From Thermoanaerobacter sp. A7A (GTDB lineage Bacteria > Bacillota > Thermoanaerobacteria > Thermoanaerobacterales > Thermoanaerobacteraceae): a stretch of 64,000 nucleotides of DNA. The position numbers and the translations under genes were made by a program. The notes beneath the pieces were generated by a model that saw nothing but the letters and a program-made list of their open reading frames with translations, was not told where the DNA came from and did not search any database. The stretch spans positions 1 through 64,000 of the forward strand of contig NZ_AVAF01000114.1 in the NCBI RefSeq assembly GCF_000445185.1, read 5' to 3'. The number at the start of each line of letters is the position of its first letter. Positions within the stretch are counted from its first letter, which is position 1. Shown piece after piece: positions 1-64,000 of the stretch.

Positions 1-2
1 CG

Positions 3-278
3 GGGCTTAGTGAAAAGCGTAAACTTACTCATGAAGAATTGGTAAGGGCTATACGCTTTATGGTGGCGGCAGAGTATGAGGCAGTTCAGTTTTATACACA
101 GCTTGCGGAATCAATAGACAATAAACTGGCAATTGCAGTTTTAAAGGAAATAGCAGATGAAGAAAGAGTACATGCTGGAGAGTTTTTGAGGCTTTTGAAA
201 GAATTAGCTCCTGATGAGGAAAAATTTTACGAAGAAGGGGCAAAAGAAGTAGAGGAGATAATTGAGGAGATTAAATGA
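3..278 (+). CDS. Ferritin-like/rubrerythrin-family diiron protein (5' end runs off the window)
   Basis: Frame is open to the window edge (GLSEKRKLTHEELVRAIRFMVAAEYEAVQFYTQLAE...DEERVHAGEFLRLL); ExxH-type ferritin helices. Confidence 0.75.
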   Translation, partial: GLSEKRKLTHEELVRAIRFMVAAEYEAVQFYTQLAESIDNKLAIAVLKEIADEERVHAGEFLRLLKELAPDEEKFYEEGAKEVEEIIEEIK

Positions 279-363
279 AGAAAGAAGAATTAGTTGCTTT
301 AGATATTTAGAAGTATGAGTGCAAATTGGACAAATGAAATTTTGAGTTTTGAGGAGGATATTT

Positions 364-741
364 ATGAAAAGTTTTGGTTCATTGTATCAAAGTGGAGATT
401 GGAAAGGCGAAAAACACGTACCTGTAATCCACCTTCCTGAAAAAGTTAAAAAGGGTGAAGTAATTGAATTAAAAGTTAACGTGGGAGAGGAAATTCCACA
501 TCCCAATACTTTAGAGCATCACATTGCGTGGATTAAAATTTGTTTCCATGGTGAAGGAGATAAATTTCCTGTTGAAATAGGCAATTACAATTTTACAGCC
601 CACGGAGAGTACGGTGTTTTTACTGAGCCTTACATAATTGTTAAGTTTAAAGCTGGAAAATCAGGAACAATTTATACGGCAAGCTATTGTAATATACATG
701 GGTTATGGGAAAATAGCAAGGAAGTTGTAGTAGAAGAATAG
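364..741 (+). CDS. Superoxide reductase (neelaredoxin/desulfoferrodoxin class II)
   Basis: HxPxxxxHHIxWI and CNIHGLW motifs (HPNTLEHHIAWI, CNIHGLWENSKEV); ATG at 364 after GAGGAGG. Confidence 0.9.
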   Translation: MKSFGSLYQSGDWKGEKHVPVIHLPEKVKKGEVIELKVNVGEEIPHPNTLEHHIAWIKICFHGEGDKFPVEIGNYNFTAHGEYGVFTEPYIIVKFKAGKSGTIYTASYCNIHGLWENSKEVVVEE

Positions 742-763
742 AAAATTTAGCGGCTTTCATAAG

Positions 764-803
764 AAAAAAGCTCTCTCATGCGGACTTGCTGAGAGAGCTT
801 TTT
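764..803 (+). terminator. Rho-independent terminator
   Basis: AAAAAGCTCTCTCA-loop-TGAGAGAGCTTTTT. Confidence 0.85.
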
Positions 804-900
804 GTTGCATTTATTGTAACAAAATTCACATTGGTTGCGTATATTGTAGGTAGAAAAGAGAAGTTTCAGAAATGGTGTAAGCCATGAAGGGGGAAATAAT

Positions 901-1572
901 ATGGCTTTTTCTAAAAAGATGGTGGGACAGCAAGAAATAGTGCCAGGCCCTGTACAGCCAGGGCAACTTCCTGAACCTACAGAGATAGCTTGCATTGAAG
1001 TGACTAAGATATATGATGCTTGTTCGCAGAAACTATGCCTTGATAATATACCTCCTATTACGTTTGTACCAACAAATCTAACTTTAACTCCTTCTTTTGG
1101 AGGATGTGAAAATATAACAGTATCTTTGCTGACGCCTCCGGGTTTTGTGATAACTCCGCTTCCTGATAGACCAGGATTTGCAAGAGTAGAAGCGACTTTT
1201 CAGGTGACTTATGATATTGTCATTAATTTTCCTGATGGGACTACGCAGACATTACCAGGAAATATTACCACATTTACAAAAGACATTGTCCTTTACGTGC
1301 CAGAGCCTGATGTAGCAATAATGAAGTATGAGGCGTTGGCAGAGTGCTTATATGGCAAAGTTAATGTAGGTGCTACTACAACTGTAGATGTGATAATAGG
1401 AGTATGGATTGTGATAAAATCTGCGGTAGATGTGCAGCTATTAGTTCCTTCTTACGGATTTTGCCCGACTCCTGCAACTTGCGAAGAATTTCCAACTAAT
1501 GTATGCGATGAGTTTAACAAAAGACCTTTCCCATCATTTATGCCGCCACAAATGTACCAAAATCCTTATTAA
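901..1572 (+). CDS. Conserved clostridial hypothetical protein with Cys-rich N-terminal motif
   Basis: 223-aa ORF with RBS (AAGGGGGAAATAAT); motif IACIEVTKIYDACSQKLCLDN; followed by terminator. Confidence 0.7.
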   Translation: MAFSKKMVGQQEIVPGPVQPGQLPEPTEIACIEVTKIYDACSQKLCLDNIPPITFVPTNLTLTPSFGGCENITVSLLTPPGFVITPLPDRPGFARVEATFQVTYDIVINFPDGTTQTLPGNITTFTKDIVLYVPEPDVAIMKYEALAECLYGKVNVGATTTVDVIIGVWIVIKSAVDVQLLVPSYGFCPTPATCEEFPTNVCDEFNKRPFPSFMPPQMYQNPY

Positions 1573-1597
1573 AAGCCAGCGTGTGGCTGGCTTTTTT
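1571..1597 (+). terminator. Rho-independent terminator
   Basis: AAAAGCCAGC-gtgt-GGCTGGCTTTTTT. Confidence 0.85.
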
Positions 1598-1683
1598 ACA
1601 TAATGATTGACTCTTTATTGTTTTTGTGGCAAAGTTAATATATAGAGGAAAGAAAAATTTAATTAGTGAAAGGTGTGTTGTAA

Positions 1684-1950
1684 GTGAGCGAAAGCTTGAG
1701 AAATGATATTTTGATGAGATTAAAGACAATAAAGGGCCATATTGCTGGTATAGAAAAAATGGTAGAAGAATCAAAAGAGTGTCAGGATATATTGCTGCAA
1801 ATTGCAGCAGTTAAAGCCTCATTAGAAAAGGTAGGCATGTCAATTATTCAAGAACACGCTAAAGAATGTATATTAGCAAGTGAGGATGGAAAGGCTACCT
1901 ATGAAGATGTGCAAAGGATTATCAATTTGCTAATCAAATTTGTCAAATAA
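1684..1950 (+). CDS. CsoR-family (DUF156) metal-sensing transcriptional repressor
   Basis: Small all-helical CsoR pattern RLKTIKGHIAGIEKMVEE..C..IL.QIAAVKASLEKVG..I..EHAKEC. Confidence 0.85.
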   Translation: MSESLRNDILMRLKTIKGHIAGIEKMVEESKECQDILLQIAAVKASLEKVGMSIIQEHAKECILASEDGKATYEDVQRIINLLIKFVK

Positions 1951-2063
1951 AATATGTTGTTAATGTTTAAAAGTTTGTAAAGGACAGATTTGTCGGAGTG
2001 ATGGACAACACTTAAAATGGTTGTTATCAACTACAAAAAATCTAACTAAAAGGGATGATGTCC

Positions 2064-3215
2064 ATGGAAGTATATCTTGACAATAGCGCAACTACCAGAG
2101 TTAGAAGCGAAGTAATTGAAAAGATAGTGGAGGTTTTAGACAAGCAATATGGCAATCCCTCTTCTTTGCATATGAAAGGCTATGAAGCTGAAAAGTTAAT
2201 GAGTGAAGCGAGAGAAAATGTTTCTAAGTTAATAAACGGCGATAATGAGGGGATAATTTTTACATCGGGCGGTACAGAGTCAAACAACCTTGCTTTAATA
2301 GGGGTTGCTGAAAGCTTAAGGAAGAAGGGCAATCACATAATATCTTCAAAAATTGAACATCCTTCTGTGCTTAATGTGCTAAAGCACCTTGAAGAAAACG
2401 GATTTGATGTGACATATCTTGATGTGGATAAAACAGGAAAAATAGATTTAGAAGATTTTAAAGGGGCGATAACTGACAAGACTATATTCGTATCGATAAT
2501 GGCTGTAAATAATGAAATAGGCACTATAGAGCCAATAGATGAAATAGCAGACATTGCAGACGAAAAGGACATAGTTTTTCACGTAGATGCTATACAAGCA
2601 GCAGGAAAAATAAATATAGATGTTAAAAAGCAAAAAATAAAGATGGTGTCTTTAAGCAGCCATAAAATACACGGTCCTAAAGGAGTAGGAGCACTTTATG
2701 TAGATAAATCAGTTAGAATAAGGCCGATAATTTTTGGAGGAGGGCAAGAAAAGAATTTAAGGTCTGGGACAGAAAATTTGCCTGGAATTGTGGGGTTTGG
2801 CATAGCAAGCAAATTGGCTAAAGAAAACTTTAACGATAATATAAATAAATTAATGAACTTGAAAAGAAAGTTATACCAAGGTATAGTTTCTGAAATAAAA
2901 GATATCCATTTAAACGGTCCAGATATTGAAGGTGGAGCGCCGCATATACTTAATATTTCTTTTGCTGGCGTAAGAGGGGAAGTACTTTTACATGCTCTTG
3001 AGGAAAAAGGTATATACGTTTCTACAGGTTCAGCTTGTTCTTCCAAAAAGAAAGGACAAAGCCACGTTCTAAAAGCAATAGGTCTTAAAGAGGACCTCAT
3101 TGAAAGTGCTATAAGATTTTCTTTTGGAATTTTTAATACAGAAGAAGAAATTGACTATACTATATCAGTGTTAAAAGAAAAAGTGAATTTTTTAAGAAAG
3201 TATAAACGGAGGTAA
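2064..3215 (+). CDS. Cysteine desulfurase, NifS/IscS family
   Basis: YLDNSATT, PLP Lys in SLSSHKIHGPKG, catalytic Cys region STGSACSSKKKGQSHVL. Confidence 0.93.
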   Translation: MEVYLDNSATTRVRSEVIEKIVEVLDKQYGNPSSLHMKGYEAEKLMSEARENVSKLINGDNEGIIFTSGGTESNNLALIGVAESLRKKGNHIISSKIEHPSVLNVLKHLEENGFDVTYLDVDKTGKIDLEDFKGAITDKTIFVSIMAVNNEIGTIEPIDEIADIADEKDIVFHVDAIQAAGKINIDVKKQKIKMVSLSSHKIHGPKGVGALYVDKSVRIRPIIFGGGQEKNLRSGTENLPGIVGFGIASKLAKENFNDNINKLMNLKRKLYQGIVSEIKDIHLNGPDIEGGAPHILNISFAGVRGEVLLHALEEKGIYVSTGSACSSKKKGQSHVLKAIGLKEDLIESAIRFSFGIFNTEEEIDYTISVLKEKVNFLRKYKRR

Positions 3216-3218
3216 AAT

Positions 3219-4361
3219 ATGCAAGACATATTATTGATTAAATATGGAGAATTAGCTTTAAAAGGAGATAACAGGTCTTTTTTTGAAAATAAATTGATAA
3301 AAAATATAAAACATGCTCTTTCTGACTTTAAGGAAGTTAAAGTTGAAAAAACTCATGGCAGAATTTATGTAGAATGTGATGGGGATATTGAAGAGGTAAT
3401 AGAAAGGCTAAAAAAAATTTTTGGCATTGTAGGCATAACAAGGGCGAAAAAGATTGGTTTAAACTTGGAGGAAATATATGAAGCTGCTATAGAACTGATG
3501 AGGGAATACCAAGGAAAGACGTTTAAAGTAGAGACAAAAAGGCCAAATAAATCTTTTCCCTATGACAGCATGGAAGTAAGCCGTAGAGTCGGAGCTGCGG
3601 TTTTAAAGAATGTAAAAGGCCTTAAGGTGGATGTTCATAACCCTGATGTGCTTTTAAATGTAGAAATAAGGGAGATGGCTTTTGTCTATGCAGGAGTAAT
3701 CGAAGGAGCAAAAGGACTTCCGCTTGGCACTAATGGCAAAGCTACTGTGCTTTTGTCAGGGGGCATTGACAGCCCTGTAGCTGCGTGGATGATGATGAAA
3801 AGAGGAGTAGAGATAAATGCTGTATATTTTCACAGTCCACCATATACATCTGAAAGGGCTAAAGACAAAGTGGTGGATTTGTGCAAAGTGCTTTCTCAAT
3901 ATGGCCAAAGCATAAAATTGCATGTGGTGTATTTTACTGATTTACAACTGGAAATTTATGAGAAATGTCCTGCTAAGTTTACTACTATAATAATGAGAAG
4001 AATGATGATGAAGATAGCAGAAAAAATTGCTCAAAAAAATGGTTCTATGGCTCTAATCACAGGGGAAAGTTTAGGACAAGTTGCAAGCCAAACGATTGAA
4101 AGTTTATATGTAACCAATGCTTCTGTCTCTATGCCAATATTTAGACCTCTTATTGGGATGGATAAGACAGAGATTATAGATTTAGCTCAAAAGATTAGTA
4201 CGTTTGAGATCTCTATAAGACCCTATGAAGATTGTTGCACTATCTTTGTGCCAAAACATCCTGCTACAAAGCCAAAATTAGAAAAAGTAATAGAAGCAGA
4301 ACAAAAAATGGAGTATCAAAAATATATTGATGATTTTGAAGAAGAGGTTATAGAAGTTTAA
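3219..4361 (+). CDS. thiI: tRNA 4-thiouridine sulfurtransferase ThiI (no rhodanese domain)
   Basis: THUMP N-terminus, PP-loop LLSGGIDSPVAAWMMMKRG, ITGESLGQVASQT. Confidence 0.95.
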   Translation: MQDILLIKYGELALKGDNRSFFENKLIKNIKHALSDFKEVKVEKTHGRIYVECDGDIEEVIERLKKIFGIVGITRAKKIGLNLEEIYEAAIELMREYQGKTFKVETKRPNKSFPYDSMEVSRRVGAAVLKNVKGLKVDVHNPDVLLNVEIREMAFVYAGVIEGAKGLPLGTNGKATVLLSGGIDSPVAAWMMMKRGVEINAVYFHSPPYTSERAKDKVVDLCKVLSQYGQSIKLHVVYFTDLQLEIYEKCPAKFTTIIMRRMMMKIAEKIAQKNGSMALITGESLGQVASQTIESLYVTNASVSMPIFRPLIGMDKTEIIDLAQKISTFEISIRPYEDCCTIFVPKHPATKPKLEKVIEAEQKMEYQKYIDDFEEEVIEV

Positions 4362-4538
4362 GCCAAGCAGCTTTGCTTGGTTTATTTTTATCCTTTAAAA
4401 AATTAATTTTTTTAAACTAAAACTTAAAATAATTTAAAATTTTTATTGACATTTTTAAAATAAGTGTTATAATAAAAACAAGATGACGAATGTGAGCAGG
4501 CTTTTTATAATAAACTTGCCTTTTAAGAGGTGATATTA

Positions 4539-4835
4539 ATGAATGAAGTAATAGGTAGATGTCCAGTTTGCAGTGAAAAAATGGTGGTAACAAGGCTGGA
4601 ATGTCCTCAATGTGGAACAGCAATTGAAGGTAAATTTGAACTTTGTAAATTTTGTTATTTGTCAAAAGAGCAAAGAGATTTTTTGGAACTTTTCATACGG
4701 ACGAGGGGAAATATAAGGGAAATGGAAAAAGAATTAGGCTTATCTTATCCTACAATTAGAAACAAATTGGACAATTTGATTGCTGCTTTGGGATATGAAG
4801 TTGAGGAGACACCAAAGATAGACAAAAAAGAGTAA
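4539..4835 (+). CDS. DUF2089 family protein (zinc ribbon plus HTH)
   Basis: CPVC..CPQCGTAIEGKFELCKFCYLS followed by HTH-like region GLSYPTIRNKLDNLI. Confidence 0.8.
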   Translation: MNEVIGRCPVCSEKMVVTRLECPQCGTAIEGKFELCKFCYLSKEQRDFLELFIRTRGNIREMEKELGLSYPTIRNKLDNLIAALGYEVEETPKIDKKE

Positions 4836-4870
4836 TGTATAAAAATCGCCTAAAAGGCGATTTTTATACA
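4836..4870. terminator. Bidirectional terminator between convergent genes
   Basis: Perfect 15-bp stem TGTATAAAAATCGCC-TAAAA-GGCGATTTTTATACA overlapping the 3' end of ychF. Confidence 0.9.
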
Positions 4871-5955
4871 TTAAATCTAAATACTACTATATCTCCATCC
4901 TGCATCACATAATCTTTTCCTTCCAGTCTCATAAGTCCCATTTCTCTTGCTGCTGCCTGTGAACCAGCTTTTACTAAATCTTCATAAGAGATTACTTCTG
5001 CCCTTATAAATCCTTTTTCAAAATCTGAATGAATTTTTCCTGCTGCTTGAGGTGCTTTTGTGCCTTTTTTTATTGTCCAAGCGTGGACTTCTTTTGGTCC
5101 AGCGGTGAAAAAGGTTATAAGTCCAAGGAGAGAGTAACCATGCCTTATTATGTTGTTAAGGCCAGGTTCGGCAAGGCCGTATTCTCTCAAAAGTTCATTT
5201 CTTTCTTCATCACTTAAAGAAGCTAATTCTTCTTCAATTTTTGCACTTATAACTAAAACTTGGGAATTTTCATTTTCAGCATATTCTTTTAGTTGCTTTA
5301 CATATTGATTTTCTTTTCCTGAAATTAAGTCTTCTTCTGATATATTTGCTACATACATAACAGGTTTATAGGTAAGCAACATAAGTTGACTTACAAAACT
5401 TTTTTCTTCTTCAGTAAATTGAAGAGCCCTTACAGGTTTCCCTTCATCTAATCCTTTTTTTATTTTTTCAAGTACTTCTACTTCAAAGGCTGCTTTTTTA
5501 TCATTTCGCGCAAGTTTTGATGTTTTTTGAAGACGCCTTTCAATAACTTCCATGTCAGCAAGTATAAGCTCTAAAGTTATTATTTCAACATCTCTTATAG
5601 GATCAATACTTCCTTCTACATGGACAATGTTGCTATCTTCAAAGCATCTTACCACGTTTAATATAGCGTCAACTTCCCTAATATGAGAAAGAAATTTATT
5701 TCCTAAACCCTCTCCTTTACTTGCCCCTTTTACAAGTCCTGCTATGTCAACAAATTTTATAGTTGCAGGTATGATTTTTTGGGGATTTTCAATTTTTGAC
5801 AAAAAATCTAACCTTTCATCAGGCACAGATACAATTCCGACATTTGGCTCAATAGTGCAAAAGGGGTAATTTGCACATTCTGCACCTGCTTTTGTAATTG
5901 CGTTAAACAAAGTGCTTTTACCGACGTTAGGTAGTCCAACAATTCCTATTTCCAT
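4864..5955 (-). CDS. ychF: Redox-regulated ATPase YchF (Obg family)
   Basis: [41 protein letters not shown]-terminal TGS domain. Confidence 0.96.
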   Translation of the reverse strand: MEIGIVGLPNVGKSTLFNAITKAGAECANYPFCTIEPNVGIVSVPDERLDFLSKIENPQKIIPATIKFVDIAGLVKGASKGEGLGNKFLSHIREVDAILNVVRCFEDSNIVHVEGSIDPIRDVEIITLELILADMEVIERRLQKTSKLARNDKKAAFEVEVLEKIKKGLDEGKPVRALQFTEEEKSFVSQLMLLTYKPVMYVANISEEDLISGKENQYVKQLKEYAENENSQVLVISAKIEEELASLSDEERNELLREYGLAEPGLNNIIRHGYSLLGLITFFTAGPKEVHAWTIKKGTKAPQAAGKIHSDFEKGFIRAEVISYEDLVKAGSQAAAREMGLMRLEGKDYVMQDGDIVVFRFNV

Positions 5956-6097
5956 TTCATCTTCCCTCCAATAGTTTTACATATGCATTATATATTACTC
6001 ACAAAATTTTTTCAAATGTTTTTCGTAAAAATTCCATAATTTAGCATAATACTTTTTAATAAAAGTGCAAAAATATATTTTGAGGAGGTGCATAGCT

Positions 6098-6649
6098 TTG
6101 AAAAAAATAAAAAGTATAATTACAATAATGCTTATTGGGATAATGATAATGGTTTCAATGGCAGGATGCAAAACTGCGACTAAAAAGCCTACTCCTGCAC
6201 GTTATACACCAGCCCCTACAAGGACTACTCCTGCGCCTTCTAAGACAGCCCCAGGATATACTACACCTGCACCGACAACACCTACACCTGCTCCAACTGC
6301 TGTAAGAAAACCGACACCTGAGAGTGTAAGGGCTTCTAAGATAGCTTCAAATGTTGCCAAAATACCAGAAGTAAACAAGGCTACAGTGGTAATTTCAGGG
6401 ACAAATGCTATTGTAGGTGTGGATATGAAGGCAAGGGTACAAGGCGCTCATGAAACTGATGTGAAAAAGAAAATAGAAAAAACAGTAAAAGACACAGATA
6501 AGTCTATAAAAAGAGTTTATATAACTGCTGACCCAGATTTGTACAAGAGAATAGATAATATTGCTAAGGGTATTTCAGAGGGAAGACCAGTTTCTGAATT
6601 TGCAAAACAGATATCAGAAATTATTAAGCGCATAACGCCTGGCATGTAA
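6098..6649 (+). CDS. YhcN/YlaJ-type sporulation lipoprotein with TPAP-rich linker
   Basis: TTG start after GAGGAGGTG; lipobox VSMAGC; C-terminal YhcN-like region; Pro/Thr-rich linker. Confidence 0.75.
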   Translation: MKKIKSIITIMLIGIMIMVSMAGCKTATKKPTPARYTPAPTRTTPAPSKTAPGYTTPAPTTPTPAPTAVRKPTPESVRASKIASNVAKIPEVNKATVVISGTNAIVGVDMKARVQGAHETDVKKKIEKTVKDTDKSIKRVYITADPDLYKRIDNIAKGISEGRPVSEFAKQISEIIKRITPGM

Positions 6650-6674
6650 AAAACCTGGGGTTTTTCCCCGGGTT
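6650..6674 (+). terminator. Rho-independent terminator
   Basis: AAACCTGGGG-tttt-CCCCGGGTTT. Confidence 0.7.
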
Positions 6675-6750
6675 TATGTATTATTGACTTTGTGATACAA
6701 TTATCATATAATCAAAAAATAATTGGATTATTTTAGAAGGAGTTGATTCC

Positions 6751-8016
6751 ATGGAATTAATTGAGAAACAATTAAACAACGGAATAAATTTGTACATAGA
6801 TACTACAGACAAATTTAAAACAGTGACAATTAATCTTTATATCCACAATCAATTAGGAAAAGAGGCTACAAAATACGCTTTGCTGCCTGCTGTTTTAAAA
6901 AGGGGTACTTCTAGTATTAAAACCTATAAAGAAATGGTGAAGTTTTTAGAAAACTTATACGGCACTACTATGGCTGTTTCTGTGTATAAAAAAGGAGAAA
7001 GGCACCTTCAACAATATAGATTGGAATTACCTCAAGAGGAGTACATAAAAGAGAATATTTTAGAAGAGGGAGTAAAATTTTTAAAAGAGTTAGTTTTCAA
7101 CCCTCTTACAGAAGGAAATGCTTTTAATAAAGATTATGTACTTCAAGAAAAAGAGATTCACAAAAATTTAATAGATTCAAGAATAAATGACAAAACCAAA
7201 TATGCGGTAGACCGTTGTTATGAAGAGATGTGTAAAGGGGAGCCTTTTGCTATATTCGAATTAGGCAAGAGTGAGGACTTAGAGGTTATTGATGAAAAAA
7301 ATCTTTACCACTATTATCAAAATTGTATTAATACTTTGCCGATAGATATATATGTTGTAGGAAATGTGGACCCTAGATATGTAGAAGAGGTTTTTACAAA
7401 ATATTTTTCTTTTCAAAGAGGACAGATACTAAATATTCCTTCCCCAAATATATATAAAGAGGTAAAGGAAGTAAAGTATGTGACAGAAAATTTAGAAGTA
7501 ACCCAGGGGAAGCTTACTCTTGGCTTTAGAACTAATGTGCCGGCTAACAGTGAGGAATATTTTCCTCTTTTGGTATACAGTGGTGTATTAGGAGGAGGAC
7601 CTTTTTCTAAACTTTTTATGAATGTGAGGGAAAAGGCAAGCCTTGCTTATTATGCTTATTCAAGGCTTGAGAGATTTAAAGGTTTAATGGTGGTAAGTTG
7701 CGGCATAGAGATAGAAAATTACAACAAAGCTCTTGATATAATACTTAAACAGTTAAAAGAAATTGAAGAAGGTAATATCTCAGATTATGAATTAGATTCC
7801 ACAATAAAAGCCTTAAAGACCTCTTTGAATGCAATGAAAGACAATGCTACTTCTAAATCTGACTACTATTTGTCACAAAAAATTGCAGGAGCAGATTTAA
7901 ATATAGAAGAATTTATTAAAAAAGTAGAAAAGGTGACAAAAGAGGACGTAGTGGAAGTTGCTAAAAAGGTTAAATTAGATACGGTGTATTTTATGACCGG
8001 CAAAAAGGAGGAATAA
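6751..8016 (+). CDS. M16 (pitrilysin-like) family peptidase, YmfF-like, lacking the canonical HxxEH motif
   Basis: M16 architecture adjacent to a catalytic M16 paralog; no HFLEH in its N-terminal domain. Confidence 0.8.
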   Translation: MELIEKQLNNGINLYIDTTDKFKTVTINLYIHNQLGKEATKYALLPAVLKRGTSSIKTYKEMVKFLENLYGTTMAVSVYKKGERHLQQYRLELPQEEYIKENILEEGVKFLKELVFNPLTEGNAFNKDYVLQEKEIHKNLIDSRINDKTKYAVDRCYEEMCKGEPFAIFELGKSEDLEVIDEKNLYHYYQNCINTLPIDIYVVGNVDPRYVEEVFTKYFSFQRGQILNIPSPNIYKEVKEVKYVTENLEVTQGKLTLGFRTNVPANSEEYFPLLVYSGVLGGGPFSKLFMNVREKASLAYYAYSRLERFKGLMVVSCGIEIENYNKALDIILKQLKEIEEGNISDYELDSTIKALKTSLNAMKDNATSKSDYYLSQKIAGADLNIEEFIKKVEKVTKEDVVEVAKKVKLDTVYFMTGKKEE

Positions 8017-8018
8017 TT

Positions 8019-9296
8019 ATGCAGCAGTTGTACAATGGGAGAATAGACGAAAAAATACTTTTACAAGAATTGGATAATGGCCTGAAAGTGTATATAATGC
8101 CGAAAAGAGGTTATACAAAGCAGTTTGCAATATTTGCTACCCATTTTGGTTCTAATGACAGTAAGTTTATCGCTCCAGGGGATACTAATGTAACGGAGGT
8201 ACCTGATGGGGTTGCACATTTTTTGGAACACAAAATGTTCGAAGAGGAAGAAGGTAGTATTTTTGAGCAGTTTTCAAAATTAGGGGCTTCAGCTAACGCT
8301 TACACTAATTTTACTACAACTGCTTATTTATTTGCGAGTACTGAAAACTTCTATGAAAATCTAAAACTTTTAGTAAAGTTTGTACAAAATCCTTATTTTA
8401 CAGATGAAAATGTGGAAAAAGAAAAGGGAATAATAGCTCAAGAAATAAGGATGTATCAAGATGACCCCAATTGGAAAGTTTATTTTAACGCATTAGAGGC
8501 TCTTTATCATGTACATCCAGTTAGAAAGGACATAGCTGGCACAATTGAATCAATTTCTCAGATAAATAAAGAAATTTTATATAAGTGTTATTACACATTT
8601 TATCATCCTGAAAATATGGTATTGTTTGCGGTAGGAGACATTGATATAGATAAAACTCTTGACATTATAAAAGAAAATATGAGACAAGATAAAAAACAAG
8701 GAAAAATAAAAAGGATATATCCTAAAGAGCCTTTAAGCGTTTATAAAAAAGAAGTTGTACAAGATATGCAAGTATCCATTCCTCTTTTTAATCTAGGTTT
8801 TAAAGATACAGATGTGGGTTTTGGGGGAAAGAAATTATTAAAGAAAAATTTAGAGATACAAATAGGTTTGGAAATGGCATTAGGCAGAAGTTCTGACTTG
8901 TATGAGAGGCTTTACAATGAAGGGCTTATTGACAGCACTTTTAGCTTTGATTACGGTGGAGAGATAGATTACGGTTATTCTATAATAGGAGGTCAATCTA
9001 AAGATCCTTTTAAAGTGAGAGATATCATTTTAAATGCAATAAATAATCTACAATTTTTAAAGGAAGAAGATTTTGAGAGAATAAAGAAAAAATACATAGG
9101 AAAATTTTTAAGAACATTTAATTCGGTCGATAGTATAGCTTACAGTTTTATAAACTTTTATATGAAAGAAATAAATTTACTGGATTATTTAGATGTGCTT
9201 TACAGTATAAGCTTTGAAGATGTTAGAGAAAGATTTCAAAATCATCTGAGAGAAGAGAATAGTGTACTTTCCGTTGTGAATCCTATAAAAAAATAA
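8019..9296 (+). CDS. M16 family zinc peptidase, YmfH-like
   Basis: GVAHFLEHKMFEEEEG zinc-binding motif. Confidence 0.9.
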   Translation: MQQLYNGRIDEKILLQELDNGLKVYIMPKRGYTKQFAIFATHFGSNDSKFIAPGDTNVTEVPDGVAHFLEHKMFEEEEGSIFEQFSKLGASANAYTNFTTTAYLFASTENFYENLKLLVKFVQNPYFTDENVEKEKGIIAQEIRMYQDDPNWKVYFNALEALYHVHPVRKDIAGTIESISQINKEILYKCYYTFYHPENMVLFAVGDIDIDKTLDIIKENMRQDKKQGKIKRIYPKEPLSVYKKEVVQDMQVSIPLFNLGFKDTDVGFGGKKLLKKNLEIQIGLEMALGRSSDLYERLYNEGLIDSTFSFDYGGEIDYGYSIIGGQSKDPFKVRDIILNAINNLQFLKEEDFERIKKKYIGKFLRTFNSVDSIAYSFINFYMKEINLLDYLDVLYSISFEDVRERFQNHLREENSVLSVVNPIKK

Positions 9297-9297
9297 A

Positions 9298-9326
9298 AAA
9301 ATCAGGCGCAAAGCCTGATTTTTTTA
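9298..9326 (+). terminator. Rho-independent terminator
   Basis: AAATCAGGC-gcaaa-GCCTGATTTTTTT. Confidence 0.85.
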
Positions 9327-9381
9327 TTTTTTTATAAAAATTTAGCAGGATTTTTTAAATTTATATAGAATAACATATTAA

Positions 9382-9416
9382 GTGGTGTAATGTGGTGGTA
9401 AGTGGGAGAATGTGAA
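9382..9416 (+). promoter_or_regulatory. Putative MraZ operator (tandem GTGGK repeats, 10-bp period)
   Basis: GTGGTGTAAT GTGGTGGTAA GTGGGAGAAT GTGAA immediately upstream of mraZ. Confidence 0.7.
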
Positions 9417-9436
9417 ATGAAAGTTTGGTGTTTTGT

Positions 9437-9868
9437 ATGTTGATGGGCCAATACGAACACACAATTGATGCAAAGGGAAGAGTCATAATTCCCGCAAAAT
9501 TCAGAGAAGAACTAGGGGAAAAGTTTGTATTGACTAAAGGTTTGGACAATTGTTTATTTGTATATTCCTTGGAGGAGTGGAAAAATATTGAGGCCAAACT
9601 TAAAACTTTGCCACTTACCAAAAAAGACGCAAGAGCATTTACGAGATTTTTCTTAGCTGGAGCTGTGGAATGTGAAATTGATAAACAGGGAAGAATACTT
9701 ATACCTGCTAATTTAAGAGAGCATGCCAAAATAGAAAAAGATGTTATATTTATTGGAGTTTCTACAAGGGTTGAGATTTGGAGTAAAGAGGTTTGGGAAG
9801 AATACTCTAACAATACAGATGTTTCTTTTGAAGAGATTGCTGAGCATCTTGACGACTTAAATATATAG
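9437..9868 (+). CDS. mraZ: Transcriptional regulator MraZ (approximate start)
   Basis: [21 protein letters not shown] and a second AbrB-like [14 protein letters not shown]. Confidence 0.95.
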
Positions 9869-9880
9869 GTGTGATAAAGA

Positions 9881-10807
9881 ATGGAATATAGCCATAAAAG
9901 TGTTTTGCTTAAGGAGACAATTGAATATTTAAATATAAAACCAGAGGGAATATATGTAGATGGTACTTTAGGTGGTGGAGGCCATTCTGAAGAAATATTA
10001 AAAAGGCTTACCACCGGAAAGTTAATTGCGATAGATAGAGATTTAGATGCGATAAAGGCTAGCAAAGAAAGGCTTAAAAATTACAAAAATGTAGAGTACA
10101 TAAATGATAATTTTAAAAATATAAAAGAGATACTTAAAAGTTTGAATATTGACAAGGTTGATGGCATCCTTTTGGATTTGGGGGTATCTTCTTATCAATT
10201 AGAAGAAGTTAAACGGGGTTTTTCTTATATGAAAGATGCTCCGATGGATATGAGAATGGACAAAAATTCACCTTTTTCTGCCTATGATGTGGTGAACAAG
10301 TATTCACAGCAAGAATTAGAAAGAGTGATAAGAGAATATGGAGAAGAGAAATGGGCATCACGTATTGCTAAATTTATTGTAAAAGAAAGAGAAAAAGGAG
10401 AAATAAAAACTACTTTTCAGTTAGTAGAGATTATAAAAAACGCTATTCCTGCCTCTGCCAGGAGAGAAGGACCACATCCAGCAAAAAGAACATTTCAAGC
10501 CATACGAATAGAAGTCAATGAAGAACTTAAAGGTTTAGATAAGGCGATTGAGGATATGGTAGAGGTATTACGGGGGAAAGGGCGCATTGCGATAATCACA
10601 TTTCACTCTTTGGAAGATAGAATTGTGAAGAATACTTTTAAAAAATTAGAAAATCCCTGCACTTGTCCACATAATATGCCTTGTACTTGTGGCAAAGAAC
10701 CTTTGATAAAAATCATCACAAAAAAACCGGTACTACCTTCCAAAGAGGAAATAGAGACAAATTCAAGGTCTCGCAGTGCAAAACTTAGAGTTGCAGAAAA
10801 ACTGTAA
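9881..10807 (+). CDS. rsmH: 16S rRNA m4C1402 methyltransferase RsmH
   Basis: [37 protein letters not shown]. Confidence 0.97.
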
Positions 10808-10835
10808 GTTCTAAAAGAAATGGAGGTAGAATAAA

Positions 10836-11279
10836 TTGATAGTAGCACAAAGAGAATATAATTACGAGTATCCCCCATATACCTCAGAAAAGAAAGAGCA
10901 AGTAAGAAAAACTAAAAAAAACAGGAAATTAAAGAATTTACTTTTGGTAGTTTTTATAAGTTCTCTAAGCATTTTGATACTTTACAGGTATACTGTAATT
11001 TATCAAAGGTCAATTGCTTTAGATAAAATGGAAAAACAAGTACAATATACAGAAAATTTAAATCAACAATTAAAAGCCCAAATTGCTTCTTTAAGCAATC
11101 CTGCTCGAATTGAAGAGATTGCAAAAGAAAAATTAGGAATGCAATTGCCAGAAGAAAATCAGATAGTCTATATAAATGTGGGAGAAAAGCCTAAAGTAGC
11201 TGAAGAGAAAAAAGGTGAAGAGAAATCACAAGATAGAAGTAACTTTTTTATGAGGATATTGGGGGTGTTGAATAGATAG
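10836..11279 (+). CDS. ftsL: FtsL-like cell division protein
   Basis: Single TM followed by coiled coil and PARIEEIAKEKLGMQLP; dcw position. Confidence 0.85.
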   Translation: MIVAQREYNYEYPPYTSEKKEQVRKTKKNRKLKNLLLVVFISSLSILILYRYTVIYQRSIALDKMEKQVQYTENLNQQLKAQIASLSNPARIEEIAKEKLGMQLPEENQIVYINVGEKPKVAEEKKGEEKSQDRSNFFMRILGVLNR

Positions 11280-11417
11280 GGGGGATAATAAATATATCCA
11301 ACCATATCTGTAAAGAGAAGAATTCTTTTTTTACTTTTTTTATCTTCTATAGTAGTTTTTGGACTTATACTTAGACTTTTTTGGATACAGGTTGTAAAAA
11401 GTGAAGAATATCAAAAG

Positions 11418-13352
11418 ATGGCACTTCCTCAATGGACTTTAGACGTATCTGTTAGCGACAAAAGGGGAAATATATTTGATAGAAATGGCAAAGTATTAGC
11501 AGAAAATATAAGTGTTATCCCCAAAGAAATACCTGATTCTCAAAGAGAAGCAGTAGCTGAAGCTTTAGCCCAAATATTAAATTTAGATAAAGGAAAAGTT
11601 CTTCAAAAGATTTCTAATAAAAACTTACAAGAAGTGTTAATTGCTAAACAAGTTGATGACGAAAAGGCAGCAGAGATAAGAAAGCTTAATATAGATGGAA
11701 TAATAATTTCTGAGGACATGAAAAGATTTTATCCAAATAATACTCTTGCATCTCATGTCTTGGGCTTTACTGGAATTGACAACCAAGGTTTAGATGGCAT
11801 TGAATTAGCATTTGACAACTTTTTAAGAGGTATTCCGGGAAGAATTTCTACTCCAATGGATGCTATAGGTAGAAAGATGGATGTGGGAGAGGAAGAGTAT
11901 TTTGAACCTCTTCCAGGTTATAACGTAGTGCTTACAATAGATGAAACTATTCAGCATTTTGCAGAAAAGGCTCTTAACAAAGCGATGGTTCATTCTAAGC
12001 CTTCAAAAGGAGCAGTAGCCATTGTTATGGACCCCAAAACAGGTGAAATATTGGCTTTGGCTAATAGACCAAATTTTAATCCTAATAATCCTTTTGAAGG
12101 ACCGCAGGAGGAATGGTATAAAGCTTGGCGAAATAAAGCTATTTCTGATTCTTATGAACCTGGTTCTGTTTTTAAGACAATTACTGCTTCTGCAGCTTTA
12201 GAAGAAAAACTTGTAGGTCTTAATGAACAGTTTTATTGTCCGGGCTATACTATAGTTTCTGGACATAGAATAAATTGCTGGGCTACCCATGGCAGTGAAA
12301 ATTTTGTTCAAGGTGTTCAAAATTCCTGCAACGCAGTTTTTGTGACGTTAGGACAAAGGCTAGGAGTAGAAAAACTCTATAAATACATACATGATTTTGG
12401 ATTTGGACAAAGGACAGGAATACTTCTTCCTGGTGAAGCTCCAGGTCTTGTATTGGCAGAAAGTAGTGTTGGGCCTGTTGAGTTAGCCACTAATTCTTTT
12501 GGGCAAGGTATTGCTGTGACGCCTCTTCAGATGATTACTGCTGTCTCCGCAATAGCCAATGGAGGAAAATTGATGCAACCTCTAATTGTGAAATCAATTG
12601 TAGATTCAAATGGAAAAGTAGTGAAGGAATTTAAACCAAAAGTAGTGAGGCAAGTCATTCCTGAACAGACCTCTTCTACAATGAGAGAAATACTAAAAAG
12701 TGTAGTGTCAGAGGGAACAGGCAAAGCAGGATATATTGAAGGATTTGATGTAGCTGGAAAGACTGGTACTACAGAAAAATATATGCCAGGCAAATATGTG
12801 GCATCTTTTATAGGTTTTGCACCAGCGGAGGATCCAAAAGTTATTGTGTTGGTGGTAATAGATGAGCCTAATAATCCGGAAACCCATTTTGGAAGCCAAT
12901 TGGCTGCACCTGTAGTAAAGAGCATTTTAGAAGATACCTTAAGATATTTGGAAGTACAGCCAAGAGGAATAGAAAAACCTGCATCGGTTGTGGTACCGGA
13001 TGTGAGGAATATGAAACTTTATGAAGCAGAAAACATTATTTTGTCGAATAAGCTTAATTTTATAATAGAAGGAAATGGAGATACCGTTTTTGACCAAATG
13101 CCTAAACCAGGAGCAATTGTAGAAGAAAACACACAAGTTATTTTGTACTTAAATGCTGAAAAAATACAAGAAGTAGTAGTTCCTGATTTAACTGGTAAGA
13201 GCGTAAAAGAAGCTACAGAAATTCTAAATTCTTTAGGACTTAAAATAAGAATAAAAGGCAGTGGTTTTGCTGTAAATCAAAGTCCGAAAGAAGGTACGAT
13301 TTTGAAAAAAGGTGAAACTGTAGAAGTGGAGTTTAGGCCTAAGGAAAATTAA
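11418..13352 (+). CDS. spoVD: Class B penicillin-binding protein with two PASTA domains (SpoVD/FtsI type); the reading frame continues upstream to about 11292 without a canonical start
   Basis: Transpeptidase motifs SYEPGSVFKTIT, KTGTTEK; C-terminal PASTA repeats VVVPDVRNM..., VVVPDLTGKSV... Confidence 0.9.
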   Translation: MALPQWTLDVSVSDKRGNIFDRNGKVLAENISVIPKEIPDSQREAVAEALAQILNLDKGKVLQKISNKNLQEVLIAKQVDDEKAAEIRKLNIDGIIISEDMKRFYPNNTLASHVLGFTGIDNQGLDGIELAFDNFLRGIPGRISTPMDAIGRKMDVGEEEYFEPLPGYNVVLTIDETIQHFAEKALNKAMVHSKPSKGAVAIVMDPKTGEILALANRPNFNPNNPFEGPQEEWYKAWRNKAISDSYEPGSVFKTITASAALEEKLVGLNEQFYCPGYTIVSGHRINCWATHGSENFVQGVQNSCNAVFVTLGQRLGVEKLYKYIHDFGFGQRTGILLPGEAPGLVLAESSVGPVELATNSFGQGIAVTPLQMITAVSAIANGGKLMQPLIVKSIVDSNGKVVKEFKPKVVRQVIPEQTSSTMREILKSVVSEGTGKAGYIEGFDVAGKTGTTEKYMPGKYVASFIGFAPAEDPKVIVLVVIDEPNNPETHFGSQLAAPVVKSILEDTLRYLEVQPRGIEKPASVVVPDVRNMKLYEAENIILSNKLNFIIEGNGDTVFDQMPKPGAIVEENTQVILYLNAEKIQEVVVPDLTGKSVKEATEILNSLGLKIRIKGSGFAVNQSPKEGTILKKGETVEVEFRPKEN

Positions 13353-13435
13353 ACTTCCTCTATGCAAAATCTATAATTGTGCTATACTATTTAGTGGTGG
13401 TATGCTTTTTAGATATTTTTGTGAGGAGGCCTAAC

Positions 13436-14887
13436 ATGAAACTTATAGATATTTTAAAAGGAGTCAACTGCGAGATAAAAGGAGATCCTAATATAGACAT
13501 CAGTGGGGTGTGTTACGATTCCCGTAAATCTAAAAATAAATATTTATTTATCGCTATAAAAGGGTTTAAAACCGATGGTATTTTCTATGTGGAAGAGGCT
13601 ATTAAAAATGGGGCAGTTGCTGTTGTTACAGATAGGGAAATAAAAGAATATCCCGGAATTACAACAGTATTAGTAGAAGATGCTCGAGCTGCCATGGCAA
13701 AAATAGCTTCTAATTTTTACAATAACCCCACCAGCAAACTTACTTTAATTGGTGTAACAGGAACAAATGGCAAAACCTCTGTTACTTATATGCTAAAAGC
13801 GATTTTAGAAAGGCAAAATAATAAAGTGGGCCTAGTGGGGACTATACAAAATATGATAGGGGATGAAGTGATACCTTCTGTACATACCACACCTGAATCA
13901 TTGGATTTGCAGGAGCTTTTTAGCATTATGGTGAACAAAGGTGTTAAGTATGTGGTTATGGAGGTATCATCTCATTCTTTAGCATTAAATAGAGTAGGCG
14001 AATGTGAATTTGATATAGCAGTTTTTACCAACTTATCCCAAGACCATTTAGATTTTCACCAGAACATGGAAGAGTATGCTAAGACAAAGAGTAAGTTATT
14101 CAAGATGGCGAAGAGTGCGTCGGTCATCAATATAGATGATAAATACTCTTCTATGATGATTGAGAGTTCTAAAGCAAAAGTTTTGACTTATGGTATAAAA
14201 GATTTTGCTTATGTTATGGCAAAGGATATTAGGAATAGTTTAGATGGTGTAAAGTTTAAAGTTCAGATTGAAGATAAAAAAGAAGAGATTTCATTAAAAA
14301 TTCCAGGAATTTTTAGCGTCTACAATGCTTTAGCTGCCATTACAGTGGCTGATTTTCTTGGTATTTCTTTGCGAAGTGTGAGAGAAGCTTTAAGTCAGGT
14401 CACAGTAAAAGGTCGATTTGAACTGGTGGAGACAGGAAAAGACTTTTATGTGATTATAGATTATGCCCATACTCCTGACGGAATACAGAATATAATGGAG
14501 GCATTGAAGGAATATAAAACTGGAAGAAAAATACTTCTTTTCGGTGCTGGAGGAGATAGGGATAAAACTAAAAGGCCTTTGATGGGAGAAGTTGCAGGAA
14601 AATATGCAGATTTTTGCATTTTGACATCAGACAATCCTCGTTCGGAAGACCCAAGAGAAATAATTTCACAAATTGAGGAAGGCATAAAAAAGACTAATTG
14701 CCCTTATGTTGTAATAGAAAATAGAAAAGAAGCGATAAGATACGCTCTGACTAATGCTCAAAAAGACGATGTAATAATACTTGCAGGTAAAGGACACGAA
14801 ACTTATCAAATTATAGGAGATAAGGTTATTCACTTTGATGAGAGAGAAATAGTTAAAGAAATTTTGTCTGAAGGCGGTAATAAATAA
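13436..14887 (+). CDS. murE: UDP-MurNAc-tripeptide synthetase (meso-DAP adding)
   Basis: GVTGTNGKTSVTYM; DNPR motif (TSDNPRSEDP) typical for meso-DAP specificity. Confidence 0.95.
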   Translation: MKLIDILKGVNCEIKGDPNIDISGVCYDSRKSKNKYLFIAIKGFKTDGIFYVEEAIKNGAVAVVTDREIKEYPGITTVLVEDARAAMAKIASNFYNNPTSKLTLIGVTGTNGKTSVTYMLKAILERQNNKVGLVGTIQNMIGDEVIPSVHTTPESLDLQELFSIMVNKGVKYVVMEVSSHSLALNRVGECEFDIAVFTNLSQDHLDFHQNMEEYAKTKSKLFKMAKSASVINIDDKYSSMMIESSKAKVLTYGIKDFAYVMAKDIRNSLDGVKFKVQIEDKKEEISLKIPGIFSVYNALAAITVADFLGISLRSVREALSQVTVKGRFELVETGKDFYVIIDYAHTPDGIQNIMEALKEYKTGRKILLFGAGGDRDKTKRPLMGEVAGKYADFCILTSDNPRSEDPREIISQIEEGIKKTNCPYVVIENRKEAIRYALTNAQKDDVIILAGKGHETYQIIGDKVIHFDEREIVKEILSEGGNK

Positions 14888-16269
14888 TGGAACTTTTAAT
14901 AGATGAAATTGTAAGGGCTACTGAGGGAAAATTTATAAAAGGAAGTTTAAAGGATAAAGTAATAGGAATTTCAACTGATTCGAGAAAAGTCAAAAAAGAT
15001 GAATTATTTATCCCTTTGAAAGGGGAAAAATACGATGGAGAAGATTTCGTAAAAGATGCAATAGACAAAGGGGCTATTGCAGTTATTACTGCGAGGTTGG
15101 ATAATGTAGAGTGTTTGAAAGATTTTTCAGTTGATGTCATTTACGTTAATGAAACTTTAGAAGCTTTGCATAAAATTGCTTCTTATTATAGAAAAAAATT
15201 CAATATTCCTTTTATTGCTGTGACAGGTAGCAGTGGAAAAACTACTACGAAAGATATGATTGCACAAATATTGTCTAAAAAGTGTAAAGTTTTGAAAACA
15301 GAGGGAAATTTTAATAATGAAATTGGCTTGCCATTGACAATTTTTAATTTGGAAGATACTCATCAGATTGCGGTAGTGGAAATGGGAATGAGTGGTTTTG
15401 GAGAAATTAGGAGGCTAAAGAATATTGCAGAGCCTCAAGTAGCAGTTTTTACAAATATAGGAGTTGCTCATATCGAAAAATTAGGCTCAAGAGAAAATAT
15501 ATTAAAAGCTAAACTTGAGTTAATTGAAAATTTTAAAGAGGAAAATGTGATTGTATTAAATGCAGATGATGATATGCTATCAAAAATTCCTCTGCAGTAT
15601 TCAAGTAAGTATTACAGATATGGTATAAAAAGTGGAGAAATTAAAGCTTGCGATATAGAAAAAGGAGAAAAAGATATAAAATATACTTTAAAATATAAAA
15701 ATTTGGCGAAGGAAATAAAGCTTTCAGTACCTGGTATTCACAATGTGTACAATTCTCTTGCTGCTATTTGTGTTGGATTAGAGTTTGGTATCAATGTAGA
15801 GGAGATGGCAGAGGCTTTAAAAGATTTTCAACCAGGCAAAATGAGGCTTAATATAATAGAAAAAGGTGATATAAAAATTATTGATGATGTATATAATGCT
15901 AATCCGGATTCTATGAAAGCAGCTTTAAGCGTATTAAGGGATTTACCTGCTAAGAGAAAAATAGCAGTTTTGGGAGATATGCTGGAATTAGGTGAGTATG
16001 CAGTAGAAGCCCACAAAGAAATAGGAAAAGTGGTGGCAGATAGCCATATAGATATTTTGATAACCTCTGGTGATATGGCGAAATATATTGCAGAAGAATC
16101 CAAGGTTTGTGGGATGAAAGAGAATACTATTTTTGTTTGTAACACTAATAAAGAGGTTAAGGAAATGTTGAAAGATATTATCAAAGAAGGGGATTCAATT
16201 TTAATAAAAGGTTCAAGAGGTATGAAAATGGAACAAATAGTACAATTTTTGCTGGAGAGGGTAAAGTAA
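14887..16269 (+). CDS. murF: UDP-MurNAc-tripeptide--D-Ala-D-Ala ligase
   Basis: AVTGSSGKTTTKDMIAQIL; DDVYNANPDSMKAAL. Confidence 0.95.
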   Translation: MELLIDEIVRATEGKFIKGSLKDKVIGISTDSRKVKKDELFIPLKGEKYDGEDFVKDAIDKGAIAVITARLDNVECLKDFSVDVIYVNETLEALHKIASYYRKKFNIPFIAVTGSSGKTTTKDMIAQILSKKCKVLKTEGNFNNEIGLPLTIFNLEDTHQIAVVEMGMSGFGEIRRLKNIAEPQVAVFTNIGVAHIEKLGSRENILKAKLELIENFKEENVIVLNADDDMLSKIPLQYSSKYYRYGIKSGEIKACDIEKGEKDIKYTLKYKNLAKEIKLSVPGIHNVYNSLAAICVGLEFGINVEEMAEALKDFQPGKMRLNIIEKGDIKIIDDVYNANPDSMKAALSVLRDLPAKRKIAVLGDMLELGEYAVEAHKEIGKVVADSHIDILITSGDMAKYIAEESKVCGMKENTIFVCNTNKEVKEMLKDIIKEGDSILIKGSRGMKMEQIVQFLLERVK

Positions 16270-16270
16270 A

Positions 16271-17221
16271 ATGTTACAAAAGATAATTTTGGCTACAGTT
16301 GTTGCTTTTGTGCTAAGCTTGGTGTCTGGTCCTCTTTTTATACCTTATCTTAGAAAATTAAAATTTGGGCAAAAAGTAAGGGAAGATGGGCCTAAAAGCC
16401 ATTTAAAAAAATCCGGAACCCCTACAATGGGTGGGATAATGTTTATTACAGCCACAGTTATTTCTACTTTAATTTTTTCTCATTGGAACAAATATTTGGC
16501 TATTTTGTTAGTAGGTTTTTTGGGATATGGTTTAATAGGATTTGCAGATGATTTTCTAAAGGTTTATTTTAAGAGGCCTTTAGGTTTAAAAGCGAGAGAA
16601 AAACTTATTGGACAGTTTTTACTTGCGACAATCATTTCATATTTTGCTCAAAAATATGTGGGAACAGAAGTGATTTTCCCTTTTTTAAAAACTACTATTG
16701 ACCTTGGCAATTTATATATTCCTTTTATGGTTTTTGTAATAGTTGGAACAGTAAACAGTGTAAACTTGACAGATGGGCTTGATGGATTAGCAGCTGGTGT
16801 ATCTTTTATTGTTATGGCTTTTTTCACCATGACAGCTTTATTTTTAAATAATATAACTTATGGAGCTTTTAGCGCCTCTTTGACAGGGGGATTGTTGGGG
16901 TTTTTGAGGTATAACCGTCATCCTGCGGAAATTTTTATGGGAGATACTGGTTCCTTAGCTATTGGAGGAGCTATAGCTACTGCCGCGGTTTTGACTAAAT
17001 TGCCTTTGATTTTGCCCTTGATAGGTATTATTTATGTGGTTGAAGCTTTTTCAGTGATTATTCAGGTATTGTCTTTTAAATTGTTTGGTAAAAGAGTTTT
17101 TAAAATGAGTCCTTTACACCATCATTTTGAACTGTCAGGATGGCAAGAACAAAATGTAGTATATGCCTTTTGGATTGTTACTCTAATTGCTATGTTTATA
17201 TCTTTTTATAGTTTAAGCTAA
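16271..17221 (+). CDS. mraY: Phospho-MurNAc-pentapeptide transferase
   Basis: KKSGTPTMGGIMF, NLTDGLDGLAAG, SPLHHHFELSGW. Confidence 0.97.
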   Translation: MLQKIILATVVAFVLSLVSGPLFIPYLRKLKFGQKVREDGPKSHLKKSGTPTMGGIMFITATVISTLIFSHWNKYLAILLVGFLGYGLIGFADDFLKVYFKRPLGLKAREKLIGQFLLATIISYFAQKYVGTEVIFPFLKTTIDLGNLYIPFMVFVIVGTVNSVNLTDGLDGLAAGVSFIVMAFFTMTALFLNNITYGAFSASLTGGLLGFLRYNRHPAEIFMGDTGSLAIGGAIATAAVLTKLPLILPLIGIIYVVEAFSVIIQVLSFKLFGKRVFKMSPLHHHFELSGWQEQNVVYAFWIVTLIAMFISFYSLS

Positions 17222-17224
17222 GGA

Positions 17225-18598
17225 GTGCAAATTATGGAGCTAAAAGGGAAAAAAATTTTTGTAGCAGGTTTAGGAGTTAGTGGAATAGCTTTATGTAGAG
17301 TATTGGATAGCTTAGAAGCAAAAGTAATAGCTTATGATGAAAAAGAATATGATGTCTTAAAGGAAAATTTAGAAGAAGTTAAAAGTTTGCCTATAGATTT
17401 TAGGTTTGGTAGATTCAAAAAGGAATTTTTAGAAGGTGTGGATTTGATTGTTTTAAGTCCAGGTGTTCCTACAGATTCGGATATAGTAAAAACAGCACAA
17501 CAAATGAAAATTGAAGTATGGGGAGAAGTAGAGTTTGCATATAGGTTTTCTAAAGCTCCTATTTATGCAATTACAGGTACAAATGGCAAAACAACTACTA
17601 CTACTTTATTAGGCGAAATGTTTAAAAATGCTGGGAGAAAGGTATATGTTGCTGGAAATATAGGTTATCCACTTATTTACGCTACTATGGAAGCAGCAGA
17701 AGGAGATTTTATAGTAGCAGAGATTAGTAGCTTTCAATTAGAGACTGTAAAAGAGTTTAAACCCAAAATAAGCTGTATAATAAATATTACCCCTGATCAT
17801 TTAAACAGACATAAAACCTTTGAAAATTATAGAGATATAAAAGGAAGAATTTTTGAAAATCAACGCGAAAATGAATATACTGTTCTAAATTTCGATGACC
17901 CTATTACTTGGAGTCTAAAAAATAAGGCTAAATGCAGAGTTTTTCCTTTTAGTAGAAAAAGTTCATTAGAAAATGGGGCATATGTAAAAGATGGAAGTAT
18001 TTATATAGGTGTTAATGGAAATGCTAAAAAAATTATTGACATAGAGGAAATTTATATTCCTGGAGAACACAATTTAGAGAATGCATTGGCTGCTTCTTCA
18101 GTAGCATATCTTTCCGGTATTAATGTAGATGTTATTGCAAATACTTTAAAAACTTTTAAAGGTGTAGAACATAGGATTGAGTTTGTTGATGAAATAAATG
18201 GTATAAAATTTTACAACGATTCTAAAGGGACTAACCCAGACGCCTCAATTAAAGCGATACAAGCGCTAAAAACCCCTATAGTTTTAATTGCTGGTGGTTA
18301 TGATAAAGGTAGTGAATTTGATGAGTTTGTAAAAGCCTTTAATGGGAAAGTAAAGAAATTGATTTTGATAGGGCAAACTGCAAAAAAAATCAGAGATACT
18401 GCAAGGAAGTATTCTTATCCTGAAGATGACATATTTTTTGCTAGTACTCTAGAAGAAGCTGTTAAAAAAGCTTATGAAAGTGCGAAAGAGGGGGATAGTG
18501 TACTTTTGTCACCAGCTTGTGCCAGTTGGGATATGTTTAGGAATTTTGAGGAGAGGGGAAGAATCTTTAAAAAGGCAGTGGCAGAGTTAAGGAGGTAA
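17225..18598 (+). CDS. murD: UDP-MurNAc-L-Ala--D-Glu ligase
   Basis: ITGTNGKTTTTTLLGEMF; FYNDSKGTNPDASIKA; LLSPACASWDMFRNFEERG. Confidence 0.96.
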   Translation: MQIMELKGKKIFVAGLGVSGIALCRVLDSLEAKVIAYDEKEYDVLKENLEEVKSLPIDFRFGRFKKEFLEGVDLIVLSPGVPTDSDIVKTAQQMKIEVWGEVEFAYRFSKAPIYAITGTNGKTTTTTLLGEMFKNAGRKVYVAGNIGYPLIYATMEAAEGDFIVAEISSFQLETVKEFKPKISCIINITPDHLNRHKTFENYRDIKGRIFENQRENEYTVLNFDDPITWSLKNKAKCRVFPFSRKSSLENGAYVKDGSIYIGVNGNAKKIIDIEEIYIPGEHNLENALAASSVAYLSGINVDVIANTLKTFKGVEHRIEFVDEINGIKFYNDSKGTNPDASIKAIQALKTPIVLIAGGYDKGSEFDEFVKAFNGKVKKLILIGQTAKKIRDTARKYSYPEDDIFFASTLEEAVKKAYESAKEGDSVLLSPACASWDMFRNFEERGRIFKKAVAELRR

Positions 18599-18602
18599 AA
18601 TA

Positions 18603-19709
18603 ATGAAAAAAAAGTATCCTGTGGATTACGGCATTTTACTCGTAGTTTTAATATTAGTCTCCATTGGTGTAATTATGGTCTTTAGTGCTAGTTCTGCCAG
18701 TGCTGAGTACATGTACAATGACCCTTATTATTTTTTGAAAAGGCAATTGTTATGGGTAATATTAGGTTTTTTTGCTATGGTTTTTATGATGAATTTTGAT
18801 TACATTATTTTAAAGAAGTTAGCTGGCCCTTTGCTTATTATTTCGATTGGATTGCTTGTTGCAGTCTTAATTCCTGGAATAGGAGTTGAAAGATATAATG
18901 CGACCAGATGGATAGGAGTTGGAAGCTTTACAATACAGCCTTCTGAAGTGGCAAAATATGCTCTTATTATATACTTTGCAAAATATTTTGACAAACATCC
19001 TGATTATGCAAAAAGTTTCAAAAAAGGAGTTATGCCTGTTTTAGGATTGGCAGGATTGTTTTTTGGCCTTATAATGTTACAGCCTAATTTTAGTACAGCT
19101 GGTATTATATTCATTGTGGCTGTAATAATTCTCTTTGTAGCAGGTGCTAAATTATCTTTTATGGGAGCTTTATTTGGAGCAGGAATTGGGGCAGCAGTTG
19201 TTGTTTTTTCATCTTTTAAGTATATACGGGAAAGGGTATTTACATTTTTAAATCCATGGCAAGATATTCAAAAATCTGGGTATCAAATTGTACAATCCCT
19301 TTATGCTTTAGGCTCTGGAGGATTATTCGGAGTAGGACTTGGAGAAAGCAGGCAAAAACTCATGTATCTGCCTATGCCTTACAATGATTTTATATTCGCC
19401 ATAATTGGAGAAGAATTAGGACTTGTGGGTACAGTTACTATACTTTTGATGTTTTTATACCTTATTTTGCGAGGTTTGAGAGTGGCAGCAAAAGCTCCAG
19501 ATATGTTTGGATGTCTTTTAGCTACAGGAATTACAAGTCTTATAGGAGTTCAAACACTTATAAATGTTGCGGTTGTAACTTCTTCTATGCCACCTACAGG
19601 GGTGTCCCTTCCTTTTATAAGTTATGGAGGTACTTCTACTGTTATTATGATGGCAGGAGTAGGCATACTATTAAATATTTCACGATCTGCAAATTTAGAT
19701 AGGAGTTGA
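18603..19709 (+). CDS. SEDS peptidoglycan polymerase (FtsW/SpoVE)
   Basis: Polytopic protein; QPSEVAKYALIIY, LPMPYNDFIFAIIGEELGLVG, GVSLPFISYGGTS. Confidence 0.93.
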   Translation: MKKKYPVDYGILLVVLILVSIGVIMVFSASSASAEYMYNDPYYFLKRQLLWVILGFFAMVFMMNFDYIILKKLAGPLLIISIGLLVAVLIPGIGVERYNATRWIGVGSFTIQPSEVAKYALIIYFAKYFDKHPDYAKSFKKGVMPVLGLAGLFFGLIMLQPNFSTAGIIFIVAVIILFVAGAKLSFMGALFGAGIGAAVVVFSSFKYIRERVFTFLNPWQDIQKSGYQIVQSLYALGSGGLFGVGLGESRQKLMYLPMPYNDFIFAIIGEELGLVGTVTILLMFLYLILRGLRVAAKAPDMFGCLLATGITSLIGVQTLINVAVVTSSMPPTGVSLPFISYGGTSTVIMMAGVGILLNISRSANLDRS

Positions 19710-19715
19710 TGATAA

Positions 19716-20810
19716 TTGAAATATTTGTTTGCTGGTGGAGGTACTGGAGGACATATTTATCCTGCCATAGCCATTGCTAAGGAAATATTAAAAAATGAAA
19801 AAGATGCTCAAATTTTATTTGTAGGTACAAAAAAAGGTTTAGAGAATGAGTTAGTACCAAGAGAAGGTTTTGATTTAAAGACAATTACTGTGCAAGGATT
19901 TAAAAGGAAATTATCATTAGATACATTAAAAACTATTTATAAAGCAATGGTGGGGCTTAAGGAAGCAAATGATATTTTAAAAGAATTTAAACCAGATGTA
20001 GTAATTGGAACAGGAGGATATGTTGGTGGCCCTGTTTTAATGATGGCGGCTTTAAAAGGGATACCTACTTTGATTCATGAACAAAATGCTTTTCCAGGCT
20101 TTACAAATAAGGTACTATCACGGTTTGTGAAGGTAGTAGCGGTAAGTTTTGAAGAATCAGTTAAATATTTTAAAAATAAAGAAAAAGTTGTGGTAACAGG
20201 TAATCCAATTAGAAGAGAATTGCTAAAAGTTACTAAAGAGGAAGGTTTAAAAAATTTGGGTTTTTATTCTGATAATCCTTTAATAGTATCAGTTGGAGGG
20301 AGCAGAGGGGCAGAGAAAATCAATTCTACAATGGTAGAGTTTTTAAAATTGAAAGATAAAAACCTGCAAGTTTTAATAATTACGGGTGCTAATCAATATG
20401 AAAAAGTGTTGGAAAAAGTTAAAACTGAAACTATAGACATAGATGAAACAGTTAAAATAATTCCTTATTGTCACAATATGCAGGATGTATATGCTGCCGC
20501 AGATATTATAATCTGTAGGGCTGGGGCTATTACTTTGGCAGAAATTACTGCAAAAGGTGTTGCTTCTATTTTGATTCCTTCTCCTTATGTTGCTAATAAT
20601 CACCAAGAGTATAACGCCCGGGTGTTAGAAAAAGCCGGAGCTTCTTATGTTATTTTAGAAAAGGATTTGATAGCAGAAGAATTATACAAAAAAATCAAAT
20701 ATCTTTTGGATAATCCTCAAGTACTTTTAAAAATGAGAGATAATGCACGAAAAATTTCTAAAATTGATGCTGCGGAGAAGATATACAAGCTTATAAAAAG
20801 CATAACTTAA
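19716..20810 (+). CDS. murG: Undecaprenyldiphospho-muramoylpentapeptide GlcNAc transferase
   Basis: GGGTGGHIYPAIAIAKE; ICRAGAITLAEITAKG. Confidence 0.96.
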   Translation: MKYLFAGGGTGGHIYPAIAIAKEILKNEKDAQILFVGTKKGLENELVPREGFDLKTITVQGFKRKLSLDTLKTIYKAMVGLKEANDILKEFKPDVVIGTGGYVGGPVLMMAALKGIPTLIHEQNAFPGFTNKVLSRFVKVVAVSFEESVKYFKNKEKVVVTGNPIRRELLKVTKEEGLKNLGFYSDNPLIVSVGGSRGAEKINSTMVEFLKLKDKNLQVLIITGANQYEKVLEKVKTETIDIDETVKIIPYCHNMQDVYAAADIIICRAGAITLAEITAKGVASILIPSPYVANNHQEYNARVLEKAGASYVILEKDLIAEELYKKIKYLLDNPQVLLKMRDNARKISKIDAAEKIYKLIKSIT

Positions 20811-20883
20811 TACCTTATGTAACACCCCATCCTATTTATGCATAGTATATGTTGTAAGCTGTATTAAATTTAGGGGTGATAAG

Positions 20884-22137
20884 ATGGGGAAATTTAAAAT
20901 TAATGGAGGGAACAGGCTATATGGTGAGTTAAAGGTAAATGGCGCTAAAAATTCTGTTTTACCCATCCTTGCAGCATCAATTTTAAATGAAGGGATTTCT
21001 GTAATACATGATTGTCCTAAATTAAAAGATGTTTATTCAATGATAGAAATTTTAGAACATTTAGGTTGTAAGGTAACTTTTAAAGGCAGAGACATTATTG
21101 TAGATGCAAGGGATGTAAAAGATAGTGAAATACCTGATAGCTTAATGAGAACCATGAGGTCATCTATATTTTTGATGGGGGCTTTAATATCAAGAAACAA
21201 AAAAGCTTTGATGAGTTTTCCAGGAGGTTGTGATATAGGACACAGACCTATAGATTTACACCTTAAGGGTTTGAGAAGATTAGGAGTTAAAGTGGAAGAA
21301 TCTTATGGATATATTAAATGTGAAGGTGGGAAGATAAGAGGAAATGAAATTCACTTAGACCTTCCTAGTGTAGGAGCCACAGAAAATATCATGTTGGCGG
21401 GAGTTTTTGCAGAAGGCGTCACCATCATTAGAAATGCGGCAAAAGAACCGGAAATAGAAGACTTGCAGAATTTTTTAAACTCTATGGGGGCTAAAATATC
21501 AGGAGCTGGTACCAACACGATTATCATAGAAGGAGTAAAAAGATTGCATGATGCGGAATACACCATAATTTCAGATAGAATTGTTGCGGGTACTTATCTT
21601 TGTGCTGCGGTGATGACACAAGGAGAATTAACAGTAGTAAATGCTTTAAAAGAACATTTAGAACCATTGTTGTCAAAATTGAGAGAAACGGGATGCGAAA
21701 TACATGCTGGAAATGATTATATAAAAATTATATGCGATAAGCGCCCCAAAGCAGTAGATATGATTGTTACATTGCCATACCCTGGCTTTCCCACAGATTT
21801 ACAGCCCCAGATGGTTTCGGTTTTGTCTGTAGCAGAGGGAACATCTATTATTACAGAGACAATATTTGATAATAGATTTAAATACACGGAAGAACTTATA
21901 CGAATGGGAGCAGATATAAAAGTGGAAGGAAGAGTAGCAGTAATACGTGGTGTTGAGAAGTTAATGGGTGCAAAAGTAGTAGCAAGAGATTTAAGGGGAG
22001 GAGCTGCTTTGATTATTGCAGGTTTGGGGGCAAAAGGTACAACAATAGTAGAAGAAGCAGAACACATTGATAGAGGATATGAATCAATCGAAAAGGCTTT
22101 GAAAAGTGTGGGAGGGGATATTGTAAGAATAATGTAA
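20884..22137 (+). CDS. murA: UDP-GlcNAc 1-carboxyvinyltransferase
   Basis: GELKVNGAKNSVLPILAASIL; FPGGCDIGHRPIDLH. Confidence 0.96.
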   Translation: MGKFKINGGNRLYGELKVNGAKNSVLPILAASILNEGISVIHDCPKLKDVYSMIEILEHLGCKVTFKGRDIIVDARDVKDSEIPDSLMRTMRSSIFLMGALISRNKKALMSFPGGCDIGHRPIDLHLKGLRRLGVKVEESYGYIKCEGGKIRGNEIHLDLPSVGATENIMLAGVFAEGVTIIRNAAKEPEIEDLQNFLNSMGAKISGAGTNTIIIEGVKRLHDAEYTIISDRIVAGTYLCAAVMTQGELTVVNALKEHLEPLLSKLRETGCEIHAGNDYIKIICDKRPKAVDMIVTLPYPGFPTDLQPQMVSVLSVAEGTSIITETIFDNRFKYTEELIRMGADIKVEGRVAVIRGVEKLMGAKVVARDLRGGAALIIAGLGAKGTTIVEEAEHIDRGYESIEKALKSVGGDIVRIM

Positions 22138-22160
22138 AACAGCGTCATGCTGTTTTACAT
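22132..22160. repeat. Perfect 12-bp inverted repeat at the murA stop codon
   Basis: ATGTAAAACAGC-GTCAT-GCTGTTTTACAT. Confidence 0.9.
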
Positions 22161-22194
22161 ATGCAAAAGAAAAGTACAAGCAGGGGATGGTTTA

Positions 22195-22908
22195 ATGGTT
22201 AAAAGTGCTTTTAAAAAGAGGTTTTTAATATTTATGTTTGCGACCTTGATATTTATAGTTTTGATTTACCTTTTTATGTTTCATTCAAATTATTTTGAGA
22301 TTAAAACTATAAAAGTTGTAGGCAATCGAATTTTATCTTATAATGATATTAAAGAGTTAGCTATGATTGATTATGGAATGAATATTTTTAAAGTTAATCC
22401 TAAAAAAATAGAAAGTAATTTACTTGCTAACCCCTATATAAGGGAGAGTAAAGTAAAAATTCAATATCCTGCCACTGTAGAAATATTTATAAAAGAAAGA
22501 CAAATAGTTGCACAAGTCAAATATCAAAAAGACTATTTAATGATAGATAAAGAAGGAGTGGTAATAAAAAAGGACGAGTATAACCCTGAACTTCCTGTTA
22601 TAGAAGGAATAAAAGTTGATAAATATCAAATTGGCAAAAAGTTGAATGATATTTTTGAAAAAAGTTATTTGGGAACGCTTTTAGAACTCATAGAAGGTAC
22701 TGATTTTTGTTCTGTTATAAAATATGTGAATGAAAGACAAATTATATTAGTTACAAAAAATGGCATAGATATATCTTTTGACAATCCTTCTGATATTAAT
22801 TATTCTTTCAAATTTGCCGAATTAATATTAAAAGATTTGGTTGAAAAAGGGTATCATAAAGGTACAATTCAAATTATTGGAGACAGCAATCCAGTATTTA
22901 TGCCATAG
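22195..22908 (+). CDS. ftsQ: FtsQ/DivIB cell division protein
   Basis: N-terminal TM plus POTRA-like FEIKTIKVVGNRILSYNDIKEL; dcw position. Confidence 0.88.
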   Translation: MVKSAFKKRFLIFMFATLIFIVLIYLFMFHSNYFEIKTIKVVGNRILSYNDIKELAMIDYGMNIFKVNPKKIESNLLANPYIRESKVKIQYPATVEIFIKERQIVAQVKYQKDYLMIDKEGVVIKKDEYNPELPVIEGIKVDKYQIGKKLNDIFEKSYLGTLLELIEGTDFCSVIKYVNERQIILVTKNGIDISFDNPSDINYSFKFAELILKDLVEKGYHKGTIQIIGDSNPVFMP

Positions 22909-22911
22909 AGG

Positions 22912-23646
22912 ATGGGGGTACTTATGAAAAAAAGTGTATATATTTCCGTAGCTTTAGTTTCAATAGTATTAGGAATAATGCTTTCTACTCAATTTAAAAT
23001 AGTAAAAAAAAGCGGCGTAGTTACTGTGCAGAGAGCAGAAGAATTGGCAGCTCAATTAAAGGAACTGCAGTCAGAAAAAGATGCTCTTCTAAAACAGATT
23101 AATGATTTAGAAGCAAAAATAAATGCTTACGAAGATTCTGCGTCCAAGAATAGCGTAATTACTCAAACTTTGAAAAATGATGTAGAAAAATATAAAGAAT
23201 TAGCAGGACTGACTGACCTTCAAGGTCCAGGAGTAATTGTAACTATAAATGATAGCAAACAAGCCGTTCCCCCAGGACAAGACCCTAATTTATTTCTGGT
23301 CCACGATGGGGACTTATTGCGAGTTGTAAATGAGCTAAGAGCGGCAGGAGCGGAGGCCATATCTTTAAATGACCAAAGATTAATTGCTACTTCAGAAATT
23401 AGGTGCGTTGGTCCTACAGTAAATGTAAATTCTGTGCGTTTTTCTGCGCCGTATGTCATAAAGGCTATTGGAGACCCTGATACATTAGAGGCTGCTCTTA
23501 AGCTAAAGGGTGGAGTAGTAGATACTTTAGCTACTTGGGGAATAGAGGTAAATATCAAAAAATCGGACAATATATTGATTAAAAAATATGACGGAGTGAT
23601 AAAGTTTAGATATGCAAAACCTTTAGTTGAAGGAGAGAACAAGTAA
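22912..23646 (+). CDS. DUF881 family protein
   Basis: TM plus coiled coil, GPGVIVTINDSKQAV, NELRAAGAEAISLNDQRL. Confidence 0.88.
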   Translation: MGVLMKKSVYISVALVSIVLGIMLSTQFKIVKKSGVVTVQRAEELAAQLKELQSEKDALLKQINDLEAKINAYEDSASKNSVITQTLKNDVEKYKELAGLTDLQGPGVIVTINDSKQAVPPGQDPNLFLVHDGDLLRVVNELRAAGAEAISLNDQRLIATSEIRCVGPTVNVNSVRFSAPYVIKAIGDPDTLEAALKLKGGVVDTLATWGIEVNIKKSDNILIKKYDGVIKFRYAKPLVEGENK

Positions 23647-23990
23647 TGGCTTATATTATAATAGTTAGTTTATTAATAGGAATAGTGATAGGTTTTATTT
23701 TGCCAATTAATATCCCCAGCACTTATGTTTCTTATTTATCTGTTGCTATTCTTGCAGCGTTGGATTCAGTTTTTGGTGGTATTAGAGCTAGTCTTGAAGA
23801 GAAGTTTGATAATCTTATTTTTATAACTGGCTTTTTTGGCAATGCGATATTGGCAGGAGGCCTTGCTTATATTGGAGATGTGTTAGGAGTTCCTATTTAT
23901 CTTGCGGCAATTTTTGTATTTGGAAGCAGGCTATTTGTCAATTTTGCATATATAAGGAGATATCTGATAGACAAGATGCGAAAAAGATAG
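23646..23990 (+). CDS. sbp: Small basic protein (DUF1290)
   Basis: Three-TM protein, YLSVAILAALDSVFGGIRASLE; sits between DUF881 and ftsA. Confidence 0.88.
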   Translation: MAYIIIVSLLIGIVIGFILPINIPSTYVSYLSVAILAALDSVFGGIRASLEEKFDNLIFITGFFGNAILAGGLAYIGDVLGVPIYLAAIFVFGSRLFVNFAYIRRYLIDKMRKR

Positions 23991-24015
23991 CAGTCTCCTG
24001 AAGGAGGATTTGATA

Positions 24016-25242
24016 ATGGGTGATTTAATAGTTGGTTTAGACATTGGCACATCTAAAGTATGTACAATTATTGGAGAAGGGGATAAAAATGGAGAACTGC
24101 ATATTGTTGGGATTGGCTATTATCCGTGTTATGGGGTTAAAAAAGGGGTTATTGTAGATATAGATGAAACTGCCTATTCTATAAAAAAGTCTGTGGAGCA
24201 AGCGGAAAGAATGGCCAACCAAAAAATATCCTCTGTGTATTTGAAAATATATGGAGGGTTGACGACTATATATAAAAACAATGGAGTAGTAGCAGTATCG
24301 AGAGAAGATAGAGAAATAACAAAACAAGATGTGGATAGAGTTTTACAAGCTGCTAAAATCATTGCTATTCCTTCTGATAAAGAAATTATCGATGTTATAC
24401 CATTAGAATATATTGTGGATGGGTATGGGGAAATAAAAGACCCTGTTGGAATGGCGGGTATAAGGTTAGAGGTAAATGCCGCTATAGTAACAGGTAGTGT
24501 TACCGCTATTCAAAATATGGAAAAGTGCGTTAAAAAAGCAGGGTTAGAGGTAGAAGGAATAATTGTAGGCCCTTTAGCTACGGGCGAAGCAGTACTTTTA
24601 AAAGATGAAAAAGAGTTGGGGGTTGCATTAATTGATGTGGGTGCAGGAGTGACTGATATTTCTGTTTTTAAGTATGGCAGCCTTATTTATTCATCTATGA
24701 TAGCAGTCGGTGGATGGCATATCACAAACGATTTATCTATAGGGTTAAAGATTTCTTTTGAAGAAGCCGAAAATATAAAGAAGAAATATGGAACTTTAGA
24801 AAAATTATCCCCTGAAAAGCTGGAACCAATTAAAATTGCTAGTTTAGCAGGTAAAAGCAAATCAGCTACAGATGTAAATGAAATATCTGATATAATAGAA
24901 GCGAGGGTTTCTGAACTTTTAATGCTTGTGTATGAGAGATTGGAAGAAGCAAAAGTTCTGGAAGACATTGTTACAAATGTAGTCATAACAGGTGGAGGCA
25001 TTTCCTTTTTAAAGGGAAATATAGAGTTGGCACAAAAAATTTTTAATAGAAACATTCGCATTGGTTCTCCGCAAAATATCGGAGTAGCAACTCCTATTTA
25101 CTCGGCAGGGGTAGGAGTGGTAAAATATGTATATAACAATAAGAGGTTTATGCATAATGTCCAACCGACTGATAAAAAAGAGAAAAAGAGTTCTAAATTA
25201 GTTGATAAACTCAAAGAAATATTTAGCGATTTTTGGGCGTAA
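24016..25242 (+). CDS. ftsA: Cell division protein FtsA
   Basis: LIVGLDIGTSKVCTIIGE; amphipathic C-terminus KLKEIFSDFWA. Confidence 0.95.
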   Translation: MGDLIVGLDIGTSKVCTIIGEGDKNGELHIVGIGYYPCYGVKKGVIVDIDETAYSIKKSVEQAERMANQKISSVYLKIYGGLTTIYKNNGVVAVSREDREITKQDVDRVLQAAKIIAIPSDKEIIDVIPLEYIVDGYGEIKDPVGMAGIRLEVNAAIVTGSVTAIQNMEKCVKKAGLEVEGIIVGPLATGEAVLLKDEKELGVALIDVGAGVTDISVFKYGSLIYSSMIAVGGWHITNDLSIGLKISFEEAENIKKKYGTLEKLSPEKLEPIKIASLAGKSKSATDVNEISDIIEARVSELLMLVYERLEEAKVLEDIVTNVVITGGGISFLKGNIELAQKIFNRNIRIGSPQNIGVATPIYSAGVGVVKYVYNNKRFMHNVQPTDKKEKKSSKLVDKLKEIFSDFWA

Positions 25243-25257
25243 AGAGGAGGGTTTTTT

Positions 25258-26331
25258 GTGATAGGTATAGAAACTGATATGGAACAATTTGCTGCTATTA
25301 AAGTAATAGGAGTTGGTGGTGGAGGCGGAAATGCTGTAAATCGAATGATTGATGCTGGCCTTCGCGGTGTTGAGTTTATTGCAATTAATACAGACAAGCA
25401 GGCTCTTTATTTATCGAAAGCTGAAATAAAAATACAAATTGGTGAAAAATTAACAAAAGGGTTAGGAGCAGGAGCAAACCCTGAAATTGGGAAAAAAGCT
25501 GCTGAAGAATCTAGAGAAGAAATAGAACGAGTTATAAAAGGTGCTGATATGATATTTATCACTTCTGGCATGGGAGGAGGCACAGGAACAGGAGCGGCTC
25601 CTGTTGTGGCGGAAATAGCAAAAGAATTAGGAATTTTGACTGTAGGAGTAGTTACCAAGCCTTTTACCTTTGAAGGGAGAAAAAGGATGGCCCATGCAGA
25701 AATGGGCATTGAAGAACTTAAAAAACATGTAGATGCTCTTATTACTATTCCTAATGATAGATTATTGCAAGTTGTTGAAAAAAAGACTTCAATGATTGAT
25801 GCTTTTAAATTAGCAGATGATGTTTTAAGACAGGGTGTTCAAGGTATATCCGACCTTATCGCAGTCCCTGGACTTGTAAATGTGGATTTTGCTGATGTTA
25901 AAACTATTATGACAAATACAGGACTTGCACATATGGGAATAGGTATAGCTTCTGGGGAAAATAAAGCGACTGAGGCAGCGAAACAAGCAATCCATAGTCC
26001 ATTATTAGAGACTTCAATTGAAGGCTCAAGAGGAATATTACTTAATATTGCAGGAGGTCCAAATTTAACCATATTTGAAGTTAATGAAGCGGCTAATTTT
26101 ATCTATGAAGCTGCAGACCCTGATGCAAATATTATATTTGGTGCAGTAATAGACGAGGCATTAGAGGACCAAATAAGGATTACTGTTATAGCTACAGGAT
26201 TTGAAAGAAATGAAAAATCTAAGGATACAGCAAAGAAAAAAGACACTAGGGAGCCTGAAGTAAAATTAGAAAATGTTATAGAGAGTGATGATTTAGATAT
26301 ACCTACTTTTTTAAGAAGAGGGAGACGATAA
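25258..26331 (+). CDS. ftsZ: Cell division protein FtsZ
   Basis: [37 protein letters not shown]-terminal [10 protein letters not shown]. Confidence 0.98.
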
Positions 26332-26359
26332 ATCTGCAAAGGTTTCTTTGCAGATTTTT
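26330..26359 (+). terminator. Rho-independent terminator
   Basis: AAATCTGCAAA-ggtttc-TTTGCAGATTTTTTT. Confidence 0.85.
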
Positions 26360-26505
26360 TTATGCAAAAATTCTACAAAAACAACCTTATTTTTATACCA
26401 AAATATTACAATAAATTTGAGATTTTTATTTTATAATATGAATAAAATAAGCAAATGGGAATATACATTGTATAAGGATTAAAAGTGTCCCCGGGGATGG
26501 TATGA

Positions 26506-27336
26506 ATGTATTTAGACGTAATTTTTTTCGAAAATTTAATTATTAACTATCTTATTTTATCCCTTACACGAAAATTTTCTAAAAAGGGCAGCAAACCTAT
26601 TAAGCTTTTTTTAGGTGCATTATTGGGAGCGTGTTATGTCCTAATATTTTTTTTGTTACCTTATAAGATGATTCACGAAGTTTTCGCAAAAATTATTTTA
26701 TCTCTCTTAATAATATATATGGCATTTACTCCAAAAACATTAAAAGAATTTTTGAGAATTTTAGCAGTTTTTTATCTAATTTCTTTTGCGATAGGTGGGA
26801 CAATTTTTGCAGTTTTGTATACGGCAAAATTTAATTTACACAGTTTATGGATTGGAATATTGATAGCTATTTTACTTTTCTATACTAATTGGGATTATAT
26901 AGTGAGAAAATCAAAAGAGGAAAAAATGTTATACAGCCTAAAAATAGAAATTTTTCAAAAACAAATAGAGATAAAAGGATTGTTAGATACTGGAAATAGA
27001 TTATACGACCCTTTAACTAAATCGCCTGTTGTGGTAGTAGAGTTTTTGGCTATGAAAAATATACTTCCTGATAATATGGAAATTTTATTAAATGAAGAGA
27101 AGATAGATTTTAGCAAAATTTTTGAAGTTTTGAAAGAGGAAAGATGGTTATCAAGGATAAGGTTAATACCCTTTATATCAGTAGGACAGTCTAAAGGAAT
27201 AATGTTAGGATTTAAGCCAGATAAATTAGTGGTAGGTGAAAAAGAGATAAGGAATGTAATAGTAGGAGTATACAAAAGCCAAATAGATAAATATGGTAAT
27301 TATGCGGCGTTGTTAGCACCAGAAATTTTAGTATAA
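26506..27336 (+). CDS. spoIIGA: Sigma-E processing peptidase SpoIIGA
   Basis: Five-TM N-terminus [16 protein letters not shown] and [14 protein letters not shown] aspartic protease motif; precedes sigE. Confidence 0.93.
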
Positions 27337-28076
27337 TGGGGGTGTTGGAAGTGCAACTAAAAACAAAAGTAAAAATAGAAATGCTATTGTTGTGGAAAAA
27401 AATCCTTGATTTTTTAGATTTATCTGAAGGCATATTTTATATTGGAGGAAGTGAAGCATTACCTCCACCTCTTTCTGTAGAAGAAGAAATATATTTAATT
27501 TCAAAAATGGAAAAAGGAGATAATGAAGCAAAAACGGTACTTATTGAAAGAAATTTAAGATTGGTAGTATATATAGCAAAAAAATTTGAAAACACAGGAG
27601 TAGGAATCGAAGATTTAATATCTATTGGCACGATTGGACTTATAAAAGCTATTAATACTTTCAATCCTAAGAAAAAAATAAAATTAGCTACTTATGCTTC
27701 TCGATGCATTGAGAATGAGATATTAATGTATTTAAGAAGGAATAGCAAAACTAAATTAGAGGTTTCTTTTGATGAACCTTTAAATGTAGATTGGGATGGA
27801 AATGAACTTTTGCTTTCAGATATTTTAGGCACTGATAACGAAACAGTTTATAAATATATCGAAGATGAAGTAGAAAAGGAATTATTGACTTCTGCATTAA
27901 AGAAATTACCAGATAGAGAAAAAAAGATAATAGGACTTAGATTTGGATTAGAGGGTGGAGTAGAAAAGACTCAAAAAGAAGTGGCAGATATGTTGGGAAT
28001 TTCACAGTCCTATATTTCTCGCTTAGAAAAAAAGATTTTAAAAAGATTAAAAAAAGAATTGAATAGACTAGTTTAA
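27336..28076 (+). CDS. sigE: Sporulation sigma factor SigE
   Basis: [14 protein letters not shown], sigma-70 regions 2 and 4; precedes sigG. Confidence 0.95.
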
Positions 28077-28145
28077 GCTTTTCTGTATATTTTTTTATCC
28101 TGCCGGCAATACTGTTAATAAGCTAAACATGTGGGGGCAGGATTT

Positions 28146-28916
28146 ATGAATAACAAAGTTGAAATTTGCGGTGTCAATACCTCTAAGTTACCTGTTTTAA
28201 AACCTTCTAAGCAAAAAGAACTATTGATACGGATGAAAAATGGAGACAAAAAAGCAAGAGAAGAATTTATAAATGGCAATTTGCGATTGGTACTAAGTGT
28301 TATTCAAAGATTTAATAATCGCGGGGAATACGTAGATGATTTGTTTCAAGTAGGATGTATAGGGCTTATAAAAGCTATTGACAATTTTGACTTAGATCAA
28401 AATGTAAAATTTTCTACTTACGCTGTTCCAATGATAATTGGAGAAATAAGAAGATACTTAAGAGATAACACTCCTATAAGGGTGAGCCGCTCTTTAAGAG
28501 ATATAGCCTATAAAGCATTACAGGTAAGAGACAAATTAGTATCGGAAAATTCCAAAGAGCCGACAGTAGGCGAGATAGCTAAAGAGCTTGACCTTACACG
28601 TGAAGAAGTAGTAATGGCTCTTGATGCTATTCAAGAACCGGTTTCTTTGTTTGAACCTATATATCATGATGGTGGAGATGCAATTTATGTGATGGATCAA
28701 GTAAGCGATGACAAGAATATGGATGAAGTGTGGCTAGAGAAAATTGCATTAAAAGAAGCAATACAAAAACTAAGCGAAAGGGAAAAAATGATATTGACGA
28801 TGAGATTTTTTGAAGGGAAAACCCAGATGGAGGTAGCAAAAGAGATAGGAATATCTCAAGCACAAGTTTCAAGATTAGAAAAAGCGGCTTTAAATCACAT
28901 GAGGAAATACATCTAG
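28146..28916 (+). CDS. sigG: Sporulation sigma factor SigG
   Basis: NKVEICGVNTSKLPVL, region 2 and 4 motifs. Confidence 0.96.
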   Translation: MNNKVEICGVNTSKLPVLKPSKQKELLIRMKNGDKKAREEFINGNLRLVLSVIQRFNNRGEYVDDLFQVGCIGLIKAIDNFDLDQNVKFSTYAVPMIIGEIRRYLRDNTPIRVSRSLRDIAYKALQVRDKLVSENSKEPTVGEIAKELDLTREEVVMALDAIQEPVSLFEPIYHDGGDAIYVMDQVSDDKNMDEVWLEKIALKEAIQKLSEREKMILTMRFFEGKTQMEVAKEIGISQAQVSRLEKAALNHMRKYI

Positions 28917-28945
28917 CTTATCAGGAATGATAAGCTAGATTTTTT
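28911..28945 (+). terminator. Rho-independent terminator
   Basis: ATCTAGCTTATCA-ggaa-TGATAAGCTAGATTTTTT. Confidence 0.9.
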
Positions 28946-28984
28946 CATATAATTTTATGAAAAGGACAAAAGGGGGAAATGAGG

Positions 28985-29230
28985 ATGATTAAAGCTTCAG
29001 AGTTAAGAGATAAAGATGTTATAGATATAAATACAGGAGAAAAATTAGGGAATATAATTGACATTGAAGTAAACCTTGAAGAAGGAAGAGTAGAGGGAAT
29101 TGTTATACCGAAAGAAACAAGTTTTTTTAGGTTTTTTAATAAAGATATAGAAATATACTTGCCGTGGGAATCTATAAAAAAGATTGGAACGGATGTAATA
29201 TTAGTAGATTTTAAAGATAGAGAAGCTTAA
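28985..29230 (+). CDS. YlmC/YmxH family sporulation protein (PRC-barrel)
   Basis: RDKDVIDINTGEKLGNIIDIEVNLEEGRVEGIVIP. Confidence 0.88.
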   Translation: MIKASELRDKDVIDINTGEKLGNIIDIEVNLEEGRVEGIVIPKETSFFRFFNKDIEIYLPWESIKKIGTDVILVDFKDREA

Positions 29231-29297
29231 GTTTGACTAATGAAAACAAGTTTATTATAATTTTATTAAACAATTAAGAATTGTTGGAGGTAATAAG

Positions 29298-29774
29298 ATG
29301 AAATGCCCTTATTGTGGGTATCCAGATTCAAAAGTTATTGATTCTCGACCTACAGATGATAACACTTCTATAAGGAGAAGAAGGGAATGTTTAAAATGTG
29401 GGAAGAGATTTACTACTTATGAGAAAGTAGAACAATTGCCTATACTTGTAATAAAAAAAGACAATCGCCGAGAAGTCTATGACAGAGATAAAATATTAAA
29501 AGGCATGATAAAAGCTTGCGAAAAAAGGCCCGTGCCTATAAAGGTCTTAGAAGAAATTACAGATGAAATTGACAAAAGAATAATAAATTCAATGGAAAGG
29601 GAAATAACCTCCGCCGAAATCGGAGAAATGGTAATGGAAAAACTTAAAAATGTAGATGAAGTAGCTTATGTCAGATTTGCTTCTGTTTATAGGCAGTTTA
29701 AAGACATAAATACTTTTATGGATGAACTTAAGAAACTTCTTAAAGAGAATGAGACAAAAAAAGAAAAGACATAA
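29298..29774 (+). CDS. nrdR: Ribonucleotide reductase regulator NrdR
   Basis: [18 protein letters not shown]...[19 protein letters not shown]-cone. Confidence 0.97.
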
Positions 29775-29826
29775 TTTTATTTTTTGTTTCAAATGTGTAC
29801 AAGCCATATTATCTGGAGGTGTCAAA

Positions 29827-30531
29827 ATGGCCTATACGGTTTTGGTTATAGAAGATGAAATTCATATATTGGAACTTTTAAGATACAACTTGGAAGCAGC
29901 AGGATACAAAGTTATTACTTCGGAAAATGGAAAAGAAGGCTTGGATAAAGCACTTGAAGGAAAACCCGATTTGGTTATATTAGATTTGATGTTGCCAGAT
30001 GTGGATGGACTGGAAATATGTAAAATTTTAAAAAAGAATGATGAAACGAAAAATATACCGATAATAATGTTAACAGCAAAAAGCGAAGAATTTGATAAAG
30101 TATTGGGATTGGAGTTGGGAGCCGATGATTATATAACAAAGCCTTTCAGCGTAAGAGAATTGTTAGCTCGAATTAAAGCCGTTCTTCGGCGAACCCAGCA
30201 ACCAGAAGAAGAAAAAGAAGAAATAATAAAATTTGGTGATATAGTTATAGATACTGGAAAGCATTTGGTTTATAAAAAAGGGAAAGTCTTAGAATTGACT
30301 TTAAAAGAGTTTGAGCTTTTAAAACTTTTGTCTCAAAATATGGGCAAAGTATTAACTAGAGACTATCTTTTAGACAAAGTATGGGGATATGAATATGCTG
30401 GAGAAACTCGAACTGTTGATGTCCATATCAGGCATTTAAGAAAAAAGATAGAAGACGATGATAAATCTCCTGTGTATATTGAAACTGTAAGAGGAATTGG
30501 ATATAAGCTAAAAGATAAAGGTGAAGTGTGA
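29827..30531 (+). CDS. phoP: PhoP-type response regulator
   Basis: Receiver and winged-helix OmpR domain; upstream of phoR and pst. Confidence 0.9.
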   Translation: MAYTVLVIEDEIHILELLRYNLEAAGYKVITSENGKEGLDKALEGKPDLVILDLMLPDVDGLEICKILKKNDETKNIPIIMLTAKSEEFDKVLGLELGADDYITKPFSVRELLARIKAVLRRTQQPEEEKEEIIKFGDIVIDTGKHLVYKKGKVLELTLKEFELLKLLSQNMGKVLTRDYLLDKVWGYEYAGETRTVDVHIRHLRKKIEDDDKSPVYIETVRGIGYKLKDKGEV

Positions 30532-31901
30532 TGCTAAAGAAATCCTATTATAAATTGTTTTTTATAAACCTACTTGGAATTTTAATAGTTGCCATATTTT
30601 TTTTAGGTTATGTTCCAACGACCAAATTTATTTTTGCTATTTTATTAGGAATTTTAGTAACAGGTTTTTTAAGTTATAGATTTATACAAAATATAGTAGA
30701 ACCAATAAAAGAAATAACTGAAATTACAAAGGATATTGCAAATGGTATATACAGTCATGAACTTGAAAGCAATTCTATTGATGAAATAAAAGAACTTTCT
30801 CTTGCAGTAAATTCTATGTCTTATAAATTAAAAGAAACGATAGAGGAATTAAATGACAGAAATGCAAAATTAGAAGCCATTTTAAAAAGTATAGTAAATG
30901 GGGTTATCGCTTTTGATGATAATGAGAAAATATTACTTATAAATGATGCTGCGAGGAAAATTCTAAATATAAAAGAGAAAGATTTAATTGGAAGACATAT
31001 CTTAGAAGTTGTAAGAAATAGTAAATTACATGACCTTTTTGAAGATGTTAAGAAAAATAAAAATTCCCCTTCCAGAAGTTTAGAACTAAATGTTTTCAAC
31101 AAGCACCTCAAAGTGTATACCAGTCCAATTCTTCATCCAATTTCCCATCAAAATTTGGGTTTTGTGTTAATAATAGATGATATTACAGAAATGAGAAGAT
31201 TGGAAAAAATAAGAAGCGAATTTGTTGCAAATGTGTCCCATGAGCTAAGAACTCCTTTGACTTCTATTAGAGGCTTTATTGAAACTTTAAGAAATGGTGC
31301 TATTGAGAATCCTGAAGCAAGGGATAAATTTTTAGATATAATTGATTTTGAGTCTGAAAGACTTACAAGACTTATAAACGATATACTCACTCTTTCTGAA
31401 ATAGAAAATGTTAAAGAAGGTTATCCGACAGAAGAAATAGAATTAGATAATGAGATAGAGGATATATTATATATAATGGACAAGGTCGCGAGAAATAAAA
31501 ATATAACGTTAAAAAAAGATTTAAATTGTACTGATTTGGTGATAAATACTAATAAAGATAGATTTCATCAGATGATGATCAATTTAATAGATAACGGTAT
31601 AAAATACACTCAAGAGGGAGGATTTGTAAAAGTATCTACCAGAGAAGAGGGGGATAAAATAATTATTGAAGTAGAAGACAACGGCATTGGTATTTCAAAA
31701 GAAAATATTCCTCGGCTTTTTGAAAGATTTTATCGAGTTGACAAAAGTCGCTCAAGAAAATTAGGTGGTACAGGATTGGGACTTGCTATAGTTAAACATA
31801 TCGTGGAATCTATGAAAGGGGAAATTTTTGTAGAAAGTGAAGTGGGGAGAGGTACAAAATTTATTATAAAATTCAACAAAGCTGATTTAACAAAGACTTA
31901 A
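30531..31901 (+). CDS. phoR: PhoR-type sensor histidine kinase
   Basis: HAMP, PAS, FVANVSHELRTPLTSIRGFIETL, G-box motifs. Confidence 0.9.
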   Translation: MLKKSYYKLFFINLLGILIVAIFFLGYVPTTKFIFAILLGILVTGFLSYRFIQNIVEPIKEITEITKDIANGIYSHELESNSIDEIKELSLAVNSMSYKLKETIEELNDRNAKLEAILKSIVNGVIAFDDNEKILLINDAARKILNIKEKDLIGRHILEVVRNSKLHDLFEDVKKNKNSPSRSLELNVFNKHLKVYTSPILHPISHQNLGFVLIIDDITEMRRLEKIRSEFVANVSHELRTPLTSIRGFIETLRNGAIENPEARDKFLDIIDFESERLTRLINDILTLSEIENVKEGYPTEEIELDNEIEDILYIMDKVARNKNITLKKDLNCTDLVINTNKDRFHQMMINLIDNGIKYTQEGGFVKVSTREEGDKIIIEVEDNGIGISKENIPRLFERFYRVDKSRSRKLGGTGLGLAIVKHIVESMKGEIFVESEVGRGTKFIIKFNKADLTKT

Positions 31902-31925
31902 CAATATCTTAATATTGACTTTACA
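31898..31925 (+). promoter_or_regulatory. Putative Pho box upstream of pstS
   Basis: TTAACA-N5-TTAATA-N5-TTTACA with TACAAT at 31935. Confidence 0.75.
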
Positions 31926-31981
31926 ATAGACTGTTACAATGTAGTTGTACAAAAAATTTAAGGAATTTTGGAGGTGCTTTA

Positions 31982-32854
31982 ATGTTAAATAGTCGATTTG
32001 CGAAAGTTGCTATTGTAGTACTGTTAATTGCAAGTTTTTTTACTTTTGCTGCGTGTGGCTCAAAACAACCTCAAAGTGCAGATTCTGGTAACCTGTCAGG
32101 TAATATAACAGTTGCTGGTTCTACAGCGTTACAGCCATTGGCTGAACAAGCAGCTAAAATGTTTATGGAAAAATATCCTAATGTAGCGATAACAGTGCAA
32201 GGCGGTGGTAGTGGTACAGGATTGACACAAGTAGTTCAAGGGGCAATTGATATTGGAAATTCTGATATTTTTGCTGAAGAAAAATTAGATGCCAACACAG
32301 CCAAATCTTTAGTAGATCATAAAGTTGCGATTGTAGGTTTTGCTGTAGTTGTTAATAAAGATGTTACAGTTGATAATTTAACTCAACAACAATTAATAGA
32401 CATTTTTACAGGGAAAATAACAAATTGGAAAGATGTTGGCGGGTCAGATATGAAAATAGTTATTATTAATAGACCTGCAAGTTCAGGGACTCGGGCTACA
32501 TTCAAAAAAGTGGTATTAAAGGGACAAGAAGAAGCTCAAGGTTTTGCTTTGACAGAGGATTCATCAGGTGCAGTTAAAAAAGCAGTTGCTGACACAAAAG
32601 GAGCTATAAGTTATCTTGCTTTATCCTACGTGGATGATACTGTTAAAGCTCTAAAATATGAGGGAGTAGAACCAACGGCCCAAAACATAATAGATGGCAA
32701 GTATCCTATTTGGTCATACGAGCATATGTACACAAAAGGAGAACCTACTGGTGCAGTTAAAGCTTTCTTAGATTTCATGATGTCAGATGAAGTACAAAAA
32801 GAACTTGTTCCTAAGGTGGGATTTATACCTGTTAGTGAGATGAAAACAAAATAG
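31982..32854 (+). CDS. pstS: Phosphate-binding lipoprotein PstS
   Basis: Lipobox FAACGS; GSTALQPLAEQAAK; NRPASSGTRATFKK. Confidence 0.95.
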   Translation: MLNSRFAKVAIVVLLIASFFTFAACGSKQPQSADSGNLSGNITVAGSTALQPLAEQAAKMFMEKYPNVAITVQGGGSGTGLTQVVQGAIDIGNSDIFAEEKLDANTAKSLVDHKVAIVGFAVVVNKDVTVDNLTQQQLIDIFTGKITNWKDVGGSDMKIVIINRPASSGTRATFKKVVLKGQEEAQGFALTEDSSGAVKKAVADTKGAISYLALSYVDDTVKALKYEGVEPTAQNIIDGKYPIWSYEHMYTKGEPTGAVKAFLDFMMSDEVQKELVPKVGFIPVSEMKTK

Positions 32855-32863
32855 AAAATAATT

Positions 32864-32899
32864 AAAAAAGGAGCTGACATGAATGTCAGTTCCTTTTTT
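32864..32899 (+). terminator. Rho-independent terminator between pstS and pstC
   Basis: AAAAAAGGAGCTGACAT-ga-ATGTCAGTTCCTTTTTT. Confidence 0.88.
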
Positions 32900-32926
32900 A
32901 ATATATATAGAGATATAGATATCGAT

Positions 32927-32965
32927 TTAACATAGATTTAACACATATTTAACATAAATTTAATG
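32927..32965 (+). promoter_or_regulatory. Second putative Pho box upstream of pstC
   Basis: TTAACA-N5-TTAACA-N5-TTAACA-N5-TTAATG, exact 11-bp period. Confidence 0.85.
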
Positions 32966-33041
32966 AATTTTTTTTTTAGAGTTGATACTATAAAAGAAGT
33001 GCCATTATTGTCATTATAATTTCTTAAATGGGGGAAAGCAC

Positions 33042-33941
33042 ATGACAGTTGATAAAAATTATGAAAGAAAGCGGAAATTGGTTAATTCGTTTGGAAAGGC
33101 TATCGTTTTCATCTCTGCTTTATTGTTAATAATTATTACTGTTTCACTATTTTTATTTGTGACATCTAAAGGCCTTTCTACTTTCATAAAAGATGGCATC
33201 TCGATAAAAGAGTTTTTGTTTTCTACCACTTGGAATCCGGATAGAGAGGTACCTGCTGTCGGGTCTTTGCAATTTATAATAGGGTCTATTCTTGTTTCTG
33301 CTTTTGCAATTATGATAAGTGCACCTCTGGGAGTCTCCTCTGCAATTTTTATGGTAGAGATTGAAAAAAAATTAGGACAAAAAATATTGCAACCAGCTAT
33401 TGAGATTTTTGTTGGTATTCCCTCTGTCGTATACGGATGGGTTGGCCTTACTGTATTAGTTCCTTTTATAAGTAAACATTTTGGAGGATTGGGCTTTAGT
33501 TTATTGGCAGGTATATTAGTCCTTACCATTATGACGCTTCCAACAATTACTAGTGTTAGTACTGATGCTATAAGGTCATTACCTGTGGAAATAAGAGAAG
33601 CCAGTTATGCTCTTGGGGCGACAAGATGGCAGACAATACGACATGTTGTCATTCCTGCTGCGAAATCGGGAATTTTAACAGCAATTATTTTGGGTTTGGC
33701 AAGGGCTTTTGGAGAAGCTTTGGCAGTTCAAATGGTTATAGGTAATCGTCCAGTTATTCCCAAATCTTTTTTAGAGCCTATGAGTACTATAACCTCTATT
33801 ATTACAATGGACATGGCAAATACAGCAATGGGTTCTGTGTGGAATGATGCACTTTGGTCTTTAGCATTACTGCTTCTCATAATATCTTTTACTTTTATCA
33901 TTATTATCAAATTAGTTGGCAGGAGGGGAATGTATAAATGA
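33042..33941 (+). CDS. pstC: Phosphate ABC permease PstC
   Basis: PstC membrane motifs; EASYALGATRWQTIRHVVIPAA. Confidence 0.94.
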   Translation: MTVDKNYERKRKLVNSFGKAIVFISALLLIIITVSLFLFVTSKGLSTFIKDGISIKEFLFSTTWNPDREVPAVGSLQFIIGSILVSAFAIMISAPLGVSSAIFMVEIEKKLGQKILQPAIEIFVGIPSVVYGWVGLTVLVPFISKHFGGLGFSLLAGILVLTIMTLPTITSVSTDAIRSLPVEIREASYALGATRWQTIRHVVIPAAKSGILTAIILGLARAFGEALAVQMVIGNRPVIPKSFLEPMSTITSIITMDMANTAMGSVWNDALWSLALLLLIISFTFIIIIKLVGRRGMYK

Positions 33942-34825
33942 AATCCAAGCTGTATGACAAAATAGCGACTATATATTTCTATGCTGTTGCTGTGTTTTTA
34001 ATCTTGTTTTTGGTTTCATTAATAAGTTATATATTATATCAAGGGAGAACTAAACTCAATATAGATTTTTTAACTTCCCCTCCAAAATTTATGGAAGCAG
34101 GAGGAGGCATAGGGCCACAGCTTTTTAATTCGTTAGAATTATTAATAATAACTTTGATAATTTCTGTTCCTATAGGCTTAGGTGCAGGAATCTATATGGC
34201 AGAGTATGCAAAGCCAGGTCTATTAACAGAACTTATAAGATTGTCAGTAGAAACTTTATCTTCAATGCCTTCTATTGTAGTAGGTCTTTTTGGACTTTTA
34301 GTGTTTGTAACTATGACTGGATGGGGTTATTCCCTCATTGCAGGAGCTCTTGCTCTTACGGTGTTAAATCTTCCTGTAATGACAAGAGTAAGTGAAGATT
34401 CAATTAGAAGTGTGCCTAATAGTTTGCGAGAGGCAAGTTACGCTTTAGGTTCCACAAAATGGCAAACAATTGTAAAAGTTGTAGTGCCTGCTGCAATGCC
34501 TGGAATTATAACCGGGATAATTTTAACTGCTGGAAGAATTTTTGGAGAAGCTGCTGCTTTATTGTATACTGCAGGTATGAGCAGCCCTGCCTTGAATTTT
34601 TCAAACTTAAATCCTTCAAGTCCTACCTCGCCTTTAAATATCTTTAGACCTGCAGAGACTTTAGCTGTTTATATTTGGAAGGTAAATAGTGAGGGGTTAG
34701 CACCTGATGCAAGACAGATTGCAGACGGTGCAGCAGCAGTTTTATTGCTAATGGTATTGATTTTCAACATCCTTGCTAGATGGTTAGGAAGTACATTATA
34801 TAAAAGAATGACAGGCGAAAAATAA
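33938..34825 (+). CDS. pstA: Phosphate ABC permease PstA
   Basis: GIGPQLFNSLELLIITLIISVPIGLGAGIYMAEYA; REASYALGSTKWQTI. Confidence 0.94.
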   Translation: MKSKLYDKIATIYFYAVAVFLILFLVSLISYILYQGRTKLNIDFLTSPPKFMEAGGGIGPQLFNSLELLIITLIISVPIGLGAGIYMAEYAKPGLLTELIRLSVETLSSMPSIVVGLFGLLVFVTMTGWGYSLIAGALALTVLNLPVMTRVSEDSIRSVPNSLREASYALGSTKWQTIVKVVVPAAMPGIITGIILTAGRIFGEAAALLYTAGMSSPALNFSNLNPSSPTSPLNIFRPAETLAVYIWKVNSEGLAPDARQIADGAAAVLLLMVLIFNILARWLGSTLYKRMTGEK

Positions 34826-34866
34826 AATGGTATAATATAGCTAATAGGAAGGGGAATGACTGACAA

Positions 34867-35616
34867 ATGAAAAAAATAGAGGTCAGAGAGTTGGACTTAT
34901 TTTATGGTGAGGTCCAGGCCCTTAAAAAAATAAATTTGGATGTAGAAGCAAATAGCGTTTTGGCACTTATAGGTCCGTCTGGTTGTGGGAAATCTACCTT
35001 TATTCGTACTTTAAACAGGATGAACGATCTTATAGAAGGGGTCAAAATAAATGGAACAGTTTTGCTAGATGGACAAGACTTATACAAAGAGGTAGATGTT
35101 ATTGAACTTAGAAAAAAAGTAGGAATGGTTTTCCAAAAACCAAATCCTTTTCCTATGACTGTTTACGACAATGTAGCATATGGACCTAGAATCCATGGTA
35201 TAAAAGACAAAAAAAAGTTAAATGAAATTGTTGAAAAAAGTTTAAAAGCTGCAGCTTTATGGGATGAAGTAAAAGATAGGCTTCATAAGTCGGCTCTTAG
35301 TTTATCTGGAGGTCAACAACAAAGGCTTTGCATTGCTAGGACATTGGCAGTAGAGCCAGAAGTAATTTTGATGGATGAGCCTACATCTGCGTTAGACCCT
35401 ATTTCTACTATGAAAATAGAGGAATTAATTGAGGAACTTAAAAATAAATATACAATAATAATAGTAACTCACAATATGCAACAGGCAGGAAGAGTGTCTG
35501 ATTATACTGCGTTTTTCCTAAATGGTGAATTAATTGAAAGTGGACCAACAGATCAAGTATTTTATAATCCTAAAGATAAAAGAACAGAAGATTACATTAC
35601 TGGTAGATTCGGTTAA
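34867..35616 (+). CDS. pstB: Phosphate ABC ATPase PstB
   Basis: Walker [35 protein letters not shown]. Confidence 0.97.
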
Positions 35617-35629
35617 AGGAGGTGACACA

Positions 35630-36283
35630 GTGAATCGCACCCATTTTGAAAAAGAATTAGAGGAACTCCATTATGACGTATTGAAAATGGGTAGCCTTGT
35701 AGAAGAGGCCATAGCAAATGCCATTGCTTCTTTAGTAAACCATGATACAGAATTAGCTCAGAAAGTTATAGATGACGATGACAGGATAGACAAAATAGAA
35801 GTAGAAATTGATAATAAGTGTGCAAAAATCATGGTCACACAGCAGCCGATTGCAAGGGATTTGAGAATAGTTTTGACGGGCCTTAAAATTGTTACAGATT
35901 TAGAAAGAATGGCAGATCATGCAGTAGATATAGCAAAGACTACGTTGCGGATTGCTCATCAAAAGTATATAAAACCTTTAATCGATATTCCTAGAATGGC
36001 AGAAATTGTAAGAGAAATGGTCAAAATGTCTTTGGATTCCTACGTACGACAAGATTTAGAGCTGGCAAGAGCTATTGGCGAAAAAGACGATATAGTAGAT
36101 GCTCTTTACAAACAGATTTTTAGAGAACTTTTGACATATATGATGGAAGACCCTAGAAACATTGACCAGGCAACTCAATTTTTGTTTGTTGCTCGTTATC
36201 TTGAGAGAATTGCTGACCATGCAACTAATATATGTGAATGGGTAATCTACCTAGATACCGGTGAACATATAGATTTAAATTGA
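35630..36283 (+). CDS. phoU: Phosphate signalling protein PhoU
   Basis: GTG start after AAAGGAGGTG; two PhoU three-helix repeats; ARYLERIADHATNICEWV. Confidence 0.94.
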   Translation: MNRTHFEKELEELHYDVLKMGSLVEEAIANAIASLVNHDTELAQKVIDDDDRIDKIEVEIDNKCAKIMVTQQPIARDLRIVLTGLKIVTDLERMADHAVDIAKTTLRIAHQKYIKPLIDIPRMAEIVREMVKMSLDSYVRQDLELARAIGEKDDIVDALYKQIFRELLTYMMEDPRNIDQATQFLFVARYLERIADHATNICEWVIYLDTGEHIDLN

Positions 36284-36327
36284 AATGCAAAAAGCGCTCA
36301 CTCGAAGAAGTGAGCGCTTTTTGCATA
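36284..36327 (+). terminator. Rho-independent terminator
   Basis: ATGCAAAAAGCGCTCACT-cgaaga-AGTGAGCGCTTTTTGCAT. Confidence 0.92.
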
Positions 36328-36384
36328 TTTTTTTTGCATTGTGTAAAACATATTTTTAAGAAAAAAAGTTAAGGAGTGATTTTG

Positions 36385-37089
36385 ATGCCATTAAGTTATA
36401 TTTTGCTTTCTATTACAGGATTGGTCGTTTTGTTCGGATTTGCCCATAGAGTATTAGATAGGATGAAAATGACAGATACTTGGGCTTTTTTAGTGATAAT
36501 TGGGATGATTATAGGGACTTTGATACCTAATATTCCTATAACCAAAACTGTGTCTATAAACATAGGTGGAGCTGCTATTCCTATAGCAGTATGTGTGTAT
36601 CTTTTTTTGAGAGCAGAAAGTACCAGAGAAAGAGTAAATGCAGTTGTAGTATCAATTGTTACAGGAATAGCTGTTTTTATTGCAGGGCGAATACTTCCTG
36701 CAGAACCTGAAGCCATGATTATTGAGCCTAAGTATATTTATGGTATTGTTGGAGGTTTAATCGCGTATCTTTTTTCACGTTCGAGAAGAAGTGCTTTTAT
36801 TGCAGGAGTGATGGGAATAATGCTGGCAAATGTGATGCAGGCAGTTTCAAACTACTTGACAGGGACAGGAGGAGCAGTACCCATAGGAGGAGCTGGATTT
36901 TTCGATTCGGTAGTTATATCTATGATAATTGCCGTGTTTTTGTCTGAAATAATTGGGGAAACAAGAGAAAAAATACAAGGAGGTACTTCTAAAAAGCATC
37001 TTGAACCCAGGGAGGGTATGGCTAGCAGCCTGATAGATACTAACAAAAAAGAAGAGGGTGATAAAAATGAACAAAAAGAAGATGAATAA
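36385..37089 (+). CDS. DUF1614-like polytopic membrane protein
   Basis: Multi-TM; adjacent to spoIIP; family assignment from memory. Confidence 0.55.
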   Translation: MPLSYILLSITGLVVLFGFAHRVLDRMKMTDTWAFLVIIGMIIGTLIPNIPITKTVSINIGGAAIPIAVCVYLFLRAESTRERVNAVVVSIVTGIAVFIAGRILPAEPEAMIIEPKYIYGIVGGLIAYLFSRSRRSAFIAGVMGIMLANVMQAVSNYLTGTGGAVPIGGAGFFDSVVISMIIAVFLSEIIGETREKIQGGTSKKHLEPREGMASSLIDTNKKEEGDKNEQKEDE

Positions 37090-38212
37090 AGTTACAATAT
37101 TAATCTTATTGATTATTGTGTTTTTATCTTTTGCTTTTAGCAGTTATGCAGAGAAGCAGGCTGAATTACAACCTGATTATTACACAGTGTATGATGCAAA
37201 GACAAATAAAGTGCTTTTCAGGACTGCAATGGAGGTTTATAAAGGGGATAGATATTTATCAGGGGATAATAAATTGTATGAAGTGTTCAAAGTGGATAAA
37301 AATGAAAATATAGCTTATGCAAAGTATTTGCGAACAGAAAAACTTCCAGATGTTAACATAGAAGAAATTTCACAAGCAATGGCAGTAGCAGAAAATACTG
37401 GTGAAAAGAGAGTGGCGATATATTCTACCCACAGTGATGAATCATATCTTCCTTCAGATGGCGCTGCAAGTATCAATGGACATGGCGGGATATATAAAGT
37501 AGATGCCGCCTTACAAAAAGCTTTAGAGGCAAAAGGAGTCACAGTCAAAGTGGACAGGACTTTGTATATACCGCATGATGCTATGGCATACAGCCGGTCA
37601 AGAACTGGAGCAGTCAAACTTTTAAAGGATTTTAAACCGGACTTACTTTTGGATGTCCATAGAGATGCAGTCCCTTTCAAAGAATATATACGAAAAATTG
37701 CAGGGAAGAATGCTACAGGCGTAAGAATTGTCTTAGGACGGAACAACCCTAATTTAAAAGCAAATCAGCAATTAGCCTATAGGATAAAAGCTATTGCGGA
37801 TAAGACATATCCAAACATGATCAAGGATGTATTTTTTGGACAAGGAGATTTCAATCAAGATTTGACTCCAAACTCTTTGCTGTTAGAATTTGGCACTTAT
37901 TCTCACACAAGAGAAAGAGCAGAAGTTTCAGCTTCTTTAATAGCAGACATATTGACAAAAGCTTTATATGGTTCCGATGAACAAAAACAAGTAGGTACAG
38001 TTACAAAAACTCAAAAGCCGTTGCCAGGACAAAATAAAGCTGCAGGTACCGGAATATGGGTTTTGATTGGAGTTGTTGTAGTATCAGCAGTAGCTTTCAT
38101 GTTTTTGAGTACTGGTGGGAGAGAGATGTATCACAAGTTTTCTAAAGCTACGCGCAAAGAATTTGCAAGTTATTTGGGTAAGTTTAGGAGAAAAAAAGGA
38201 GATGAGCCATGA
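37067..38212 (+). CDS. spoIIP: Stage II sporulation protein P
   Basis: IYSTHSDESYLPSDG, DVHRDAVP, LLEFGTYSHTRERAE. Confidence 0.92.
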   Translation: MNKKKMNKVTILILLIIVFLSFAFSSYAEKQAELQPDYYTVYDAKTNKVLFRTAMEVYKGDRYLSGDNKLYEVFKVDKNENIAYAKYLRTEKLPDVNIEEISQAMAVAENTGEKRVAIYSTHSDESYLPSDGAASINGHGGIYKVDAALQKALEAKGVTVKVDRTLYIPHDAMAYSRSRTGAVKLLKDFKPDLLLDVHRDAVPFKEYIRKIAGKNATGVRIVLGRNNPNLKANQQLAYRIKAIADKTYPNMIKDVFFGQGDFNQDLTPNSLLLEFGTYSHTRERAEVSASLIADILTKALYGSDEQKQVGTVTKTQKPLPGQNKAAGTGIWVLIGVVVVSAVAFMFLSTGGREMYHKFSKATRKEFASYLGKFRRKKGDEP

Positions 38213-39114
38213 GCATAAATCATGAATTGTATATCAATATTGTGGTTTGTGGAATTGCTTTGGGGACACTTGCCCGCTTTATATATTTAAGAGTGGACTA
38301 TAGGCAGTATCCTACTTATCCTCAAGGTTATATGACTCATTTAACCTTAGGGGTAATTTCAGCTGCTTTAGGAGCTTTTTCTGTGCCTGCATTAATTGAA
38401 AAACAGTACACTGCTGTCACCTTTTTAGCTTTGGCAGCACAACAATTTAAAGAAGTAAGAGAAATAGAGAGAGCCAGTTTAGAAAAAATGGAAGCAACAG
38501 AATTAGTTCCAAGAGGAGCAGCTTATATAGAAAATATAGCTAAAATTTTTGAAGCAAGAAACTATATTGCTATGGCAGTAGCTACTCTTACTTCTTTGGC
38601 AGTTTATCTTTCTAAAAGTGTTATAATAGGGACAATTGTGGGAGGACTAGCAATTTATTTGTCTCGTTATGTAATGAAAATTGCTTATATTAGAGATATT
38701 GCCGAAGTTCTTCCTTCAAAGATTGTTTTTAAAGGACCTTTATTGTGCGTTGAGGATGTGGTTTTAGCAGATATAGGTCTAAAAGAAGGAAGAGAAATAA
38801 TAGAGAAATTTGGAATGGCTGTTATAATACGTCCGAAAGGATTGGATAGTTTAATTTCCATAAACAATTTGGGAATAAGACAGGCTATTCTCCATGAAGC
38901 TGCTAATCAATTGGGATTAAAAATGAATATTGATACTCCCGAATTAGCTCCTCTTACTATGAACAACAATGAAAATGGAGATATTATTGTAGTTATGGTA
39001 GCGATGAAGCCTGATATTGATGCTTTTGTGGAAATTATAAAGAATGTGCCAGCAATTGAAACTGTAAGAAAGTATCCTTCAAAGTCAAGGGGCGCGAGAA
39101 AAGCTGTTAATTGA
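38209..39114 (+). CDS. YIEGIA-family membrane protein
   Basis: Multi-TM protein with AAYIENIAKIFEARNYIAMAVATL signature; next to capping-subunit ORF. Confidence 0.75.
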   Translation: MSINHELYINIVVCGIALGTLARFIYLRVDYRQYPTYPQGYMTHLTLGVISAALGAFSVPALIEKQYTAVTFLALAAQQFKEVREIERASLEKMEATELVPRGAAYIENIAKIFEARNYIAMAVATLTSLAVYLSKSVIIGTIVGGLAIYLSRYVMKIAYIRDIAEVLPSKIVFKGPLLCVEDVVLADIGLKEGREIIEKFGMAVIIRPKGLDSLISINNLGIRQAILHEAANQLGLKMNIDTPELAPLTMNNNENGDIIVVMVAMKPDIDAFVEIIKNVPAIETVRKYPSKSRGARKAVN

Positions 39115-39123
39115 GGTGATAGA

Positions 39124-39327
39124 ATGGAAGTACATGTAACAGGATATATAATAGCAATAGTAGCTTTAAGAAAAGCAAAAGATAATGTCTTAAGTGGTAC
39201 TGCACCCATCATTTATGTAGAAAATGAAGAAGAGCAGCAAAAGATTTCTATGTATTTGAGCAGAATTTTTAAGGCAGCCGTTCACGATCTTGAAAATGGA
39301 GTATTTATTTTAGTTAAACAATATTAG
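39124..39327 (+). CDS. Capping-complex subunit for YIEGIA (small protein)
   Basis: 67-aa ORF immediately downstream of YIEGIA gene. Confidence 0.6.
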   Translation: MEVHVTGYIIAIVALRKAKDNVLSGTAPIIYVENEEEQQKISMYLSRIFKAAVHDLENGVFILVKQY

Positions 39328-39336
39328 GTGGTATCT

Positions 39337-39768
39337 ATGAAAGTAGTGTATTATAGTTATTATGGGTGCTATTCTTCTCCTATATGTGCATATCTTCATT
39401 TAAATGATAAATCCAAAATTGAAAAAGAGGAATTTTTTAAAATCCCTTTTTTGTTTCAAGTTGATTATGGACAAATGAGATTTATTGGGAAAGATAATAA
39501 TCAAAATGAAGTGTTCATAATAGGAATGAAAAATTTTAGTGAAAATATCAAGAAAACTTTGTGTGATTTGATGGAAGTTTTTAAAATAAAAGAAGATATA
39601 ATTTTTATAGATACTTCCCACTATGATGTAATTTTTTTTAAAGTGCTGATGAATCTAAGAGGTAAGAAAATACTAACACAAACTATAGACAATTTTTTGT
39701 ATAATTACTATTTGATGAGACACAAGAATATAAAAAGATTTGTAGAGAGATATAAAAAAATACTATGA
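39337..39768 (+). CDS. DUF3189 family protein
   Basis: MKVVYYSYYGCYSSPICAYLHL, paralogous to the next ORF. Confidence 0.7.
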   Translation: MKVVYYSYYGCYSSPICAYLHLNDKSKIEKEEFFKIPFLFQVDYGQMRFIGKDNNQNEVFIIGMKNFSENIKKTLCDLMEVFKIKEDIIFIDTSHYDVIFFKVLMNLRGKKILTQTIDNFLYNYYLMRHKNIKRFVERYKKIL

Positions 39769-39780
39769 GGTGGTAGGTTT

Positions 39781-40245
39781 GTGATTATTGTATATATGTG
39801 TTATGGAAGTGCTCACTCTTCTGTTGTAGCTGCTTCTATACACATAGGACTTTTACCTATTGACAGAGTGCCTACTTATGAAGAAATTGTTTCTCTTCCT
39901 CATTATGATAAAACTTCCAACGATGAAATTGGCACTCTTTTTTATATGGGTAAGGATGAATTTGGAAACTATGTGTACATTGTCGGTGCGAGAAATGGGC
40001 GAGAAATAGTGACAAAAGCTATTTACAGTTTTTTGTCTTTATATGGAATTTCTGAAAAAGATATATTAGTCGTAGATGCACTTCCTACCATAGGACTTAC
40101 TACAAAGATTGGAGGTATTACGTCAAGGCGTTTAGGAATTATCTTTTTAGGTAGGCCTATAACGGTATATGGCATATTGAAAAAATACAACAATTTCGTA
40201 AAATTAGTAACAGATATTAAAACAAAGTTGCAAATAAGGTCTTGA
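39781..40245 (+). CDS. DUF3189 family protein (second copy)
   Basis: IVYMCYGSAHSSVVAASIHIGLLP. Confidence 0.75.
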   Translation: MIIVYMCYGSAHSSVVAASIHIGLLPIDRVPTYEEIVSLPHYDKTSNDEIGTLFYMGKDEFGNYVYIVGARNGREIVTKAIYSFLSLYGISEKDILVVDALPTIGLTTKIGGITSRRLGIIFLGRPITVYGILKKYNNFVKLVTDIKTKLQIRS

Positions 40246-40303
40246 CGTATTGATAGGATTAATTCATAATTGAAAAGAGAGGAGTTAATTTAGGAGGAAA
40301 AAT

Positions 40304-41620
40304 ATGCATAAAATAAATATAAAAGATGTAATAAAAGGAAGTATAGCATGGGATTTAGATATACAAAAAGGAGACAAACTCATTACATTAAACGGAAAAG
40401 AAATAATTGATATAATAGATTATCGATATGAAGTGTCAAATGAGTTTATACAATTAGAAATTGAAAAGGCTACAGGAGAAAGATATATTTTTGAAGTGGA
40501 AAAAGACTATGATGAGGATTTAGGGTTAGTCTTTGAAGAAGAAATAATTGACAGGCCAAAACATTGTAGAAATAAGTGTATTTTTTGCTTTATTGACCAG
40601 TTACCTAAAGGAGTCCGCAAATCTCTTTTATTTAAGGATGACGATTATAGGTTTTCCTTTTTACAAGGTAATTTTATTACTATGACTAATATGAGTGAAG
40701 AGGAAATTGCCAGGGTAATAAAATATAAGCTCTCTCCCTTATATGTTTCAATTCATGCCACTGATGATGATGTAAGAGTAAAAATGATAAATAACCCGAA
40801 TGCAAAAGGTATAATGGATAAATTAAAAAAACTTGTTGAGAACGGAATTGAGGTACATGGTCAAATCGTATTATGTCCAGAAATAAATGATGGTAAAATT
40901 CTTGACAGAACTATCAAGGATTTGTCAAGTCTATATCCTGGTGTAAAATCAATAGCAGTTGTTCCAGTAGGACTTACAGACCACAGAGAGAAACTTTATA
41001 AACTTAGAACTTTTACTAAAGAGGAAGCTAAAAATGTAGTCGAACAAGTATCTTCATGGCAAAAGAAATTAAAGAAAGAATTAGGTTCTTCTTTTGTTTT
41101 TTTGTCAGATGAGTTTTATGTGATGGCAGGTGTTACTATACCTTCTTATTATCATTACGAGGGATTTCCTCAAATAGAAAATGGCGTAGGACTTATGGCA
41201 TTGTTTAAACATCAATTTCAAAGGAGTCTAAAAAGATTAAAAGTGAAGAAAGGGAAAAATATAAACACCACCCCTTACATTATTGTTACAGGAATAGCTG
41301 CCTATAATTTTATGGAAGAAGTAGCGAAAGAATTAAGAAAAACAGGGTTTAATGTAAAAGTGGAGAAGATACACAATGAGTTTTTTGGTCACAATATCAC
41401 AGTAGCTGGACTTGTGGTGGGGAAAGATATAATAAACCAATTAAAAGGTAAAATAAATGGGGAAGTTTTAGTTATTCCCGATGTCATGTTAAAGGAAAGT
41501 TCAAATGTTTTTCTTGATGATACTACTGTTGAAGAAATAGAAAGAGAACTGGGGACAAAAGTTATAGTTTCTGAAGTCGATGGGAGAAAATTTTTACAAA
41601 GGATACAGAGTGGAAGGTGA
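40304..41620 (+). CDS. DUF512 / PDZ-radical SAM-like protein
   Basis: HCRNKCIFCFIDQLPKGVRKSLLFKDDDYRFSFLQGNFITMTN. Confidence 0.9.
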   Translation: MHKINIKDVIKGSIAWDLDIQKGDKLITLNGKEIIDIIDYRYEVSNEFIQLEIEKATGERYIFEVEKDYDEDLGLVFEEEIIDRPKHCRNKCIFCFIDQLPKGVRKSLLFKDDDYRFSFLQGNFITMTNMSEEEIARVIKYKLSPLYVSIHATDDDVRVKMINNPNAKGIMDKLKKLVENGIEVHGQIVLCPEINDGKILDRTIKDLSSLYPGVKSIAVVPVGLTDHREKLYKLRTFTKEEAKNVVEQVSSWQKKLKKELGSSFVFLSDEFYVMAGVTIPSYYHYEGFPQIENGVGLMALFKHQFQRSLKRLKVKKGKNINTTPYIIVTGIAAYNFMEEVAKELRKTGFNVKVEKIHNEFFGHNITVAGLVVGKDIINQLKGKINGEVLVIPDVMLKESSNVFLDDTTVEEIERELGTKVIVSEVDGRKFLQRIQSGR

Positions 41621-41625
41621 TAGAT

Positions 41626-42945
41626 ATGGCAGGAGCAATGGTAAGTATTGTAGGTAGACCAAACGTGGGTAAATCTACTCTTTTTAATAAAATTATGGGA
41701 AAAAGAATTTCTATTGTGGAAGACAAACCAGGAGTTACAAGGGATAGAATATACGGCAATGCAGAATGGCTGGACAAAAAATTTATATTAGTAGACACAG
41801 GAGGATTAGACCCAAATGCTGAAGATATCCTCTTTTCAAAAGTCCGTTTACAAGTGGAAGCAGCAATTGATGCTTCCGACGTAATACTATTTTTAGTTGA
41901 TGCAAAAGAAGGTTTAATGCCAGAAGATGAAGAAATAGCAAACATTTTAAGAAGAGCAAAAAAAGAAGTTATTTTGGTTTGCAACAAGGTGGACAGTTTT
42001 AAAGAAATGCCTCCTACTTATTATGACTTTTTTAGCCTTGGTTTAGGCAATCCCATTCCAATTTCAGCGTCAAATGGGTTGGGCATCGGAGAACTTTTAG
42101 ACGAAGTAGTAAAAAAATTGCCACAGGAAGAGTTAGAATACACTGAAGAGACAATTAAAATTGCTGTTATTGGCAAACCTAATGTGGGGAAATCCTCACT
42201 AGTTAACAAAATATTAGGGGAAGAAAGGGTAATAGTCAGTAACATACCTGGCACTACACGGGATGCAATAGATACTCCTTTTTCAAAAGATGGGAAGAAC
42301 TATGTTCTTATTGATACAGCAGGGATACGTAGAAAAAGTAGAATTAGCGAATCTATAGAAAGGTACAGCGTATTAAGAGCTTTAGCTGCAATTGAAAGGT
42401 CTGATATATGCCTTTTGATGATAGATGCTACAGAAGGTCCAACAGAACAGGACACTAAAATAGCAGGATATGCGTTTGAAAATGGAAAAGGAATCATCAT
42501 AGTTGTTAATAAATGGGATGCAATAAAAAAAGACAATAATACTGTTAATGAGTATACTAAGATGGTAAGAGAAAAACTATCTTTTATATCTTTTGCTCCT
42601 ATACTATTTATTTCAGCAAAAACAGGGCAAAGAGTACACAGAGTTTTAGAGACTGTAGATAAAGTATGGGAGGAATATAATAAAAGAATTACTACTGGTC
42701 TTTTAAATAATGTGCTAAATGAAGCTATGCTTATGTTTCCGCCACCTGCTGATAAGGGCAAACCATTAAAAGTATATTATACTTCACAAGTAGGAATTAA
42801 GCCGCCTTCTTTTGTAGTATTTGTCAATGAACCTGAGCTGATGCATTTTTCCTATTTAAGATTTATTGAGAATACATTAAGACAAAATTTTGGCTTTGAA
42901 GGAGTACCTGTTGTGATTTCTACTAAAAAAAGAGGAGAAAATTAA
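41626..42945 (+). CDS. der: Ribosome biogenesis GTPase Der
   Basis: Two GTPase domains: [14 protein letters not shown] and [14 protein letters not shown]. Confidence 0.97.
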
Positions 42946-42964
42946 AAGAGAAAGGGGGGGAAAT

Positions 42965-43561
42965 ATGTACGCTGTTTTAACGGCCATCATTGCTTATTTG
43001 ATTGGTTGCATAAACAATGCATATATTTTTACAAAATACACGCGAAACATAGACATTCGCAATTATGGAAGTGGAAATGCGGGGGCTACTAATGTTTTGA
43101 GAGTATTAGGATATAAAGCTGCAGCTCCTGTTTTTGCATTGGATGTGTTAAAAGGAGTTATAGCCGTATTAATCGGTAAGTATTTAATGGGTAATACTGG
43201 TGCTATGATTGCAGGAATAGCAGTGGTATGCGGTCATAACTGGCCTGTGTTTTTAAAATTTAGAGGTGGAAAAGGAATTGCTACAAGCGTTGGAGTTGTA
43301 ATGACTGTAAGTCCTCTTTTAGGGCTCATAGCCTTAGCAATTGGGGTTACAGTAATTGTTTTGACAAAATACGTATCTTTAGGGTCCATAACAGGGTCGG
43401 TTACTTTTGTGCTTTTAAATGCAATCTTTTGGAATTCAACACAAATATTCATATTTTCGCTTATTCTGGCATCTTTAGCAATTTTCCAACACCGTTCTAA
43501 TATAAAACGTTTGCTGGCGGGAACAGAATCTAAACTTGGACAAAAGACGGAAATAAAATGA
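42965..43561 (+). CDS. plsY: Glycerol-3-phosphate acyltransferase PlsY
   Basis: [25 protein letters not shown]. Confidence 0.96.
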
Positions 43562-43576
43562 GAAAGGAAAGTGGTC

Positions 43577-44569
43577 ATGAAAATATCAGTATTAGGTGCG
43601 GGAAGTTGGGGAACAGCTATAGCGATACACTTAAACCGACTTGGGCATCAAATTACATTGTGGATGAGAGATAAAAATCAGTTTGAGGAAATTGTGTCTA
43701 CTCGTCACAATAAAAAATATCTTGATGTTGATATTCCTCAAGAAATTTCCATTACTACTGATTTAAAAGAGGCAGTAACTAACTCTGAAATAGTAGTAAT
43801 CGCAGTACCTTCTCATGCTGTGAGAGAGATATCGGAAAAATTAAAAGAGGTAGTTGATAAAAACTTTATTGTGGTAAATCTTGCAAAGGGAATAGAGACT
43901 TCCACTTTAAAAAGAATGTCTGAAGTCATAAAAGAATATCTTTCAAATGATGTAGTTGTTTTGTCAGGTCCTAGTCATGCTGAGGAAGTAGTCAGGCAAA
44001 TTCCTACAGCCTGTGTTTTAGCCTCTTTGAATGTTAAAGCCTGTGAAATAGTGCAAGATGCCTTTATGGATGAAAACTTTAGGTTGTATATAAACAAGGA
44101 CGTTGTGGGAGTGGAATTAGGAGGATCATTAAAGAATATTATAGCCTTGGGAGCTGGAATTTCAGACGGGCTTGGATTTGGCGATAATACCAAAGCTGCT
44201 CTTATGACAAGAGGTCTTGCGGAAATTACTCGTTTGGGTGTCGCGTTAGGTTCTGATCCGTTGACGTTTTTAGGTTTGGCAGGTGTAGGAGACCTCATTG
44301 TCACTTGTACCAGCATGCTTTCACGAAATAGAAGAGCAGGGATACTTATAGGTAAAGGTAAAAGTTTAGAAGAAGCATTAAAAGAGATAGGAATGGTAGT
44401 AGAAGGAGTTAATACTACAAAATCCGCCTACAGACTTTCTCAAATTCATAAAATAGAAATGCCAATAACTAAAGAAATTTATTCCATACTTTTTGAGGGT
44501 AAAAATCCCTATGAGGCTGTTTATAGCCTTATGACAAGAGATAAAAAACATGAATTGCACGGTATTTGA
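43577..44569 (+). CDS. gpsA: NAD(P)-dependent glycerol-3-phosphate dehydrogenase
   Basis: [33 protein letters not shown]. Confidence 0.96.
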
Positions 44570-44593
44570 TCTCCGGTTTTCCGGAGATTTTAT
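44568..44593 (+). terminator. Rho-independent terminator
   Basis: ATCTCCGG-ttt-tCCGGAGATTTTAT. Confidence 0.75.
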
Positions 44594-44690
44594 TATATTT
44601 CAATATTTTTTACATATAAATGTACTGTTAAAGCATATATATATGAGTGAGAAGAAAAGGATATGGGGATATAAAAAGGAGGGAAATGGG

Positions 44691-46169
44691 TTGGAAAACT
44701 ACGATATCTATAAAAATATTGCAGAAAGAACACAAGGGGATATCTACATAGGAGTAGTAGGCCCAGTGAGAACAGGTAAATCGACTTTTATTAAGCGATT
44801 TATGGACATATTAGTACTGCCATACATAGAAAATCTTCCCCAAAAAGAGAGAATAAAAGATGAATTGCCACAAAGTGCAGCAGGCAAAACCATAATGACT
44901 ACTGAGCCTAAATTTGTTCCTGAAAAAGCGGTAGAGATAACAATTAATGAAAACACGAGGTTTAAAGTGAGATTAGTAGATTGTGTAGGATATATGGTCA
45001 AAGGTGCACTGGGATACATGGAAGGGGATAAGCCCCGTATGGTGTCTACTCCTTGGTATGATTATGAAATACCTTTTGAGGAAGCGGCAGAAATAGGAAC
45101 AAAAAAAGTCATAAATGACCATTCTACAATAGGATTAGTGATGACCACTGATGGAAGCATAACCGACATACCGCGAGAAAATTATGTAGCAGCAGAAGAA
45201 AGGGTAGTAAAAGAATTAAAAGAATTGAATAAACCTTTTATAATAGTGCTAAATACAACTGATCCTCAAAGTCCCGAAACAATTAATTTAGCAAAAGAAT
45301 TAGAGAAAAAATACGATGTACCTGTTGTTGTTTTAAATGTACTTAAAATGGAAATACCAGACATTCATGCAATTTTGGAAAAAGTCTTATTTGAATTTCC
45401 CATACGGGAGATTGCAATTGATTTGCCTAAATGGGTAGATGCTCTTGATAAAAGTCATTGGCTTAAGCAAAATATAATGGAAACAGTAAAAGAAAACATA
45501 AAAGATTTGTTTAGATTAAGAGATATACCTAAGTTAGTTGGTGGTCTTAAAGCAAATGAAAACTTTTCTGAGGTGTTTATAAAGAAGATAACTCCAGGTG
45601 AAGGCTGTGCAAATGTTGAAATAAAAACCCAGGAAGGCTTATTCTTTAAGATATTAAGTGATGAAAGCGGACTTGAAATTCAGGGTGATAAAGAATTAAT
45701 GACAATGATGAGAGAATTGGCTTATGCAAAAAGACAGTATGATAGAGTTAAAGATGCTTTTTTACAAGCTGAAAAAACAGGTGTAGGAGTGGTACCTGCA
45801 AGCCTTGATGACATGAAGTTTGAAAAACCCGAAATAGTAAGGCAAGGTGGGAGATTTGCGGTAAGGCTTAGAGCTTCTGCTCCTTCATATCACATATTTA
45901 GAACTGATATTACGGCAGAAGTATCGCCAGTTGTAGGAACAGAAAAGCAAAGTGAAGATTTTGTAAAATATTTGACAGAACAGTTTGAGAGCGATCCAGA
46001 AAAAATTTGGGAATCTAACATTTTTGGCAAGACCTTGAGTGACCTTGTAAAAGAGGGAATGCAAAACAAGATTGGCACCATTCCCGAAAACTTAAGTCAT
46101 AAACTGAGAGATACATTAGAAAGAGTTGTGAATGACAGTGGAGGCGGAATAATCTTTATAATCATTTAA
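44691..46169 (+). CDS. spoIVA: Stage IV sporulation protein A (coat morphogenetic ATPase)
   Basis: GDIYIGVVGPVRTGKSTFIKRFMD; TTG start after AAAGGAGGG. Confidence 0.96.
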   Translation: MENYDIYKNIAERTQGDIYIGVVGPVRTGKSTFIKRFMDILVLPYIENLPQKERIKDELPQSAAGKTIMTTEPKFVPEKAVEITINENTRFKVRLVDCVGYMVKGALGYMEGDKPRMVSTPWYDYEIPFEEAAEIGTKKVINDHSTIGLVMTTDGSITDIPRENYVAAEERVVKELKELNKPFIIVLNTTDPQSPETINLAKELEKKYDVPVVVLNVLKMEIPDIHAILEKVLFEFPIREIAIDLPKWVDALDKSHWLKQNIMETVKENIKDLFRLRDIPKLVGGLKANENFSEVFIKKITPGEGCANVEIKTQEGLFFKILSDESGLEIQGDKELMTMMRELAYAKRQYDRVKDAFLQAEKTGVGVVPASLDDMKFEKPEIVRQGGRFAVRLRASAPSYHIFRTDITAEVSPVVGTEKQSEDFVKYLTEQFESDPEKIWESNIFGKTLSDLVKEGMQNKIGTIPENLSHKLRDTLERVVNDSGGGIIFIII

Positions 46170-46223
46170 CTATTGATTTTTTATTTTATCTCGTTTATAA
46201 TAAAAGCTGAACATAGTTTCTTT

Positions 46224-46299
46224 CTGGGTGTGGCGCAGCTGGTAGCGCGCCAGAATGGGGTTCTGGAGGCCGGGGGTTCAAGTCCCCCCACTCAGACCA
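46224..46299 (+). tRNA. tRNA-Pro (anticodon GGG), CCA encoded
   Basis: Cloverleaf: acceptor CTGGGTG/CACTCAG, anticodon stem CCAGA/TCTGG with loop ATGGGGT, T-arm GGGGGTTCAAGTCCCCC, ACCA. Confidence 0.93.
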
Positions 46300-46308
46300 G
46301 TGAAGATC

Positions 46309-46338
46309 AGTAACCGCAAGGCTTTGCGGTTTTCTTTT
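46309..46338 (+). terminator. Terminator after tRNA-Pro
   Basis: AACCGCAAgGCtTTGCGGTT followed by a T-rich tract. Confidence 0.75.
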
Positions 46339-46819
46339 TTTTGGAAATACAATTAGAAATCGAAATTTGCAAACATTTTGCAAACATATTTTTTATTTTG
46401 TTTCTTTATCAAGAATTGGGGTGGGTATTTTCTGAATGCCTGCCCTTAGTTTTTAGATTGGAACGTAATACTATTATTAGCAATTTTATATATTAAATGC
46501 AAATAACTTTATTTTACTCTAATCTTATTTTAACCTCAATTCGACAAGTAGCAACTAGATTAAAAATTCAATTTCTATGAATGTAAAATATTGATACTTC
46601 ATTATCAGATCTTCAACTATTGTATATTTGTTGGATAAAGATGTTCTTTTTGATTAACATAATTTATAAAACATCTAATCCATGCCTGATTTTTGGCTTT
46701 CATTTCATGCTCATAATCTTATTCTAAGCAAAAGTGAAATTTTACCCCAAAAATTTGGGCTTGGCTTAATGTAGCTATCTATAAGTTTTTTGACAGAAAA
46801 ATATCAGAGGGATAATATT

Positions 46820-47298
46820 ATGACAGGAAAATTTTTATTGTGTTTTTAAGTAAGCTGCTTCATACCTATTTAAAATAACGTTTTTAAATATAATTTTAAA
46901 GCTTGTGGGTGTGCTTCCTGTAAAAGAAAAAAGCAAGATTTAAGGACATTAAAACGAGCAATAGATTTGCTAAAAAACGGCAATATAGTCGGCGTTTTTC
47001 CGGAAGGCGGGGTGAGCGTAAATGAAAATGTTAAAGAATTCAAACATGGTTTTGCTTTCCTTTCGGTTAAAACAAATGCACCTATCCTTCCTATAGCGAT
47101 AATAGGGACGGAAAGAGTGCTTCCTCCAGGAAAATGGATTCCAAAAAGGGCAAAAGTTAAAATTTGCATTGGGTAACCCATATTTTTAGAAAAAGTAAAT
47201 ATAAAGGATAAAAAAGAAATTTACAGTTTTTTAGTAAATTATACAAGGGCAATGATTTTAAAGTTCATATCAAAATTTAGCACTCCTGTAATAAATTA
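46820..47298 (+). pseudogene. PlsC-like 1-acylglycerol-3-phosphate acyltransferase remnant
   Basis: KQDLRTLKRAIDLLKNGNIVGVFPEGGVSVNENVKEFKHGFAFLSVKTNAPILPIAIIGTERVLPPGKWIPKRAKVKICIG, then frameshift into IFLEKVNIKDKKEIYSFLVNYTRAMI. Confidence 0.8.
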
Positions 47299-47329
47299 AA
47301 ATGTTGTAATATTTTCCGAAAATTGGGTA

Positions 47330-49291
<1,962 letters not shown>

Positions 49292-49582
49292 ATTTTTGTG
49301 ATTATCAAGTATTTACAGATTTTAATATAAGAAAAATTAATGTGTTATCTTAGAAAGAGCAATGCCAGGGCAGTGGTTAATTGCTCTTTTTTAATTAACT
49401 TTTTAATTAAAAAGAAAAAGCTTAAAAGTTTTGCCACAGGCAGCTATTATCTCATCGAATAATAAAATTTAAAATGTTAACAAAAATAAGCTACCTTAAA
49501 ACTTTAAAAAGCCTTTAAAGTAGCTTTATATTGATTCTTTTTGATTTATTTATAAATTCATAACATTTCTACACAACAAAAA

Positions 49583-50932
49583 TCAAAAACCTTTTAATGC
49601 ATTTACAATCGCATTCATATTATCATATATAATTGCTTTTTGTTCTTCGATTTTATTGTAAAGCTGTTTTAAGTATTGCACTTCTTCAAAATCCTTTGAC
49701 TCTAAATAGGCTATATATTCATTAAAAAATTTTCTTGATAATAGCTGTTCTAGATTTTCTAAAATCATATTGCTATCATCTATTCTTTGAGGTAAAGTAT
49801 TAACATAGTTAGATAGGGATATAACAAATCTTATCTTTATTAAACTAATCTGGAATGTTGTTGGTATAGTTAAAAATTCTAATATGTTTTGAAGCTTTTC
49901 TTTGAGGTCATTATCTTTTGTAGTTTTTTCTATTTTTACTATTTTGTCTAATATAGAAAAATACACTTTTTCTGCAACTATATCTTCATCAAAAATTTCA
50001 TCTATCACTTCATCAAATATAAAATCAAAAACTTCTTGTTTCTCTATATTTTTCTTTTTAAAAAATTCAGCAGCTTTTGTAAGGAACTTTAAATAAAATA
50101 TATAAAATACATAAAATGGTATTTCAATTTCCATTTCAGGGTCTAAAATATAATTTAAATCATCTTCCATTTCCATAAGCATATTGGCACTTAAATATTC
50201 GGCAAATATAGGATATTTATAGAATATTTCCATCACTTTCTCCTTCACTAAGTCATGAGGTAATTTTTCTGCATCATTTATAACTTTTTCTAATTCATCT
50301 TCTCCATCCACAAGGTCAAATTCCGTTGCTTCTAAGATAGGTGTTGTAAATATCTTATAAGTTTTATCTATAACTGCTATTGAAAGCCAGATAAAGATAT
50401 TTTTCATTTCTTCTTCGTTAACTTTTTCTGTACGTAGATAATAGGCTAAATTCAATAAATAGTTTTCTAAAAAATATGTATTAGATATTTCATCTAAAAC
50501 TCTTTCCATTTCTTCCTCATTATCAAGATCTACATTCATTATAAAAGTAACCGGGATCCTTAAGTCTTTCAACCCTTCATTTTTTCTGAATATGCTTACA
50601 ATTTTTCTAAATAATTCTTCGGTTATTTCATCTTCATTTTCTTCATTAAGTTCTTCCGCCTGTCGTTTTCTTTCTTCCAATGATTCTATTAGTAATACTT
50701 TTAATTTTTCCACGTTTACAGCTTCATTTTTACCATCCAGCTTAATTCCATACATTACACTTAATATTCGTATAAATTCATAATCATAAGGTAAAAATAC
50801 GTCATCTTTTTCCATTTCTTTTAAGAGGGTTTTCTCAATTTTTTCTATGTTAGGAAGACAGCATTTTTTATATTTTTTTCCACTTCCACAAATGCATTCA
50901 TCATTTCTATCAATATCAAAAATTTTACTCAT
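49583..50932 (-). CDS. SEC-C metal-binding motif protein, function unknown
   Basis: N-terminal DECICGSGKKYKKCCLP; remainder long helical acidic region. Confidence 0.75.
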   Translation of the reverse strand: MSKIFDIDRNDECICGSGKKYKKCCLPNIEKIEKTLLKEMEKDDVFLPYDYEFIRILSVMYGIKLDGKNEAVNVEKLKVLLIESLEERKRQAEELNEENEDEITEELFRKIVSIFRKNEGLKDLRIPVTFIMNVDLDNEEEMERVLDEISNTYFLENYLLNLAYYLRTEKVNEEEMKNIFIWLSIAVIDKTYKIFTTPILEATEFDLVDGEDELEKVINDAEKLPHDLVKEKVMEIFYKYPIFAEYLSANMLMEMEDDLNYILDPEMEIEIPFYVFYIFYLKFLTKAAEFFKKKNIEKQEVFDFIFDEVIDEIFDEDIVAEKVYFSILDKIVKIEKTTKDNDLKEKLQNILEFLTIPTTFQISLIKIRFVISLSNYVNTLPQRIDDSNMILENLEQLLSRKFFNEYIAYLESKDFEEVQYLKQLYNKIEEQKAIIYDNMNAIVNALKGF

Positions 50933-51143
50933 TTAACGCCCTCCAAATTGATTTTTACTTTCTTTTTATAGATTACCACACTGTTTTCTTCTTGTCTATT
51001 ATTTTTAAGGATATTTATCTCATTGTTCACGCATTTATTTATATCTTTATCTATCATTTTTATAATAAAATGTTTACACCCTATTGACTTTGTAAAAATA
51101 ATGTTATAATATAATTTGGAAACCAAAATATTAGGGAGGCAAA

Positions 51144-51587
51144 TTGATGAAACTAGGGTATATAGACAATTTAGAAATGTTTTTACGAGAGATAAACCAC
51201 ATATTAAATTTATATACTCGAAGCTATCTCAACGAAAAAAATATAACGATGGCGAGGTTTTGGGTTATGAATAAGTTGTCGGCTGACAACCCAATAACCA
51301 TGAAAGAATTGCAAAGAAGGTTGCTGCTAGCTCCCGCTACTCTGACAGGACTTGTTGACAATCTTGTAAGTGATGGGCTCGTTGAAAGATGGCGAGACGA
51401 AACTGACAGGAGGCTTGTTTATCTGAAATTAACCCAAGAAGGTGATAAACTATTAAAAGAGATTTTACAATATCGCACATCAATACTCGCAAATATTTTG
51501 AAAAAAATTGAGGGACTTGACGTAGAACGGCTAAACAGGGATTTGAGGTTAATTTGGAATCATTTGAAAGAATGTGAGACTTGCTAA
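51144..51587 (+). CDS. MarR-family transcriptional regulator
   Basis: winged HTH MKELQRRLLLAPATLTGLVDNLVSDGLVERWRDETDRRLVYLKLT. Confidence 0.9.
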   Translation: MMKLGYIDNLEMFLREINHILNLYTRSYLNEKNITMARFWVMNKLSADNPITMKELQRRLLLAPATLTGLVDNLVSDGLVERWRDETDRRLVYLKLTQEGDKLLKEILQYRTSILANILKKIEGLDVERLNRDLRLIWNHLKECETC

Positions 51588-51613
51588 ATTTTAATTTGGA
51601 AGGAGGTGTTTGT

Positions 51614-52120
51614 ATGCCTTTTTCTGTTGAAGTTAAAAATCTAAGGAAGTTTTTTGGAAAGTATGAGGCAGTTGCAGGTATAAGTTTTAACATAAACAAA
51701 GGAGAGGTTTTTGGCTTATTGGGACCTAATGGAGCAGGAAAAACAACTACAATTCGTATGATAACTACGCTTTTGTCTCCGACATCAGGCGAAATCAAAA
51801 TAGAGGGAATAAATGTTATAAAAAATGGAGGTTATATTCGAAATTTAATAGGATATGTACCGCAAGCCTTATCAGCCGATTCAACTTTAACAGGGTATGA
51901 AAATCTTCTAATTGTTGCAAAATTATTGCGCTTACCTAAAAAAGAGAGAGAAGAAAGGATTAATCATATTCTTGACATATTAAATTTAAGTGAAGCAGCA
52001 AACAGGATTGTCAAAGAGTACTCTGGTGGTATGGTTAGAAAACTGGAAATCGGCCAGGCATTAATACATAAATCCTCTGAGTTATATTGTAGAACTTTTA
52101 AGAGGATATTTATTAAATAG
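51614..52120 (+). pseudogene. DrrA-like ABC exporter ATPase truncated after the signature motif by an internal deletion
   Basis: Walker A GLLGPNGAGKTTTIRMI and YSGGMVRKLEIGQALIHK present; no Walker B/DEPT; runs into another frame encoding a permease C-terminus. Confidence 0.85.
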
Positions 52121-52220
52121 TCCTATACCAAATGCAGGTTTGGATTGGCTAATAATAATATTCATAACTGCTATTTTGCAATTATGTGCCGCATTATTAT
52201 ATCCGAGAATCGTCACATGA
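52074..52220 (+). pseudogene. C-terminal remnant of an ABC-2 permease
   Basis: PLSYIVELLRGYLLNSPIPNAGLDWLIIIFITAILQLCAALLYPRIVT-stop. Confidence 0.75.
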
Positions 52221-52228
52221 GAAAGGGG

Positions 52229-53686
52229 ATGCATGCTGTGAAAAAATTGGAATACAAATGGATTGCGCTTTCCTGCACTACAATAGGTGCTCTTTTTTCT
52301 GTTCTTAATGGAAGTATGCTTTTAATTGCTTTGCCTGATATTATGAACGCTTTACATGCTGATATGACTATAATCATGTGGATTGTCATGAGTTACATGC
52401 TTTCTATTACAATACTTGTACCGACAATAGGCAGAATTGCAGATATGATTGGAAGAAAGAAATTATATGTTACAGGTTTTGCGATATTTACTCTCAGTTC
52501 TTTACTATCTGGAATGTCAAATTCGGGTATTCAATTGCTTTTGTTTAGAATTATTCAATCTATTGGTGGCGCCTTAATGATGGCTAATAGTACAGTGATT
52601 GTAACAGACGCTTTTCCTAAAAACGAATTAGGGAAAGCTTTAGGTATAAACAGCATGGTTATAAGCATTGCAAATGTCATAGGACCTATTTTAGGAGGAT
52701 TTTTGCTTAAATTTGGCTGGAGAAGCATCTTCTACATCAATGTGCCATTTGGGATTATTGGCACGCTGTGGGCAGCACTACAGCTTAGGGAAGTAGAGGC
52801 TCTTCCCGAACATCAAAAATTTGATTATGCTGGTACTTTAGTATTTACCGTTGCTATGATAATACTTTTAATTGTCCTGTCTTTTGGAGGATTTGCAGGA
52901 TGGGGAAATCCACACATTATTACTCTCTTTGTTGTCTCAATAGCCTTGTTTGTTTTATTCGTTTATATTGAAAATACCGTAGACCAGCCAATGCTTGATT
53001 TGAATCTTTTTAAAACGAGAATATTAGCTTTTGCCTATACGAGTAATCTTCTAAACGGAATAGCAAGAGGAGCCGTTACTTTTCTTTTGATTTTTTATTT
53101 GCAGGGTATTAAAGCAATGGATCCATTGACTGCAGGTATTTTATTGACACCATTTGCTCTTGCAATGATGGTGGTTTCTCCAATTAGCGGTTGGCTATCT
53201 GATAGGTATGGGTCACGAGAGTTAAGTAGTATAGGGCTACTTATATCTGCAGTAGGACTTGTAGGTTTTATGGGAATAAATGCTATAACGTCAATTACAA
53301 AGTTAATACTGTGGATGGCTATAATGGGTTTTGGCTCCGGACTATTTATATCTCCTAATACCAATGCTATAATGAGTAATGTTCCGGTCGACAAAAGAGG
53401 AATAGCGGCAGGAGTAAGGACAATGATGAACAATGCCGGAACAGTAATAAGTATAGCATTAGCAATGGGAATAATTTCTTCAAGCATAGATCCACAAGCA
53501 ATGCAAGCACTTTTTGTAGGAACCCAAGTTGGGGCAAAAGGGATAGCAGTTGCTCAATTTATTAAGGGCTTAAGGTCTACTTTTGGGATTTCTTTTGCAA
53601 TAAGCTTGGTTGCAGCTTTTATATCCTATCTAAGAGGACCACAGCCCAAATGGGAATCAGAATATAGTGCTAATAAAAGAATGTAA
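52229..53686 (+). CDS. DHA2-type MFS drug transporter (EmrB/QacA family)
   Basis: 14-TM pattern; GRIADMIGRKKLYVTGFAIFTLSSLLSGMS; motif C-like GPILGGFLLKFGWRSIFYINVPFG. Confidence 0.9.
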   Translation: MHAVKKLEYKWIALSCTTIGALFSVLNGSMLLIALPDIMNALHADMTIIMWIVMSYMLSITILVPTIGRIADMIGRKKLYVTGFAIFTLSSLLSGMSNSGIQLLLFRIIQSIGGALMMANSTVIVTDAFPKNELGKALGINSMVISIANVIGPILGGFLLKFGWRSIFYINVPFGIIGTLWAALQLREVEALPEHQKFDYAGTLVFTVAMIILLIVLSFGGFAGWGNPHIITLFVVSIALFVLFVYIENTVDQPMLDLNLFKTRILAFAYTSNLLNGIARGAVTFLLIFYLQGIKAMDPLTAGILLTPFALAMMVVSPISGWLSDRYGSRELSSIGLLISAVGLVGFMGINAITSITKLILWMAIMGFGSGLFISPNTNAIMSNVPVDKRGIAAGVRTMMNNAGTVISIALAMGIISSSIDPQAMQALFVGTQVGAKGIAVAQFIKGLRSTFGISFAISLVAAFISYLRGPQPKWESEYSANKRM

Positions 53687-53767
53687 GTAAGTTAAGATAA
53701 TAAAAAACACCAGTAGCAGAAAGATGGATTGCAACGCAGAGAGAAAATATTGCTTTTGATAAAATCT

Positions 53768-53802
53768 AAGGAACCCTTTACAGCAGAGGGGTTCCTTACT
53801 TT
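53768..53802 (+). terminator. Rho-independent terminator
   Basis: AAGGAACCC-ctttacagcaga-GGGTTCCTT followed by ACTTTTA. Confidence 0.75.
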
Positions 53803-53883
53803 TATAGCATAAGGCATTAGGAATATAGGAAAAAACCAGGTCACAAAATTGCAGAATACATAGAGAAGCCGCTAATGTAATAA

Positions 53884-55095
53884 CTATAATTGCAATGAAC
53901 TTGACTCTTTTAGACCCACTTTTAAGATTGTATGATTAAAAGTTAAATAACGAATAGGAGTTTCTTGATAAAAAACTACAGGCTTTTCCAGAAAATTATG
54001 CTTTTTATTAATAAGGTGTAAATTTTTTAATAAATTTTTTTTGTTTTCATATAGTTCTTCTTGTTTGCAGATGGTAAGAGATGTTAAAACCGCTGGAGCT
54101 GTAAGAAAACCGATATAACGGAGTAATTTTGAAAAAGCAAGCTGATAAAATCGGTATGGATAAGAATCAGAAAAATAGTAACTGGAAAAATTAAAAATAG
54201 GAATTATGCCCTGCACATTTTCAGGAAGGCGGTATTTAAGGCTGGCAAGTAAAGGTTGCACTGACGAGGCGCTAATGAAACTAAAAGGTGGAGATAATTC
54301 GCTGACTTCTAAAGAATTCTGCACTTGAAAAAGTTTAAATGTAGAACCGACTTTAAAAAGAGCTAAAGAATAACGGTAACCAAATAAAACGGCAGCACCT
54401 CGGGCTATTTGTAACAAAGGAGCAAATTCGTAAATTTTACCGCAAGTTTGTGGTAAAAAATCTTCGGTTAAGCAGACTGCTTCGTTTTCAACCCAATATA
54501 TTCCTGGGGGGTAAGGAGCAAAAAAATCTCTAAGTTGCTTAAGATAAGGATATACTGTAACCATAAAATTATCAGCTATTAGCAAAGCTTTTTCTCGTTC
54601 ATAAAAGCCAAGCTGGGGATAATCCTGAGATTTTAAGATTGTTGCCGAAGCGAGTTTTTTAAGTATACGAATAGCTTTGTCTTCTTTTTCAGGGTAGACT
54701 AGACCAAAAGGCGCAATGATGGAGATTACATTGGCTTTTTTAATCTGCTCTTTATTTTCTTCTAATTTTTGTAAAAGTTTTTCTGGGGTTACTTGAAAGA
54801 TTGTTACTAGTTTTTGTAAATTTTGGGATTGGGTAAAAAAAGCACTAAATTGCTCTGGTACTAGGCGAAGATGAAAGATTGGCTTAATATCACTTTTTGC
54901 TGAAGAAGAAAGAGGTGGAGTAAAATAGACTTTAATTACATCTTTTCTAGATAAGCCTAGTATGGAAAGGCAGTGCTCTAATTCATCTAAAAAAGTCTGC
55001 CAAGAAAATTTTCCTTCATAAAGAAGGTACTTACCTGAGCCAGCGATAAGAGTTCCAGATTGACCATTCAAAAAAATTCCAAGTGTAAGTTTCAA
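53884..55095 (-). CDS. Highly divergent HyuA-like (hydantoinase/oxoprolinase A fold) protein lacking nucleotide-binding motifs
   Basis: Co-linear by eye with 60756..62306: ENEAVCLT vs QNDGTLMS, APLLQIARGAAVLFG vs CGPTNSIRGAAFLS, SLALFKVGSTFKLF vs ALVLDVGGTTSDIG. Confidence 0.65.
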   Translation of the reverse strand: MKLTLGIFLNGQSGTLIAGSGKYLLYEGKFSWQTFLDELEHCLSILGLSRKDVIKVYFTPPLSSSAKSDIKPIFHLRLVPEQFSAFFTQSQNLQKLVTIFQVTPEKLLQKLEENKEQIKKANVISIIAPFGLVYPEKEDKAIRILKKLASATILKSQDYPQLGFYEREKALLIADNFMVTVYPYLKQLRDFFAPYPPGIYWVENEAVCLTEDFLPQTCGKIYEFAPLLQIARGAAVLFGYRYSLALFKVGSTFKLFQVQNSLEVSELSPPFSFISASSVQPLLASLKYRLPENVQGIIPIFNFSSYYFSDSYPYRFYQLAFSKLLRYIGFLTAPAVLTSLTICKQEELYENKKNLLKNLHLINKKHNFLEKPVVFYQETPIRYLTFNHTILKVGLKESSSLQL

Positions 55096-56201
55096 GAAAA
55101 TACCTCCTTTTTATGGTAGTAGTCCCAATATAGCTTTTCCAGCGGTACATAAATAGTTCGATAGCCAAAACATTGAGGGCCAACGACATCTAGAGCTTTG
55201 CTGATTCTGAGTCGAAGCGGTGCTGGAAGGCCCAGAAGTGCCAGCTGTTGTCCTTCATAAATTTCGTTGTTGTTTACTGGTTTAAGTTTATTTAAATCAA
55301 TTGCAGAAATTAAATCAGGCACACTAGCAACCATATTACCGTTTTTAAAAGCGAGCAGATTTTCATATTGAAAAAGAAGTTGTAATTTTTCACCTTTTGG
55401 CGAAATTAATGTTGCAGCTTTCCATTTAGTAATTTCATATGTGGAGATGTTTGTTACGGTACCTTGGAAAATTTCCACTACTGGCCCGTAGAAAGAGTTA
55501 GAAGTTACTTCTAAAAGCAAGCTAAACAGTTCACGATAATTATCAGCTTGTAGAAAGCATTCACCTATTTCTCGAGCAAAAGTTAACGTGCCTGGAAGAA
55601 GGACTCTTTTTAGCACAGAACCAGGATAAGGAAAACCAGCAAAATAACCTACTCCTCCCTGCTGGGAAATAATCTGGCGAGTATTCAATTCTAAAAGGAA
55701 GGTATCTTGCTTATCAAGAAACAAATGCAAATTATAATTGCTGTCAATTAACACTAAAGGAGTAACAGTTAAATTTTCAAGATGATAGGTGGTCATTTGC
55801 AATTCGGGAAAAGCTCGCCCCATAGCATCACCATCAGTAACTGGTAAGCCTGTTTGAAGCGCAGTTAAGAGTGGGTAAAAAATATTAACCCCTGCTCCTT
55901 CAACGATTGAGATCCCCTTAAACTTAGCACCAGTATGTTTTTCTAACTCCTCAATAATAATACGTGCTTCCATTCCCGAAGGTAGGCTTTCTTCACTTAA
56001 TTCCGGTGAGCCTAGAAGACCTACGCCGCAAAAAAAATTGTTTTCTGGCAATTCATCAAGGGTTAGTAATGGAATAGAACGGTTTTGTAAAGCTTTATAC
56101 AGTACAGATGCCAAAAGTTCACTTTTCCCGCCACCACCCGAACCGAGGAAGATACTGCCATACCAAAGTGGTTCAATCCAATCAATGGTAATTTCTTGCA
56201 T
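55092..56201 (-). CDS. DUF917 family (S-methyl thiohydantoin desulfurase-like) protein, paralog 2
   Basis: YGSIFLGSGGGGKSELL, GLPVTDGDAMGRAFPELQMTTYHL. Confidence 0.85.
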   Translation of the reverse strand: MQEITIDWIEPLWYGSIFLGSGGGGKSELLASVLYKALQNRSIPLLTLDELPENNFFCGVGLLGSPELSEESLPSGMEARIIIEELEKHTGAKFKGISIVEGAGVNIFYPLLTALQTGLPVTDGDAMGRAFPELQMTTYHLENLTVTPLVLIDSNYNLHLFLDKQDTFLLELNTRQIISQQGGVGYFAGFPYPGSVLKRVLLPGTLTFAREIGECFLQADNYRELFSLLLEVTSNSFYGPVVEIFQGTVTNISTYEITKWKAATLISPKGEKLQLLFQYENLLAFKNGNMVASVPDLISAIDLNKLKPVNNNEIYEGQQLALLGLPAPLRLRISKALDVVGPQCFGYRTIYVPLEKLYWDYYHKKEVFS

Positions 56202-56209
56202 AGTTACAC

Positions 56210-57790
56210 CTACCTTAGATGGTATTTTCTAAGCCAACGATAGAGAGTTGCCAGACTAATACCTAACTCTTGGGCAATTAACTTTTTGGACTGGGTAGAA
56301 TTACCGTATTTAGCTAATAGAATTTCTAACTGATCTTTTAATTGATCGACCTGGATAATTGGATGGGTGGTTTTAACTTCACCAAACTGGGATTTACTAG
56401 AGGAAAAACCGTTTTGTAAGTACTTTGGTAGATAATGCAGAATAATTTTATCACCTTTACAAATAGAGACGGCGTAAGTAACTACGTTTTTTAATTCTCG
56501 TATATTTCCTGGCCAATTATAATTCTGAAGTATTTGAATAGCTTCGGGGCTAAAGACTTTAAATGGCTTATCTTGTTCAAGACAAACATTTTTTAAATAA
56601 AAATCCAAAAGCAGAGGTATATCATCTCGACGCTCACGTAGTGGTGGTATGAAAACTGGAAAAACATTTAAGCGGAAGAATAGGTCTTCTCTGAACAGTT
56701 TAGCATCAATTAATTCTTTTAAATCTTTATTAGTTGCCGCAATAATTCTTACATCAATTGGACGGGAAACAGTAGCTCCAATTCTTTCTACTTGTCGGTT
56801 CTCCAAAACCCGTAAAAGTTTTGCTTGTAATTGTAGAGGCATGTCACCAATTTCATCAAGAAAAATTGTTCCACCATTAGCAAGTTCAAATTTACCAGGC
56901 TTGCCGCCACGACGAGCACCTGTAAATGAGCCGTCTTCGTAGCCGAAAAGTTCGCTTTCAAGAAGGTTATCGGGAATTGCAGCACAGTTTATTGCAATAA
57001 AAGGATGGTTTTTCCGAGGACTTAAGTAGTGAATATAGCGGGCAAAGAGTTCTTTACCAGTGCCACTTTCACCTTGAAGTAGTACTGTGCTGTCGGTTAC
57101 TGCGATTTGTCGTACAAGGTCTTTTATTTCTAAAAAACGAGGGTTTTTACCTGGAATAGTAAAAAAAGAATCGTCGTGAAAAAGGAATTTGTTTTCTTCC
57201 TGCTTGGTTGGTTCTGTTTTCCAGACTATCGAACCCGTTGTTATTCCATCTTTTGTAAAAATACGATAATAAAAGTTTCCCCATCTGGTTTTTATAAAAC
57301 CTTCTGGCTCACCTGTCTGACTTACCTTTTCCCAAAGGGTAAAGGTAGAAAGTTGGATAGGCGAATGAGTTTGACTTAAAATTAGTTGTCCTTTATTGTC
57401 AAAAAGGAAAAACTCTATATTAAATTGATTTGCCAAAAATTGCAATGCTTCCGCGATTAACAAATTATCGGATTTTTGTTCAGGAATATATAACATTTCC
57501 AATACAGTCAAAAGAAATTTAACAAGGAATGCGGGTGTTAGCTTTAAATCTCTATCAATGTTTTTAGGCAATGCAACCACAAAAATATCTTCTTCTAGTT
57601 TAAAGGAAAGTATTAGCTCATAAGGGCAAGCAGTGCCTTCCGGGCAAGTGGGCGTACAGGGTGGTGCCCAAACACGATAGCCTGTTTTCGGAAGTGAAAT
57701 AAATGAGAAACATTTTTCCGGAAGATTGGTCACAACGCCAAAAGTTTCTTTAAGAGAATCAATAAAAGAATCAATAAAAGCTTTTCTCAT
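56210..57790 (-). CDS. Sigma-54-dependent transcriptional activator
   Basis: AAA+ core LLQGESGTGKELFARYIH, ELFGYEDGSFTGARRGG, LFLDEIGDMPLQLQAKLLRVLE; Fis-type HTH LIAQELGISLATLYRWLRKY. Confidence 0.93.
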   Translation of the reverse strand: MRKAFIDSFIDSLKETFGVVTNLPEKCFSFISLPKTGYRVWAPPCTPTCPEGTACPYELILSFKLEEDIFVVALPKNIDRDLKLTPAFLVKFLLTVLEMLYIPEQKSDNLLIAEALQFLANQFNIEFFLFDNKGQLILSQTHSPIQLSTFTLWEKVSQTGEPEGFIKTRWGNFYYRIFTKDGITTGSIVWKTEPTKQEENKFLFHDDSFFTIPGKNPRFLEIKDLVRQIAVTDSTVLLQGESGTGKELFARYIHYLSPRKNHPFIAINCAAIPDNLLESELFGYEDGSFTGARRGGKPGKFELANGGTIFLDEIGDMPLQLQAKLLRVLENRQVERIGATVSRPIDVRIIAATNKDLKELIDAKLFREDLFFRLNVFPVFIPPLRERRDDIPLLLDFYLKNVCLEQDKPFKVFSPEAIQILQNYNWPGNIRELKNVVTYAVSICKGDKIILHYLPKYLQNGFSSSKSQFGEVKTTHPIIQVDQLKDQLEILLAKYGNSTQSKKLIAQELGISLATLYRWLRKYHLR

Positions 57791-57830
57791 AAATTTTATC
57801 ACCACTTAAAATGAAAAATTTTAATAGCCA

Positions 57831-57876
57831 TGAGAAAACATGATAAAAAATGAGAAATTTTGAGAATAAATGAGAA
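57831..57876. repeat. Five TGAGAA/TGATAA elements at exact 10-bp spacing (candidate activator-binding array)
   Basis: TGAGAAAACA TGATAAAAAA TGAGAAATTT TGAGAATAAA TGAGAA starting at 57831, 57841, 57851, 57861, 57871. Confidence 0.7.
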
Positions 57877-58146
57877 AATAAAATAAAATATAAAAAATAT
57901 AAGTTAATTTTTATTATATTTTAATTCAAAAGAAATTCTGCGTCAATAATTTTTTCTTAGCTATAAAATTTTTAAACGTTTTAATTTTGCTTACAATTGG
58001 CATTTTAAGATTAAGAAAATTTTTTTAACACATCTCACTTTTTGTTTTTTTACCTTTCAAAATGGAATTCTACTTATTATCAAGAACTTTCCCATCGTAT
58101 AACTTTACACATCCTTAGTTAAAATCATAAAAGTTTGGCGAAGAAA

Positions 58147-58163
58147 TTGGCATGATTTTTGCT
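58147..58163 (+). promoter_or_regulatory. Sigma-54 (-24/-12) promoter for the NCS1 permease
   Basis: TTGGCATGATTTTTGCT; TGGCAT-N5-TTGC spacing matches the consensus TGGCAC-N5-TTGC. Confidence 0.85.
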
Positions 58164-58180
58164 AAACTATTGCTTCACAG

Positions 58181-58218
58181 AATTAACTTTTTAAACTTTA
58201 AAAAATTAACTTTTTAAA
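58181..58218 (+). repeat. 15-nt direct repeat in the permease leader
   Basis: AATTAACTTTTTAAA at 58181 and 58204. Confidence 0.85.
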
Positions 58219-58232
58219 GAGGAGGAGTCAAA

Positions 58233-59552
58233 ATGGCTTTTAAGACTGCTGATGACTATTCTTTAAGTCGTGTTCCATTAGATGCACGACGTCCTATGTG
58301 GGAGGTTTTCATGATTCGTTTTGGCAGTGTGGTTTGTTTGCCTTTACTTATGACTGGTGCCACTATAGGCTATGGCATGACAATGAAAGATGTAATTATT
58401 GCTACTTTATTGGGTGTTACAATTATGGAAATTGTCAGTTTTTTAACTGGGGTAGCTGGAGCTTTAGAAGGAATGTCTACTAGTTTTCTTTCTCGCTGGG
58501 CAGGCTTTGGTCAACTAGGTTCGAGTCTTATTGGACTTGTAATTTCAATTACGGCTACGGGTTGGTTTGGTATTCAAAATTCTGTTTTTGCTGAGGGACT
58601 TTATAGTGCTTTTAGGGGTAAGGTTAATATTCAGTTATTAATGCTTATAAGTGGTATTGCAATTACATTAATTGTAGTTTATGGTTATAAAATGCTTAGC
58701 TATACAGCAAATATTGCTGTTCCTGCTTTTATAGCCGGAGTATTGTGGGCTACATTTAAAATGTTAGGTAACTACAATATGAGCGAAATTCTTTCATCTC
58801 TCCCTCCGGGTCCGCATCTTACTATTGGTGTTGCTGCAACTATGATAGCGGGTGGCTTTATGGTAGGTTCGGTTATAACGCCTGATCTGAGTAGGTTTAA
58901 CAGAAATGCCAAAGATGTTTTTTGGATGACTTTACTAAGTCTACTTTTAGGAGAAATATTACTAAACTTTATAGGAGCCACGATGGCACATGCAGCAAGT
59001 ACAAGCGATGTTGTTAAGATAATGTATAATCTAGGTGGTTGGTTTGCTGCATTGTTGGTTATTTTTTCAACTATAAAAATTAATGATTTAAATCTTTATG
59101 CTGCTTCATTGGGTGTTACTAATTTTTTAGATGCTGCCTTTAATGTAAAAGTTAACCGAGGAATAGTTACATTGATTATTGGAATAATAGGAACAGCACT
59201 TTCTATGATGGGAATATTAGAGAAATTTACAAGTTTTTTGATGATATTAGGAATTGCAATACCACCTATTGCAGGAATCATGGTTGTTGATTATTTTATC
59301 TTAAGGCGTTTCAAAAAAGAACTTGAGGAAAGTCGTGCAGAGGGCAAATTACCGGAGATTGTGGAGCATATCAATCCTATTGCATTATTAGCTTGGTTAA
59401 TTGGAGCTTTAATAGGTTATTATGTTCAGTGGGGTATTCCAGCATTAAATTCTTTAGTGGCTGCTGGTTTAGCACACTGGTTAATATCGAAAATGTGGGC
59501 TATAACCACAGGCCGTAAAATGATTCGTTTTGTAAAAGGTGAGAATGCATGA
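58233..59552 (+). CDS. NCS1-family (cytosine/purine/allantoin/hydantoin-type) permease
   Basis: CodB-like 12-TM protein; SLSRVPLDARRPMWEVFMIRFGSVVCLPLLMTGATIGYGMT; GSVITPDLSRFNRNAKDVF. Confidence 0.88.
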   Translation: MAFKTADDYSLSRVPLDARRPMWEVFMIRFGSVVCLPLLMTGATIGYGMTMKDVIIATLLGVTIMEIVSFLTGVAGALEGMSTSFLSRWAGFGQLGSSLIGLVISITATGWFGIQNSVFAEGLYSAFRGKVNIQLLMLISGIAITLIVVYGYKMLSYTANIAVPAFIAGVLWATFKMLGNYNMSEILSSLPPGPHLTIGVAATMIAGGFMVGSVITPDLSRFNRNAKDVFWMTLLSLLLGEILLNFIGATMAHAASTSDVVKIMYNLGGWFAALLVIFSTIKINDLNLYAASLGVTNFLDAAFNVKVNRGIVTLIIGIIGTALSMMGILEKFTSFLMILGIAIPPIAGIMVVDYFILRRFKKELEESRAEGKLPEIVEHINPIALLAWLIGALIGYYVQWGIPALNSLVAAGLAHWLISKMWAITTGRKMIRFVKGENA

Positions 59553-59635
59553 AAAGGATGGTAGTAAAATATAACTTTTTCAGGAAAATTTACAAAAAAT
59601 CTATTAAAAATGTTTAAAAGGAGGTACAACAAAAA

Positions 59636-60739
59636 ATGAAAAAGGATATAGAAAAAATTAAGAAAATCGATGTGCAAGTAGTCGAAGACATTGCGGTTGG
59701 AGCTGCTCTTCTCGGAACTGGGGGAGGAGGAGACCCTTATGTAGGCAAACTCATGGCTATTCAAGCTCTACAAAAAAATGGTCCAGTAGAACTTATTGAT
59801 GTGGAGAATATACCCGATGATGCATTAGTTGTTCCTGTAGCAATGATGGGAGCGCCGACAGTATTAGTAGAAAAAGTACCATCAGGAAAAGAGATTTTCA
59901 AGGCTTTCGATAATCTTCAAAGTTTTCTTGGGAAGGAAGTATATGCGGTTCTTCCCATTGAAGCCGGAGGAGTTAATTCAATGATACCTATTATGGTTGC
60001 AGCTGAGAAGAAACTACCACTGGTAGACGTAGATGGCATGGGAAGGGCTTTCCCGGAGCTGCAAATGGTGACATATCACCTTTATGGAGTTTCTGCAACA
60101 CCTATGGTTTTAGCAGATGAAAAAGGTAATTCTATACTTTTACACACAATCAGTAATTTCTGGACGGAAAGTCTTGCTAGAAATGCTACGGTAGTTATGG
60201 GTGGATCAGTTATGATAGCAATTTATCCGATGACTGGAAAAGATTTAAAACGAGCAGGAATAAGAAATGTTATTTCTTATTCGGTTCAAATTGGAAGAGT
60301 GATACGCGAAGCCCGCAAGAAAGGTGAAGATCCTATAGAGGCACTTTTAGAAGTGACAGGTGGATACATGCTTTTCAAAGGCAAAATTTCTGATGTGCAA
60401 AGGCGTACTACTGGTGGATTTGTCCGCGGGGAAGCTCATATTGATGGAATTGACCAATATAAAGGGGAAGCCATGACTATTAATTTCCAAAATGAAAATT
60501 TAATAGCTCGCCGCAATGGAAAAGTTGTAGCTACCGTACCTGACTTGATTTGTACCGTTGACGCCCATACAGCTTTACCTATAACCACCGAAGGATTACG
60601 TTATGGACAGAGAGTATTTATTATAGGAATTCCGTGTGATAAGAAGTGGAGAACTGAAAAAGGCATTGAAACTGTTGGTCCGCGTTACTTTGGATATGAT
60701 GTTGATTATATACCTTTAGAAGAACTCAATAGAGGTTAA
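59636..60739 (+). CDS. DUF917 family (S-methyl thiohydantoin desulfurase-like) protein, paralog 1
   Basis: VVEDIAVGAALLGTGGGGDPYVGKLMA, LPLVDVDGMGRAFPELQMVTYHL. Confidence 0.88.
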   Translation: MKKDIEKIKKIDVQVVEDIAVGAALLGTGGGGDPYVGKLMAIQALQKNGPVELIDVENIPDDALVVPVAMMGAPTVLVEKVPSGKEIFKAFDNLQSFLGKEVYAVLPIEAGGVNSMIPIMVAAEKKLPLVDVDGMGRAFPELQMVTYHLYGVSATPMVLADEKGNSILLHTISNFWTESLARNATVVMGGSVMIAIYPMTGKDLKRAGIRNVISYSVQIGRVIREARKKGEDPIEALLEVTGGYMLFKGKISDVQRRTTGGFVRGEAHIDGIDQYKGEAMTINFQNENLIARRNGKVVATVPDLICTVDAHTALPITTEGLRYGQRVFIIGIPCDKKWRTEKGIETVGPRYFGYDVDYIPLEELNRG

Positions 60740-60755
60740 AAGGAGGTAGAAAAAG

Positions 60756-62306
60756 ATGGAATATCGTATTGGAATTGATGTTGGTGGGACCAATACTGAC
60801 GCAGTCTTAGTAAATGAAAATATGGAACTAATAGAGAGTGTTAAAGTACCGACTACTAAAGATGTTTCAAGCGGTATATTTGAAGCATTGAATAAGGTAT
60901 TAGATAAAAGTAACATAGATCGCAAAAAGATAAAATATGCAATGTTAGGAACAACCCATGCTACAAATGCCATTGCTGAGCGCAAAAGGCTTTGTAAGAC
61001 TGCAATTATTCGAATTGGTAAACCCGCAACCGAAGCAATTGCTCCGCTAGTTGGTTGGCCTAAGGATTTGGTTGAGGCGGTAGGGAATCATTATTACCTA
61101 ATTGCCGGTGGAAATGAATTTGATGGCAGAGAAATAAGTCCACTAGATGAAGATGAGCTTGGTAAAATCGCCAAGGAAATTAAAGGCAAAGTAGAAAGTG
61201 TTGCGGTAATATCTGTATTTTCTCCGGTTAGCAATAAACATGAATTAAGAGCAAAAGAAATATTGCAAGAAGTTCTTGGGGAAATACCAATATCTCTATC
61301 TCATGAAATTGGTTCCCTTGGCCTACTTGAGAGGGAAAATGCTACTGTTTTAAACGCCGCTTTAGTTGAAGTTGCTCGGACAACTGCTAATAGTTTTAAA
61401 GATGCTTTGAAACGAGAAGGTCTTACAGAGGCTACCGTATATCTTTGTCAAAACGATGGAACTTTAATGTCGATTGATTATGCGATGCGTTATCCTATCT
61501 TAACAATTGCTTGTGGTCCTACAAACAGTATTCGTGGAGCAGCTTTTCTTAGTAAGCTAGAAAATGCATTAGTGCTTGACGTTGGTGGAACTACAAGTGA
61601 CATTGGAGTTATTTCTCAGGGATTTCCTAGAGAATCTTCCATTGCAGTAGAAATTGGCGGGGTGCGGACAAACTTTAGAATGCCTGACTTAATTTCACTC
61701 GCACTTGGCGGTGGTACAATTATTCGTGAAGAGAACGGCGAAATTAAAGTAGGTCCTGAAAGTGTAGGGTATAGAATTACCGAAGAGGCTTTGGTATTTG
61801 GAGGGAAAACCATAACTGCTACTGACATTGCAGTTCGTTTAGGATTGGCAGAAGTAGGTTCTAAGGAAAAAGTAAAAGATATACCTTTAGAATTTGCTAA
61901 GCGAGCACATGCCAAAATGCAAGAAATGATTAATGAAGCCATTGACAAAATGAAAACCAGTAAAGAACCACAACCTCTTGTATTGGTTGGCGGAGGAAGT
62001 ATTATTGTTGCCGATGAAGTACACGGTGTAAATGAAATAGTAAGGCCGAAAAATTTTGGAGTAGCCAATGCTTTAGGTGCTGCTATAGCTCAGGTTAGTG
62101 GTGAAATAGATCGCATTTATTCTTTGAGTGATATGAGCAGAGAGGCAGCATTAAACGATGCAAAGCAACGGGCAATAAATGAAGCAATAAAAGCAGGGGC
62201 TAATCCTGAATCAGTGGATGTTGTTTATGTTGAAGATATACCTTTAGCTTATCTTCCCGGAAATGCAGTTAGAATTAGAGTTAAAGCAGCAGGAAATTTA
62301 ATTTAA
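60756..62306 (+). CDS. HyuA-type hydantoinase/oxoprolinase (ASKHA ATPase fold)
   Basis: YRIGIDVGGTNTDAVLV, MLGTTHATNAIAERKRL, ALVLDVGGTTSDIGVI. Confidence 0.92.
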   Translation: MEYRIGIDVGGTNTDAVLVNENMELIESVKVPTTKDVSSGIFEALNKVLDKSNIDRKKIKYAMLGTTHATNAIAERKRLCKTAIIRIGKPATEAIAPLVGWPKDLVEAVGNHYYLIAGGNEFDGREISPLDEDELGKIAKEIKGKVESVAVISVFSPVSNKHELRAKEILQEVLGEIPISLSHEIGSLGLLERENATVLNAALVEVARTTANSFKDALKREGLTEATVYLCQNDGTLMSIDYAMRYPILTIACGPTNSIRGAAFLSKLENALVLDVGGTTSDIGVISQGFPRESSIAVEIGGVRTNFRMPDLISLALGGGTIIREENGEIKVGPESVGYRITEEALVFGGKTITATDIAVRLGLAEVGSKEKVKDIPLEFAKRAHAKMQEMINEAIDKMKTSKEPQPLVLVGGGSIIVADEVHGVNEIVRPKNFGVANALGAAIAQVSGEIDRIYSLSDMSREAALNDAKQRAINEAIKAGANPESVDVVYVEDIPLAYLPGNAVRIRVKAAGNLI

Positions 62307-62369
62307 CAGACTTTAGTAATTTACTTCCATCTTCTATAAAATGGAGATGAATTAGAGTATAAATGGAAA

Positions 62370-62496
62370 CCAAATCTGGGGAGGCATTTACCTTACGAGT
62401 AGTAGGCGAGCACGACATGAACTAGTGTCTGTGGAGGATGCGATAGCATTCTATGAAGCAGGGAGCCACTGCCTAATATAGATGGAAGGCAATTCA
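62370..62496 (+). mobile_element. Right-end remnant of an IS200/IS605-type TnpB element: last TnpB codons plus omega-RNA-like scaffold
   Basis: GTGGAGGATGCGATAGCATTCTATGAAGCAGGGAGCCACTGCC...GGAAGGCAATTCAT resembles the GAAGCAGG(A/G)A...hairpin...TTCA right end; in-frame tail ...AFYEAGSHCLI-stop. Confidence 0.65.
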
Positions 62497-62526
62497 TTTA
62501 ATTTTAAAAAACAAGGAGGGTTACTT

Positions 62527-63255
62527 ATGAAACTAAAAATTATTGTGCCAATTACTTCAGAGGTATTTAATGAGGAAGTTAAAAAGGAAATCAAACACTA
62601 TGTAGATCCTGATGATTATGTTGATGTTGAAAATTTGAATTATGGTCCGGCGTCCATCGAGTGTGAATATGATGAAGCTATGGCTGTACCAGATATCTTA
62701 AATAAGGTAAAGAAAGCTCAAGAAGAAGGATTTGAGGGTATAGTTATTGATTGTTTTGGGGATCCGGGGGTACATGCTGCACGGGAACTTGTTGATATAC
62801 CCGTTTGCGGTGGTTTTGAACCTTCTATGCAAATTGCTTTAGGACTTGGTCAAAACATTGGTGCTGTTACAGTTTTGCCCAATGTTATTCCAATGCTACA
62901 CGATTTAGTTGCCAAGATGGGAATAGAAAAGCGAATAAAAGCACTACGATATGTTAACATTCCAGTATTAGATTTGGGCGATAAGAAAAAATTAGAAGAT
63001 GCCTTATTCAAGGAAAGCTTAGATGCAATTCAAAAAGAAAATGTTCATGTTATTGTATTAGGTTGTACTGGCATGATGGGAGTGGCTAATAATCTAATGA
63101 ACAGGTTAAAAGAAGCTGGTTATGATGTTCCAGTAATAGACCCGGCCTTTGCTGCGGTAAGAATGGTTAAAACTTATATACGCATGGGATTGAAGCATAG
63201 CCGGTTGACTTACATGACTCCTCCTGCAAAACCATATACTTGGTGGGGAAAATAG
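62527..63255 (+). CDS. Aspartate/glutamate/hydantoin racemase family protein
   Basis: MKLKIIVPITSEVFNEEVKKE; IDCFGDPGVHAARELVDIPVCG; IVLGCTGMMGVANNL (two catalytic Cys contexts). Confidence 0.88.
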   Translation: MKLKIIVPITSEVFNEEVKKEIKHYVDPDDYVDVENLNYGPASIECEYDEAMAVPDILNKVKKAQEEGFEGIVIDCFGDPGVHAARELVDIPVCGGFEPSMQIALGLGQNIGAVTVLPNVIPMLHDLVAKMGIEKRIKALRYVNIPVLDLGDKKKLEDALFKESLDAIQKENVHVIVLGCTGMMGVANNLMNRLKEAGYDVPVIDPAFAAVRMVKTYIRMGLKHSRLTYMTPPAKPYTWWGK

Positions 63256-63334
63256 TAAAAAACTTTTGCTTATAATGGCCAGGTAAACTTTCCTTTTACA
63301 TGCGTAAAAGATAAATTATATCATAAGATAAAAA

Positions 63335-63760
63335 TATTACCAATTAGCTGGTTTTACATGTGGTTTATCGACTAAGACAAAAAAGAGAAGTACAAATGCT
63401 TTAAAAGCAGCACTAATATTTAGGTTAGTGAAATAATAACCAAACCAGCCCAAAGAGATTGCCAGAAGAGCAAATACGTAATCAAGCATTAAGTCCTATC
63501 CTATTGTCCAAGCAATAAGTTTTTTCATTAGCATATAGATGTAGTTATAGGTAGAACCTATAATTGGAAATATGTATGCCAATTCTGCATAGAAATTGCC
63601 GCAAAAGCACAAGCTAATCTTGCTAGAATATATGAGAGCACAACTGCAAGACAAAATTTTTCAGTTGTAGCAACACTAGTAATTACAAATATACCTGTAT
63701 CTATAATTCTGCTTATTCCAATTACTATTAAGTCAATGGCACTTAAGACTTCTTTAATTT
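63335..63760 (-). pseudogene. APC-superfamily amino acid permease N-terminal remnant
   Basis: Reverse strand fragments: NQIKEVLSAIDLIVIGISRIIDTGIFVITSVATTEKFCLAVVLSYILARLACAFAA; GSTYNYIYMLMKKLIAWTIG; MLDYVFALLAISLGWFGYYF in shifted frames. Confidence 0.8.
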
Positions 63761-63816
63761 GGTTCTATAATAAATGTTGATGTAATCCCTAGCCACGTCA
63801 ACATTTATATAGAACC
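63761..63816. repeat. 56-bp near-perfect palindrome, MITE-like or collapsed IS ends
   Basis: GGTTCTATAATAAATGTTGATGT-aatccctagcc-ACGTCAACATTTATATAGAACC. Confidence 0.85.
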
Positions 63817-64000
63817 GTTATTTTTATAATTTATAAACATAATAAACATATAAAATTTTTTGCGGGAATCTCACTATTAATAGAGAATTAAGCACTATAA
63901 ACTAAAAAGATCTGACTGTGTAGATGAGAAGAGAAAGAAGAATAATGGAAGTGAGGTATATGCGACTACTTCTCATTACTAGCAGGGTGTGCACTTCGGC

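Follow-up and report, generated by a model that had tools for sequence, protein, structure and literature searches.

A diverged HyuA paralogue without ATP phosphate-binding motifs is encoded with a DUF917 protein beside a sigma-54 activator in Thermoanaerobacter

Results

Organization of the locus

The 64,000-nucleotide stretch of the Thermoanaerobacter sp. A7A contig analysed here (the window) contains a minus-strand cassette, comprising a sigma-54-dependent activator, a diverged DUF917 paralogue that we call DUF917reg and a 403-aa protein that we call X, which is divergent from a plus-strand operon encoding a permease, a catabolic DUF917 protein (DUF917cat), HyuA and a racemase. The features of the locus are as follows.

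53884-55095, minus strand: X, HyuA-derived putative pseudo-ATPase subunit; 403 aa, TTG start, GGAGG ribosome site
55092-56201, minus strand: DUF917reg, diverged DUF917 (S-Me-THD) paralogue that keeps the DGDAMGRAFPELQM core
56210-57805, minus strand: sigma-54-dependent activator; AAA+, GESGTGKE, GSFTGA and a C-terminal helix-turn-helix
57831-57876: five TGA(G/T)AA repeats at exact 10-bp spacing, between the promoter and the activator gene
58147-58163, plus strand: -24/-12 (sigma-54) promoter TTGGCATGATTTTTGCT, in front of the permease gene
58233-59552, plus strand: NCS1 / cytosine-permease-type transporter
59636-60739, plus strand: DUF917cat, catabolic DUF917 (S-Me-THD) protein
60756-62306, plus strand: HyuA, with phosphate 1 (DVGGTNT) and phosphate 2 (DVGGTTSD) motifs intact
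62482-63255, plus strand: Asp/Glu/hydantoin racemase

Elsewhere in the window, an amino-acid-permease-like gene (47857-49291) appears to be divided between two overlapping ORFs, 304 aa and 185 aa long, a pattern that a frameshift would leave. An ABC-transporter ATPase ORF (51581-52120) is just 179 aa long, looks truncated and is directly followed by an MFS transporter.

The TTG start codon of X lies shortly downstream of its GGAGG ribosome site and overlaps the TGA stop codon of DUF917reg in a TTGA tetranucleotide, an arrangement that points to translational coupling of the two genes and that is conserved among loci. An initial sequence-only reading had placed X beside a sigma-54 activator and a DUF917 protein with a DxMGRAFPELQM motif, and both neighbors are indeed where it put them: the protein encoded at 55092-56201 carries DAMGRAFPELQM, with the core motif retained in all DUF917reg members, and matches the PF06032 and PF20906 profiles with 147.6 and 136.2 bits, respectively, against a cut-off of 27. 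The activator scores 235 bits against PF00158 and combines an AAA+ domain and a GAFTGA-type loop with an adjoining -24/-12 promoter, as is characteristic of sigma-54 enhancer-binding proteins; its Cys-containing N-terminal domain has no Pfam match. We also considered whether either DUF917 protein is an S-methyl thiohydantoin desulfurase (NF058532), which belongs to the same DUF917 / S-Me-THD family (PF06032, PF20906; PDB 2o3i), and rejected this assignment for both since DUF917reg and DUF917cat reach only 46 and 124 bits, far below the 450-bit equivalog cut-off.

None of 500 shuffled sequences yielded a promoter as good as that at 58147, and a -24/-12 promoter is kept wherever the divergent locus is intact, equalled in each case by either 0 or 1 of the 500 shuffled sequences. 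Arrays related to the repeats, with two to five copies spaced 9-11 bp apart, occur in eight of ten other loci, that of Parageobacillus included, no array being equalled in more than 4 of 300 shuffles. These repeats probably constitute the upstream binding site of the activator, as judged from their sequence and position; their layout, with one repeat per helical turn, is unusual for a site of this kind. HyuA-type genes (COG0145) have been listed among predominantly sigma-54-regulated genes in Bacilli (PMC12316311), and beyond this remark our literature search returned nothing on the activator, DUF917 and X cassette.

X is a diverged paralogue of HyuA

Neither X nor its relatives are recognized by existing family profiles. 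Pfam and NCBIfam profiles have no match to X, the ten X orthologues described below lack a HyuA-family match (PF05378, PF01968) even at an E-value of 10, a search of PDB sequences with an X profile returned a chance match only, X as a query detects no relatives among plasmid sequences, and a scan of genome contigs found two loci only (T. thermocopriae and Thermosediminibacter). Nonetheless, pairwise and profile-profile comparisons agree with the initial proposal that X aligns with the HyuA encoded at 60756. BLASTP aligns the two proteins over 188 residues at 23% identity (E = 6e-4), and profile-profile comparison gives E = 1.5e-4, which improves to 6e-5 when the HyuA alignment is deepened. The likeness is strongest in a middle block (HyuA residues about 126-275) and in a C-terminal block. 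In our alignment, the 'LGF.REK' block of X (residues 162-169) matches HyuA 'LGLLEREN' and the C-terminal 'IRYL' block matches 'LAYLP', and these two blocks appear to be better evidence of kinship than the RGAA motif, which the sequence-only reading had described as surviving. RGAA is kept in all ten X proteins, as RGCA or RGCS in two of them, and is nonetheless poor evidence because it is aligned across a gap and is missing from the intermediates described below.

Structure prediction supports the same relationship. An AlphaFold model built from the ten X sequences alone has modest confidence (pLDDT 60.6), and when it was compared with the PDB using Foldseek, a check that had been proposed at the outset, the top seven hits, with E-values of 1e-9 to 3e-7, were all seven HyuA-family chains, from acetophenone carboxylase, N-methylhydantoinase, acetone carboxylase and caprolactamase; other ASKHA-fold proteins ranked below them. 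A second model, for which intermediates and HyuA rows were added to the alignment, reached a pLDDT of 84.8 and a pTM of 0.83 and returned the identical seven chains at the top over its full length; because HyuA rows were in its alignment, this agreement is not independent, as that of the first model is. Together, the fold, the profile comparisons, the bridging sequences and the pattern of conservation support the view of X as a diverged HyuA paralogue, of common descent with HyuA and sharing its overall fold.

Loss of the ATP site

We next compared the nucleotide-binding motifs of HyuA and X. At phosphate 1, HyuA 8-DVGGTNTD-15 corresponds to X 8-FLNGQSGT-15, and the aspartate position is occupied by F8 in X and by F or L in all ten orthologues, which bears out the loss proposed from the sequence alone. 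At phosphate 2, HyuA 275-DVGGTTSD-282 corresponds to X 247-FKVGSTFK-254; here too the loss is real in all ten orthologues, while the KVGSTFKL originally given is out of register by one residue. The aspartate position is F247 in X and F throughout the ten, which have FK.G..F in common. None of the ten thus has either the DxGGTxTD or the DVGGT form of the HyuA motifs, and sequence, fold, intermediates and conservation all support the initial description of X as a HyuA paralogue in which neither phosphate-binding motif remains. In the caprolactamase CapA, Asp11 of the phosphate 1 motif and Asp295 of the phosphate 2 motif are positioned for Mg-mediated binding of ATP phosphates, and mutation of D11 or D295 reduces product formation (PMC8453981). 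Both of these aspartates are gone from X.

The loss extends beyond the phosphate motifs. About 60 of the 81 residues of HyuA 310-390 are deleted in X, leaving 22-24, and the region of the adenosine motif (GxxPGP) falls within this deletion; only the segment, and not the motif itself, can be compared because the HyuA encoded here, which is short and intact, is also without a literal GxxPGP. The GGGS loop of HyuA is likewise gone, and X reads NFS or NFT. In addition, X proteins have acquired conserved motifs of their own (LALFK.G..F, a PFGLVY-type block and WVEN.AV), and therefore X is not merely decayed and is constrained to something different from ATP chemistry. Overall, these changes strongly imply that X would be non-catalytic for ATP chemistry.

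X is maintained by selection and evolves at the pace of the activator

Full-length X orthologues were found in ten Bacillota genomes, namely that of the window, three from the same genus and six from other families, with identities to the window protein that range from 98% down to 43% and with an uninterrupted frame in each. No other protein of the locus evolves as fast as X: among the most distant orthologues it retains 43-50% identity, versus 80-84% for HyuA. In well-diverged pairs, the dN/dS of X is 0.16-0.25, close to that of the activator (0.14-0.23), and that of DUF917reg is 0.04-0.10, nearly as slow as the enzymes DUF917cat and HyuA, for which values of 0.03-0.08 were obtained where computable, several being lost to saturated dS and the pair formed by the window and G005 being too close for the estimate. 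X is therefore under purifying selection.

Conserved linkage of the cassette

When 399 Bacillota genomes were scanned with a DUF917reg profile, 11 matches scored at least 590 bits and the next one 348; each of the 11 members of this clade has a sigma-54 activator and an X-type gene as its neighbors. The main cassette clade is fully supported in the DUF917 tree (100/100). At the ten orthologue loci, X is always 3' of DUF917reg and the activator, and the cassette is divergent from the permease and DUF917cat genes, with HyuA and often the racemase present wherever the sequence extends that far. The activators do not share one conserved sensor domain, a possibility that we ruled out from their N-terminal parts, which are Cys-containing in the X group and in loci L070, L071 and L073, PAS in Parageobacillus and Cys-containing plus PAS in G023; the site of sensing is therefore not decided by these domains.

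Permease, DUF917 and HyuA genes also occur without the cassette in other Bacillota (G057, G364, G385, G157 and G023) and are PucR-linked in Enterococcus and Listeria. A -24/-12 promoter is absent from the loci of G057, G364, G385, G157, Enterococcus and Listeria, and G023 (L075) has a sigma-54 activator and promoter. In Thermoanaerobacter relatives that lack the operon, DUF917 genes are absent altogether. The permeases beside the same cassette vary: some are at least 60% identical to that at 58233-59552 and others only about 30% (L006 3206-4468, L029 5027-6301 and L030 5494-6768), in loci whose enzymes are still about 80-94% identical, which points to a transporter swap and perhaps to a different substrate. 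In G011 (L007, 2776-7967), the activator, DUF917reg and DUF917cat are each split into several ORFs, reflecting either decay or draft-assembly errors, and X and HyuA are intact.

Intermediates between HyuA and X

The same cassette is found at four further Bacillota loci (L069, L070, L071 and L073), whose X-type proteins reach 36-78 bits with a HyuA profile and 11.5-23 bits with an X profile. One of these loci, L069 of G146 (7473-12647), is decaying: X is frame-broken, the activator lacks its N-terminal part, the permease and DUF917cat genes are gone and a good -24/-12 promoter is absent.

A less eroded relative is encoded on plasmid pGEOTH01 of Parageobacillus thermoglucosidasius. WP_013878203 is a 463-aa protein that is clearly still HyuA-like (432 bits to the HyuA profile) and, unlike X, keeps both phosphate aspartates in partly worn motifs (DVGETNTD and DVGGSSVH). 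Like X, it has the activator, DUF917 and HyuA-like gene order, and it lacks profile positions 315-385, the same segment that is missing from X and the other intermediates. The three genes of this locus (L083, 4347-8478) all point in one direction, with a -24/-12 promoter and repeats between the activator and the DUF917 gene, which places the pair inside the induced operon. The Parageobacillus DUF917 protein forms a long branch, and its common origin with the cassette pair, recovered as a single origin in 75% of bootstrap trees, is therefore unsure; the pair may represent a separate duplication, as judged from the tree.

Discussion

The data above indicate that DUF917reg and X are a worn copy of the DUF917cat-HyuA enzyme, which most likely would serve the activator as a ligand sensor or co-regulator. 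The initial suggestion that X is a pseudoenzyme is well supported, and its further suggestion of a sensor or co-regulator is what we consider the best reading because the linkage to sigma-54 activators is strict, X evolves at an activator-like rate and the cassette is missing from operons under other control. The presence of worn enzyme copies beside an activator suggests that they now sense rather than catalyse. For X itself, we lean, if only slightly, towards an ATPase-dead HyuA relic that is paired with DUF917reg and acts as a ligand-sensing partner of the co-transcribed activator. We infer that X would pair with DUF917reg in the way that HyuA presumably does with DUF917cat, and that this pair would retain the binding of a ring compound without ATP-driven chemistry. 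The activator would bind the phased repeats and drive the promoter at 58147, from which the permease, DUF917cat, HyuA and the racemase would be transcribed for uptake and breakdown of a ring-shaped nitrogen compound. Our guess as to direction is that DUF917reg-X restrains the activator until the imported compound binds. As for how this arrangement arose, we tentatively propose, with slightly less than even confidence, that a two-subunit DUF917-HyuA enzyme was duplicated and that the copy became the sensor module of the activator that controls the parent enzyme, its ATP subunit having been disabled in steps of which living relatives still bear traces.

Several observations run counter to a sensor role, the strongest being the good preservation of DUF917reg, which keeps its core motif in all members and evolves slowly, as an active enzyme would, and the arrangement in Parageobacillus, where the pair sits with catabolic genes under the -24/-12 promoter and not with the activator; furthermore, G023 has an activator and promoter yet no cassette. 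Because the Parageobacillus pair lies within a sigma-54-driven operon, an accessory-enzyme role has to be weighed, in which DUF917reg would be active in a further pathway step, for example on a second ring type, X would be its structural, ATP-independent subunit and adjacency to the activator would be incidental. We regard this as rather unlikely, given that the pair is absent from the related catabolic operons that we read in other Bacillota, that its clade occurs only beside sigma-54 activators within the 399 genomes and that the rate of X is that of the activator and not of the enzymes.

It is also conceivable that X binds DUF917cat or HyuA, or mixes with them, to tune their assembly or activity, for which its HyuA-like middle and C-terminal blocks could provide shared partner surfaces; this would leave both the dedicated DUF917reg and the tie of its clade to sigma-54 activators unexplained, and we consider it improbable. 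Least credible of all is that X is a functionless, slowly decaying pseudogene. Such a fate would be in keeping with its rapid evolution and with its breakage in G146, where the whole locus is decaying, and it is at odds with ten open frames, a dN/dS near 0.2, the new conserved motifs LALFK.G..F and WVEN.AV and the conserved coupling to DUF917reg.

Pseudoenzymes that act as regulators are a known kind of protein, and some sigma-54 activators are kept in check by a partner protein with a gene of its own, as in the NifL-NifA, PspA-PspF and HrpV-HrpS systems. As in these systems, the cassette joins an activator gene to a dedicated partner, here by genetic linkage only, but its partners would be a degenerate metabolic enzyme pair. 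With the HyuA / OplA / CapA family (PF05378 and PF01968; PDB 6yra, 9h03, 5l9w and 5svb), X shares the ASKHA-type fold, the order of blocks along the chain and a partner encoded next door; it differs in its lack of a Pfam match, of the phosphate aspartates, of GGGS and of about 60 residues around 310-390, and in having a DUF917 protein rather than a HyuB-type subunit as its partner.

In this cassette, both subunits of one enzyme seem to have been copied beside the activator of that same enzyme, with intermediates preserved from the partly eroded protein of Parageobacillus to one in Thermoanaerobacter that Pfam does not recognize. A protein family without Pfam annotation is now tied to HyuA, and the uncharacterized DUF917 pathway gains a promoter and a probable activator site, which offer a route to its substrate. 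The cassette thus provides a concrete test case for how a metabolic enzyme turns into a sensor and, should the Parageobacillus pair have been duplicated separately, such recruitment would have occurred twice.
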